Source: an uncultured Oscillochloris sp. (GTDB lineage Bacteria > Chloroflexota > Chloroflexia > Chloroflexales > Chloroflexaceae). Taken from it: DNA of 39,890 nucleotides. The translations under genes and the position numbers were made by a program. Under the pieces are notes generated by a model. The model saw nothing but the letters and a program-made list of their open reading frames with translations. It searched no databases and had not been told where the DNA came from. The DNA lies in assembly GCA_903916565.1 (NCBI GenBank), contig CAIWXH010000276.1, positions 1 to 39,890 of the forward strand, given 5' to 3'. This document shows, one piece after another, positions 1 to 39,890 of the stretch; within the stretch, counting starts at the first letter, position 1; each line of letters starts with the position of its first letter.

Positions 1-175
1 CTGACCGGGCGGCTTGCTTCGCTCGCTGACCGGGCCGCTCGCTTCGCTCGCTGACCGGGCCGCTTGCTTCGCTCGCTGACCGGGCCGCTTGCTTCGCTCG
101 CTGACCGGGCCGCTTGCTTTGCTCGCTGACCGGGCGGCTTGCTTTGCTCGCTGACCGGGCCGCTTGCTTCGCTCG
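1..175. repeat. 25-bp tandem repeat array, at least seven units
   Basis: Seven head-to-tail 25-bp units begin at 1, 26, 51, 76, 101, 126 and 151, and the array is cut by the left edge of the window. The unit reads CTGACCGGGCCGCTTGCTTC followed by GCTCG, with only a few substitutions between units (C/G at position 11, T/C at 15, C/T at 20). There is no spacer between units, so it is a minisatellite and not a CRISPR array. It lies downstream of glpK, beyond the octamer array. No function is evident. Confidence 0.95.
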
Positions 176-360
176 CTGACAAGGGAACAAGGGGACAAGG
201 GGAGCCTAGCGGCGTCCCAGGGTGGTCTCCTTGTCCCCACGTCCCCGTGTCCCCACGTCCCCGTGTCCCCACGTCCCCGTGTCCCCACGTCCCCTCGTCC
301 CCACGTCCCCACGTCCCCTCGTCCCCGTGTCCCAGAGTGGTCCCCGCGTCCCCGTGTCCG
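176..360. repeat. GTCCCCNN octamer array with inverted GACAAGGGG flank
   Basis: Twelve consecutive 8-bp units of form GTCCCCNN run from 233 to 328 and decay toward 360. To their left, GGGGACAAGGGGAG (about 190-203) is partly inverted relative to CTCCTTGTCCCC (227-238), so a hairpin can form. The array ends only a few bases from the glpK stop codon at 365. In a glpK transcript it would therefore be read as repeated GGGGAC runs immediately after the stop, a sequence able to form G-quadruplexes. It shares its octamer core with the array at 27183-27222. Confidence 0.9.
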
Positions 361-364
361 AGCG

Positions 365-1861
365 CTACTCCACCCAATCGAAAGTGCGCGTCACCGCCTT
401 CTTCCAGCCCTTATAGAGCGCGGCCCGCTTCACATCGTCCATCGCGGGGTGCCAGGTGTGGTCAATCTGCCAGTTCTGGCGCATCTCGTCGGTGTTGTTC
501 CAGAAGCCCACGGCCAAGCCAGCGGCGTAGGCCGCACCGAGCGCCGTCGTCTCCGCCACCTGCGGGCGCACCACCGGCACGCCCAGCAGGTCGGACTGGA
601 ACTGCATCAGGGTGTTGTTGTAGACCATGCCGCCATCCACCTTGAGCGCCGTCAGCCGCACGCCCGAGTCCTGCTCCATCGCGTCAAGCACCTCGCGGGT
701 CTGGTACGCGGTCGCCTCAAGCACGGCGCGGGCGATGTGGCCCTTGGTCACATAGCGCGTCAGGCCGACAATCGCGCCACGGGCGTCCGAGCGCCAGTAC
801 GGCGCAAAGAGGCCCGAGAAGGCGGGCACAAAGTAGATGCCGCCGTTGTCCTCGACCAGATTCGCCAGCGCCTCAACCTCAGCCGAACTGGTGATCATGC
901 CCAGGTTGTCGCGCAGCCACTGCACCAACGCGCCGGTGATCGCAATCGAGCCTTCGAGCGCGTACACCGCTGGCTGGTCGCCGAACTTGTAGCAGAGCGT
1001 CGTGAGCAGGCCGCTCTTCGAGGGCACAATCTTCGTGCCGGTGTTGAGCAGCATAAACGAGCCGGTGCCGTAGGTGTTCTTGGCCTCGCCGGGGCTGTAG
1101 CAGGTCTGCCCGACCATCGCCGCCTGCTGATCGCCAAGGATGCCGGAGACGGGGATACCGGCCAAGTCGCCTTTGGCGGTGCCGTAGACCTGACTACTGG
1201 CGACAATAGTCGGCAGCATCTGGCGCGGAATGCCCATAAGGCCCAGAATCTCGTCGTCCCAGCTCAGCGTCTCCAGGTTCATCAGCATCGTGCGGCTAGC
1301 GTTCGTCACATCAGTCACATGCACGCCGCCGTCGGGGCCACCGGTGAGCCACCAGGTCACGAAGGTGTCAATATTGCCAAAGGCCAGCTCGCCAGCCTCG
1401 GCGGCAGCCTGCGCCCCGGCGACATTGTCCAGAATCCAACGAATCTTCGGGCCAGAGAAATAGGTCGCCAGTGGCAGGCCCACCTTGGCGCGGAAGCGAT
1501 CCTGACCGCCGTCAGCGGCCAGCGCGTTGCAGATCTGGTCGGTGCGCGTATCCTGCCAAACAATCGCATTGTAGACCGGGCGCCCCGTCTTGCGATTCCA
1601 GACCACCGCCGTCTCGCGCTGGTTGGTGATACCGACGGCGGCGATCTCCTTCACATCAATGTGGCCCTTCTGCAACGCGCCCCGAATCACGCCCTGAGTG
1701 CGCTCCCAAATCTCATCAGGGTTATGCTCAACCCAACCCGGCTTCGGGTAGATCTGCTCGTGCTCACGCTGATCAAAGCAAATCACGCTGCCCGCGTGGT
1801 CGAAGATCATACAGCGCGTGCTGGTCGTACCCTGGTCAATCGCGGCGACATACGTAGCCAT
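365..1861 (-). CDS. glpK: Glycerol kinase
   Basis: This is a 498-residue FGGY-family kinase that makes sn-glycerol 3-phosphate from cytoplasmic glycerol and ATP. The N-terminus shows the ATPase-fold phosphate loop [13 protein letters not shown], followed by [17 protein letters not shown] and the catalytic-region motif AIVWQDTRT. The C-terminal half carries [20 protein letters not shown] and [13 protein letters not shown], both typical of GlpK. Length matches the family (about 500). I chose the ATG at 1861 because AGGAG lies about 7 nt upstream and the protein then starts [11 protein letters not shown]; the frame stays open about 27 codons further upstream without family similarity. It is the last gene of the glpF-dhaK-dhaL-glpK cluster. 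Confidence 0.97.
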
Positions 1862-1913
1862 GAACGAGACTCCTTTGTCTACAGATCGGTATAAATGGGC
1901 CATCGGGCACCCA

Positions 1914-2555
1914 CTATGGTTGCAGCCCCTCGACCACATCAAGCAGCGCCCGCGCCATCAGATGGGCCGAGGTCGCCCCTGGATCCTGGTGTCCAATCGA
2001 GCGCTCGCCAAGGTACGAGGCGCGGCCCTTCGTCGCGAGCATAGGGATGGTGGCCTTCATTCCCGCCTCGCAGGCCGCCAGCGAGGTACGCAGGGCGGTG
2101 ACAAAATCATCGCCCGTGCCCAGCGCGGCCTTCAGCGCATCAACGCCGGGGCCAATCGCGTCAATCATCGTCTTCTCGCCACGGGTTGATTTTCCACGGC
2201 TCTGGATGCCCTCCAGCGCGGCCTCCAGCGCGACAACCACATCGTCGGGGCCAAGCTCGAAGCGGTCAGCCGTCGCCATGCCAGCCCTGAGAAACGCGGT
2301 GCCGTAGAGCGGCCCGCTGGCACCGCCAACCGTCGAGACCAGCGTGGAGCCGACGGTCTTGAGAATGGAGCCGACATCCTTATCGGCCACGCTCGTCAGC
2401 TTGCCAACCACGGTGCTAAAGCCTCGGTCGAGGTTTACGCCGTGGTCGGCGTCGCCAATCGCCGAGTCGAGCTGGGTCAGGTAGTCGCGCTGATCCTTGA
2501 TCCTGGCCGCGACCGTCTCGATGAATTTAATGACGTGCTCTGCTGTGATTTGCAT
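1914..2555 (-). CDS. dhaL: Dihydroxyacetone kinase subunit DhaL (ADP-binding)
   Basis: The 213-residue protein is the nucleotide-binding subunit that transfers a phosphoryl group to dihydroxyacetone held by Dha[17 protein letters not shown] near residue 33 contains the conserved Asp residues that coordinate Mg-ADP, and [17 protein letters not shown] (about 75-92) is the phosphate-binding loop region. The size matches the stand-alone DhaL of PTS-dependent systems (about 210) and not the fused ATP-dependent kinase. A GGAG lies about 7 nt before the ATG at 2555. The gene sits 22 bp downstream of dhaK and 52 bp upstream of glpK. The PTS-like donor subunit DhaM was not found in the window. Confidence 0.95.
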
Positions 2556-2577
2556 GGTCGGCTCCGTACATGGTGCG

Positions 2578-3579
2578 TTACAGACCCCAGCGCAGCGCCG
2601 GGGTCAGCACCGGGGCATCCCAAAATTTTGTCAGCTCAGCATCAAGCCGAAGCAAGGTGAACGAGCAGCCGGCCATGTCGAGTGAGGTGATGTAGTTGCC
2701 GATCAGCCTACGACTAATCGTGATCCCCTTGCCCTTGAGGATCTGGTTCAGCTCGTTGTACATCAGGTACAGTTCAATCAGCGGTGTGCCGCCCATGCCG
2801 TTGACGAAGGTGAGGACGCTGTCACCCCGTTTGAAGGGCAGATCCTCCAGAATAGGCGCGGCCAGCATCGCGGCAATCGCGCTGGCCCCAGCCAGCTTCA
2901 CCCGCCGCCGCCCCGGCTCGCCGTGAATGCCGACCCCGACCTCCATCTCGTCCTCAGGCAGATCGAAACCGGGCTTCCCGGCGTGCGGCACCGTACAGGC
3001 GGTCAGCGCCATGCCCATGGAGCGTCCCGCACCGTTCACCTTTTCGGCCAGCGCCTGAACGCTGGCTAAATCGGCACCCGCCTCGGCAGCCGCGCCGACG
3101 ATCTTCTCCAGCAAGACCGTCACGCCGACGCCGCGCCGTCCGGCGGTCCAGGTCGAGTTTTCGACCGCAACATCGTCATTCGTCACCACCGAGGCGACCA
3201 CGATACCCTCGGCGGCAGCCAGTTCAGCGGCCATCTCGAAGTTCATAATATCGCCAGTGTAGTTCTTGACGATGTGCAGCACGCCCTTCCCGCCATCAAC
3301 CGCCTTGGTGGCGGCCAACATCTGGTCAGGCACGGGCGAGGTGAAGACGGCCCCAGGGCAGGCGGCGTCAAGCATACCACGACCGACGAAGCCGCCGTGC
3401 ATTGGCTCGTGCCCCGATCCGCCGCCCGAGATGACGCCCACCTTGCCCCGCACCGGCGCGTCGGCGCGCACAATAACGTCGGGGTCGTAGTGAACCTTGA
3501 TCAGGTCAGGATGGGCGTCAGCCATACCGGCAAGGGCTTCCTTGACCACGTTCTCAGGCGCGTTGATCAGCTTCTTCAC
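2578..3579 (-). CDS. dhaK: Dihydroxyacetone kinase subunit DhaK
   Basis: This 333-residue subunit binds dihydroxyacetone. The motif [10 protein letters not shown] contains the histidine that in the family forms a covalent hemiaminal bond with the substrate, and [16 protein letters not shown] near the N-terminus is the conserved Gly-rich loop. [20 protein letters not shown] and [15 protein letters not shown] are also family hallmarks. I chose the GTG at 3579, giving [12 protein letters not shown], because known DhaK proteins start this way and GGAG lies about 9 nt upstream. A longer open frame to 3633 adds only unrelated residues. The gene is in an operon with glpF upstream and dhaL downstream. 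Confidence 0.96.
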
Positions 3580-3648
3580 TGATGTATTCTCCGTTGCATT
3601 GGATGCGCGTGGGCGCGACCATGCCGCGCCCATTGCGAACGACTCCGC

Positions 3649-4356
3649 CTACGCCGGAACCAGCACCTTAAACAGCACCGCGCCGACAATGGCCCCGATA
3701 ATCGGCCCGACCACTGGAATCCACGCATACTCCCAGTCCGAACTGCCCTTGTTGGGGATGGGCAAGAGGAAGTGAGCGATACGCGGCCCAAGGTCACGAG
3801 CGGGGTTCAGCGCATACCCGGTGGGCCCGCCCAGGCTCAGGCCCAGACTCCAGATCAAGATGCCGACAAAATACGGGTTGAAGGGCTGGGTCTTCCCAAG
3901 CACCTTCAGGATCATGTTCACAATGAAGATCAGCGCAAAGGTCGCAATCGCTTCCGTCAGCAAGTTATTGACCGGATTGCGGATCGCAGGGCCAGTGCTG
4001 AACACCGCCAGTTTCGCGCCACCGTCAGGCGTCTCGCGGAAATGATCCATATACGCAAGCCAGACCAGCACCGCGCCGATGAACGCGCCGACGAATTGAC
4101 CAGCAATGTTGAGCAGCGCCTTGGGAGCGTCTCCGCCAGTGATGATGCTGGCGATCTCGCCAGCCGGGTTGAGCGAGCCAGGGCCACCGAGGGCACCTGA
4201 GGTCATGGCACCGCAGAAGACCGCGAAGGCCCACCCCGCCGTAATCACGATCCAGCCCGAGCTATTGCCCTTCGTCTTGTTGAGCACCACGTTCGCGACC
4301 ACGCCATCGCCGAGCAGGATCAAGATCATTGTGCCGAACATCTCTGCCAGAAACAT
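3649..4356 (-). CDS. glpF: Aquaglyceroporin (glycerol uptake facilitator)
   Basis: This 235-residue MIP-family channel has six hydrophobic segments and two NPA boxes: SLNPAGEI in the first half and LNPARDLGPR in the second. The Asp after the second NPAR is the signature of glycerol-conducting members, as opposed to strict water channels. The context (glpK, dhaK, dhaL) agrees. I placed the start at the ATG at 4356 (MFLAEMFGT) because AGGAG lies about 9 nt upstream; an ATG five codons earlier at 4371 has no good ribosome-binding site. The first NPA is followed by Gly where Val is common, which may affect pore geometry. Confidence 0.93.
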   Translation of the reverse strand: MFLAEMFGTMILILLGDGVVANVVLNKTKGNSSGWIVITAGWAFAVFCGAMTSGALGGPGSLNPAGEIASIITGGDAPKALLNIAGQFVGAFIGAVLVWLAYMDHFRETPDGGAKLAVFSTGPAIRNPVNNLLTEAIATFALIFIVNMILKVLGKTQPFNPYFVGILIWSLGLSLGGPTGYALNPARDLGPRIAHFLLPIPNKGSSDWEYAWIPVVGPIIGAIVGAVLFKVLVPA

Positions 4357-5041
4357 GGCTGTGCTCCTCATGATGTGCGGGCTGCCATAGCCCACACAGT
4401 GCAAATCCCGGATGTCCCTTGTCAGCGTACGCGGCCCAAAGCGCATCGTAACGCGCTTGAGCGTGGCTATAGACGATCTCCCACGCGATCTGGCATGACC
4501 CCGCGCATGCCTCGCCCCGGTCTTGGCCGCGCCAAAGCCAGCCTCGCTGCCAGCAGGCGGCGGCGTCTCACCCCCTCTCGAAAACGGGGCGCAACAAACA
4601 CATGGCACAGCGCACCGGAGCCTACACCGCTGCAATGCTTCGCACTAGGAAGCCACAGCCGTGGAGTTATGCGCCATACACGGATGGACGCAAAAGGGCG
4701 CAGCCAGAGCCTAGCAATGTGCCCCTTGGCGTGCTAGATTGTCTGGTTACGTCAACTTCTGCTGGGTGGGAAGGGATGTTGAAAACGGGAGAGATGCGTA
4801 GCAGGAGAGAGTCGCCTCATTGCGCCCTCCATCATAGTGCGGCGTTAGACAAGGTTTCAGGTGCCAGGCTTCAGGTCTCAGGCCGAACACATCAGCAATG
4901 CCTGTGCGTGCCCAAACTGTAAAGTTTCCGCGAACCTTGTCTTAGTGTATGAACTTTAACCGCTTAGGTGGTGCAATCATAACAGTCGCTCACCCGAGCG
5001 TCAAGAGGGGCGAAGGCTTGGCAGCCACAAGATTTGTTTCA
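4357..5041. other. 685-bp intergenic region between glpF and the dhaR-like gene
   Basis: No convincing gene was found here. Plus-strand frames of 94-120 codons lack ribosome-binding sites and recognisable similarity. The region should hold the glpF-dhaKL-glpK promoter and the regulator's binding sites, but I could not point to a clear -35/-10 pair. A 94-bp dispersed repeat occupies 4848-4941. Confidence 0.6.
4848..4941 (-). repeat. 94-bp dispersed MITE-like repeat, copy 1
   Basis: The element starts GACAAGGTTTCAGG and ends CGCGAACCTTGTC, so its termini are inverted repeats of GACAAGGTT. It is flanked by TTA at 4845-4847 and TTA at 4942-4944, consistent with a 3-bp target-site duplication. 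Taking copy 3 as forward, this copy is inverted: the CTGAAAC heptads are at the left and the CAGTTTGGGCA-like core is at the right. It encodes nothing. Confidence 0.85.
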
Positions 5042-6946
5042 CTATTGAAACATCCTGATGAAATCCTCCTTGGCGATCCCGTAGCGCACCATCTTTCGCC
5101 ACAGGGTTGCGCGGCTGACGCCCAACAGCGCAGCAGTGCGCCCCAGGTGCCCGCTCGCCTGTCGCCCAGCGCGCAGAATAGCCTCCCGCTCGCTCAACCG
5201 GCTGCTCTCGTCAAGGCTGGCCGTCGCTGGTGGTTCAAGGGGTGCCGCAACCCGCACCACGGCGGTCGGCAGATCCTCAAGCGTGATCACACTCTTCTCG
5301 CGCCCAGCCAGCGCCCGCTCAAGGGTCAGCTCAAGCTCGCGCACATTCCCAGGCCACGGGTAGGCCCGCAGCGCCTGGAGCGCCTCAGGGGCCAGAGCCA
5401 CCTGACGCCCAACCCGCTCGCCAATCACCTGGAGCAGTTGGCTCACCAGCAGCAGCAGGTCATCGCCGCGCTGGCGTAGCGGCGGGATCGCGACCGTCAG
5501 CGTACTCAGGCGGGCGAAGAGATCAGCGCGGAAACGACCTTCGTAGACCTGCCGCTCGATGTCGGCACCAGCGGTGGCGATCACGCGCACATCAATTGGC
5601 AAGGGCCGCGTGCCGTCACTGCGGATGATCCGGCGCATCTCAATCGTACGCAGCAGCGCCGTCTGAAGCTCAGGCGGCAGCGCCCCTACCTCCTGTAGAT
5701 AAAGCACACCGCCCTGCGCCAGTTCGATCTTGCCGGGACGGCCCGACGATCCAGGGCGCAACGGGTCGCCCTCAAGCCCAAAGAGTTCGCTGGCCAACAG
5801 CGGTCTGGGCACTGTGGCGCAGTTCAGGCCAACAAACGGCATCCCGGCTCGCCGACTGGCGTTATGGATCGCCTGCGCCAGAATCTCTTTACCCACACCG
5901 GGTTCGCCCCACAAGAGCACACTGCCCGCTGCACGCGCCGCCAGATGGGCTTGACGCAGGGCCAGCAGCATCGCCGGACTCTGCCCAATAATATCGCGGA
6001 AGGTGAAGCGCGCCTCGGCACCCACCACCCGCTGCACCAGTTGATGGATGCTTTGGGCCAGGCGCAACGTCACCAGCGCACCCAGATAGCGCTCACCGCC
6101 ATCGTGAACGGGCCGTACCGCACCGAGCAGCGCCAGCGTCCCCTTGCGCTCCTGCCAGACCAACTCTTGCTCGGCCAGTTCCTCGCAGCGGGCCAGCGCC
6201 AGACGCACCAGGGGCGGCGGGTTCAGGCTCTCGGTAAACGACCGCCCAGCCACGGCACGCCTGCTGACCCCCAGCAGTTCGGCGGCGCGCCGGTTGATCC
6301 GGCGCACCTCATCGCCGGGGCCGACAAAGATCAGCCCCTCGCTCATCGCTTCAAGAGTGGCGTACAGCTCGGCCAGATGATCATTCGCCTCAGTCAGCAA
6401 CTCGTCGGCGCGCAGTTGATGATGCAGCGCTTGGGCCGCCGCAATCGCCAGCCCAAGCGTGTGCGGGTGTGCCTCGGCGGCGGTCGTAATGATCGCCAGA
6501 GCGCCCAGAGGCTGCCCGCCCACCGCAAAGAGCGGGGCCGCAGCGAAGGCCAGCGGGCGCAAACGCACGCTGTGGTGATCCGCACCCACCGTCTGCACGG
6601 GCAGCGCCTCGCGCAGCGCCAAATCAACCGCGTTGGTGCCAGCCCGTGCCTCATCGAGATGCGTCGGCGGCGCTACCCCACACGCCCGGGCCAGACGCAC
6701 CAACGCGGGGTCGCCCTCTAGCTCGATTGCCACCGCCGCCGGATCCGCCAGCAACACGGCAAAGCCCGGACGCTCGACAAGCTGGTAAAGATCTTCGATG
6801 GAAGAGCGGGCCTGCGCCACAAACTGCTGCTGCCCCGGCGCTAGCGCTGGGGCCGGGGGTGGACACAGGTCAGGATCCAGACCAGCGGCGCAACAGCGCC
6901 GCAACGAGCGGAGAATCGGGGGCGTCGGCTTCAGGTGTGGCTCCAT
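5042..6946 (-). CDS. dhaR: DhaR-like activator (GAF-PAS-AAA+-Fis HTH)
   Basis: This 634-residue regulator has the layout of enterobacterial DhaR: a GAF-like sensor (about 30-195), a PAS domain (about 205-320), an AAA+ domain (about 330-560) and a Fis-type helix-turn-helix near the C-terminus (TAALLGVSRATLWRKMVRYGI). The Walker A loop GEPGVGKE is intact. Walker B reads GGVLYLQEVG, with Gln where active enhancer-binding proteins have Asp, and the GAFTGA sigma54-contact loop is replaced by an unrelated GDPLRPGSSG stretch. It should therefore not work as a sigma54 activator, as is known for E. coli DhaR. Its position upstream of glpF-dhaKL-glpK suggests control of that cluster. I prefer the ATG at 6946; a TTG at 6976 lies within a repeat. 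Confidence 0.82.
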   Translation of the reverse strand: MEPHLKPTPPILRSLRRCCAAGLDPDLCPPPAPALAPGQQQFVAQARSSIEDLYQLVERPGFAVLLADPAAVAIELEGDPALVRLARACGVAPPTHLDEARAGTNAVDLALREALPVQTVGADHHSVRLRPLAFAAAPLFAVGGQPLGALAIITTAAEAHPHTLGLAIAAAQALHHQLRADELLTEANDHLAELYATLEAMSEGLIFVGPGDEVRRINRRAAELLGVSRRAVAGRSFTESLNPPPLVRLALARCEELAEQELVWQERKGTLALLGAVRPVHDGGERYLGALVTLRLAQSIHQLVQRVVGAEARFTFRDIIGQSPAMLLALRQAHLAARAAGSVLLWGEPGVGKEILAQAIHNASRRAGMPFVGLNCATVPRPLLASELFGLEGDPLRPGSSGRPGKIELAQGGVLYLQEVGALPPELQTALLRTIEMRRIIRSDGTRPLPIDVRVIATAGADIERQVYEGRFRADLFARLSTLTVAIPPLRQRGDDLLLLVSQLLQVIGERVGRQVALAPEALQALRAYPWPGNVRELELTLERALAGREKSVITLEDLPTAVVRVAAPLEPPATASLDESSRLSEREAILRAGRQASGHLGRTAALLGVSRATLWRKMVRYGIAKEDFIRMFQ

Positions 6947-6971
6947 AGCGTGCGTCACCGTAGCGGCGTAA

Positions 6972-7065
6972 GCCAAGGTTTCAGGTGTCGGGTTTCAGGT
7001 TTCAGGCCGAACGCATCAGCAAGCTCTGTGCGTGCCCAAACGGTAAACTATCCACGAACATCGTC
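6972..7065 (-). repeat. 94-bp dispersed MITE-like repeat, copy 2
   Basis: This copy has exactly the same length as copies 1, 3 and 6 but decayed ends: it starts GCCAAGGTTTCAGG and ends GAACATCGTC. The interior, with GTGCGTGCCCAAAC and repeated TTTCAGG heptads, clearly matches copy 1 in the same orientation. Flanks are TAA and TCA, so no target duplication remains. It lies immediately upstream of the dhaR-like gene. Confidence 0.8.
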
Positions 7066-7081
7066 TCAGCGACCAGAATCA

Positions 7082-7131
7082 GATGCAGGCGGAAGGCCGA
7101 CCGTCACAACGGTCGGCCTTCCGCCTGCATC
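7082..7131 (-). terminator. Perfect 22-bp hairpin downstream of the sensor kinase
   Basis: Bases 7082-7103 and 7110-7131 are perfectly complementary, leaving a 6-nt loop. The stem is very GC-rich (GCAGGCGGAAGGCCGACC core). It lies 8 bp after the stop codon of the sensor kinase gene and before the dhaR-like gene. No T-tract follows on either strand, so a classical intrinsic terminator is not assured. It may instead stabilise the transcript's 3' end or be a palindromic repeat. Confidence 0.7.
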
Positions 7132-7139
7132 GTTCCAGA

Positions 7140-9875
7140 CTACTTCCCGTGTTCCGTCGCGGGCAGAATAAAACTGAAGGTGCTGCCCTCGCCGACGACG
7201 CTGCGTGCCCAGATCCGGCCTCCCAGCAACTCGACCAGGGGTTTGACCAGCGAGAGGCCCAAGCCCGTGCCGCCCGCCTCAATCTTCAGTGAATTTTCGG
7301 CACGGTAGAAGCGGTCGAAGATACGCGGAAGATCCTCGGCGGCAATCCCCACCCCGGTGTCACGAATGCTCAACTGGGTATAGCGCCGCCCCTGGGTCAA
7401 CGTGTCACGCACCTCCTCCGGCAATTCATCGTAGCGGGCCGCATGCGCCTCGACCGAAATCTGGCCACCCTTCGGCGTGTACTTCAGGGCGTTCGCCAGC
7501 AAGTTAAGGAGAATCTGATGCAGGCGATGGGCGTCAGCGCGCACGAGAGGCAACCCAGGCGGAATGCTGATCGATAGCTCGTGACGCCGCTCGGCAGTCA
7601 GCCCCTTGAGTTCGGCCACCACGCCGCTCAAAGCCTCGGCGAGGTGCAGCGAACGCCACTCGACCTCCACGCTGCCCGACTCGATTTTCGTGATGTCGAG
7701 TACATCATTAATCAGTGCGATCATGCGCTCGGTGTTATTGTAAATCGTGGTCACAAACTCGCGCTGGGTATCGTTGAGCGGCCCCAGGCCACCCATCGAG
7801 AGGAGCTGCGTGAAGCCTTTAATCGCCGTCATCGGCGTCCGCAGCTCGTGGGACATCGTCCCGATAAACTCGGTCTTCAGGCGGTCGGCCTCGACCTCAC
7901 GAGTAATATCGCGGAGCACCAACAGAGCGCCCAGCAACTCGTTGTCGTCTTTGAGCACCGGCCCAAGCAAAAAGCTGACGGTGCGAACCCCCACCTTCAG
8001 CGTTGACTGGAAGAAGCGCGGCTGCTCATCGTGAGTCAGCGGTCGGCGCAACAAATCCTCAAGCGGCAGCGCCGTCGCACGAACGCCCAGGTAGCGCGCA
8101 ATAATCGCATGCAGATTCCAAAGCAGCAGATCCTCGACCTCGCGCCCGAGAATAATTGCCGCACCGGGATTCGTCACCAGCACACCACCCTCAAGGTCAC
8201 AGACGATCACGCCGTCGCTCAGACTCTGGAGGATGGCCTGGATCTGGCTCGACTCTTTCTGCTGGCGGTCAAGCAACTCGTAGCGCCGCTCGGCTTCGGC
8301 GCTGATCATCTGGAACATGTTGGCGTTGTTGATGCCAATCGCAATCGCGCCAGCACAGGCGCTAAGCAAGCGCAGGTGCCCCTCATGAAAGAAACCGACC
8401 TCCCGATGCGAGAGGCTGATCACGCCAAGGACATCGCCCTGCATGATCAGGGGCACCGCAACCATGGCCCCCTCACGCTTACGAGCTGAGCCGCCCGGCA
8501 TCGAGACCCAGCGCTCGTCCTTCCCGACATCGTCAATCAGCGCCTCAGTACGATGCTGGGCCACCCAGCCAGCAATGCCGCTGCCAATGGGAAAGCGGAT
8601 ATAGTTGTTCGGGTTTGCCGGCACGCCCAGCACGGCCCGCGTCACCATCAGGCTGTTATCCTGCTCGATCAGCATCACCGACGCATGTTCGGCTTTGGTA
8701 ATATCAGCCAGCAACTGCAGCGAGGTGTGGAGCAGCGCGTCGAGATCGAGCGTGCTGCTGACCTCGGTCGCGATCTGGTGGGTCGTCGCCAGACGATCCT
8801 TCTCGTCCTGAAGCTCGCGGGTACGCTCAGCGACGCGCTGCTCAAGCGCAACATTCAGCCCGCGCACCTCAACATAGAGCCGCGCATTCGAGAGCGCGAT
8901 GGCGGTCTGACTGATCACGGCCTGGGCGAGATCCTGTTGCAGACGCAGTTGGTTGAGCGGGTCAGGGTCTTGAAGCACCACGACGGCCAGCGCCTGTTCA
9001 CCACTGACCATCGGCAGCGCCAGCACCCCACAGCCAGGCTGAAGCCAAGCACCCTGGCGGCGCACATCCGGCTTGAACTCAAACTGGAACGTCTTGGTGG
9101 TGAAGGCCCGGGCCACGATGTCGCCCTGGCGCTCAAGCGGGATCAGCATCCCAATCATCGGCATGTGCTCTGCGCCGACCGTATGTGAGGCCAGCAGGGC
9201 GGGTGTACCATCGTCGCCGTCATCAAGGCCCATCCCCAGTTCGGCGGGCATCCAGATCGCAATGTGGGCCACGCCAGTGAGCGAATGGAGGTTCGTAAGC
9301 ACCAGGTCGAAGAGTTGGTCGGGTTCAAGGATCGCCGAGAGTTGTTGCGAAATCACATTCAGCGCTTGGAGCTGAAGCGCACGCCGGTCGGCGGCAGCCG
9401 AGGCCGCGTCCAGACTCTCAGCGATGAACTCGTGGTTACGGATCAACTCACGGCTATGGTCATCCCAGACCTGCGCGACCGCCGTAGCAGCCTGCGCGAA
9501 CAGTTCATCGAGCGCCTCGACCACATCGAGGCGCTCGGCAGGCGCGACCGCACGGCGTACATGCGCGCGCGCACCGCGACTCAACTGACCGTTCAGATCA
9601 AGGCTCGCAGAGAGTCCCGCCGCAGGATGCTCGGCCAGGGCCAGGGCGTGCAACTGCGCGGCTAGGGGGGCATAGTCACCGCATGCCGCGCTGATCATCG
9701 CCTCATACAACTGTGTGATCGCAACGACAGGGCTGATCGTAGCGACCTCGCCCCCCGCAGTATCGCTGGGTTCAGATGCAAGCACTCCAACGTGGGGAGC
9801 CGCCAACAAGTCGGCCCACTGAGGGAGCAGGTCGGGGCGCTGGGCTTCGAGCCAGGCTGCGAGGTCGATGTTCAT
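7140..9875 (-). CDS. GAF/PAS sensor histidine kinase linked to Rsb module
   Basis: This 911-residue cytoplasmic kinase has an all-helical N-terminus (about 1-170) that resembles the RsbRD sensor domain of stressosome proteins (tentative), GAF 1 (about 185-335), a coiled coil (EQRVAERTRELQDEKDRL), GAF 2 (about 375-525), a PAS domain (about 540-650), and a HisKA domain with the phospho-acceptor His676 in MSHELRTPM. The HATPase domain has N-box NLLANALKYT, DTGVGIA, and GGTGLGLSL. There is no transmembrane segment. The start is 3 bp after the stop of the RsbX-like gene, so the two are probably translationally coupled. No cognate response regulator lies next to it. Confidence 0.9.
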   Translation of the reverse strand: MNIDLAAWLEAQRPDLLPQWADLLAAPHVGVLASEPSDTAGGEVATISPVVAITQLYEAMISAACGDYAPLAAQLHALALAEHPAAGLSASLDLNGQLSRGARAHVRRAVAPAERLDVVEALDELFAQAATAVAQVWDDHSRELIRNHEFIAESLDAASAAADRRALQLQALNVISQQLSAILEPDQLFDLVLTNLHSLTGVAHIAIWMPAELGMGLDDGDDGTPALLASHTVGAEHMPMIGMLIPLERQGDIVARAFTTKTFQFEFKPDVRRQGAWLQPGCGVLALPMVSGEQALAVVVLQDPDPLNQLRLQQDLAQAVISQTAIALSNARLYVEVRGLNVALEQRVAERTRELQDEKDRLATTHQIATEVSSTLDLDALLHTSLQLLADITKAEHASVMLIEQDNSLMVTRAVLGVPANPNNYIRFPIGSGIAGWVAQHRTEALIDDVGKDERWVSMPGGSARKREGAMVAVPLIMQGDVLGVISLSHREVGFFHEGHLRLLSACAGAIAIGINNANMFQMISAEAERRYELLDRQQKESSQIQAILQSLSDGVIVCDLEGGVLVTNPGAAIILGREVEDLLLWNLHAIIARYLGVRATALPLEDLLRRPLTHDEQPRFFQSTLKVGVRTVSFLLGPVLKDDNELLGALLVLRDITREVEADRLKTEFIGTMSHELRTPMTAIKGFTQLLSMGGLGPLNDTQREFVTTIYNNTERMIALINDVLDITKIESGSVEVEWRSLHLAEALSGVVAELKGLTAERRHELSISIPPGLPLVRADAHRLHQILLNLLANALKYTPKGGQISVEAHAARYDELPEEVRDTLTQGRRYTQLSIRDTGVGIAAEDLPRIFDRFYRAENSLKIEAGGTGLGLSLVKPLVELLGGRIWARSVVGEGSTFSFILPATEHGK

Positions 9876-9878
9876 GGG

Positions 9879-10460
9879 CTACTCGGTGATCCGAACCGCC
9901 ACGACGGTTGCGTCGTCATTCTCTTTGCCGTGAAGTGCTAGGATCCGTTCGGCAAGACTCTGGGGGGGCAGCGTCAGACTAATGGTCGTATCAATGTTGA
10001 GCCGACTTGAGATCCCGTCGCTATAAAGAACGAAGGTATCGCCAAAATTATAGCTATAGGTCAGCTTCAGCAGATGGGGCAGTTTGTAGCCAATGATGCC
10101 ATTCTTCGAGATCGGCTTGATCGGCAAGGCGCTGTAGACCTGCGCGCCAATATTGCCGACGCCCATATAGGTGACGCTCCGCAGTTGCAGATTAAAGGTG
10201 AGCAGCGCCATCACCGCACCCCGCGTGCCATGCAGCGCCGTGTGCGAACGCTGGAGCAAGAGCGCCGGGTCGTCACCGGGCTTGGCCCGCACCACGTCGG
10301 CAGCGGCATCCGCCGCACGTGCGGCCTCCACCCCGCCGCCGAGTCCATCGATCACGCAGACCTGCAGACCGGCAGGCTCAAAGCGCTCAACCACATACGT
10401 GTCGCCGCTCACCGTCTGGCCCGTCTTTGGGCGAACCACCGCGCCCCAACTAACGCCCAT
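9879..10460 (-). CDS. RsbX-like PP2C-family serine phosphatase
   Basis: The 193-residue protein has the short PP2C/SpoIIE fold of RsbX: CVIDGLGGGVEAARAAD (metal-binding Asp and Gly-rich turn), YMGVGNIGAQVY, and FVLYSDGISSR near the C-terminus, ending ENDDATVVAVRI. RsbX dephosphorylates stressosome proteins phosphorylated by RsbT. I chose the ATG at 10460, with GGAG about 9 nt upstream, which overlaps the end of the RsbT-like gene by 11 nt. The longer frame to 10535 lies inside that gene. It forms a tight operon with the sensor kinase downstream. Confidence 0.85.
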   Translation of the reverse strand: MGVSWGAVVRPKTGQTVSGDTYVVERFEPAGLQVCVIDGLGGGVEAARAADAAADVVRAKPGDDPALLLQRSHTALHGTRGAVMALLTFNLQLRSVTYMGVGNIGAQVYSALPIKPISKNGIIGYKLPHLLKLTYSYNFGDTFVLYSDGISSRLNIDTTISLTLPPQSLAERILALHGKENDDATVVAVRITE

Positions 10461-10881
10461 AGACCGATCTCCGACGCGGCGTACTGAGCCACTTGGTAGC
10501 TCGCACGCACGTGCCCACACCCACCGTAGACTCAATGCTAAACTCGTCCATCAGGCGGCGCACACCCGGCAGCCCCGCGCCGAGCGTATGGGCCGTGCTA
10601 TAGCCATCTTGGAGCGCAAGCTCGATATCGGCAATGCCCGGCCCCGTATCAACGGCAGTGACCGTAAGTCCTGGGCCACTCACCGGGTCACTCATGCGGG
10701 TCAGCGTCAGCGTGCCGCCCCCAGCGTGAACCAGCAGGTTACGAGTCAACTCAAGAATAACGATCTCAATACGGGTGCGATCCACGGCACTAAAGCCCAC
10801 GGCGGTAGCCAATTCACGGGCGTGGCTCATCGCGACGTAGACATCGACCTCGCGCTGGATCGAGCAGTCGATAGGCTTCAT
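10450..10881 (-). CDS. RsbT-like serine/threonine (anti-sigma type) kinase
   Basis: The 143-residue GHKL-fold kinase shows the N-box EIVILELTRNLLVHAGGG (about 38-55), the G1 box DTGPGI and the G2 box TLGAGLPGVRRLMDEF, as in RsbT (about 133 residues). RsbT phosphorylates the stressosome proteins RsbR and RsbS and, once released, activates a partner. The partner RsbU is absent; the co-transcribed sensor kinase is a plausible output. RsbR and RsbS genes are also absent from the window. A perfect -10 box lies about 55 bp upstream. Confidence 0.85.
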   Translation of the reverse strand: MKPIDCSIQREVDVYVAMSHARELATAVGFSAVDRTRIEIVILELTRNLLVHAGGGTLTLTRMSDPVSGPGLTVTAVDTGPGIADIELALQDGYSTAHTLGAGLPGVRRLMDEFSIESTVGVGTCVRATKWLSTPRRRSVYGR

Positions 10882-10935
10882 CTAATTTGTCGTCGGTGTA
10901 AAAAAAGGGGGGAGCGGGGGCTACAACGTCCGGGC

Positions 10936-10944
10936 ATTATAACA
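10936..10944 (-). promoter_or_regulatory. Extended -10 promoter for the rsbT-rsbX-kinase operon
   Basis: On the minus strand the sequence reads TGTTATAAT: a perfect TATAAT (10936-10941) preceded by the TGn extension. It lies about 55 bp upstream of the rsbT-like ATG and 35 bp past the end of dtd. No good -35 hexamer is seen, which extended -10 promoters can tolerate. Confidence 0.6.
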
Positions 10945-10978
10945 CTCGGCGGGGGCAGACACAGCCTGCGCTTCAGCC

Positions 10979-11455
10979 TCACGCGAGTACTGGCGAGCGC
11001 CGTGGGAGCTTCCATGTCGCACTGTCCAAGATGATCGTGACCGGCCCATCGTTGACCAGCGCAACGCGCATCATGGCCCCAAAAACGCCTGTCGCAACGG
11101 GGACACCGAGGGTACGCAAGGCTTCGGCGTAGGCGACAACGAGGGGGGCGGCAAGGTCGGGGGGCGCGGCATCGGTGAAGCTTGGGCGGCGCCCCTTGCG
11201 GGTGTCGGCGTAGAGCGTAAACTGCGAGACCACCAACGCATCCCCGCCCACATCAAGCAGCGACAGGTTAAACTTGTCCTCGCCATCAGCGAAAATACGC
11301 AGGCCGACGGTCTTCTCGGCCAACAAGCGCGCTTCTTCGGCGCTGTCGCCATGGCCGACGCCCAACAACACGAGCAAACCCATGCCCGTGCGCCCCACAA
11401 TCTGCCCCTCAACTTCGACCGAAGCCGCGCTTACGCGCTGGATGACTGCACGCAT
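10979..11455 (-). CDS. dtd: D-aminoacyl-tRNA deacylase
   Basis: The 158-residue DTD-family enzyme hydrolyses D-amino acids mischarged on tRNA, a proofreading role in the cytoplasm. It begins [15 protein letters not shown], the family start, and carries the active-site SQFTLYAD and the NDGPVT (Gly-Pro) motif near residue 140. Length is normal. I chose the ATG at 11455; six earlier codons are open to 11473 but run into a repeat. Its start is 107 bp from the stop of the YacL-like gene, and the spacer is almost wholly repeat copy 3. It could be read through from radA and the yacL-like gene. Confidence 0.96.
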
Positions 11456-11468
11456 ACACGTTTCTTTA

Positions 11469-11562
11469 GACAAGGTTCGCGGTTACTTTACAGTTTGGGC
11501 ATACGCAGGGCGAACTGGTGCGTTCGGGCTGAAACCTGAAACCTGAAACCTGAGACCTTGTC
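11469..11562 (+). repeat. 94-bp dispersed MITE-like repeat, copy 3 (reference copy)
   Basis: This copy is intact. It starts GACAAGGTTCGCGG, has the core TTTACAGTTTGGGCA, then about three and a half CTGAAAC heptads, and ends ACCTTGTC. TTA flanks it on both sides (11466-11468 and 11563-11565). The right-hand TTA is, on the minus strand, the TAA stop codon of the YacL-like gene. It therefore fills the spacer between that gene and dtd. Confidence 0.9.
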
Positions 11563-12660
11563 TTACGACGAACTAGCGACGGACTCTTGGCTCGGTGCCA
11601 ACGTGGCAAAGACGAGACGGCCAGTCTGGGTCTGATGCAGGCGCGTAATCACAACCTCAATGGTCTGGCCAATCAAATGGCGGGCATCCTCAACAATGAC
11701 CGGGGTGCCGTCATCGAGATAGCCAACGCCCTGCTGACGCGCATTGCCCTCGTTACGGATCGTCAGCTTGAGGCGCTGCTCCTGGACAACCAGCGGGCGC
11801 ACGGATTCGCTGAGAATGTTCAGGCTCAGCACCTTAACACCCTGAAGGGCGGCAACCTTGTTCAGATTAAAGTCATTGGTGATGATCGGGCAGCCATACT
11901 CACGCGCCAGGGCCACCAGCTTATCGTCAACCTTGGTAACCCCAGAAACCTCGACACTGACCACCTCGACGGGCAGCGGCGACTGACGCTGCATCTCATT
12001 CAGCAGTTCGAGACCACGGCGCCCCTTGCCACGGCGCAGGTCATCAGCCGAGTCGGCCAATTGCTGCAACTCGGCAAGCACAAAGGCCGGCACGATCAGC
12101 GTGCCATCGAGAAAGCCGGTGCGGGCGACAGCGGCAATGCGCCCATCAATAATCGCACTAGTATCGAGCAGCAGGCGTCTGGGCGGCGGCGGCAGTGCCT
12201 CAGGGTCGGGCAAGCTTTGGGCCGGGGGTGTCCGCTGCAAACCCCTGAGCAACTCGACCATATCGTGGCGGCGCAGCGCAAAGATCGTGCCGCCAATATA
12301 GGCCAAGCAGCCAGCGCCAACGAGGGGCAGGAACTGACCAAACGGGGCGGGCAGGCTTGCCAGCGGCACGGTCAGAAACACAGCAAACACGAGGCCAAGC
12401 ATTGACCCTGCGCCCACAAGCAGCAACTCGGGCAGGGGCACGCTGCGCGAGCGGCGCAGCAGCTCAGCAATGGGGTCAATCGTCACCCGTGGCGTCACCA
12501 GCAGGCCGAGGCCAGCGCCAGCCAAGGCGAGCAACTGAATCGCGAGTTGTTGAAACTCGTCGGGGTGAAAATTCGAGAGGTTGAGACCAACCGACCAGCC
12601 TACATAGGCTAGGACAACCATCCCAACGATCCGTGAGACAAAATTAAGGCTGACGTTCAT
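11563..12660 (-). CDS. YacL-like membrane PIN/TRAM-domain protein
   Basis: The 365-residue protein has about four N-terminal transmembrane segments (about 8-130), then a PIN nuclease-fold domain with acidic residues in LLLDTSAIIDGRI, VLAELQQLAD, KVDDKLVALA and ITNDFNLNKV (about 165-285), and a C-terminal TRAM domain (about 290-350, from NEGNARQQGVGYLDDGTPVIV). This is the architecture of B. subtilis YacL, whose exact substrate I do not know; RNA binding or cleavage is implied by the domains. It is 39 bp downstream of radA, matching the radA-yacL neighbourhood of Firmicutes. Its stop codon coincides with the flank of repeat copy 3. Confidence 0.9.
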   Translation of the reverse strand: MNVSLNFVSRIVGMVVLAYVGWSVGLNLSNFHPDEFQQLAIQLLALAGAGLGLLVTPRVTIDPIAELLRRSRSVPLPELLLVGAGSMLGLVFAVFLTVPLASLPAPFGQFLPLVGAGCLAYIGGTIFALRRHDMVELLRGLQRTPPAQSLPDPEALPPPPRRLLLDTSAIIDGRIAAVARTGFLDGTLIVPAFVLAELQQLADSADDLRRGKGRRGLELLNEMQRQSPLPVEVVSVEVSGVTKVDDKLVALAREYGCPIITNDFNLNKVAALQGVKVLSLNILSESVRPLVVQEQRLKLTIRNEGNARQQGVGYLDDGTPVIVEDARHLIGQTIEVVITRLHQTQTGRLVFATLAPSQESVASSS

Positions 12661-12699
12661 AAGGTTTCGCCCGCTGGCGAACGAGTATGTGCGGGGCGT

Positions 12700-14067
12700 C
12701 TACTGTTTACGGGCGAGGAGATCGACCACCTCAGCTAACGAGCGCGCAGGCATCTGGCTCAGGCCGTTCACCGCGCCAGCCTGGGCGGTTGCGGGCACCA
12801 CCGCCCGGGTGAAACCGAGCTTGGCCGCCTCGGTGAGCCGACGGTCAAGGTGGCTCACACTGCGTAGTTCGCCCGAGAGGCCGACCTCACCGACCATCAC
12901 CAGATCGCTCTCGATGCACTGGTTGCGGTACGACGAGGCGATTGCCAGGGCCACGGCCAAGTCAGCGGCTGGTTCGCCAATCCGCAGCCCGCCCACAATA
13001 TTGACATACACATCCTGGTTGAAGAGCGGCAGACCCACGCGCTTGGTGAGCACCGCCGTGAGCATCAGCAGGCGATTAAGATCGAAGCCGTTGGTCGTCC
13101 GACGGGGCTGGGCACTGCCCGTCGTCGAGGTAAGCGCCTGAACCTCGACCAACAACGGGCGCGTACCCTCCATCATCACCGCCACCGTCGAGCCGGGGCT
13201 GCCCGCGCTACGCTCAGCCAGAAACACCTGCGAGGGGTTGGGCACTTCGCGCAGACCATCGCCAGCCATCTCGAAGACGCCAACCTCGTTGGTCGAGCCG
13301 AAGCGATTCTTCACCCCGCGCAACAGCCGGTACTGGTGGAAGCGGTCGCCCTCAAGGTAGAGCACCACATCAACAATGTGTTCAAGCACACGCGGCCCAG
13401 CGATAGCGCCCTCTTTGGTGACGTGGCCGACCAAAAAGATGGGGATGCCAAGCTCTTTGGCAAGCTGCATCAGGCGCAGGGCACCCTCCCGCACCTGTGA
13501 AACACTGCCCGCAGCGCTGCTCAACTCCTCAAGATAGACCGTCTGGATCGAGTCGACAATCACCATGCCGGGGCGCAGATCGCGAATCTGCTGCAAAATC
13601 GTGTTGAGGGAGGTTTCGGAGTAGACATACAGGTCGTCGGCGTCCATCCCCAGACGCTCGGCGCGCAGCTTAATCTGCTGGGCCGACTCCTCGGCGCTGA
13701 TGTAGAGGGCCGTGCCGACCTGTGCGGCGAAGTGAGCCGCCACTTGGCCGAGCAGTGTAGACTTCCCCACGCCGGGGTCACCACCAATCAGCACCACCGA
13801 GCCAGGCACGAGGCCGCCACCAAGCACGCGGGCGAGTTCCTCGGTGTAGACGGGGAGGCGCTGAAAGCCACTGATGGGCACATCACGGAGGCGAATCGGG
13901 CGGGCACCGGCGCTGCCACTCTCACGAATACTGCCCCGACTGTCGGCCTTCACCTCAGTCTGCTCGACCAGACTGTCCCAGGTGCCACAATCGGGACACT
14001 TACCCATCCAGCGGGTTTGCTGGGCGCCGCACTGCTGACAGACAAAAATGGTGCGTGGCTTCGCCAT
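12700..14067 (-). CDS. radA: DNA repair protein RadA (Sms)
   Basis: The 455-residue branch-migration helicase has a zinc finger (Cys10, Cys13, Cys24, Cys27), a RecA-like ATPase with Walker A GGDPGVGKST (about 95-104), the RadA-specific KNRFGS motif and a C-terminal Lon-protease-like domain. It acts in recombination intermediate processing. The ATG at 14067 gives the family start MAKPRTIFVCQQCG; the frame stays open to 14154 without similarity. A TATAAT box ends only 6 nt before this ATG, so the transcript may be leaderless. The YacL-like gene follows. Confidence 0.97.
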   Translation of the reverse strand: MAKPRTIFVCQQCGAQQTRWMGKCPDCGTWDSLVEQTEVKADSRGSIRESGSAGARPIRLRDVPISGFQRLPVYTEELARVLGGGLVPGSVVLIGGDPGVGKSTLLGQVAAHFAAQVGTALYISAEESAQQIKLRAERLGMDADDLYVYSETSLNTILQQIRDLRPGMVIVDSIQTVYLEELSSAAGSVSQVREGALRLMQLAKELGIPIFLVGHVTKEGAIAGPRVLEHIVDVVLYLEGDRFHQYRLLRGVKNRFGSTNEVGVFEMAGDGLREVPNPSQVFLAERSAGSPGSTVAVMMEGTRPLLVEVQALTSTTGSAQPRRTTNGFDLNRLLMLTAVLTKRVGLPLFNQDVYVNIVGGLRIGEPAADLAVALAIASSYRNQCIESDLVMVGEVGLSGELRSVSHLDRRLTEAAKLGFTRAVVPATAQAGAVNGLSQMPARSLAEVVDLLARKQ

Positions 14068-14073
14068 AGGCGC

Positions 14074-14082
14074 ATTATACCA
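14074..14082 (-). promoter_or_regulatory. Extended -10 promoter directly upstream of radA
   Basis: On the minus strand the sequence is TGGTATAAT, with TATAAT at 14074-14079. Only 6 nt separate it from the ATG of radA, so transcription would begin at or next to the start codon. No convincing -35 box is seen. Confidence 0.6.
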
Positions 14083-14137
14083 CCGCAGCGCGTTCGACAG
14101 ACGTGAGGGCAGCGCCACGTCGGCGCTCTGTGGTGAT

Positions 14138-14179
14138 AAAAAAAGCCTCACCAATGGGCTAAAGCTCAGTCTGAGGCTT
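14138..14179 (-). terminator. Intrinsic terminator after the glycosyltransferase
   Basis: On the minus strand the stem AAGCCTCA / TGAGGCTT (14172-14179 with 14143-14150) encloses a 21-nt loop that can pair further, followed by a run of seven T (14138-14144). The hairpin overlaps the last codons of the glycosyltransferase gene (stop at 14166). It would separate that gene from radA. Confidence 0.8.
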
Positions 14180-15167
14180 GCTGGTTGAAGAGCGCCCGCG
14201 AGCGATCAACCGAGGCAGATAAGCCCGCGATAAGCCCCTGGGTCAGGCCAAGGCAGCGCCCAAGCACCGGCGGCTTGTGCAGGCGCAGCAGGCTTGTGAT
14301 CGTCGGGAGGAGAACCATCGAGTAGCAGACCGCAAGGTAGTAGCGAAGCACGGGCCAAATGCCGCACTTGATCAGCTTGCCACACACGGCACCGACGGCG
14401 AACATATTGTTGCGAATGAGCTTGCGCCGCTGAGCATGGGTGCGGAAGCCGTGGTGTATGATGCTCACGCGGTTGGTGCGATAGATCTGGTAATGACTCA
14501 TCAGCATACGCAGCGCAAAGTCAAGGTCATTCCCGCTGCGAAAGCGCGATCCAGAACCCAGACTTGGGTCGAACCCGCTGATGCTGCGTGCCGCCGAGCG
14601 CCGAACCGCCATGCCAGCCCCGATGCCAAGATTGACCCCATCGCAGGTCTGCCAGTGCGCCAGATCCTCGATCAGCAGCGAACGCTGCGAGACATTTGTT
14701 GGCACCGAACCCAGCTTGAGGTCGCATGCCTCAGCAACCACATCGCAGAAGACCAGGCCGACGCGGGGGTAGCGCAAGAACGGGGCGATCATCTCGACGA
14801 TCCAGTTCGGCGGCACCACACAGTCGTCATCGGTGACAATGACCAGATCGGTGTTGACAAAGGCGAGTCCGAGATTGAGCGCCTGACTCAACCCATGGGT
14901 GGGTGTGCTGATGTAGCGTAGGTTCGCAACATCTTGCATAGCCGTAATCGCATGGGCAGTCCGATGATCTTCGCTCTGATCAACAACCACGAGCGTGAGG
15001 TTCGGGTACCCACAGGCCGTAATGCTACGGATGGTGCTCGTAACTGAGTCGCCGCGATCACGGGTGGCGATCAAGACGGTGACAGGCAACACCGTGTAGC
15101 CGATACTGGCGGGCGAAGGATTGGTCGCACGCTTGTACGTGGGTGGCGTTACTACCAAGCTGTTCAT
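14166..15167 (-). CDS. Family 2 glycosyltransferase
   Basis: The 333-residue GT-A-fold protein shows the nucleotide-sugar region VTVLIATRDRGDSVTSTI (about 29-46), LVVVDQSED, the metal-binding acidic cluster VTDDDCVVPP (about 112-121), and FRSGNDLDFALRM as the acceptor-side ED-type motif. A hydrophobic stretch near 275-295 suggests membrane contact. It may act on a cell-surface polysaccharide or glycolipid; acceptor and donor cannot be read from the sequence. It has its own promoter and terminator and lies between clpC and radA, which are neighbours in Firmicutes, so it appears inserted. Confidence 0.88.
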   Translation of the reverse strand: MNSLVVTPPTYKRATNPSPASIGYTVLPVTVLIATRDRGDSVTSTIRSITACGYPNLTLVVVDQSEDHRTAHAITAMQDVANLRYISTPTHGLSQALNLGLAFVNTDLVIVTDDDCVVPPNWIVEMIAPFLRYPRVGLVFCDVVAEACDLKLGSVPTNVSQRSLLIEDLAHWQTCDGVNLGIGAGMAVRRSAARSISGFDPSLGSGSRFRSGNDLDFALRMLMSHYQIYRTNRVSIIHHGFRTHAQRRKLIRNNMFAVGAVCGKLIKCGIWPVLRYYLAVCYSMVLLPTITSLLRLHKPPVLGRCLGLTQGLIAGLSASVDRSRALFNQQASD

Positions 15168-15169
15168 AC

Positions 15170-15238
15170 GAATTACTCGTACTACATCGTACTGCTACAC
15201 TCCTACGACGTATTATAGATGGTAATCGTACGAACTTG
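15170..15238 (-). promoter_or_regulatory. Promoter region of the glycosyltransferase with TCGTAC repeats
   Basis: A perfect TATAAT lies at 15212-15217 on the minus strand, about 45 bp upstream of the ATG. TCGTACTACA and TCGTACTGCT occur as adjacent direct repeats (about 15179-15198), and TCGTACGA, a perfect 8-bp palindrome, occurs near 15226-15233. Such TCGTAC repetition around a -10 box suggests an operator, but no known regulator is recognised. No good -35 hexamer is seen. Confidence 0.5.
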
Positions 15239-15268
15239 GGCCGGATTCTCATCTTGGGCGCACGAACG

Positions 15269-15307
15269 CCAACGGCCCCGCCAGCACGGTGCTGGCGGGG
15301 CCGTTGG
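15269..15307 (-). terminator. Perfect 19-bp hairpin downstream of clpC
   Basis: Bases 15269-15287 pair perfectly with 15289-15307 around a single central base, so a few central pairs will open to form the loop. The stem is very GC-rich (CCCCGCCAGCAC core). It lies 17 bp after the clpC stop codon. No T-tract follows on the minus strand, so it may act as a terminator or as a 3'-end stabiliser. Confidence 0.7.
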
Positions 15308-15324
15308 GAGCGGCTACGTACGGC

Positions 15325-17856
15325 CTACTGAACGAGCGCGGGGCTTTCCTCAGCGGTAAGAACCTCGGGCGACTGGCTATCGGCGTCGATCTTGCGCTGC
15401 GAGCGAAGCCGCAACTCCTCGCCCTCGATGTCAACCACAATCGTGTCACCCTCCTGGAAGCGCCCATCCAGCAAACCCTCGGCCAGCGGGTCTTCGATCA
15501 GGTTGGTGATGATCCGGCGCAGCGGGCGGGCACCAAAGGCCGGGTCATAGCCCCGCCGCGAGAGCAGGTCGAGGCCGTCCTGGCGCACATCAAGGTGCAT
15601 CTGGTGTTCATCAAGCTGCTTCTGCACCCGATTGAGCATCAGGGTCGTGATCTGCTGAATCTCCTGGTTGGTCAGGGGGTGGAAGATAATGGTGGCGTCG
15701 ATGCGATTAAGGAACTCGGGGCGGAACAGCGTCTTCAGCGCATCGTCCACCTTGCGGCGCATGTCAGTCTGGTCAATCTCGTCGGCGCTGCCGCCAAAGC
15801 CAATCCGACTGGCGCGCCGGATGTGCTCGGTGCCGACATTCGAGGTCATAATGATGACCGTGTTGCGGAAGTCAACCTTGCGGCCTTTGCCATCAGTCAG
15901 GTTGCCGTCCTCAAGCACCTGGAGCAGCAGGTTGAAGGCGTCGGGGTGGGCCTTCTCGATCTCGTCGAAGAGGATCACGCTGTACGGCTTGCGGCGTACC
16001 GCATCGGTGAGCTGACCGCCCTCGCCGTAGCCGACATAGCCGGGAGGCGAGCCGACCAGGCGCGAGGTGGTGTGGCGCTCCTGGAACTCGGACATATCAA
16101 TCTTGATCAGGCTCTCCTCAGAGCCGAACATGAACTCGGCCAGCGTCTTCGCCAACTCGGTCTTGCCGACGCCGGTGGGGCCAAGGAAGATAAAGCTACC
16201 GATGGGCCGCTTGGGGTCCTTGAGCCCGGCGCGGGCGCGCCGAACGGCCTTCGAGATGGTGACGATGGCCTCCTGCTGACCGATCACCCGGTTATGCAGA
16301 AAATCCTCCATCTGCATCAGGCGCATCGTCTCATCACCCTTGAGGCGGGTCACGGGGATGCCCGTCCACATGCCGACCACCTCGGCAATGTCCTCCTCGG
16401 TGACATAGGGGCGCTCGGCGATGCGGTTTTCGCCACCGGCGGCCCCAATCTCAGCCTCAATGGCGGTGATGCGGCCCTGCATCCGATCCTCGCGCTCGCG
16501 CAGGTCGCTGGCAAGGTCAAACTGCTTATCCTCAAGCGCAGCCTCGCGCTCTTTGCGGAGCGCTTCGAGGCCACGCAGGGCGTCGCGGAGCTGGGGCGGG
16601 GTGGCGCTACGGTACATCCGCACGCGGCTGGCGGCCTCGTCAATCAGGTCAATCGCCTTATCGGGCAACTGGCGGTCGGGCACATAGCGTGCCGAAAGCG
16701 CCGCCGCCGCCTTAATCGCCTCGTCGCTGATCTGAAGCTGGTGGAAATCCTCGTAGCGCGACTTGATGCCGCGCAGGATGAGTACCGTATCCTCAAGGGT
16801 CGGCTCATCGACCTGCACCGGCTGAAAGCGGCGCTCAAGGGCGGCGTCACGCTCAATGTACTTGCGGTACTCATCAAGCGTGGTGGCCCCAATCGTCTGA
16901 AGCTCGCCGCGACTCAGGGCCGGCTTGAGGATATTCGCGGCGTCGAGCGTGCCCTCGGCCCCACCGGCACCGATGATGGTGTGGAACTCATCAATAAAGA
17001 GGATGCAGCGCGTCTCTTTAATCTCGTCAATCACGCGCTTGAGGCGCTCCTCAAACTGGCCGCGATACTTGGTGCCAGCGACCAGCGCGCCCATGTCAAG
17101 CGTGACGACGCGCTTACCCTTGATACTGTCGGGCACATCGCCCTGAATAATGCGCTGGGCCAGACCCTCGACAATCGCGGTCTTGCCAACGCCAGGCTCG
17201 CCAATCAGGGCCGGGTTGTTCTTGGTGCGGCGACTAAGGATCTGGATGACGCGCTCGATCTCGTGCTGACGCCCGATGATTGGGTCGAGGCGTCCAGCCT
17301 CAGCCATCTCGGTCAGGTCGGTGCCAAGCGCGTCGAGGTAGGGTGTTTTCGACTGGCGCTGGGCACCGGCCTGCCCAGGTGCCCCGGCGCGCTGTTCGGC
17401 GGTACCGGCGGTGCCGTGCCGCAGCACCCGCATCACCTGGTTTCGCACCTGCTCAAGGCTGACGCCCATAATGTCGAGTACGCCGGTAGCCACGCCCTCG
17501 CCGTTACGAACGAGGCCGAGGAGCAGATGCTCGGTGCCGATATAGTGGTGATTGAGGCGGCTCGCCTCCTCAATCGCATACTTAATGACCTTCTGGGCGC
17601 GGGAGGTAAGTTCCTGGTCAGTGAGGGGCGTACCCTCGCCCATGCCGACGATGAACTCTACGGCGCTGCGGGCCTGGGCCAATTTGACCCCCAGATCATC
17701 GAGGACGCGCGCGGCAATCCCCTCGCTCTCACGGATGAGGCCGAGCAGAATATGCTCGGTGCCGATATAGGGATGGTTGAACGAGCGCGCCTCTTCATGC
17801 GCGAGTTGTAGCACCTGCTTGGCCCGCTTCGTAAATTTGCTGTAGAGGTCAGACAT
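15325..17856 (-). CDS. clpC: ATP-dependent Clp protease ATPase subunit ClpC
   Basis: The 843-residue AAA+ unfoldase feeds proteins to ClpP. It has two N-terminal Clp repeats (about 1-145, with [13 protein letters not shown] and [13 protein letters not shown]), a first ATPase with Walker A GEPGVGKT (219-226), a UVR-type coiled region ([20 protein letters not shown]), the WTGIPV linker, a second ATPase with GPTGVGKT and a C-terminal D2-small domain. Length and order match ClpC and not ClpB. The ATG at 17856 has GGAG about 8 nt upstream. The ctsR, mcsA and mcsB genes that precede clpC in Firmicutes are missing; rpsA lies 39 bp upstream and probably shares the transcript. Confidence 0.97.
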
Positions 17857-17895
17857 GGGGTTCTCCAAATAGCTATCCCAGGGAACAACCGCAGG

Positions 17896-19107
17896 TTACG
17901 CCTCCGTAGGCGGTTCACGCTCGGCGTCCTCTTCGCCGAACTCGTGTTGGAGGCGGAGGCTCAGGCCCATCCGCTTGCGGGCCGGGTCGATACGGATGAT
18001 CCGAGCCTTAATCACCTGGCCCTCGGCGACGCTTTCCTTCGGGTGTTGGATGCGCTCGTCGCCCATCTCAGAGATATGAATCAGGCCCTCGATCCCATCC
18101 TCAATACGGGCGAAGGCACCGAACGAGGCAAGCTGCGTGATCGTACCCTCAACGATCTGGCCGAGCTGGTAAAGCTCACCAGCCCGCGTCCATGGCTCGC
18201 TCTGGGTACGCTTGATCGACAGGGCGATGCGCTTGCGCTCATTGTCAATGCTGAGAATAGCAACCTGAACCTTATCGCCCACCGTGAGGACATCGCCGGG
18301 GTGCTTGACCCGGCTCCACGAGATTTCGGAGAGGTGGACGAGCCCATCGGCGCCGCCGATATCGACGAAGGCGCCAAAGTCGCAGACCGAGCTAATCGTA
18401 CCGGTGCGAACGTCGCCCTCTTGCAGCTGGGCGAGCAGTTCGTCCTTCTTGCTCTCACGCGACTCCTGGACGGCCTGACGCTCAGAGAGGATGAGCCGGT
18501 TACGGTTGCGGTTGATCTCGATCACCTTCAGCATCAGATCGGTATTGACCATCTTCGCCATATCCGATTGCTTCTGGGTGTCGGGGCCACGGCTAATGCC
18601 CGACACCTGCGAGGCGGGCACAAAGCCGCGCACGCCATCGAGGTTGACGAGCAAGCCGCCCTTGTTATAGTTCACCACGCGGGCCGGGATCACCTCGCCC
18701 TGCTCAAAGGCGGTCTGGAGCACGCGCCAACTCCGCTCCTGACGGGCCTTATCGACCGAAAGAATGGCGCGGCCCTCTTTGTCCTCGGACTGTACAATGA
18801 AGACGAGCAGCGCATCACCGACATGCAGCGCGGCACGATCCTCGGGGGTAAGCGACTGCATCTCACGGGTTGGGACGATCCCCTCGGCCTTCGCACCAAT
18901 ATCGACCATGATCTCATCGCGGTCAACGCGCATGATTTTGCCATCAACCGTATCCCCATACTTCAGGTTACGGTAGTCATGCGCGGGGTCACTGAGGAAT
19001 TGCTGCATCAGAGCCAAATCCTCAGCCTCAAGGGCAATGCCTTGCTCAGCGTGTTCGGGCGTGGTTGGCACGTCAGAGTCGGCAGCGTTCCCCATTAATT
19101 GTTCCAT
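17896..19107 (-). CDS. rpsA: Ribosomal protein S1 (four S1 domains)
   Basis: The 403-residue protein has four S1 RNA-binding domains at about 48-120, 135-205, 225-295 and 310-385. The third contains CDFGAFVDIGGADGLVHLSE and the fourth ASFGAFARIEDGIEGLIHISE, the usual S1 strand pattern. E. coli S1 has six domains; the shorter form is usual in Gram-positive and many other phyla. It helps dock mRNA on the 30S subunit. The ATG at 19107 has AAGGA about 7 nt upstream; a second ATG at 19095 is possible. A strong promoter lies about 70 bp upstream and clpC follows. Confidence 0.95.
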   Translation of the reverse strand: MEQLMGNAADSDVPTTPEHAEQGIALEAEDLALMQQFLSDPAHDYRNLKYGDTVDGKIMRVDRDEIMVDIGAKAEGIVPTREMQSLTPEDRAALHVGDALLVFIVQSEDKEGRAILSVDKARQERSWRVLQTAFEQGEVIPARVVNYNKGGLLVNLDGVRGFVPASQVSGISRGPDTQKQSDMAKMVNTDLMLKVIEINRNRNRLILSERQAVQESRESKKDELLAQLQEGDVRTGTISSVCDFGAFVDIGGADGLVHLSEISWSRVKHPGDVLTVGDKVQVAILSIDNERKRIALSIKRTQSEPWTRAGELYQLGQIVEGTITQLASFGAFARIEDGIEGLIHISEMGDERIQHPKESVAEGQVIKARIIRIDPARKRMGLSLRLQHEFGEEDAEREPPTEA

Positions 19108-19176
19108 GCGCCGTCCTTCGTACAGAGCGATGGACCCCCGAATACGCGACCAGGAATTTCGGAAACAGTCGTACAC

Positions 19177-19205
19177 ATTATACGGCGCTGCGATGCAAAG
19201 CGCAA
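19177..19205 (-). promoter_or_regulatory. rpsA: Sigma70-type promoter for rpsA-clpC
   Basis: On the minus strand -35 TTGCGC (19200-19205) and -10 TATAAT (19177-19182) are separated by exactly 17 bp. It lies about 70 bp upstream of the rpsA start codon. Confidence 0.75.
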
Positions 19206-19245
19206 GAGTATAGGCCCATCTAAGGCATTCTACTGCGGTGAATAC

Positions 19246-20175
19246 TTACTTCATTTGCAGAGAAATAGCGAAGGCGTGGGGGGAGTCACCGCTGGCGGGC
19301 AGATGCACAGCGGGGCGGGAGGAAGCAACACCGAGACGGCGCAGGCCAAGATAGGCCGCTTCGGTGCAGACAAAAAGGTCACCGCCCGCGAGACGTTGGA
19401 GGGCAAATGCCTGCGCGACGGGCGGGCCGACCACAGTGAGACCGAGGCCGGGGAGGATGACCGCCCGCCCTTGTCCACTCGTGAGGATGAGCCGAGGGCG
19501 CTGGTCTGGCGAACGAGCGCTCCATGCGGCGCTCAGCGCCTGGGCGGCATGGTGTGCGCCACGCAGGGTCGCAAGCGCATCCTGCTGGCTAAAAACACCA
19601 AAGACCAGCACGACACCTTCACCCCAGCGCGAGAGCAGGGCGTCGTGGAGTTGCGCTTGGTGGAGGGCGGCGTAGGCCGTGTCGCAGAGTTGTGCGATGC
19701 GGTCGTCCGGGCCACCGGGGTGGACGAGGGCGAGAACGACCACATCGCAGGGCAACCCATCGTGGGCCAGGCTCAGATCGGCGAGCCGCGCCGCGCTGGT
19801 CACCGGCAGGGCGGGCAACAGATGCCGCAGCCGCTGCTCGGCCCGGCGCTGCTGACGCATGTCGTTCAGGGCGTGGCATAGCTCGCCCCAGGCACCCTCG
19901 GCCACCTCAAATTTAAGATCCGGCAACGGCGGCGCGTCAGCTTCGCGAACGGTCGCCGCCACGCTGGCGGCCAACACGCGCACATCGGCAGAGAGGGCCA
20001 CACTATCCAGGAGGATGAGGGCGCTGGCGATGAGGATCAGCGGCAGGGCCAGGGGCGACGCCAACAGCGTAGCGACCGCAGCGCTAAGCAACGCAAACAG
20101 GGCCAAGCCAAGTCTGACCCGGCACACGATCCGTCCGGTGAAGTAGCGCCCCATACAGCCCTTCGCACCGATCAT
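19246..20175 (-). CDS. Membrane protein with degenerate class III cyclase-like domain
   Basis: The 309-residue protein has two N-terminal transmembrane segments (about 20-60, LALFALLSAAVATLLASPLA onward), a linker, and a C-terminal domain (about 120-300) whose order of motifs follows class III nucleotide cyclases: GEGVVLVFGVFSQQDALATL resembles the GDG...AVFG strand pair, LTVVGPPVAQAFALQRL resembles the VIGxxVNxAxRL helix, and DLFVCTEAAY follows. The metal-binding Asp of the first strand (usually FADI) is replaced in VVLALVHPG, so cyclase activity is unlikely. The start is uncertain: ATGs at 20175 and 20154 both have good ribosome-binding sites. Confidence in the family is moderate. Confidence 0.6.
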   Translation of the reverse strand: MIGAKGCMGRYFTGRIVCRVRLGLALFALLSAAVATLLASPLALPLILIASALILLDSVALSADVRVLAASVAATVREADAPPLPDLKFEVAEGAWGELCHALNDMRQQRRAEQRLRHLLPALPVTSAARLADLSLAHDGLPCDVVVLALVHPGGPDDRIAQLCDTAYAALHQAQLHDALLSRWGEGVVLVFGVFSQQDALATLRGAHHAAQALSAAWSARSPDQRPRLILTSGQGRAVILPGLGLTVVGPPVAQAFALQRLAGGDLFVCTEAAYLGLRRLGVASSRPAVHLPASGDSPHAFAISLQMK

Positions 20176-20240
20176 TCGCCCCTTGAAGCCCACCGCCGAG
20201 GTCAACAAGCGACCGCGCGGCTGCCGCTCATGCGCCGCGC

Positions 20241-20270
20241 GGCCAGCTCTGCGGTCGGGGCAGAGCGGCC
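20241..20270 (-). terminator. Hairpin between OmpR-type regulator and cyclase-like gene
   Basis: GGCC-A-GCTCTGC (20241-20252) and GCAGAGC-GGCC (20260-20270) pair almost perfectly around a 7-nt loop. It lies about 100 bp downstream of the response regulator gene. No T-tract is present, so function as a terminator is only likely. Confidence 0.45.
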
Positions 20271-20373
20271 TGGGAAGACATCCGACGTGCCTTACCAGGG
20301 GGATACGAGGATACCACTGCGGGGGGCGATGGGACAGATGCGTAGATTACGGGAGCATGACCTTGGGGCAGAC

Positions 20374-21048
20374 CTACTCTTCGCGGAGGATATACCCGGC
20401 GCCGCGAACGGTCTGGATGACGCGGGGCGTGCCGCCGACCTCAAGTTTCTGGCGCAGGTAGCGCACATAGACCTCGATGATATTGCTCTCGCCGCCAAAG
20501 TCGTAGCCCCAGACCCGGTCGTAGATCACCTCGCGGGTGAGTACCTGGTTTGGGTGGCGCATAAACAGCTCTAGCAACTCATATTCCTTGGCGGTCAACT
20601 CGGCCCGGCGCTCGCCGACGCGCAGTTCGCGGGCAGCAGTGTCAAGGGTGAGCGCACTAAAGCGCAGCACATCACTCTGCTGGCCCGCCTGACGCCGGCG
20701 CAACTGCACCCTGATCCGTGCGAGTAACTCCTCGAAGGCGAACGGCTTGACGAGGTAGTCGTCGGCCCCGTTCTCAAGGCCGCGCACCCGATCAGCCACG
20801 GCATCGCGGGCCGTGAGGATGATAATCGGGATGTCAGAGGCGGCACGCAGGCGGCGGGACACCTCAAGGCCATCAATGCCGGGGAGCATCAGGTCGAGGA
20901 TGACCAGATCGTGGGGCGTCTCACGGGCGGCGGCCAAGCCCACGGATCCATCACTGGCCATGGTCACCTGGAAGCCCTCAAGCACCAGCCCACGGCGTAA
21001 GTAGTTTGCGATCTCTTGCTCGTCCTCAATCACCAGGATGCGCTGCAT
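20374..21048 (-). CDS. OmpR/PhoB-family response regulator
   Basis: The 224-residue regulator has a receiver domain (about 1-120) with acidic pocket EDE, phospho-acceptor Asp52 in [12 protein letters not shown], Thr in ILTARD and Lys in YLVKPF. A winged-helix DNA-binding domain follows (about 128-224) with [25 protein letters not shown] and VRGAGYIL. All residues needed for phosphorylation are present. It resembles MprA/TcrA-type regulators. No histidine kinase gene is directly downstream, so its partner is unknown; the kinases upstream have their own operon. Confidence 0.95.
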
Positions 21049-21097
21049 AATCAGGTTGGGGGTAATCAGCTACAGCCCAAAGCTCGCTCTTGCCCCT

Positions 21098-21126
21098 AGT
21101 ATATAGGGGGAGGGGCGACTACGCAA
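21098..21126 (-). promoter_or_regulatory. Sigma70-type promoter for the OmpR-type regulator
   Basis: On the minus strand -35 TTGCGT (21121-21126) and -10 TATACT (21098-21103) are separated by 17 bp. It lies about 50 bp upstream of the ATG. The -35 box begins TTGCG like that of rpsA, 1.9 kb away. Confidence 0.7.
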
Positions 21127-21142
21127 TGTGGCACCGTATCGC

Positions 21143-23740
21143 TCACACAGACTGAATAAAGCTGCTGACGACATGAGTCAGCAGCTTCAGGCTGATCGGC
21201 TTGCTCATGTAGGCGTTGGCCCCGGCTTCGAGGCAGCGCTCACGGTCGCCCGGCATCGCCAGGGCGGTCAGGGCGACAATTGGGATGCAGGCCAGCGCCG
21301 GGGTGGCGCGGATCTGCCGCGTCGCCGCGAGGCCGTCGAGCTTCGGCATTTGCACATCCATCAGGATGAGGTCCGGGCGCAGCGCGGCGGCGAGTTGCAC
21401 GGTTTCCAGACCGTCATGGGCAACGACCAGGCGCAGCCCGCGAACCTCAAGGTACGCTGTGATCAGATCAATTGAGGCCACATTGTCATCGGCAAGCAGA
21501 ATCAGCGGCCCGTCTGTAGACCGCTTGGCGGAGGAGGGTAGATACAAACTGGGGACAGACAAGGGCAACGGCTCGCTCGGCTCAGACGTGCGGCTGTGCC
21601 AGGGCAGCGTGACCGAGAAGCGACTGCCCTGACCGACCACGCTCACGACCTCGACGCTGCCGCCGTGCAGCCTGACGAGGTGCGAAACAAGCGTCAGGCC
21701 AAGGCCGCTGCCTTCGTGGGCGCGGGCAAAACCACTGTCAACCTGCATAAACGGCTGGAAGAGGCGCGCAAGGTCGGCGTCGGCGATGCCAATGCCGGTG
21801 TCCCAGACCGTGAAGCGCACCAGCCCGTGTTCGCTATCGCCAACAACCTCAAGGCCGATTGCGCCGCCGCTGGGCGTGAACTTGACCGCGTTGCTCAGCA
21901 AATTAACCAGAACTTGCTTGAGCCGCCGCCCATCGGCGGAGACTTTGGTGACGGCGGGATCAATCTGCTGGGTAAGCCGCAACTGTTTCTTCAACGCCTG
22001 CTGGCTCACTAAGCGTACGCTGGCCTCGCAGAGCGAGCTGACTGGGACGCCGATGATGTCGAGATCGACCCGTCCGGCCTCGATCTTCGCCACATCGAGT
22101 ACATCGTTGATCAAGTCAAGCAGGTGCCGCCCACTCTCTTCGATGATGTGCAGCGCCGCGCTCTGGCCCTCGTTCAACTGGCCGTAGAAGCCCTCTTGGT
22201 ACATCTCGGTGCGCCCAAGAATCGCGTTCAGGGGCGTCCGTAGCTCGTGGCTCATATTCGCCAAAAACTCATCCTTGACCCGTACGGCGCGGGCCAGATT
22301 CTTGTTGGCGACGCTTAACGCATGGGTGCGCTCAGCGACGCGCTGCTCAAGCTGATCAAGCGCCTGCTTCAGGTGCAACTGCGAGGTGTGCAGATCGGCC
22401 TCGGCGCGGCGGCGCTCGGCCTCCAGGTCAATCTTGTGCAGCGCAAAGGCCAGGTCACGCGCCACCTCGCCGAAAAGACTCTGCTCCTCCTGATCGTCCA
22501 CAAAGCCAGAGGCCAGTCCGACGCTCATAACCCCGTAGCTTCGCCCGTTATAGAGCATCCGAATTAACATGCGCGCCTCGGTGGGGCAGAGCGCGCCAAG
22601 CGGGCAGCTTCCGCAAGACACGGTAGGCTTACGAACCGCAACCGCAGCGGCAGCGGCGCACGTCAGGGTTTGTTGGGCGCACGACGGGAACTGGTCGCTG
22701 ATGGTCATGCTCTTCAACTCAGCAAAGCCACTGGCAAAACCAGCACTTGCGGTGCTGGTGATGTCGCCTTCCTCGTTCGTCAAGGCGATCCAGGCGTTAT
22801 GGTAGCCAAAGGTCTGGAGCAGACTTTCGCAGGCCCCTTGAATCAGCCGGTCGCGGTCGGACTCCTCGGCGATCAGACGATTGACCCGCCTGATTCCATT
22901 CAGTACGGCATTCAGGTGGCTGATGCGCTGCTGGGTCGCAATATGCTCGGTAATATCTTCAAGGGTGAGCAGCAGCGCCTCGTGCCCATCGAAGGCCATC
23001 AGGTCGAATGAGCAACTCGCCTGAAAGGCGGTGCCGTCCTTGCGGCGCATCGTCACTTCAATGTGTCGCACGCGGCCCTCGGCAACAACCCGCTGCATCA
23101 GCGCCAGGCGCAGCGTAGGGTCTGCGTAGAGTTGCGCGAGGTTAAACTGGCGGAGTTCGTCAAGCGAATAGCCAAGAATGCGGAGCAGCGCGTCGTTGGC
23201 AAGCAGCGCTTGGCCGTCGAACGTGGCTAGACCGATGCCGACGGCGGCGTGTTGGAAGAGCAAGCCGAAGCGGTGCTCGGCCTCGCGCAAGGCACGCTCG
23301 GCCTGCTGAAGGCGGCGCTCGGTGGCGATGCGCTCGACCGTCTGGCCTACCACAGTCGGCAGCAGGTCAAGAAAGGTTTCGGTCTTCGTCAGATAGTCGC
23401 GGGCACCCAACTTCATCATTTCGACCGCAATGCGCTCGTCGCCGTTGCCGGTCATCACGATGAAGGGCACCACCCGCTGTTGCGCGGCCAACGCCAAGAC
23501 GATCTCGGTGGCCGTCATATCCGCCAGCCGATAGTCAAGCAAGAGCAGCGGGTCGGCGAGCGCGGCGGCACGACACACCGCCTCGGCCCCACTCGCTACC
23601 CCCTCGGTAGTGAAGCCGTGGCGCCTGAGACATTTCTGGATCAGTCGGTTGAGTCCCTGGTCATCCTCGACGACGAGCAAGGTAAGCTGGCGCATGCTGG
23701 TTTCGCCTGCGTTAAGCGGTGGCATGTCATGGTCAGACAT
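21143..23740 (-). CDS. Hybrid sensor kinase REC-PAS-GAF-HisKA-HATPase-REC
   Basis: The 865-residue protein has two intact receivers: the first with Asp69 (LLLLDYRLAD) and the last with Asp795 (LILMDVQMPKLDG). Between them are a PAS domain (about 150-270), a GAF domain (about 290-450), a coiled coil (EQRVAERTHAL), HisKA with His498 (MSHELRTPLNAI) and a HATPase domain (NLLSNAVKFT, DTGIGIA, GSGLGLTL). The GAF domain carries a cysteine cluster, SCGSCPLGALCP, seen in GAF families with conserved Cys pairs and possibly a metal or redox site. No transmembrane segment is present. The ATG at 23740 has a strong AGGAGG. It is the third gene of a kinase-regulator-hybrid operon. Confidence 0.93.
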   Translation of the reverse strand: MSDHDMPPLNAGETSMRQLTLLVVEDDQGLNRLIQKCLRRHGFTTEGVASGAEAVCRAAALADPLLLLDYRLADMTATEIVLALAAQQRVVPFIVMTGNGDERIAVEMMKLGARDYLTKTETFLDLLPTVVGQTVERIATERRLQQAERALREAEHRFGLLFQHAAVGIGLATFDGQALLANDALLRILGYSLDELRQFNLAQLYADPTLRLALMQRVVAEGRVRHIEVTMRRKDGTAFQASCSFDLMAFDGHEALLLTLEDITEHIATQQRISHLNAVLNGIRRVNRLIAEESDRDRLIQGACESLLQTFGYHNAWIALTNEEGDITSTASAGFASGFAELKSMTISDQFPSCAQQTLTCAAAAAVAVRKPTVSCGSCPLGALCPTEARMLIRMLYNGRSYGVMSVGLASGFVDDQEEQSLFGEVARDLAFALHKIDLEAERRRAEADLHTSQLHLKQALDQLEQRVAERTHALSVANKNLARAVRVKDEFLANMSHELRTPLNAILGRTEMYQEGFYGQLNEGQSAALHIIEESGRHLLDLINDVLDVAKIEAGRVDLDIIGVPVSSLCEASVRLVSQQALKKQLRLTQQIDPAVTKVSADGRRLKQVLVNLLSNAVKFTPSGGAIGLEVVGDSEHGLVRFTVWDTGIGIADADLARLFQPFMQVDSGFARAHEGSGLGLTLVSHLVRLHGGSVEVVSVVGQGSRFSVTLPWHSRTSEPSEPLPLSVPSLYLPSSAKRSTDGPLILLADDNVASIDLITAYLEVRGLRLVVAHDGLETVQLAAALRPDLILMDVQMPKLDGLAATRQIRATPALACIPIVALTALAMPGDRERCLEAGANAYMSKPISLKLLTHVVSSFIQSV

Positions 23741-23771
23741 CCAGAACCTCCTGGGCGGATAAGACGAACGC

Positions 23772-24242
23772 CTAGCCATGTCCGTTCAGGAGCGGTACTT
23801 GAACCACACTGAGGAAGAGGCCGAGCTGACGAATCGCCGCAATGAACTTGTCATAGTCAATCGGCTTGGTCACATAGTTGCTACAGCCAAGGAGATGACA
23901 GCGCTCGATCTCGCGTGGGTCGTCGGTGGTACTCAGCATCGTCACCGGCAACTTCCGTAGCTCGGGGTCAGCCTTGATTTCACGCAGCACCTCGACACCA
24001 TCAACCTTTGGCATGTGGATGTCGAGCAGCAGCAGATACGCACGGCGATGGTCGCGTTGTGGTCCGTCGCCGCGCCTAAAGAGGAACTCAAGGATTGTTT
24101 GGCCATTGTTGAACACGAGGATCGGGTTACGCAGACCGGAACGACGGAGATTTTTCAGAATAAGAGCCGCGTGACCATCGTCATCTTCAGCGATCAAGAT
24201 AGTTACTTCTTCCGTCACGTTCGCTTCCTTACTGGCAATCAT
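23772..24242 (-). CDS. Stand-alone response regulator (Rcp1-like)
   Basis: The 156-residue single receiver domain has acidic pocket EDDD, phospho-acceptor Asp74 in LLLLDIHMPKVDG, Thr in STTDD and Lys in YVTKPI. It includes the FLFRRG insertion after helix 2 that is typical of Rcp1-type regulators paired with PAS or phytochrome kinases. It has no output domain and probably relays phosphate or binds a partner. Its ATG at 24242 follows the upstream kinase's TGA with no gap, so the two are translationally coupled and likely partners. Confidence 0.93.
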   Translation of the reverse strand: MIASKEANVTEEVTILIAEDDDGHAALILKNLRRSGLRNPILVFNNGQTILEFLFRRGDGPQRDHRRAYLLLLDIHMPKVDGVEVLREIKADPELRKLPVTMLSTTDDPREIERCHLLGCSNYVTKPIDYDKFIAAIRQLGLFLSVVQVPLLNGHG

Positions 24243-26501
24243 TCATGCGACCTCTGGCAGAGCCACAAGGAACTGACTGCCAACACCTGGCGTTGAAACC
24301 ACGCGCACCCAGCCACTATGGCGGTCAACAATCGTACGCACAATCGTCAGGCCCAACCCATCGCCCTCAACCCGCGTGGGGTCGAGCCGATAGTAGAGTT
24401 CAAAGATCTTCTCGTGCTGATCGGCGGCGATACCAAGGCCGTTATCGGCGACACCGTAGACGGTCATGCCGGCGGCACGGTCGCCGGTGATGGTAATCTG
24501 GCCGGGACGGGCAGGGGCGAGGTATTTCAGGGCGTTGCTGATCAGGTTGGCGAAGATTTGGCCGACCTGAACCGCGTCGCCGCGACAGGGTGGCAGCGGG
24601 CCGACCTCGACCGCAACGCCAGCATGCTTGATCTCAAAGTCGAAGGCCACCAGGGTCTCGGCGATAAGCTGGCCGACATCGAGCGGCACAATGCTCAGGG
24701 CGGCGCGGCCAAGCCGGGAAAGCCGCAGCAAGCCCTTGAGCAGCGCGTCCATTTTGCTCACGCTGGTCAGAATATAGCGGAGCGACTCGGGGAGATCTTC
24801 CTCCAGCAGGAAGGTGAGCAGGGCACGCTCCGCGACAGGGAGGTCGAGCGAGGCCAAGATGCGCCGTAGCTCATCAAGCGAGGACTGTAGCTCGTGGCTG
24901 AAGCCCTGGACATTCACCAGGGGCGAACGCAAGTCGTGCGAGGCAACGTAGACGATCTGCTCAAGCTCACGATTCTTGCGGGCCAACTCTTTGCCCAAGC
25001 GCTCTTGGGCAGCCTCGGCCTGCTTGCGCGCAGTGATGTCAACTGCCAACTCAAAGCGCACGTCGCGCCCGTCGGGCCAGCGGATAATCTGGTCGGTCAG
25101 CAGCAGATCGAGGTTCAAGCACTGGTTGTGCTGTTCCCAGGTATACGGCTGACGGGTGCGTAGGATGATCTCGTTGGTGCAGAATGAGCAGCGCGTCTCA
25201 AAACCCTGAAGTTCGCGATAGCATACGCCGCCGACGGGGTTGTGCCCAAGGCGATCCTGGAAGACCTTGTTGACGAAGAGGACCTCGTCGGTGGCCGGAT
25301 CAACGACGTAGAGCATCTCGGGGAAGGCATCGAAGATGGTCAGAAACTGTTTGTGCTGGGCGTGTAGGGTGCGCTGGGCCTGGCGCTGCTCGGTGATGTT
25401 ACGCACAATCGAAAGCGCATCGTTGTCTTCGCCGACGACGACGCGGGCCTCAAAGAAGCCGAGTGTACCATCGAAGAGCGGCAGATCATACTCGAAGCGC
25501 TGAAGTTCGCCCGTGCGATAGGCGCGGGCGAGGGCCGCCGTGAGGGGTTCGCTGATCACCGACGGGACGACCTCGCGGTAGTGTTTGCCGAGAAACGCCT
25601 CGGGCGGCATGATCGGCGTGACCTCGTTTGGGGCATGATAGTCAATAAAGTGACCAGCAGCATCGTGGCGAAAGACGCGGTCGGGAAGCGCATTGAGGAG
25701 GCTGCGGTAGCGCGCCTCGCTGCGGCGCAGGGTCGCCTCAGCCTGCTTGGTCGCCGTGATGTCGCGGGCAAAGACAACAAACAGCCTCTCATCACGCTCG
25801 ACGAGCCGGACGTTCACCTCAACATCAATGTTGGTGCCATCCTTACGCCGGTGGCGCGACTCGAAGCGCTCGTAGCGCTGGTGCAGCAGGCGCTCGATGT
25901 GGGCAGCAGTCTCTTGCGGGCGCTCGATGGCCTCGATGTCGGGAAGCGTCATGGTCAACAGTTCAGCGCGGCTATAGCCACTCATGCGACAGTACGCCTC
26001 GTTGACCGCGAGGAAGCGCGCATCGCTGGCCCTGATGATCCAGAAGCCGTCAAGCGTGGTCTGCACGATCTCCTGATAGAGCAGATCGACCGCGACGGCG
26101 TCAGCGTAATCGCGCTGCTCGGCGGCGTAGACGCGCAGCAACAGGCGCACCAGCGCCAGCACCTCGGTGGCGCTAACGGGCGTGACGATCCACGCATCGG
26201 CGAGCGCAGCTTGGGCCGTAGCTTCATGCGCCGCAGGGGGCGCAGCGGCGATCAGCGCGCAGAGCACCGAGCGCGTGTTGGGGCTACTGCGTAGCGCACG
26301 GCAGACCGCAGGGCCGTCGCGGTCGGGCAAGGCGAGCGCCACCAGGGCGACGGACGGGCAACACTCGGCGGCAAGGCGCAAACCCTCGTCGCCCGAGGTG
26401 GCCTCGGTAACGCGGTAGCCCGCCGTCCCAAGGATGTGGGCAAGCGTGGTGCAAACAGCAGAATCGGGGTGGATGATCAGGATGTCAGGGTGTGATACCA
26501 T
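24243..26501 (-). CDS. PAS sensor histidine kinase with N-terminal pseudo-receiver
   Basis: The 752-residue cytoplasmic kinase begins with a receiver-like domain (about 5-120) that lacks the phosphorylation site: the Asp position is Ala in LVALALPDRDG, the Lys is Thr in AWIVTPVSA, and the acidic pocket is HPD. Three PAS domains follow (about 145-265, 275-390, 395-510); the third contains the Cys pair RCSFCTN. HisKA has His522 in ASHDLRSPL and the HATPase has NLISNALKYL, DNGLGIA and GDGLGLTI. The ATG at 26501 lies about 30 nt downstream of a predicted transcription start. It heads an operon with a coupled response regulator and a hybrid kinase. Confidence 0.92.
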   Translation of the reverse strand: MVSHPDILIIHPDSAVCTTLAHILGTAGYRVTEATSGDEGLRLAAECCPSVALVALALPDRDGPAVCRALRSSPNTRSVLCALIAAAPPAAHEATAQAALADAWIVTPVSATEVLALVRLLLRVYAAEQRDYADAVAVDLLYQEIVQTTLDGFWIIRASDARFLAVNEAYCRMSGYSRAELLTMTLPDIEAIERPQETAAHIERLLHQRYERFESRHRRKDGTNIDVEVNVRLVERDERLFVVFARDITATKQAEATLRRSEARYRSLLNALPDRVFRHDAAGHFIDYHAPNEVTPIMPPEAFLGKHYREVVPSVISEPLTAALARAYRTGELQRFEYDLPLFDGTLGFFEARVVVGEDNDALSIVRNITEQRQAQRTLHAQHKQFLTIFDAFPEMLYVVDPATDEVLFVNKVFQDRLGHNPVGGVCYRELQGFETRCSFCTNEIILRTRQPYTWEQHNQCLNLDLLLTDQIIRWPDGRDVRFELAVDITARKQAEAAQERLGKELARKNRELEQIVYVASHDLRSPLVNVQGFSHELQSSLDELRRILASLDLPVAERALLTFLLEEDLPESLRYILTSVSKMDALLKGLLRLSRLGRAALSIVPLDVGQLIAETLVAFDFEIKHAGVAVEVGPLPPCRGDAVQVGQIFANLISNALKYLAPARPGQITITGDRAAGMTVYGVADNGLGIAADQHEKIFELYYRLDPTRVEGDGLGLTIVRTIVDRHSGWVRVVSTPGVGSQFLVALPEVA

Positions 26502-26538
26502 GGGCACCCGTATGCTAAAAGGTATAGGCGATGAACGA

Positions 26539-26567
26539 AGTATAGCTTGTTTAGTTAGGCAGTTCAA
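26539..26567 (-). promoter_or_regulatory. Sigma70-type promoter for the two-component operon
   Basis: On the minus strand -35 TTGAAC (26562-26567) and -10 TATACT (26539-26544) have a 17-bp spacer. The predicted start of transcription is near 26531, about 30 nt before the kinase ATG. Confidence 0.75.
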
Positions 26568-26622
26568 TGCGCCTCTGGTAGGACTTCAGGGCTGATACAA
26601 AGTCGTGCTACGGCCCCTCGCC

Positions 26623-26731
26623 CGGTGGCTGAAGCCACGGGCTACGCGGTGCGAAGGCCGCCTACGCGGCCTGGATAAGCCTGCCTTCGCAGGCTTCGCA
26701 ACCAAGAGCCGGGGGCTTCAGCCCCCCGGCT
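26623..26731. repeat. Four-hairpin palindromic repeat element
   Basis: Four hairpins follow one another: GTGGCT/AGCCAC (about 26624-26637), AGGCCGC/GCGGCCT (about 26654-26671), AAGCCTGC/GCAGGCTT (about 26678-26697) and AGCCGGGGG with CCCCCGGCT (26706-26731). The outer pair share the GGCTGAAGCC/GGCTTCAGCC core in opposite sense, so the element is also loosely palindromic overall. The remaining bases of the 26502-26810 gap show nothing recognisable beyond the kinase promoter. I recall similar elements in Chloroflexota and cyanobacteria, but cannot verify that here. Confidence 0.75.
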
Positions 26732-26810
26732 GACCACTGGAGGAACGCTCTTACAGGGGGGATGGCAGAGGTAAAAGAAGGCCATTGTTACAACCGCTCT
26801 GTGGGGACAC

Positions 26811-27065
26811 CTAGCGGCGACGACGGCGCGAGGGCGGGCCACCGCGCTGCACCATCGTCTGCCAAGCGCTGTCGTTGTCAAGCGGGCGGGTAAGCTGCTG
26901 GTCGCTGACACGGTTGGCCTGGGCGTCGTTCAGCGCGGCAAGCTCGTGTTCGCGGGCTTCGTCTTCGGGCGAGCGGTTGGTGTAGCTGGCCCAGACGCGC
27001 CAGAGCAGCACGACGAGGCCAATCAGAAGCGCTGCCGTTAGGGCCAGGAACAGGTAGAGCGTCAC
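26811..27065 (-). CDS. Small single-pass membrane protein of unknown function
   Basis: The 84-residue product has one N-terminal transmembrane helix (LYLFLALTAALLIGLVVLLW, about 3-22), then a charged helix (SPEDEAREHELAALNDAQAN) and a basic tail of five arginines. The GTG start at 27065 is supported by a strong AAAGGAGG about 8 nt upstream and a TATAAT box at 27102-27107. I do not recognise a family. The basic C-terminus is probably cytoplasmic. Confidence 0.7.
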   Translation of the reverse strand: MTLYLFLALTAALLIGLVVLLWRVWASYTNRSPEDEAREHELAALNDAQANRVSDQQLTRPLDNDSAWQTMVQRGGPPSRRRRR

Positions 27066-27101
27066 TGGCTGCGCCTCCTTTCACTGAATGCGTGCATTAC
27101 A

Positions 27102-27107
27102 ATTATA
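27102..27107 (-). promoter_or_regulatory. -10 box upstream of the small membrane protein gene
   Basis: A perfect TATAAT on the minus strand lies 36 bp upstream of the GTG start. The -35 region is weak (TCATTC at 27125-27130). Confidence 0.45.
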
Positions 27108-27134
27108 CACAGCTTGGACGCGCCGAATGATTCT

Positions 27135-27222
27135 GGACAAGAGGACAAGGGGATGGGGCATCGCATACGGTGCCCCATCCCCTTGTCCCCTTGTCCCCTT
27201 GTCCCCTTGTCCCCTTGTCCCG
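27135..27222. repeat. 18-bp hairpin plus TTGTCCCC octamer array
   Basis: Bases 27143-27160 pair perfectly with 27171-27188 around a 10-nt loop. Five TTGTCCCC octamers run from 27183 to 27222, ending 8 bp before the stop codon of the GH99-like gene. In that gene's transcript the order is stop codon, GGGGACAA repeats able to form a G-quadruplex, then the hairpin. The same octamer core occurs after glpK at 233-328. Confidence 0.9.
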
Positions 27223-27230
27223 CGCCCACC

Positions 27231-28838
27231 TCACCGCATCTCGACGCCAAGCAACCCTAGCAGCACCCGGTAGGGGTCCTGATTCTCAGGGTGCCACTCA
27301 AAGCGCGCCCGCTCGAACCACTGCGTCGTGTAGGCATTCCCCTGAATAAACTCCGTCTGCGGCTCGCTGAGCGGCAGCCCGAAGAGGGCAACGCTCTCGC
27401 CGAGACTATAGCCGAACTGCCCGTCAAACTCTAGCCCCTTGCTCCGAAAGTAGCTCAGGAATGGCTCGCACAAACTATGTCCAGTTTCAGCAAAGAAGAG
27501 GCAGCCGCCGACGGCACCGCCCACCTTGCCAAACTGCTGCCAGTCCCGGCCCTGACGGGTCAAGACCTCGGCGCCCAGACGACCCAGCAGCACATCGTAG
27601 GGGCGGCCATTCTCAGGGTGCAGTTCGAGCCGGTTGCGCTCGAACGCTTGCGCCTGATACGACCTGCCTTCGATATTCACCGCCTGCTGTGGGCCGATGG
27701 GGTAGCCAAACACCGGCAGACCGCCGTTCTCGCGCCAGTACGAGAGCAGCCGCCCGCAGACTTGGTAGTTCGTCTCGGGGAAAAATTGGCAATCGCTATC
27801 GTTGATGGGCGGCAACGGCGTGGATGGCACCGTGGGCGGAGTCGTGGGCTGTATCACGGGCACTTGGCCCCCGGCCCTAAAGCTGTCGCTCAGTTCCTTG
27901 GTCAGGCGCAAGTAGAGGTCGCCGTAGCGCTCGCTCGGCTCGATGTGGCTGCCCTCAAAAAACTCGTTGAAGCTAGTCAGCACCACGGCCTGGGCGTTCC
28001 GCTCAATCGCGGTCTGCCAAGTGCCCTGATAGTAGGCTCCGTCCTGGCGGTCGCGGGCGTGGCCGCTGCGGAACTTCAGGTCATCATAGCCCGGCATCAC
28101 CGTCGCGACAAAGGGCCGACTCTGCCCATTGTTCTTGTTATAGGTGGCAAGGCGCTGGGCATAGCTCGCCATCGCCGCGCCCGGTCGGCTCTCCCAAGTA
28201 ATATCGAAGTAGTAGAGCGCGTCAAAGACATCGAGGAAGCTGAAGTTGTCGGTGCCGCCAAACCAGTACTGCTCGCGGTTTGGGTCAGCTTGATTCCGTA
28301 GCGTCTGCCAAGTGCCAAGGTCGCCGAGCGAGGGCGGATAGAACCAGAAGACCACCGGCTTGCCCTGGTAACGCAGATAGTTCGACTGACCGAAGAAGTC
28401 GCTCTTCAGCACATTCAGCGCTCTCGTCAGGCCATCCACACTCTTGAGCGCGCCCCACGCCGACTGGTCGGGGATGATCGCGACCTGGAGGTCGCGCCCG
28501 CCTTCGCGGGCCAGTTCAATCAGGCGGCGGCAGCGCTTGTTGAGGCGATCCTCGTCGGGGCCGTACCACGTGCAGATCAGCGCGTCGATCCCCGCATCAT
28601 CGGCCTGTTGAATGTGTCGGCGCAGAACCGCATCGTCGCCGCCCGTGTAGCGCGGGGACGGCAGATCGCTCATACGGTCGTACGTCCAGTCCGTCGGCTC
28701 CCACCAGGGGTAGTAAAAGGCCATGATGGGCCGGTCTGACACGGCACGGGCGGGCGTGGGGCTGGGCAGACTCGCCAGGGCGACCAGAGCAATGAGCGCG
28801 AGGATCGGCGTGAGCCGGCGCACATGGCGCATTGACAT
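27231..28838 (-). CDS. Secreted GH99-like glycosidase with two C-terminal Cys repeats
   Basis: The 535-residue protein starts with a signal peptide (about 1-33, ending PTPARAVS). The catalytic part (about 35-345) has AFYYPWWEP, DDAGIDALICTWYGP, and SFNEFFEGSHIEPS, the acidic motif of GH99/GH71-like enzymes that act on mannose-containing glycans. A Pro/Thr-rich linker (about 346-370) leads to two repeats of about 75 residues, each starting with a Cys pair (CQFFPETNYQVC and CLFFAETGHSLC) and ending FERxRxExHPEN...VLLGxLG. Such repeats are common in secreted Chloroflexota proteins and may bind the cell surface. The ATG at 28838 has AAGGAG upstream. Substrate is inferred. Confidence 0.82.
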   Translation of the reverse strand: MSMRHVRRLTPILALIALVALASLPSPTPARAVSDRPIMAFYYPWWEPTDWTYDRMSDLPSPRYTGGDDAVLRRHIQQADDAGIDALICTWYGPDEDRLNKRCRRLIELAREGGRDLQVAIIPDQSAWGALKSVDGLTRALNVLKSDFFGQSNYLRYQGKPVVFWFYPPSLGDLGTWQTLRNQADPNREQYWFGGTDNFSFLDVFDALYYFDITWESRPGAAMASYAQRLATYNKNNGQSRPFVATVMPGYDDLKFRSGHARDRQDGAYYQGTWQTAIERNAQAVVLTSFNEFFEGSHIEPSERYGDLYLRLTKELSDSFRAGGQVPVIQPTTPPTVPSTPLPPINDSDCQFFPETNYQVCGRLLSYWRENGGLPVFGYPIGPQQAVNIEGRSYQAQAFERNRLELHPENGRPYDVLLGRLGAEVLTRQGRDWQQFGKVGGAVGGCLFFAETGHSLCEPFLSYFRSKGLEFDGQFGYSLGESVALFGLPLSEPQTEFIQGNAYTTQWFERARFEWHPENQDPYRVLLGLLGVEMR

Positions 28839-28906
28839 ACGGGATCTCCTTGCATAAGCACGACAATCCCGGCCATTGTACCCGCCGCGCCGAACCATTC
28901 ACATGA

Positions 28907-28941
28907 AAAGACCTGTCAGGTGTCGCACCTGACAGGTCTTT
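28907..28941. terminator. 16-bp hairpin between the GH99-like and tail-tube-like genes
   Basis: Bases 28907-28922 (AAAGACCTGTCAGGTG) and 28926-28941 are perfectly complementary around a 3-nt loop, and the stem edges are A/T runs. On the minus strand the stem is followed by TTTTC, so it may terminate transcription arriving from the tail-tube-like gene. It is also only 69 bp upstream of the GH99-like ATG and could lie in its leader. Confidence 0.7.
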
Positions 28942-29033
28942 GGGCACCGGCGGCTAGTACAGCTTTCTGGAAGTTCCTGTCGGGTTGCGCGGTAATTCTC
29001 GTCAGGCACGGAGCGTAGCAGCACGCAGTTCGG

Positions 29034-29060
29034 CCTTCGTGGCCTTCGTGACCTTCGTGG
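29034..29060. repeat. Three 9-bp CCTTCGTGG repeats
   Basis: CCTTCGTGG, CCTTCGTGA and CCTTCGTGG follow each other without spacer in the gap after the tail-tube-like gene. No function is evident; short repeats of this kind are scattered in the window. Confidence 0.7.
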
Positions 29061-29095
29061 TAACAAACCTGCCGCGCATGTCCGCCGACGCAGCA

Positions 29096-29536
29096 CTAGC
29101 TGTAAGATAGCTCGTCGTAGACGATCTCAAACGTCTCGATGTGCAGGCCAGGGCTGGCCCCCACGCCACGCGCACCCTGGTAGAAGCAGGGCCAGCCGCC
29201 ACGAAAGCGGTACGAGGTCCTGATATGGCCCCAATCATCGAGTTCGACGATGGTGCCATCGTGACGCTCGGCGTGGCCCTCGGCGGCGGTGTGCTGCCAG
29301 GCATAGAGGACATCATCGAAGGCGATCCCTTGGGCCAAAACGAGGTGCGACGGCTGCACCTGCTCTGGCTCAGCCACATCGCGCAGATCGACCTCATCGT
29401 CGCTGATGAAGAACTCGATTGGGCGCAGCGCGTGGCCCAGGCCCGCACAATAGCCGAAGGCCGCCCGCGCAACGCCGTCAAGCTCGACCAGATACTTGAA
29501 GCCCTTGTAGTGATTCCCTATCAGTCCCGTAGCCAT
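29096..29536 (-). CDS. Orphan phage-type tail tube protein (gp19-like)
   Basis: The 146-residue protein follows the contractile tail-tube family: HYKGFKYLVELDGVARAAFGYCAGLG near the N-terminus (the pattern F-V-ElDG...aGF...sGL), IAFDDVLYAWQHTAAEG in the middle, GTIVELDDWGHIRTSYRFRGGWP, then an IETFEIVYDEL end. These match tube proteins of phages, R-type pyocins and extracellular contractile injection systems. No sheath, baseplate, spike or ATPase gene is nearby. The ATG at 29536 has a strong GGGAGG and a possible -10 lies upstream, so the gene looks maintained. A non-viral role is possible. Confidence 0.72.
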   Translation of the reverse strand: MATGLIGNHYKGFKYLVELDGVARAAFGYCAGLGHALRPIEFFISDDEVDLRDVAEPEQVQPSHLVLAQGIAFDDVLYAWQHTAAEGHAERHDGTIVELDDWGHIRTSYRFRGGWPCFYQGARGVGASPGLHIETFEIVYDELSYS

Positions 29537-29631
29537 ACGATACCTCCCGCTCATCGGTGAAAGCGCCGCAGCCGCATACAGGGGCAGGCGTCAGTCAATG
29601 TATTAGAGGAATGGTGAGGTGTGTGGATGCA

Positions 29632-29637
29632 AGTATA
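29632..29637 (-). promoter_or_regulatory. Candidate -10 box for the tail-tube-like gene
   Basis: TATACT on the minus strand lies about 95 bp upstream of the ATG. No good -35 is visible, so this is weak. Confidence 0.3.
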
Positions 29638-29700
29638 ACGCCACGACCAGCGTTGCAGAGAAAAGAAAGTTAGCGCCTCGGTTGCGGGCATTTCACCAAC

Positions 29701-29734
29701 AAAAGACCCCCGCTCCCTTTCTTGGGAGCGGGGG
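29701..29734 (-). terminator. bchE: Intrinsic terminator of bchE
   Basis: On the minus strand an 11-bp stem CCCCCGCTCCC / GGGAGCGGGGG with a 6-nt loop is followed by TCTTTTGTTGG. It lies 27 bp after the bchE stop codon. Confidence 0.88.
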
Positions 29735-29760
29735 CCGTCGCTAGGACAGGGCGAGTTGCC

Positions 29761-31425
29761 TTAGCAGCCGATCTGCGTGTTGGTATCGCGGGTTCCGAAC
29801 TCCGCCTCAACCACCGGCTCAAGCGGCAGGTTCAGGCTGTTCTCGGACTGGTGCTTCACCAGCTCGGGGTCGAAGCGGTCGGGGATCGCGCCGCCGAAGG
29901 TGGTATCGGCCACCTGCTCGGGGTGATCCTCCTTCATCCTGGCGATCTGATCGCGGGTGAAGACGCGGCTCTCATCAAAGCCGAGGTCAACCTCCATCTC
30001 CGTCCCATTCATGTGAATGCGCCCGATGTCGTAGAAGCGCTTCTCGAAGGTCGTCTTGGCGAAGGCGCGCAGACAGCCGAGCATATACTTGCGCTTGGCC
30101 TTCTCCTTGATGAAGGGGTACTCAAGGAACGCCTTGCGCGCATAGAAGCGGGCGTAGTTCCGCAGCACGCACTTCAGCACGTCCTCGCGCTCCATCAGGT
30201 CGGGCTTCATAATCGGGGTGACGAAGTTGTACTTCGAGTAGTCGCGCACCTCGACACGGTCGCCCAACTCCTCGAACAACTCGGCGAACGGCCAGGGGGT
30301 GTACATGTTCCAGTTGGCCATGTCCACCTTCCAGTCGAGCGCCAGCCGGTAGGTCTCCTCGATCAGCTCAGGGGTCTCATTCTCCATGCCCATGATGAAC
30401 TGGGCCTCGGCGACCATACCCGCCGCCTGAATGAGCTGGACGGCCTTCTTATTCTGCTCGATGGTCGTCTGCTTGCGGAAGATCTCCAGGTTCATCTGGG
30501 CCGCCGCCTCGGTGCCAAGCGAGATGTGGATCAGGCCCGCCTTGCGCCACAGGGGCAGCAGCGCCTGGTCGCGCATAATGTCGGTCACGCGGGTGTTGAT
30601 GCCCCAGAGGATCGGCAGCTTGCGCCGCGCCAACTCTTCGCAGAGCGCGGTGAACTTCTTGCGATTGAGCGTCGGCTCCTCGTCGGCCAGAATGAAGAAG
30701 CCCACGTTGAAGTCGCGCACCAGCGTCTCGACTTCGTCAACAAACTTGAGCGGGCTGCGTGAGCGATAGCGCCGCCAGAACTTCCACTGCGAGCAGAAGC
30801 GACAGGTGAAGGGGCAGCCACGGGCAAAGTTCGGCACCGCCACGCGCACATTCATCGGCACGTAGATGTACTTATCCCACTCCAGCAGGCTCCAGTCAGG
30901 GGAGAGCGTATCGAGGTCGGCGATTGGCTCGCCCGCGACGGTCGCGATGACCTTCTCGTCCTCGATGTAGGCGATGCCCTTGATGTTGGCGCGGTCTTTC
31001 CGATCCGAGCCAGCCTCAATACTCCTGAGCAGCTCGACAATGATCTCCTCAGCCTCACCACGGACAATGTAGTCAATCCAGGGTGCCTCGCTAAAGACCT
31101 GGGTGTACATGAAGGTGGGGTGGATGCCACCGAGGATCAACTTGGCGTTGGGGCGCTCCTCACGCGCAATGCGGAGGGTCTCCTGGGCCTTGATGATCAT
31201 GGGCGTGATCGCCGTCGCCATAATCACATCGGGCTTGTTGAGCCGAATGATCTGCCGCAACTGATCATCGGGGACATCAAACGTCATCGCGTCAATGAAG
31301 CGCACTTCGTGGAACCCCGCCGCCTTGAGCGCGCCCCCGATATAGGGCACCCAACTCGGCGGCCAATTCCCGGCAATCTCGGCACCACCCGCGTGGTAAT
31401 TCGGCTGGATCATCATGATCCGCAT
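29761..31425 (-). CDS. bchE: Anaerobic Mg-protoporphyrin IX monomethyl ester cyclase
   Basis: The 554-residue BchE forms the isocyclic ring of bacteriochlorophyll without oxygen, taking the new oxygen atom from water. It has a cobalamin-binding domain (about 1-150) starting MRIMMIQPNYHAGGAEIAGN, characteristic of BchE, and a radical SAM domain with C204-x3-C208-x2-C211 (CPFTCRFC). ADEEPTLNRKKF, WGINTRVTD and AEAQFIMGMENET are further radical SAM landmarks, and the C-terminal part is also BchE-like. The ATG at 31425 has AAGGGAG upstream. It lies 109 bp downstream of bchJ, but a terminator-like hairpin sits between them. Confidence 0.95.
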   Translation of the reverse strand: MRIMMIQPNYHAGGAEIAGNWPPSWVPYIGGALKAAGFHEVRFIDAMTFDVPDDQLRQIIRLNKPDVIMATAITPMIIKAQETLRIAREERPNAKLILGGIHPTFMYTQVFSEAPWIDYIVRGEAEEIIVELLRSIEAGSDRKDRANIKGIAYIEDEKVIATVAGEPIADLDTLSPDWSLLEWDKYIYVPMNVRVAVPNFARGCPFTCRFCSQWKFWRRYRSRSPLKFVDEVETLVRDFNVGFFILADEEPTLNRKKFTALCEELARRKLPILWGINTRVTDIMRDQALLPLWRKAGLIHISLGTEAAAQMNLEIFRKQTTIEQNKKAVQLIQAAGMVAEAQFIMGMENETPELIEETYRLALDWKVDMANWNMYTPWPFAELFEELGDRVEVRDYSKYNFVTPIMKPDLMEREDVLKCVLRNYARFYARKAFLEYPFIKEKAKRKYMLGCLRAFAKTTFEKRFYDIGRIHMNGTEMEVDLGFDESRVFTRDQIARMKEDHPEQVADTTFGGAIPDRFDPELVKHQSENSLNLPLEPVVEAEFGTRDTNTQIGC

Positions 31426-31500
31426 AACAGTCTCCCTTGTGGTGTGAAGGGGGCAAACCACGCCCCATGCATCACGACAGACTCTGAACTACAGATTTAT

Positions 31501-31524
31501 AAAAAAAGGGAGGCGACCCTCCCT
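31501..31524 (-). terminator. Intrinsic terminator between bchJ and bchE
   Basis: On the minus strand AGGGAGG and CCTCCCT form a 7-bp stem with a 4-nt loop, followed directly by seven T (31501-31507). It lies 10 bp after the bchJ stop and about 75 bp before the bchE start codon. It would reduce or stop transcription from bchJ into bchE. Confidence 0.85.
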
Positions 31525-31534
31525 GAATAGGCGC

Positions 31535-32140
31535 TTAGCGCACCTCAAAGACACAAGCCTCGGCACCTTGGGCGGTGCAGGCCACCTCGCGCACGACGAG
31601 ACGCCGGTCGATCAGTGGGCGCAGCAGCGCCTGGAAACAGCGCTCGTAGTAGTGGCAGATGGGCGCATCGGCGACGATGCCGCGACTCTCGGGCGAGTCG
31701 GCCAAGCTCAGAACGGCCCCTTTGGCATCAACCGTGTAGCTGAAGCGGCCCGTGCCGGCGAAGGTCCAGGCGTGACCAGAGATCGCCTTGAGCAGCAGGC
31801 TGAGGCCGAGACGACGTGGCAGGCGGGGGAGAACGAGGTGGGCGGGGGCGGGGATGCGGTTCGCCAGAAGATAGTCGGCGGTACGTTCGCCCGCACGGGC
31901 CAGGATGCGACCAGCGGCTTCAACGCCCATATCGGCGCGGATGGCCCCGATCAGGCTAATGAACGCGAGCTCATCAATCATCGTCGTCGGTAGCTGGTCG
32001 GCGAAGTCGCCCTGCCCAATCCGACGCAGGAAGTTCTGCGTCTCTTTGTAGCCGCGCTCCTCCTCAAGGGCACCGACGGTCTGAATGATGGAGTTCGGGC
32101 CGATGCGCGCCGCGCCCACAGCAGGGTGCGTCGCGTGCAT
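31535..32140 (-). CDS. bchJ: BchJ-like V4R-domain protein of bacteriochlorophyll synthesis
   Basis: The 201-residue protein has a C-terminal V4R domain (about 110-200) with the Cys-containing end pattern APICHYYERCFQALLRPL and REVACTAQGAEACVFEVR. This matches BchJ, first described as 4-vinyl reductase and now more often viewed as an accessory carrier of chlorophyllide intermediates. The N-terminal half (QTVGALEEERGYKETQNFLRRIG) is also BchJ-like. The ATG at 32140 has AAAGGAG about 7 nt upstream. It is divergent from hoxE and upstream of bchE on the same strand. Confidence 0.9.
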   Translation of the reverse strand: MHATHPAVGAARIGPNSIIQTVGALEEERGYKETQNFLRRIGQGDFADQLPTTMIDELAFISLIGAIRADMGVEAAGRILARAGERTADYLLANRIPAPAHLVLPRLPRRLGLSLLLKAISGHAWTFAGTGRFSYTVDAKGAVLSLADSPESRGIVADAPICHYYERCFQALLRPLIDRRLVVREVACTAQGAEACVFEVR

Positions 32141-32337
32141 AGGGAGCTCCTTTCTCGGGAGTACAAGAATTGACATTTTATACAGACGTAGGTACACGCA
32201 GTCTACCACGGCACTACGTTGCTAGAGGTGGCGATCAGTCAACAGAGAGTGAGGTTTTCTTCCCAGAGGACCATCAGCGCCGGTGCTACCATTGCAGTGG
32301 TAGTATTGCGTCAACGCAGCCGAAATAGGACAGCCTT
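32141..32337. promoter_or_regulatory. Divergent bchJ/hoxE regulatory region
   Basis: This 197-bp region must hold promoters for both directions. On the minus strand a TATAAA-type -10 lies near 32177-32182 for bchJ, with no clear -35. On the plus strand TTGACA at 32170-32175 has only a poor -10 partner. An 18-bp dyad, CTACCATTGCAGTGGTAG (32286-32303), lies about 35 bp before the hoxE ATG and could be an operator. No exact FNR-type site was seen. Confidence 0.5.
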
Positions 32338-32841
32338 ATGTCCACTCCTCACACACAGATCGAACGAACAACGCACGTCGGTGACAACCGCCTCAAAATC
32401 CTTGAGGCGATGATGAAGCGGCACCAATACCGCGCCGACGCCCTGATCGAGGTTCTCCACAAAGGCCAGGAACTGTACGGTCATCTGTCACCAAGCCTGC
32501 TCACGCTGATCGCCCATAGCCTGCACCTGCCGCCAAGTCGCGTCTACGGTGTCGCTACATTCTACCATTTCTTCTCGCTGGCGCCGCAGGGCGAACACAC
32601 CTGTACGGTCTGTCTCGGCACCGCTTGTTATGTCAAGGGTGCCGCGACGATTTTGGCTGCCCTTGAACGTGAGACAGGGCTACGCGCGGGCACCACCAGC
32701 CCTAATGGTCGCCTCTCGCTGCTGACTACCCGCTGTCTGGGTGCCTGCGGCATCGCCCCCGCCGTGGTGATCGACGGCACCGTTATGGGTCACGCCGACG
32801 ACGACGGGCCGCGTACCAAGCTGCACGAGTTGCTCGATTAG
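32338..32841 (+). CDS. hoxE: Bidirectional [NiFe] hydrogenase subunit HoxE
   Basis: The 167-residue NuoE-like [2Fe-2S] protein belongs to the diaphorase part of group 3d hydrogenase. CTVCLGTACYVKGA and TRCLGACGIAPAVVIDG supply the four cluster cysteines, and RVYGVATFYHFFSL precedes them as in NuoE. AGGA lies about 8 nt upstream of the ATG. The TAG stop (32839-32841) overlaps the first base of repeat copy 4. It is the first gene of hoxEFUYH. Confidence 0.96.
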   Translation: MSTPHTQIERTTHVGDNRLKILEAMMKRHQYRADALIEVLHKGQELYGHLSPSLLTLIAHSLHLPPSRVYGVATFYHFFSLAPQGEHTCTVCLGTACYVKGAATILAALERETGLRAGTTSPNGRLSLLTTRCLGACGIAPAVVIDGTVMGHADDDGPRTKLHELLD

Positions 32842-32917
32842 ACAAGGTTCGCAGATGCGTTCCAGTTTCGGCACTGCGCTCGGCTGAAACCTGAAACCTG
32901 AAACCTGAAACCTTGTC
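32841..32917 (+). repeat. Dispersed MITE-like repeat, copy 4 (77 bp, internal deletion)
   Basis: It starts GACAAGGTTCGCAG and ends GAAACCTTGTC, with four CTGAAAC heptads. About 17 bp of the centre are missing compared with copy 3. The left flank is TTA, of which TA plus the first G of the element forms the hoxE stop codon. On the right, TTA occurs after one extra C. It fills most of the hoxE-hoxF spacer. Confidence 0.85.
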
Positions 32918-32937
32918 CTTAGCATAAAGACGCCATT

Positions 32938-34566
32938 ATGGATCTCACCGAACTTCACGGGATCGCCGAGCGCGAGCGCGCCCGCCGCAAGGCAATTCGT
33001 ATTCACTGCTGCACTTCCTTGGGCTGCCATGCCTCGGGTGCGCTTGAACTCCAACGCCGCCTTGAGGCGGCGGTCGAGGCTGCTGGACGGGCCGACACGG
33101 TTGAGGTGGTCGGAGTCGGCTGTATCGGCTTCTGCGGCCACGGCCCGCTGGTCAGCGTCGAGCCAAGTGGCCTGCTCTTTGAGCGGGTGACGCCCGAGCA
33201 GGCTCCCGACATCGTCGCCGCCCTTGACGGCGGGCCGTGCGCGGCCCAGCGCGGCGACCCCAATCACCCGTTCTTCAGTCGCCAACTGCTGGTGGTGCGG
33301 CGCAACGGCGGGCGCATTGACCCCGAGCGCATTGAGGAGTACATCGCCGCCGGGGGCTACCAGGCGCTCTACGATGTGCTGCACGACCAAAGCCCCGCCG
33401 AGGTGATTGACGCCATTACGCGCAGCGGGCTGCGCGGGCGCGGCGGTGCCGGGTATCCCACCGGGCTCAAATGGGCGACGGTCGCCAAGAGTAAAGGTGC
33501 CCCGCAAGGTGCCCCGCGCAAGTTTGTGGTCTGCAATGGCGACGAGGGCGACCCCGGCGCGTTTATGGACCGCAGCATTCTGGAGAGCGACCCGCATCTG
33601 GTGCTTGAGGGCATGAGCATCGCGGCCTACGCCGTGGGCGCCGACCAGGGCTTTCTCTACGTGCGCGGCGAGTATCCCCTGGCGATCCAACGGCTCAGTA
33701 AGGCGATCACGCAGGCGCGCAAGCACGGCCTGCTCGGCAGCCAGATCTTCGACACCGCCTTCGACTTCAAGGTCGAGATTCGCGTCGGCGCGGGGGCGTT
33801 CGTCTGTGGCGAAGAGACGGCGCTGATTGCCAGCATCGAGGGACGCCGGGGCCAACCGCGCCCGCGCCCGCCCTATCCCGCCGAACGCGGCCTCTGGGGC
33901 TGCCCGACGCTGATCAACAATGTCGAGACTTTTGCCAACATTGCGCCGATTATCAGCCGGGGCGCTGACTGGTACGCGGGCATCGGCACCGCCAAAAGCC
34001 GGGGCACCAAGGTCTTTGCCCTCGCCGGGAAGATCCGCAACACGGGCCTGATCGAGGTGCCGATGGGCATCACGCTGCGCGAAATCGTGGAGGAGTTGGG
34101 CGGCGGCACCGCCGACGGCAGCCCGGTGAAGGCCGTCCAGACCGGCGGCCCGTCGGGCGGTTGCATCCCGGCCAGCCTGTTCGACACGCCCGTGGACTAC
34201 GAGTCGCTGGCGGCGGTCGGCTCAATCATGGGTTCCGGCGGCATGGTCGTGATGGACGACGCCACCAGCATGGTTGAGATTGCCCGCTTTTACATGGAAT
34301 TTTGCATGGACGAGTCGTGCGGCAAGTGTGTGCCCTGCCGCGTCGGCACCGTCCAGATGCACCACCTGCTCGACCGCATCTGCAATGGTGAGGCTACGCC
34401 CGCCGAAATTGTCCAGCTCGAAGAGCTTTGTCAGTTGGTGCGCGAGACGAGCCTCTGCGGCCTTGGTCAGTCGGCGCCCAACCCGGTACTCAGCACCCTG
34501 CGCTACTTCCGTGACGAGTACGAGGAGCGCTTGCGCCACGAAGCTCTGGCAGAGGAGGCACCCTAA
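32938..34566 (+). CDS. hoxF: Bidirectional hydrogenase diaphorase subunit HoxF
   Basis: The 542-residue flavoprotein exchanges electrons between NAD(H) and the hydrogenase. It has an N-terminal thioredoxin-like [2Fe-2S] domain ([12 protein letters not shown] and [11 protein letters not shown]), the NADH/FMN domain with [16 protein letters not shown] and [13 protein letters not shown], an SLBB domain, and a C-terminal [4Fe-4S] site [11 protein letters not shown] with SLCGLGQ. This is the NuoF-type layout. The ribosome-binding site is weak (AAAGA). The stop is directly followed by the hoxU ATG, so the pair is coupled. Confidence 0.97.
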
Positions 34567-35274
34567 ATGTCAGCCAAAACTCTGACCATTGACGGCCAGA
34601 TGGTGAGCGCCGGAGCCGACGAGAGCATCCTTCAGGCGGCCCGCGAGGCGGGCATCCGCATCCCGACGCTCTGCCACCTCGACGGCCTTTCAGAGATGGG
34701 CGCCTGTCGCCTCTGTTTGGTTGAAGTCGTCGGAACGAGCAAATTGCAGCCCGCCTGTCACACCAGCGTGGCTGAAGGGATGGAGGTACGCACCGACACC
34801 GAGCGCCTGCGCGCCCATCGGCGGGCGATTGTCGAGCTGATCTTCGCCGAGCGCAACCACGTCTGTGCGGTGTGCGTCGCCTCGGGCCACTGTGAACTCC
34901 AGAACCTTGCGGCAGCCGTGGGCATGACCCACGTGCGCTACGAGTATTTGGCCCCAAGCTGCGCGGTGGACATCAGCCACGCACGCTTCGGCATTGACCA
35001 CAACCGCTGTGTGCTTTGCACGCGCTGTGTGCGCGCCTGCGACGAAGTTGAGGGCGTCCACACCTGGGATATCGCCGGACGCGGCACCGAGTCACGCCTC
35101 ATCACCGATCTCCATGTGCCCTGGGGCGAGGCGGCGAGCTGCACCTCATGTGGCAAGTGCCTGCTGGCCTGCCCAACTGGGGCGATCTTCCACCGTGGCA
35201 GCACCGTGGCCGAGCTTGAGCATGAACCGACGCGCATCGCCGCGATTGTCGCGGCGCGGAGTGAGCGCTGGTGA
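34567..35274 (+). CDS. hoxU: Bidirectional hydrogenase diaphorase subunit HoxU
   Basis: The 235-residue subunit relays electrons between HoxF and HoxY. It has an N-terminal ferredoxin-like [2Fe-2S] domain (TLCHLDGLSEMGACRLCLVE with ACHT), a His/Cys-ligated [4Fe-4S] site (HVCAVCVASGHCE), and two C-terminal [4Fe-4S] motifs (CVLCTRCVRACDE and CTSCGKCLLACPTGAI). It matches the NuoG N-terminal part. It begins immediately after the hoxF stop. Confidence 0.97.
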   Translation: MSAKTLTIDGQMVSAGADESILQAAREAGIRIPTLCHLDGLSEMGACRLCLVEVVGTSKLQPACHTSVAEGMEVRTDTERLRAHRRAIVELIFAERNHVCAVCVASGHCELQNLAAAVGMTHVRYEYLAPSCAVDISHARFGIDHNRCVLCTRCVRACDEVEGVHTWDIAGRGTESRLITDLHVPWGEAASCTSCGKCLLACPTGAIFHRGSTVAELEHEPTRIAAIVAARSERW

Positions 35275-35302
35275 TAGGACTAACCGCTTACGGTGCCGGG
35301 GC

Positions 35303-35378
35303 GATCTCGCGCCAAGCCGGACAGATCTCGCGCCAAGCCGCAAAGCCGCAAAGCCGGGAAGATCTCGCGCAAAGCCGC
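35303..35378. repeat. GATCTCGCGCCAAGCCG tandem repeats in the hoxU-hoxY spacer
   Basis: GATCTCGCGC(C/A)AAGCCG occurs at 35303, 35324 and 35361, with CAAAGCCG subrepeats between. The array lies where the left half of dispersed repeat copy 5 would be expected. Repeats of the CGCAAAGCCGCAAAG type are familiar from Chloroflexota genomes; I see no coding potential. Confidence 0.8.
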
Positions 35379-35387
35379 ACAGGCGCT

Positions 35388-35432
35388 CAGACTAAAACCT
35401 GAAACCCGGCACCTGACACCTGAACCCTTGTC
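35388..35432 (+). repeat. Dispersed MITE-like repeat, copy 5 (right half only)
   Basis: The CTCAGACTAAAACCTGAAAC start, further ACCTGA heptads and the CCCTTGTC end match the right part of copy 3. The left part is not recognisable and is replaced by other repeats. TAAGGA right after the element contributes the hoxY ribosome-binding site. Confidence 0.75.
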
Positions 35433-35445
35433 TAAGGACTCTTGT

Positions 35446-35982
35446 ATGGCTGACAAACTACGTCTGGCAACCGTGTGGCTCGGGGGCTGCTCGGGCTGCC
35501 ATATGTCGCTGCTCGATATGGACGAGTGGCTGATTGACCTCGCCGCCGTCGCTGATCTGGTTTACAGTCCCATCGCCGACCACAAACACTACCCGAAAAA
35601 CGTAGACCTTGTCCTGGTTGAAGGGGCCGTGGCGACCAATGAGCATCTGGAGTTGGCCCGCAAAGTGCGCCAGCGTAGCCGCCTGGTGGTGGCGCTGGGC
35701 GACTGCGCCGTGACCGGCAATGTGACCGCGATGCGTAATCCCCTGGGAGCGGCGGCCACGGTGCTTCAGCAGGTCTATATCACCCACGGCGACCCACGGG
35801 GCGTACTGCCCGACGACCCCGACATCGTGCCGCGCCTGCTCGACACGGTGGTGCCCCTGCACGCCACGATCACGGTGGATCTGTTTCTGCCGGGCTGCCC
35901 GCCCTCGGCCCCCGCCATTCGCGCCCTGATCGAAGCCCTGCTCAAGGGCGAAACGCCGCCGGCGGCAAGCCGCTTTGGATAA
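35446..35982 (+). CDS. hoxY: [NiFe] hydrogenase small subunit HoxY
   Basis: The 178-residue small subunit carries the proximal [4Fe-4S] cluster through GGCSGCHMS (near residue 15), GDCAVTGN and [10 protein letters not shown]. There is no Tat signal, as expected for a cytoplasmic group 3d enzyme. The ATG at 35446 is preceded by AAGGA at about 8 nt; the frame is open upstream to 35293 but that part is only repeat sequence. The TAA stop (35980-35982) overlaps the left flank of repeat copy 6. Confidence 0.96.
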
Positions 35983-35983
35983 A

Positions 35984-36077
35984 GATGAGGTTCGCAGATG
36001 CTTTCTAGTTTTGGCACACGCATAGTTTTCTGATGCGCTCGGCCTGAAACCTGAAACCCGGCACCTGAAACCTTGTC
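35984..36077 (+). repeat. 94-bp dispersed MITE-like repeat, copy 6
   Basis: Again exactly 94 bp. It starts GATGAGGTTCGCAG and ends GAAACCTTGTC, with two clear CTGAAAC heptads. AAA flanks it on both sides (35981-35983 and 36078-36080), and the left flank overlaps the hoxY stop codon. It fills the hoxY-hoxH spacer. Confidence 0.88.
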
Positions 36078-36091
36078 AAAGAGAGCTACTT

Positions 36092-37522
36092 ATGGCCCAG
36101 ACAATTGTGATTGACCCCGTGACCCGCATCGAGGGGCACGCCAAAATCAGCATCTATCTCGACGATGCGGGCGCGGTGCGGGACGCCCATTTTCACGTTA
36201 CCGAATTTCGCGGCTTCGAGCGCTTCTGCCTGGGGCGACCCTTTTGGGAGATGCCGGCCATCACGGCGCGCATCTGCGGAATCTGCCCCGTGAGCCACAT
36301 CCTGGCCTCGGCGAAGGCGGGCGATGGTATTCTGGCCGTGGCGATTCCGCCCGGCGCCGAGCAGTTGCGCCGCCTGATGAACCTGGCCCAAATCGTCCAA
36401 TCGCACGCCCTGAGCTTCTTCCACCTGAGCGGGCCGGATCTCTTTCTGGGCTTCGAGAGCGACCCGGCCAAGCGCAACATCTTTGGGCTGGTGGCCGCCG
36501 ATCCCGCCTTCGCCCGTGGCGGCATCAGGCTGCGCCAGTTCGGCCAGTCAATCATCGAGGCGCTGGGCGGGCGGAAGATCCACCCGGCCTGGGCTGTGCC
36601 GGGCGGCGTGCGCTCGGGCCTCACCGCCGAGGCGCGGGCCGTGATTGCCGCTGGGCTGCCCGAGGCGATCCAGGTCGCCGAGGGTGCGCTCAACCGCTTC
36701 AAGGGGCTGCTGGCACGCTGCGAGGAGGAGATCGCCACTTACGGGCAGTTCCCCAGCCTCTTCCTGGGCCTGGTCGGCGAAGATGGCACCTGGGAGCATC
36801 ACGGCGGTCGCCTGCGCGTGATGGACGCGCAGGGCAACATCTTGGCCGATCACATCGCTGCCGAACACTACGACGAGCTGATCGGCGAGGCGGGCGAGCC
36901 GTGGAGCTATCTGAAATTCCCGTATTACCGGCCCCAGGGCTACCCCGAGGGCATTTACCGCGTTGGGCCACTGGCCCGGCTAAACATCTGCCGCAGCGTC
37001 GGCACGCCCGTGGCTGACGCCGAGTTGGTCGAGATGCGCCAGCGGGCGGGCGGCGGGCCAATCAGCGCCAGCTTCTTTTATCACTACGCCCGCTTGGTGG
37101 AAATCGTGGCCGCGCTTGAGCGTATCGGTATGCTGATCGCCGACCCTGAGGTTGGCACCGGCCCGCTGCGGGCGAATGCCGGGGTCAATCGGCGCGAGGC
37201 GGTCGGCGTCAGCGAGGCGCCGCGTGGCACGCTCTTCCATCACTACAAGGTGGACGAGGACGGCTTAATCACTTATGTCAATCTGATTATCGCCACAGGG
37301 CAAAACAATCTGGCGATGAACCGCACCGTCGCCCAGATTGCCCGGCGCTATCTGCGCGGCGACCGCCTCGACGAAGGGCTGCTCAACCGAGTCGAGGCAG
37401 GCATTCGGGCGTATGACCCCTGCCTAAGTTGCTCGACGCACTTGGCGGGCCAGCCCACGGTTGAACTGGCCTTGATTGGGCCTGACGGGACTGTGATCGA
37501 CCAGATTGGCCCCGACCTCTGA
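36092..37522 (+). CDS. hoxH: [NiFe] hydrogenase large subunit HoxH
   Basis: The 476-residue catalytic subunit holds the Ni-Fe site through RICGICP (N-terminal CxxC) and DPCLSCSTH (C-terminal CxxC). The early [10 protein letters not shown] provides the conserved Glu. About 26 residues follow the last His, consistent with a precursor that an endopeptidase (HoxW type) must trim; no such protease is in the window. The ribosome-binding site is AGAGAG. It ends the hoxEFUYH order, and the set is complete for a cytoplasmic group 3d bidirectional hydrogenase. Confidence 0.97.
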
Positions 37523-37586
37523 CGGGTTAGGATTGCGGTTTTGCGTGGCCTCGCAGAGCGGTTGCAACGTCTGCTTGCCGCGCCCG

Positions 37587-37692
37587 CCCTCACCCCCCAG
37601 CCCCCTCTCCCTTCCAGGGAGAGGGGGAGCCGAACGCATCCTGCTGCGAAATCTCCCCTCTCCCCGTGAGGGAGAGGGGCAGGGGGTGAGGG
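37587..37692. repeat. 106-bp inverted-repeat element downstream of hoxH
   Basis: The left end CCCTCACCCCCCAGCCCCCT (37587 on) is imperfectly inverted to the right end GGGCAGGGGGTGAGGGG (ending 37692). Two inner hairpins, CCCTCTCCC/GGGAGAGGG (about 37601-37625) and CCCCTCTCCC/GGGAGAGGGG (about 37655-37679), flank a short centre. It has the form of a MITE or palindromic unit and may also end the hox transcript. It encodes nothing. Confidence 0.8.
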
Positions 37693-37752
37693 GTGAAAAG
37701 CGTCGTTGACACAGCCCTCTCCACCCCCAAGCCGTTAGACAGCACCCCCCTA

Positions 37753-37761
37753 TGGTATACT
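37753..37761 (+). promoter_or_regulatory. Extended -10 promoter for the alpha-2-macroglobulin-like gene
   Basis: TGGTATACT has a good -10 (37756-37761) with the TGn extension and lies about 40 bp before the ATG at 37803. No standard -35 at 17 bp is seen; TTAGAC is present at 15 bp. Confidence 0.5.
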
Positions 37762-37802
37762 CTTCGCGCACGACGCGCGCGAAACGAGGGGTTTGAGCGG
37801 CG

Positions 37803-39890
37803 ATGCGCTTCCTGCGCCCACTGGCTCGGTTCTGGACAGTGATCCTCGGCTGCACGGTGCTTGCGCTCACGCTCGCCGTTGTCGCCCGCTCCCTTGTGCC
37901 CCTGACCCCGTGGGTTACCGCCCCTAGTCTGCTTGCGACTGACCCGCCCGACGGCGCGGTCGATGTGCTGCCTCACACGGCGATCACCCTGCGCTTCAGC
38001 GGCCCCATGAACCGGGCCAGCGCCGCCGCCGCCCTGCGGATCGACCCGCCTTCCCTGGGCAGCCTTAGCTGGTCGCCTGACGCCACGAGCCTTACCTTTC
38101 AGCCCACTGTGGCGCTCACGCCTGCGGTTACCTACACCATCAGCCTCGACGGCGCTGCGCTAGGCCGCTGGTGGAAGCCCCTTGCCGCCCCAGTCACGGT
38201 GCGCTTTCGCACCGCGCCCCAGCCTGCGGTCGTCGCGGCCCTGCCAATGGCGACGAACGCCCCCACCGACACGCCCCTCGCCGTGGTCTTCAGCCAGCCA
38301 ATGGTCGCTCCGGGCGCGGTAGGGCTGCCGACGGCGCTGCCCGAAATTCGGCTCGATCCGCCCATCCCGCTTAGCGCCCGCTGGGCCGACCAGAACACGC
38401 TCTTGCTCGTCCCCACGTCCCCGCTGGCGCTCGCGACACGCTACAGTGCCACCATCAGCGCGACCTTGACCGACCTGCGCGGCGTCGAGTTGGGTGCCCC
38501 CTTTAGCTGGAGCTTTGCTACCGCGTGGCCCGCCGTCATTGGCCGTGAACCCAAAGACGGTGCCCGCTGGGTTAGCCCGCATACCGCACTGAGCCTGCGC
38601 CTCGCCGAACCGCTTGACCCGGCCCTGCTGCGCCAGTCGCTCCGTATAACTCCCACCGTCGAAGGTGATTTGACCGCCGAGCTCATCGGCGTGACCCAGG
38701 TCGTCACCTTCACGCCCCGTGCAGCATGGGCCTACGGCACCACCTACAGCGTGACGCTGGTTGCGCCGTCGGGCAGCGGTTTGGGTGCCCCGCCACCGCT
38801 GACCTGGCAATTTAGCGTTGAGCCAGCGCCGCGACTGGTGGCCTTCTTCCCTGGACAGGGGCAGACCTTGTTGCCTGGTGAGACGATCCGCCTGGTCTTC
38901 AGTACGCCAATGGACGAGGCGGCGCTGCGCGCTGGGCTAACGCTTGCGCCGCATGTCGGCGATCTGCCGATCAGCGTGAACGAAACCGAGGTGCGCCTGC
39001 TGCCGACACTGCGCCCTTCGACCCGCTACACAATCACGCTGGCCGCCGACACGCACGACCGCAGCGGTGAACCCTTGGGCGCGGCAACGGCGGTCAGTCT
39101 GCTCACGGCACCTGCGCTGCCTGCGCTCACCACCCCCGACGCCTTCGCGGGCCTCGTCAGCCTGCCGGTCAGCCGCACGGCGACGGTCGCGCTCAACACC
39201 GTCGGCCTCTCGGCGCTTGAACTGCGTCTGTACCCCCTTGATGCGCCGACCCTCCTGCGGGCGCTGGCACTACGCCCCGACGAGTGGGCGACCTTCAGCC
39301 CTGAGCGCTACGGCCAGCGCCTGGCCCGCAGTTGGCGCGTAAGCCTGGGCACACCGTCGGATCAGCCGAGTCGTTTGGCGCTGCCCGTGGGCCTCGCCGA
39401 TGGGGCGGGGCTACCTGCTGGCGCCTACTACCTGCGCGTAATCGCCCCGGAGGGGCCACGCGCCGACCTGATGCTCATCGCCTCCGAGGCCCGTTTGGCC
39501 TTGCGCCAAGGAACAGGCTACGCCCTGGTCTGGGCCACTGACACGGCGGGCGTGCCGCTCGCGGGGCTGCCGGTGAGCCTCTACAGTGGCGGTGTGCCGG
39601 TTGCGCGTGGGCAGACGGCACCTGACGGGACGTGGGTGCAGCGCCTCAGCCGCAGCCCCGGCGACCCGCCGCTGCTTGCCGTGGCTGATGGTGACGCTCC
39701 GGCGGTGGTGCGCGGCGACTGGCAGATCGGGACGCCGCCTGTTGCGGTGCCCGTGTCCCGCAGCCTGCTCTTTGCTGACCACGCCCACTATGCACCCGGT
39801 GAACTGGTGCAGGTGCGCGGCTTGGCTCGCCGCCAGACCGCCGACGGCACGCTCGCCCTCCCCGCTGACGGCACCCCCTGTCGCCTCCAA
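37803..39890 (+). CDS. Alpha-2-macroglobulin-like protein, N-terminal part (cut by window end)
   Basis: An open frame of 696 codons runs off the window without a stop. It begins with a hydrophobic signal or anchor (about 10-35). Several Ig-like repeats follow (Big_5 type), seen as DPPDGAVDVLPHTAITLRFS, LPMATNAPTDTPLAVVFSQP, REPKDGARWVSPHTALSLRL and FPGQGQTLLPGETIRLVFST. From about residue 560 macroglobulin domains begin: YALVWATDTAGVPLAGLPVS and SLLFADHAHYAPGELVQVRG, the latter matching the YxPGE motif. Bacterial relatives trap proteases at the cell surface. Whether a thioester (CxEQ) is present lies beyond the window. Confidence 0.85.
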   Translation, partial: MRFLRPLARFWTVILGCTVLALTLAVVARSLVPLTPWVTAPSLLATDPPDGAVDVLPHTAITLRFSGPMNRASAAAALRIDPPSLGSLSWSPDATSLTFQPTVALTPAVTYTISLDGAALGRWWKPLAAPVTVRFRTAPQPAVVAALPMATNAPTDTPLAVVFSQPMVAPGAVGLPTALPEIRLDPPIPLSARWADQNTLLLVPTSPLALATRYSATISATLTDLRGVELGAPFSWSFATAWPAVIGREPKDGARWVSPHTALSLRLAEPLDPALLRQSLRITPTVEGDLTAELIGVTQVVTFTPRAAWAYGTTYSVTLVAPSGSGLGAPPPLTWQFSVEPAPRLVAFFPGQGQTLLPGETIRLVFSTPMDEAALRAGLTLAPHVGDLPISVNETEVRLLPTLRPSTRYTITLAADTHDRSGEPLGAATAVSLLTAPALPALTTPDAFAGLVSLPVSRTATVALNTVGLSALELRLYPLDAPTLLRALALRPDEWATFSPERYGQRLARSWRVSLGTPSDQPSRLALPVGLADGAGLPAGAYYLRVIAPEGPRADLMLIASEARLALRQGTGYALVWATDTAGVPLAGLPVSLYSGGVPVARGQTAPDGTWVQRLSRSPGDPPLLAVADGDAPAVVRGDWQIGTPPVAVPVSRSLLFADHAHYAPGELVQVRGLARRQTADGTLALPADGTPCRLQ

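Follow-up and report, generated by a model that had tools for sequence, protein, structure and literature searches.

A 94-bp repeat in the genome of an uncultured Oscillochloris sp. is a MITE that duplicates a 3-bp target on insertion; its copies lie on stop codons more often than expected, and the C-termini of the genes tested are unchanged. In the explanation that we favour, at a probability of about 0.78, the MITE inserts at C-TWA-G with duplication of the TWA, is purged from most other locations, and is nearly neutral where it has landed on a stop codon. This suggests a way in which a mobile repeat could build up hundreds of copies within a compact genome: outside gene interiors its target triplet is often a stop codon, and duplication of that triplet leaves the gene whole. 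The window referred to below is the whole 39,890-nt stretch of DNA that was analysed.

Structure, target and copy number of the repeat

Alignment of the copies revealed inverted ends, GACAAGGTT...AACCTTGTC. A profile made from 24 copies gave 259 matches in 1.23 Mb of the source genome (G000), sampled as 101 stretches, about a fifth of the genome read, on contigs picked for carrying strong copies. Both ends were present in 149 of the 259 matches, and 128 of these 149 were exactly 94 bp long. The flanking triplets were identical in 77 of the full copies (52%), compared with 0-1% in shifted controls, and a 4-bp flank match was found in fewer than 1%; copies lacking an intact duplication were harder to read, one flank being mutated. 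TTA (34) and TAA (24) made up 58 of the 77 matching triplets, with few others, in the context C-TWA-G. Given the inverted ends, the 3-bp duplication of fixed length and the C-TWA-G target, together with its short length, many copies and lack of a coding gene, the repeat is a non-autonomous MITE. MITEAba12 of Acinetobacter, about 113 bp long, has 9-bp duplications, intact in 40% of copies, with no orientation preference found (PMC6382973). It is a MITE of similar kind in that part of its copies retain the duplication, whereas the element described here has a 3-bp duplication and a strong orientation bias.

The right half of the element contains 7-bp CTGAAAC units in variable number (window positions 11529-11556, and correspondingly in other copies), from which length variants, 87 and 101 bp among them, probably arise. 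No Rfam family matched above the gathering score within the window, and the copy alignment showed no meaningful covariation; with one compensatory pair only and no Rfam family, a structured RNA was rejected. In the genus, the genome G001, from a second species, held at least about 150 matches, as does G000; a third genome held four, and other genomes of Chloroflexaceae few or none. No paper describing the repeat family was found in a literature search with little reach into subscription journals.

The MITE would depend for its movement on a DDE-type transposase whose gene lies, or once lay, elsewhere. No autonomous partner with the element's ends was found in the 1.23 Mb of G000, in 0.16 Mb of G001 or at the DDE_Tnp_1 and DDE_Tnp_4 loci. 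A scan of both samples for end pairs, exact or with two mismatches and with a matching duplication, returned a handful: the one read in detail, in L074, consists of two MITE copies around ribosomal protein genes, and the others mostly involve known MITE copies. DDE_Tnp_1 genes are present in the genus, with no examined locus having matching ends and duplication, and DDE_Tnp_1_2 had no match in G000. By analogy, the likeliest source of the transposition machinery appears to be the IS1031 group of the IS5 family, in which a 3-bp duplication is formed at TNA and the ends of one example, ISLrh, begin GA (PMC12016507). In the present element 62 of the 77 intact duplications are TNA and the end reads GACAAGG. 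Its target preference is narrower than that of the group, however, and membership is not claimed because no transposase with these ends was found.

Copies at stop codons

Of the six copies in the window, five are full or nearly so and one is a right-end fragment. Copy 1 (4848-4941, minus strand; full, duplication TAA) and copy 2 (6972-7065, minus strand; full-length with a degenerate end) are not at stop codons. Copy 3 (11469-11562, plus strand) is a full 94-bp element flanked by TTA on both sides (11466-11468 and 11563-11565), the right triplet being, on the minus strand, the TAA stop of a YacL-like gene of 365 aa (11563-12660, minus strand). Copy 4 (32841-32917, plus strand), a 77-bp variant, follows a left flank TTA (32838-32840), and its first G completes the TAG stop (32839-32841, plus strand) of hoxE (32338-32841, plus strand). 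Copy 6 (35984-36077, plus strand), a full element with the duplication AAA/AAA (35981-35983 and 36078-36080), overlaps with its left AAA the last two bases of the TAA stop (35980-35982, plus strand) of hoxY (35446-35982, plus strand). Coordinates thus bear out the contacts of copies 3, 4 and 6 with the YacL-like, hoxE and hoxY stops that the earlier note had described. The three genes were confirmed by homologues. Among named organisms, the closest relatives of the YacL-like protein are in Candidatus Chloroploca and Candidatus Oscillochloris (72% and 70% identical), which places the host near these two taxa in Chloroflexaceae. The remaining copy, the fragment copy 5 (about 35381-35432, plus strand), adjoins the ribosome-binding region of hoxY; its right flank TAAGGA (window 35433-35448) resembles a ribosome-binding site, and many copies adjoin SD-like motifs likewise.

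Three of six copies on a stop codon is weak evidence if taken alone, and the excess is clear genome-wide. Gene ends were obtained from a purpose-written codon-model caller rather than from annotation (955 genes, 83% coding); it recovered the hox and YacL-like genes, calling the hoxE start late. In the 1.23 Mb, 47 of the 149 full copies had a flank that overlapped a called stop codon, among them 21 of the 77 whose duplication is intact. For these 77, the number expected at stops was 6.7 when the same trimers were drawn from non-coding or stop positions, 10.1 when the 5-mer context was matched (p = 5e-4), and 8.2 under a target weight matrix learnt from copies away from stops (p = 4e-5); the excess over the three nulls is approximately 2- to 3-fold, with p no higher than 5e-4. 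The flanking triplet was exactly the stop codon, in register, in 34 of 49 events, and in 13 of 49 the stop began one base in, as in TTA + G. The random-insertion comparison therefore found the genome-wide excess that the earlier note had asked about, and its proposal that the element targets TAA-like trimers, which are often stop codons, is supported.

It is very improbable that the excess reflects chance or an artefact of gene calling. The genes are predicted and the contigs were selected for carrying copies, but restriction to high-scoring genes kept the excess (13 at stops compared with 4.8 expected, p = 9e-4), and the three window genes have confirming homologues. Nor do duplicated regions inflate the counts: the copy flanks contained no segmental duplicates, with three weak one-sided matches.

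Most of the excess is regional: the 60 bp that follow a gene either tolerate insertions or are preferred for them, and any preference for the stop itself is modest at most. Of 38 sites in the 60 bp downstream of a stop, 21 were on the stop, compared with 41% expected, a marginal difference (p = 0.05). A single copy of the 149 is substantially within a called gene, although, going by trimer frequencies, coding sequence should contain about 54 of the 77 sites that have an intact duplication. Divergent spacers, where promoters lie, held 24 of 141 copies compared with 33% of intergenic bases, and convergent spacers 22 of 141 compared with 9%. Since the excess is mostly regional and promoter spacers are avoided, we read it as target choice combined with purging and tolerance at 3' ends, where purging rather than guided targeting would make up most of the excess. 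The genome is 64% GC, and most insertions inside genes or in promoter regions would be purged from it. Survivors would then be confined to the narrow spacers close to gene ends, in which the stop codon itself often provides the TWA, either as TAA in register or as TTA + G, which reads TAG. Duplication of the triplet would leave the gene with its stop and C-terminus, and such insertions would be nearly neutral and persist.

Other short repeats are known at gene ends. BOX of Streptococcus pneumoniae supplies the 3'-end stop codon in 36 cases, with no strong evidence of truncation (PMC3049150). Like the MITE it is a short interspersed mobile repeat found at stop codons without clear truncation; unlike it, BOX has a modular build and carries the stop within its own sequence, whereas for the MITE the stop is usually the native one, in register with the duplicated target triplet. 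REP sequences are short palindromes spread by RAYT enzymes. In Escherichia coli they occur close behind stop codons, and those at a distance of 15 nt or less are reported to stall ribosomes (PMC12306157). They share with the MITE a position close behind stops, but the latter is a 94-bp element with terminal inverted repeats and a 3-bp duplication.

The element fills even the spacers of conserved operons. In a ribosomal-protein cluster (L074:3762-5536), whose genes we take from their proteins to be rplK, rplA, rplJ and rplL, the stop of rplK has one copy and that of rplJ a decayed one.

C-termini of the affected genes

As an alternative to trimer targeting, the earlier note had considered that insertion created new stops and trimmed the proteins. 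In the cases that can be tested this is refuted. Removal of the element left the stop in place at the empty site in 22 of 22 events with an intact duplication. Among 27 copies without one, the reconstructed empty site lacked a stop in three, the sole point in favour of trimming and one drawn from copies for which reconstruction is unreliable. For copy 4, the right TTA is one base further out and we infer an empty site of GATTA + GCAT, which reads GAT TAG CAT and restores the same hoxE TAG.

Comparison with relatives lacking these insertions led to the same result: their YacL-like, HoxE and HoxY proteins end at the same residue or no more than a few away. In G001 the YacL-like protein ends ...AASSS and HoxE ...REWFD, each directly before the stop, as does ...RFG in HoxY of many relatives. 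New stops with trimming of the proteins are thus an extremely improbable explanation. Inspection by eye of the YacL-like and hoxY spacers of G001 (L202 and L242) found element-like sequence in another orientation or position; because of this difference, the insertions look independent of the window copies.

Orientation relative to neighbouring genes

Copies at stops are strongly oriented, a rule that the earlier note missed, as it did the regional retention near gene ends; of its interpretation, the trimer targeting is supported and the new stops are refuted in the testable cases. The element is inverted relative to the gene in 40 events and not in 9, so that the right, CTGAAACC-side end touches the stop; for high-scoring genes the ratio is 26:4. 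Where one end is within 20 bp of a gene, it is the right end only in 66 copies and the left end only in 12 (p = 3e-10), and the right end tends to face the gene at 5' ends too. The bias was found in exploration and its p-values do not come from a pre-planned test; support for it consists of the effect size and the agreement of the G001 sample (20 contigs, 158 kb), with 4:0 at stops. Neutral retention does not predict such a rule, which counts against our favoured explanation.

Three simple causes were rejected. Triplet preference would not explain the bias, TTA and TAA being about equally frequent at copies away from stops, and a GC gradient across the insertion is weak, falling short of significance where the bias is greatest. 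An ATG occurs in the first 30 nt of 45% of copies read from the left end, compared with 2% from the right, but reinitiation there was discarded because the exceptions to the rule carry an ATG as often as other copies.

The orientation could be set at insertion, by machinery that prefers gene boundaries (stops and ribosome-binding sites) and turns the right end to the gene. A parallel is Tn7, which inserts at glmS. The 66:12 bias, already 23:5 in the youngest third of copies, would fit such guidance, as would the ratios at stops of 40:9 and, in G001, 4:0. The same is true of the many 5'-side copies that adjoin an SD-like motif, found in the first 10 bp beyond the element in 19 of 30, a count with no chance expectation for comparison. 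The target flanks look nearly symmetric, however, the stop itself shows a marginal excess within the 60 bp that follow genes, and we know of no machinery that recognises gene boundaries generally, which counts against guided insertion. We consider it doubtful. The broader proposal, that a transposon family inserts at gene boundaries generally, with its right end to the gene, and fills operon spacers harmlessly with hundreds of copies, is rather unlikely.

A possible, if tentative, account is that selection depends on orientation, one reading direction harming the adjacent gene through mRNA cleavage, termination or stray translation and the harmless one surviving. In each of the 10 copies whose left end touches a stop, the right end is at most 19 bp from another gene, which is consistent with such selection, as is the more frequent early ATG on reading from the left. 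There is a precedent in ERIC, which destabilises the upstream operon mRNA in one orientation only (PMC3049150). Against this, the bias is equally strong in young and old copies (23:5 in the young third, 23:1 in the middle and 20:6 in the old), an ATG is present in only 5 of the 10 exceptions, similar to background, and the folding energy is equal on both strands. If set at insertion, the orientation rule would point to machinery that senses gene boundaries; if set by selection, it would suggest that the repeat acts on mRNA in an as yet undescribed way.

Other repeats are present in the window. An 8-bp unit of the GTCCCCTT/GTCCCCAC type forms arrays, in part inverted, at 178-352 and 27135-27219, and the unit read backwards (GGGGACAAG) resembles the element end GACAAGG. 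At the contig end, positions 1-180 are occupied by a 25-bp tandem repeat, CTGACCGGGCCGCTTGCTTCGCTCG.
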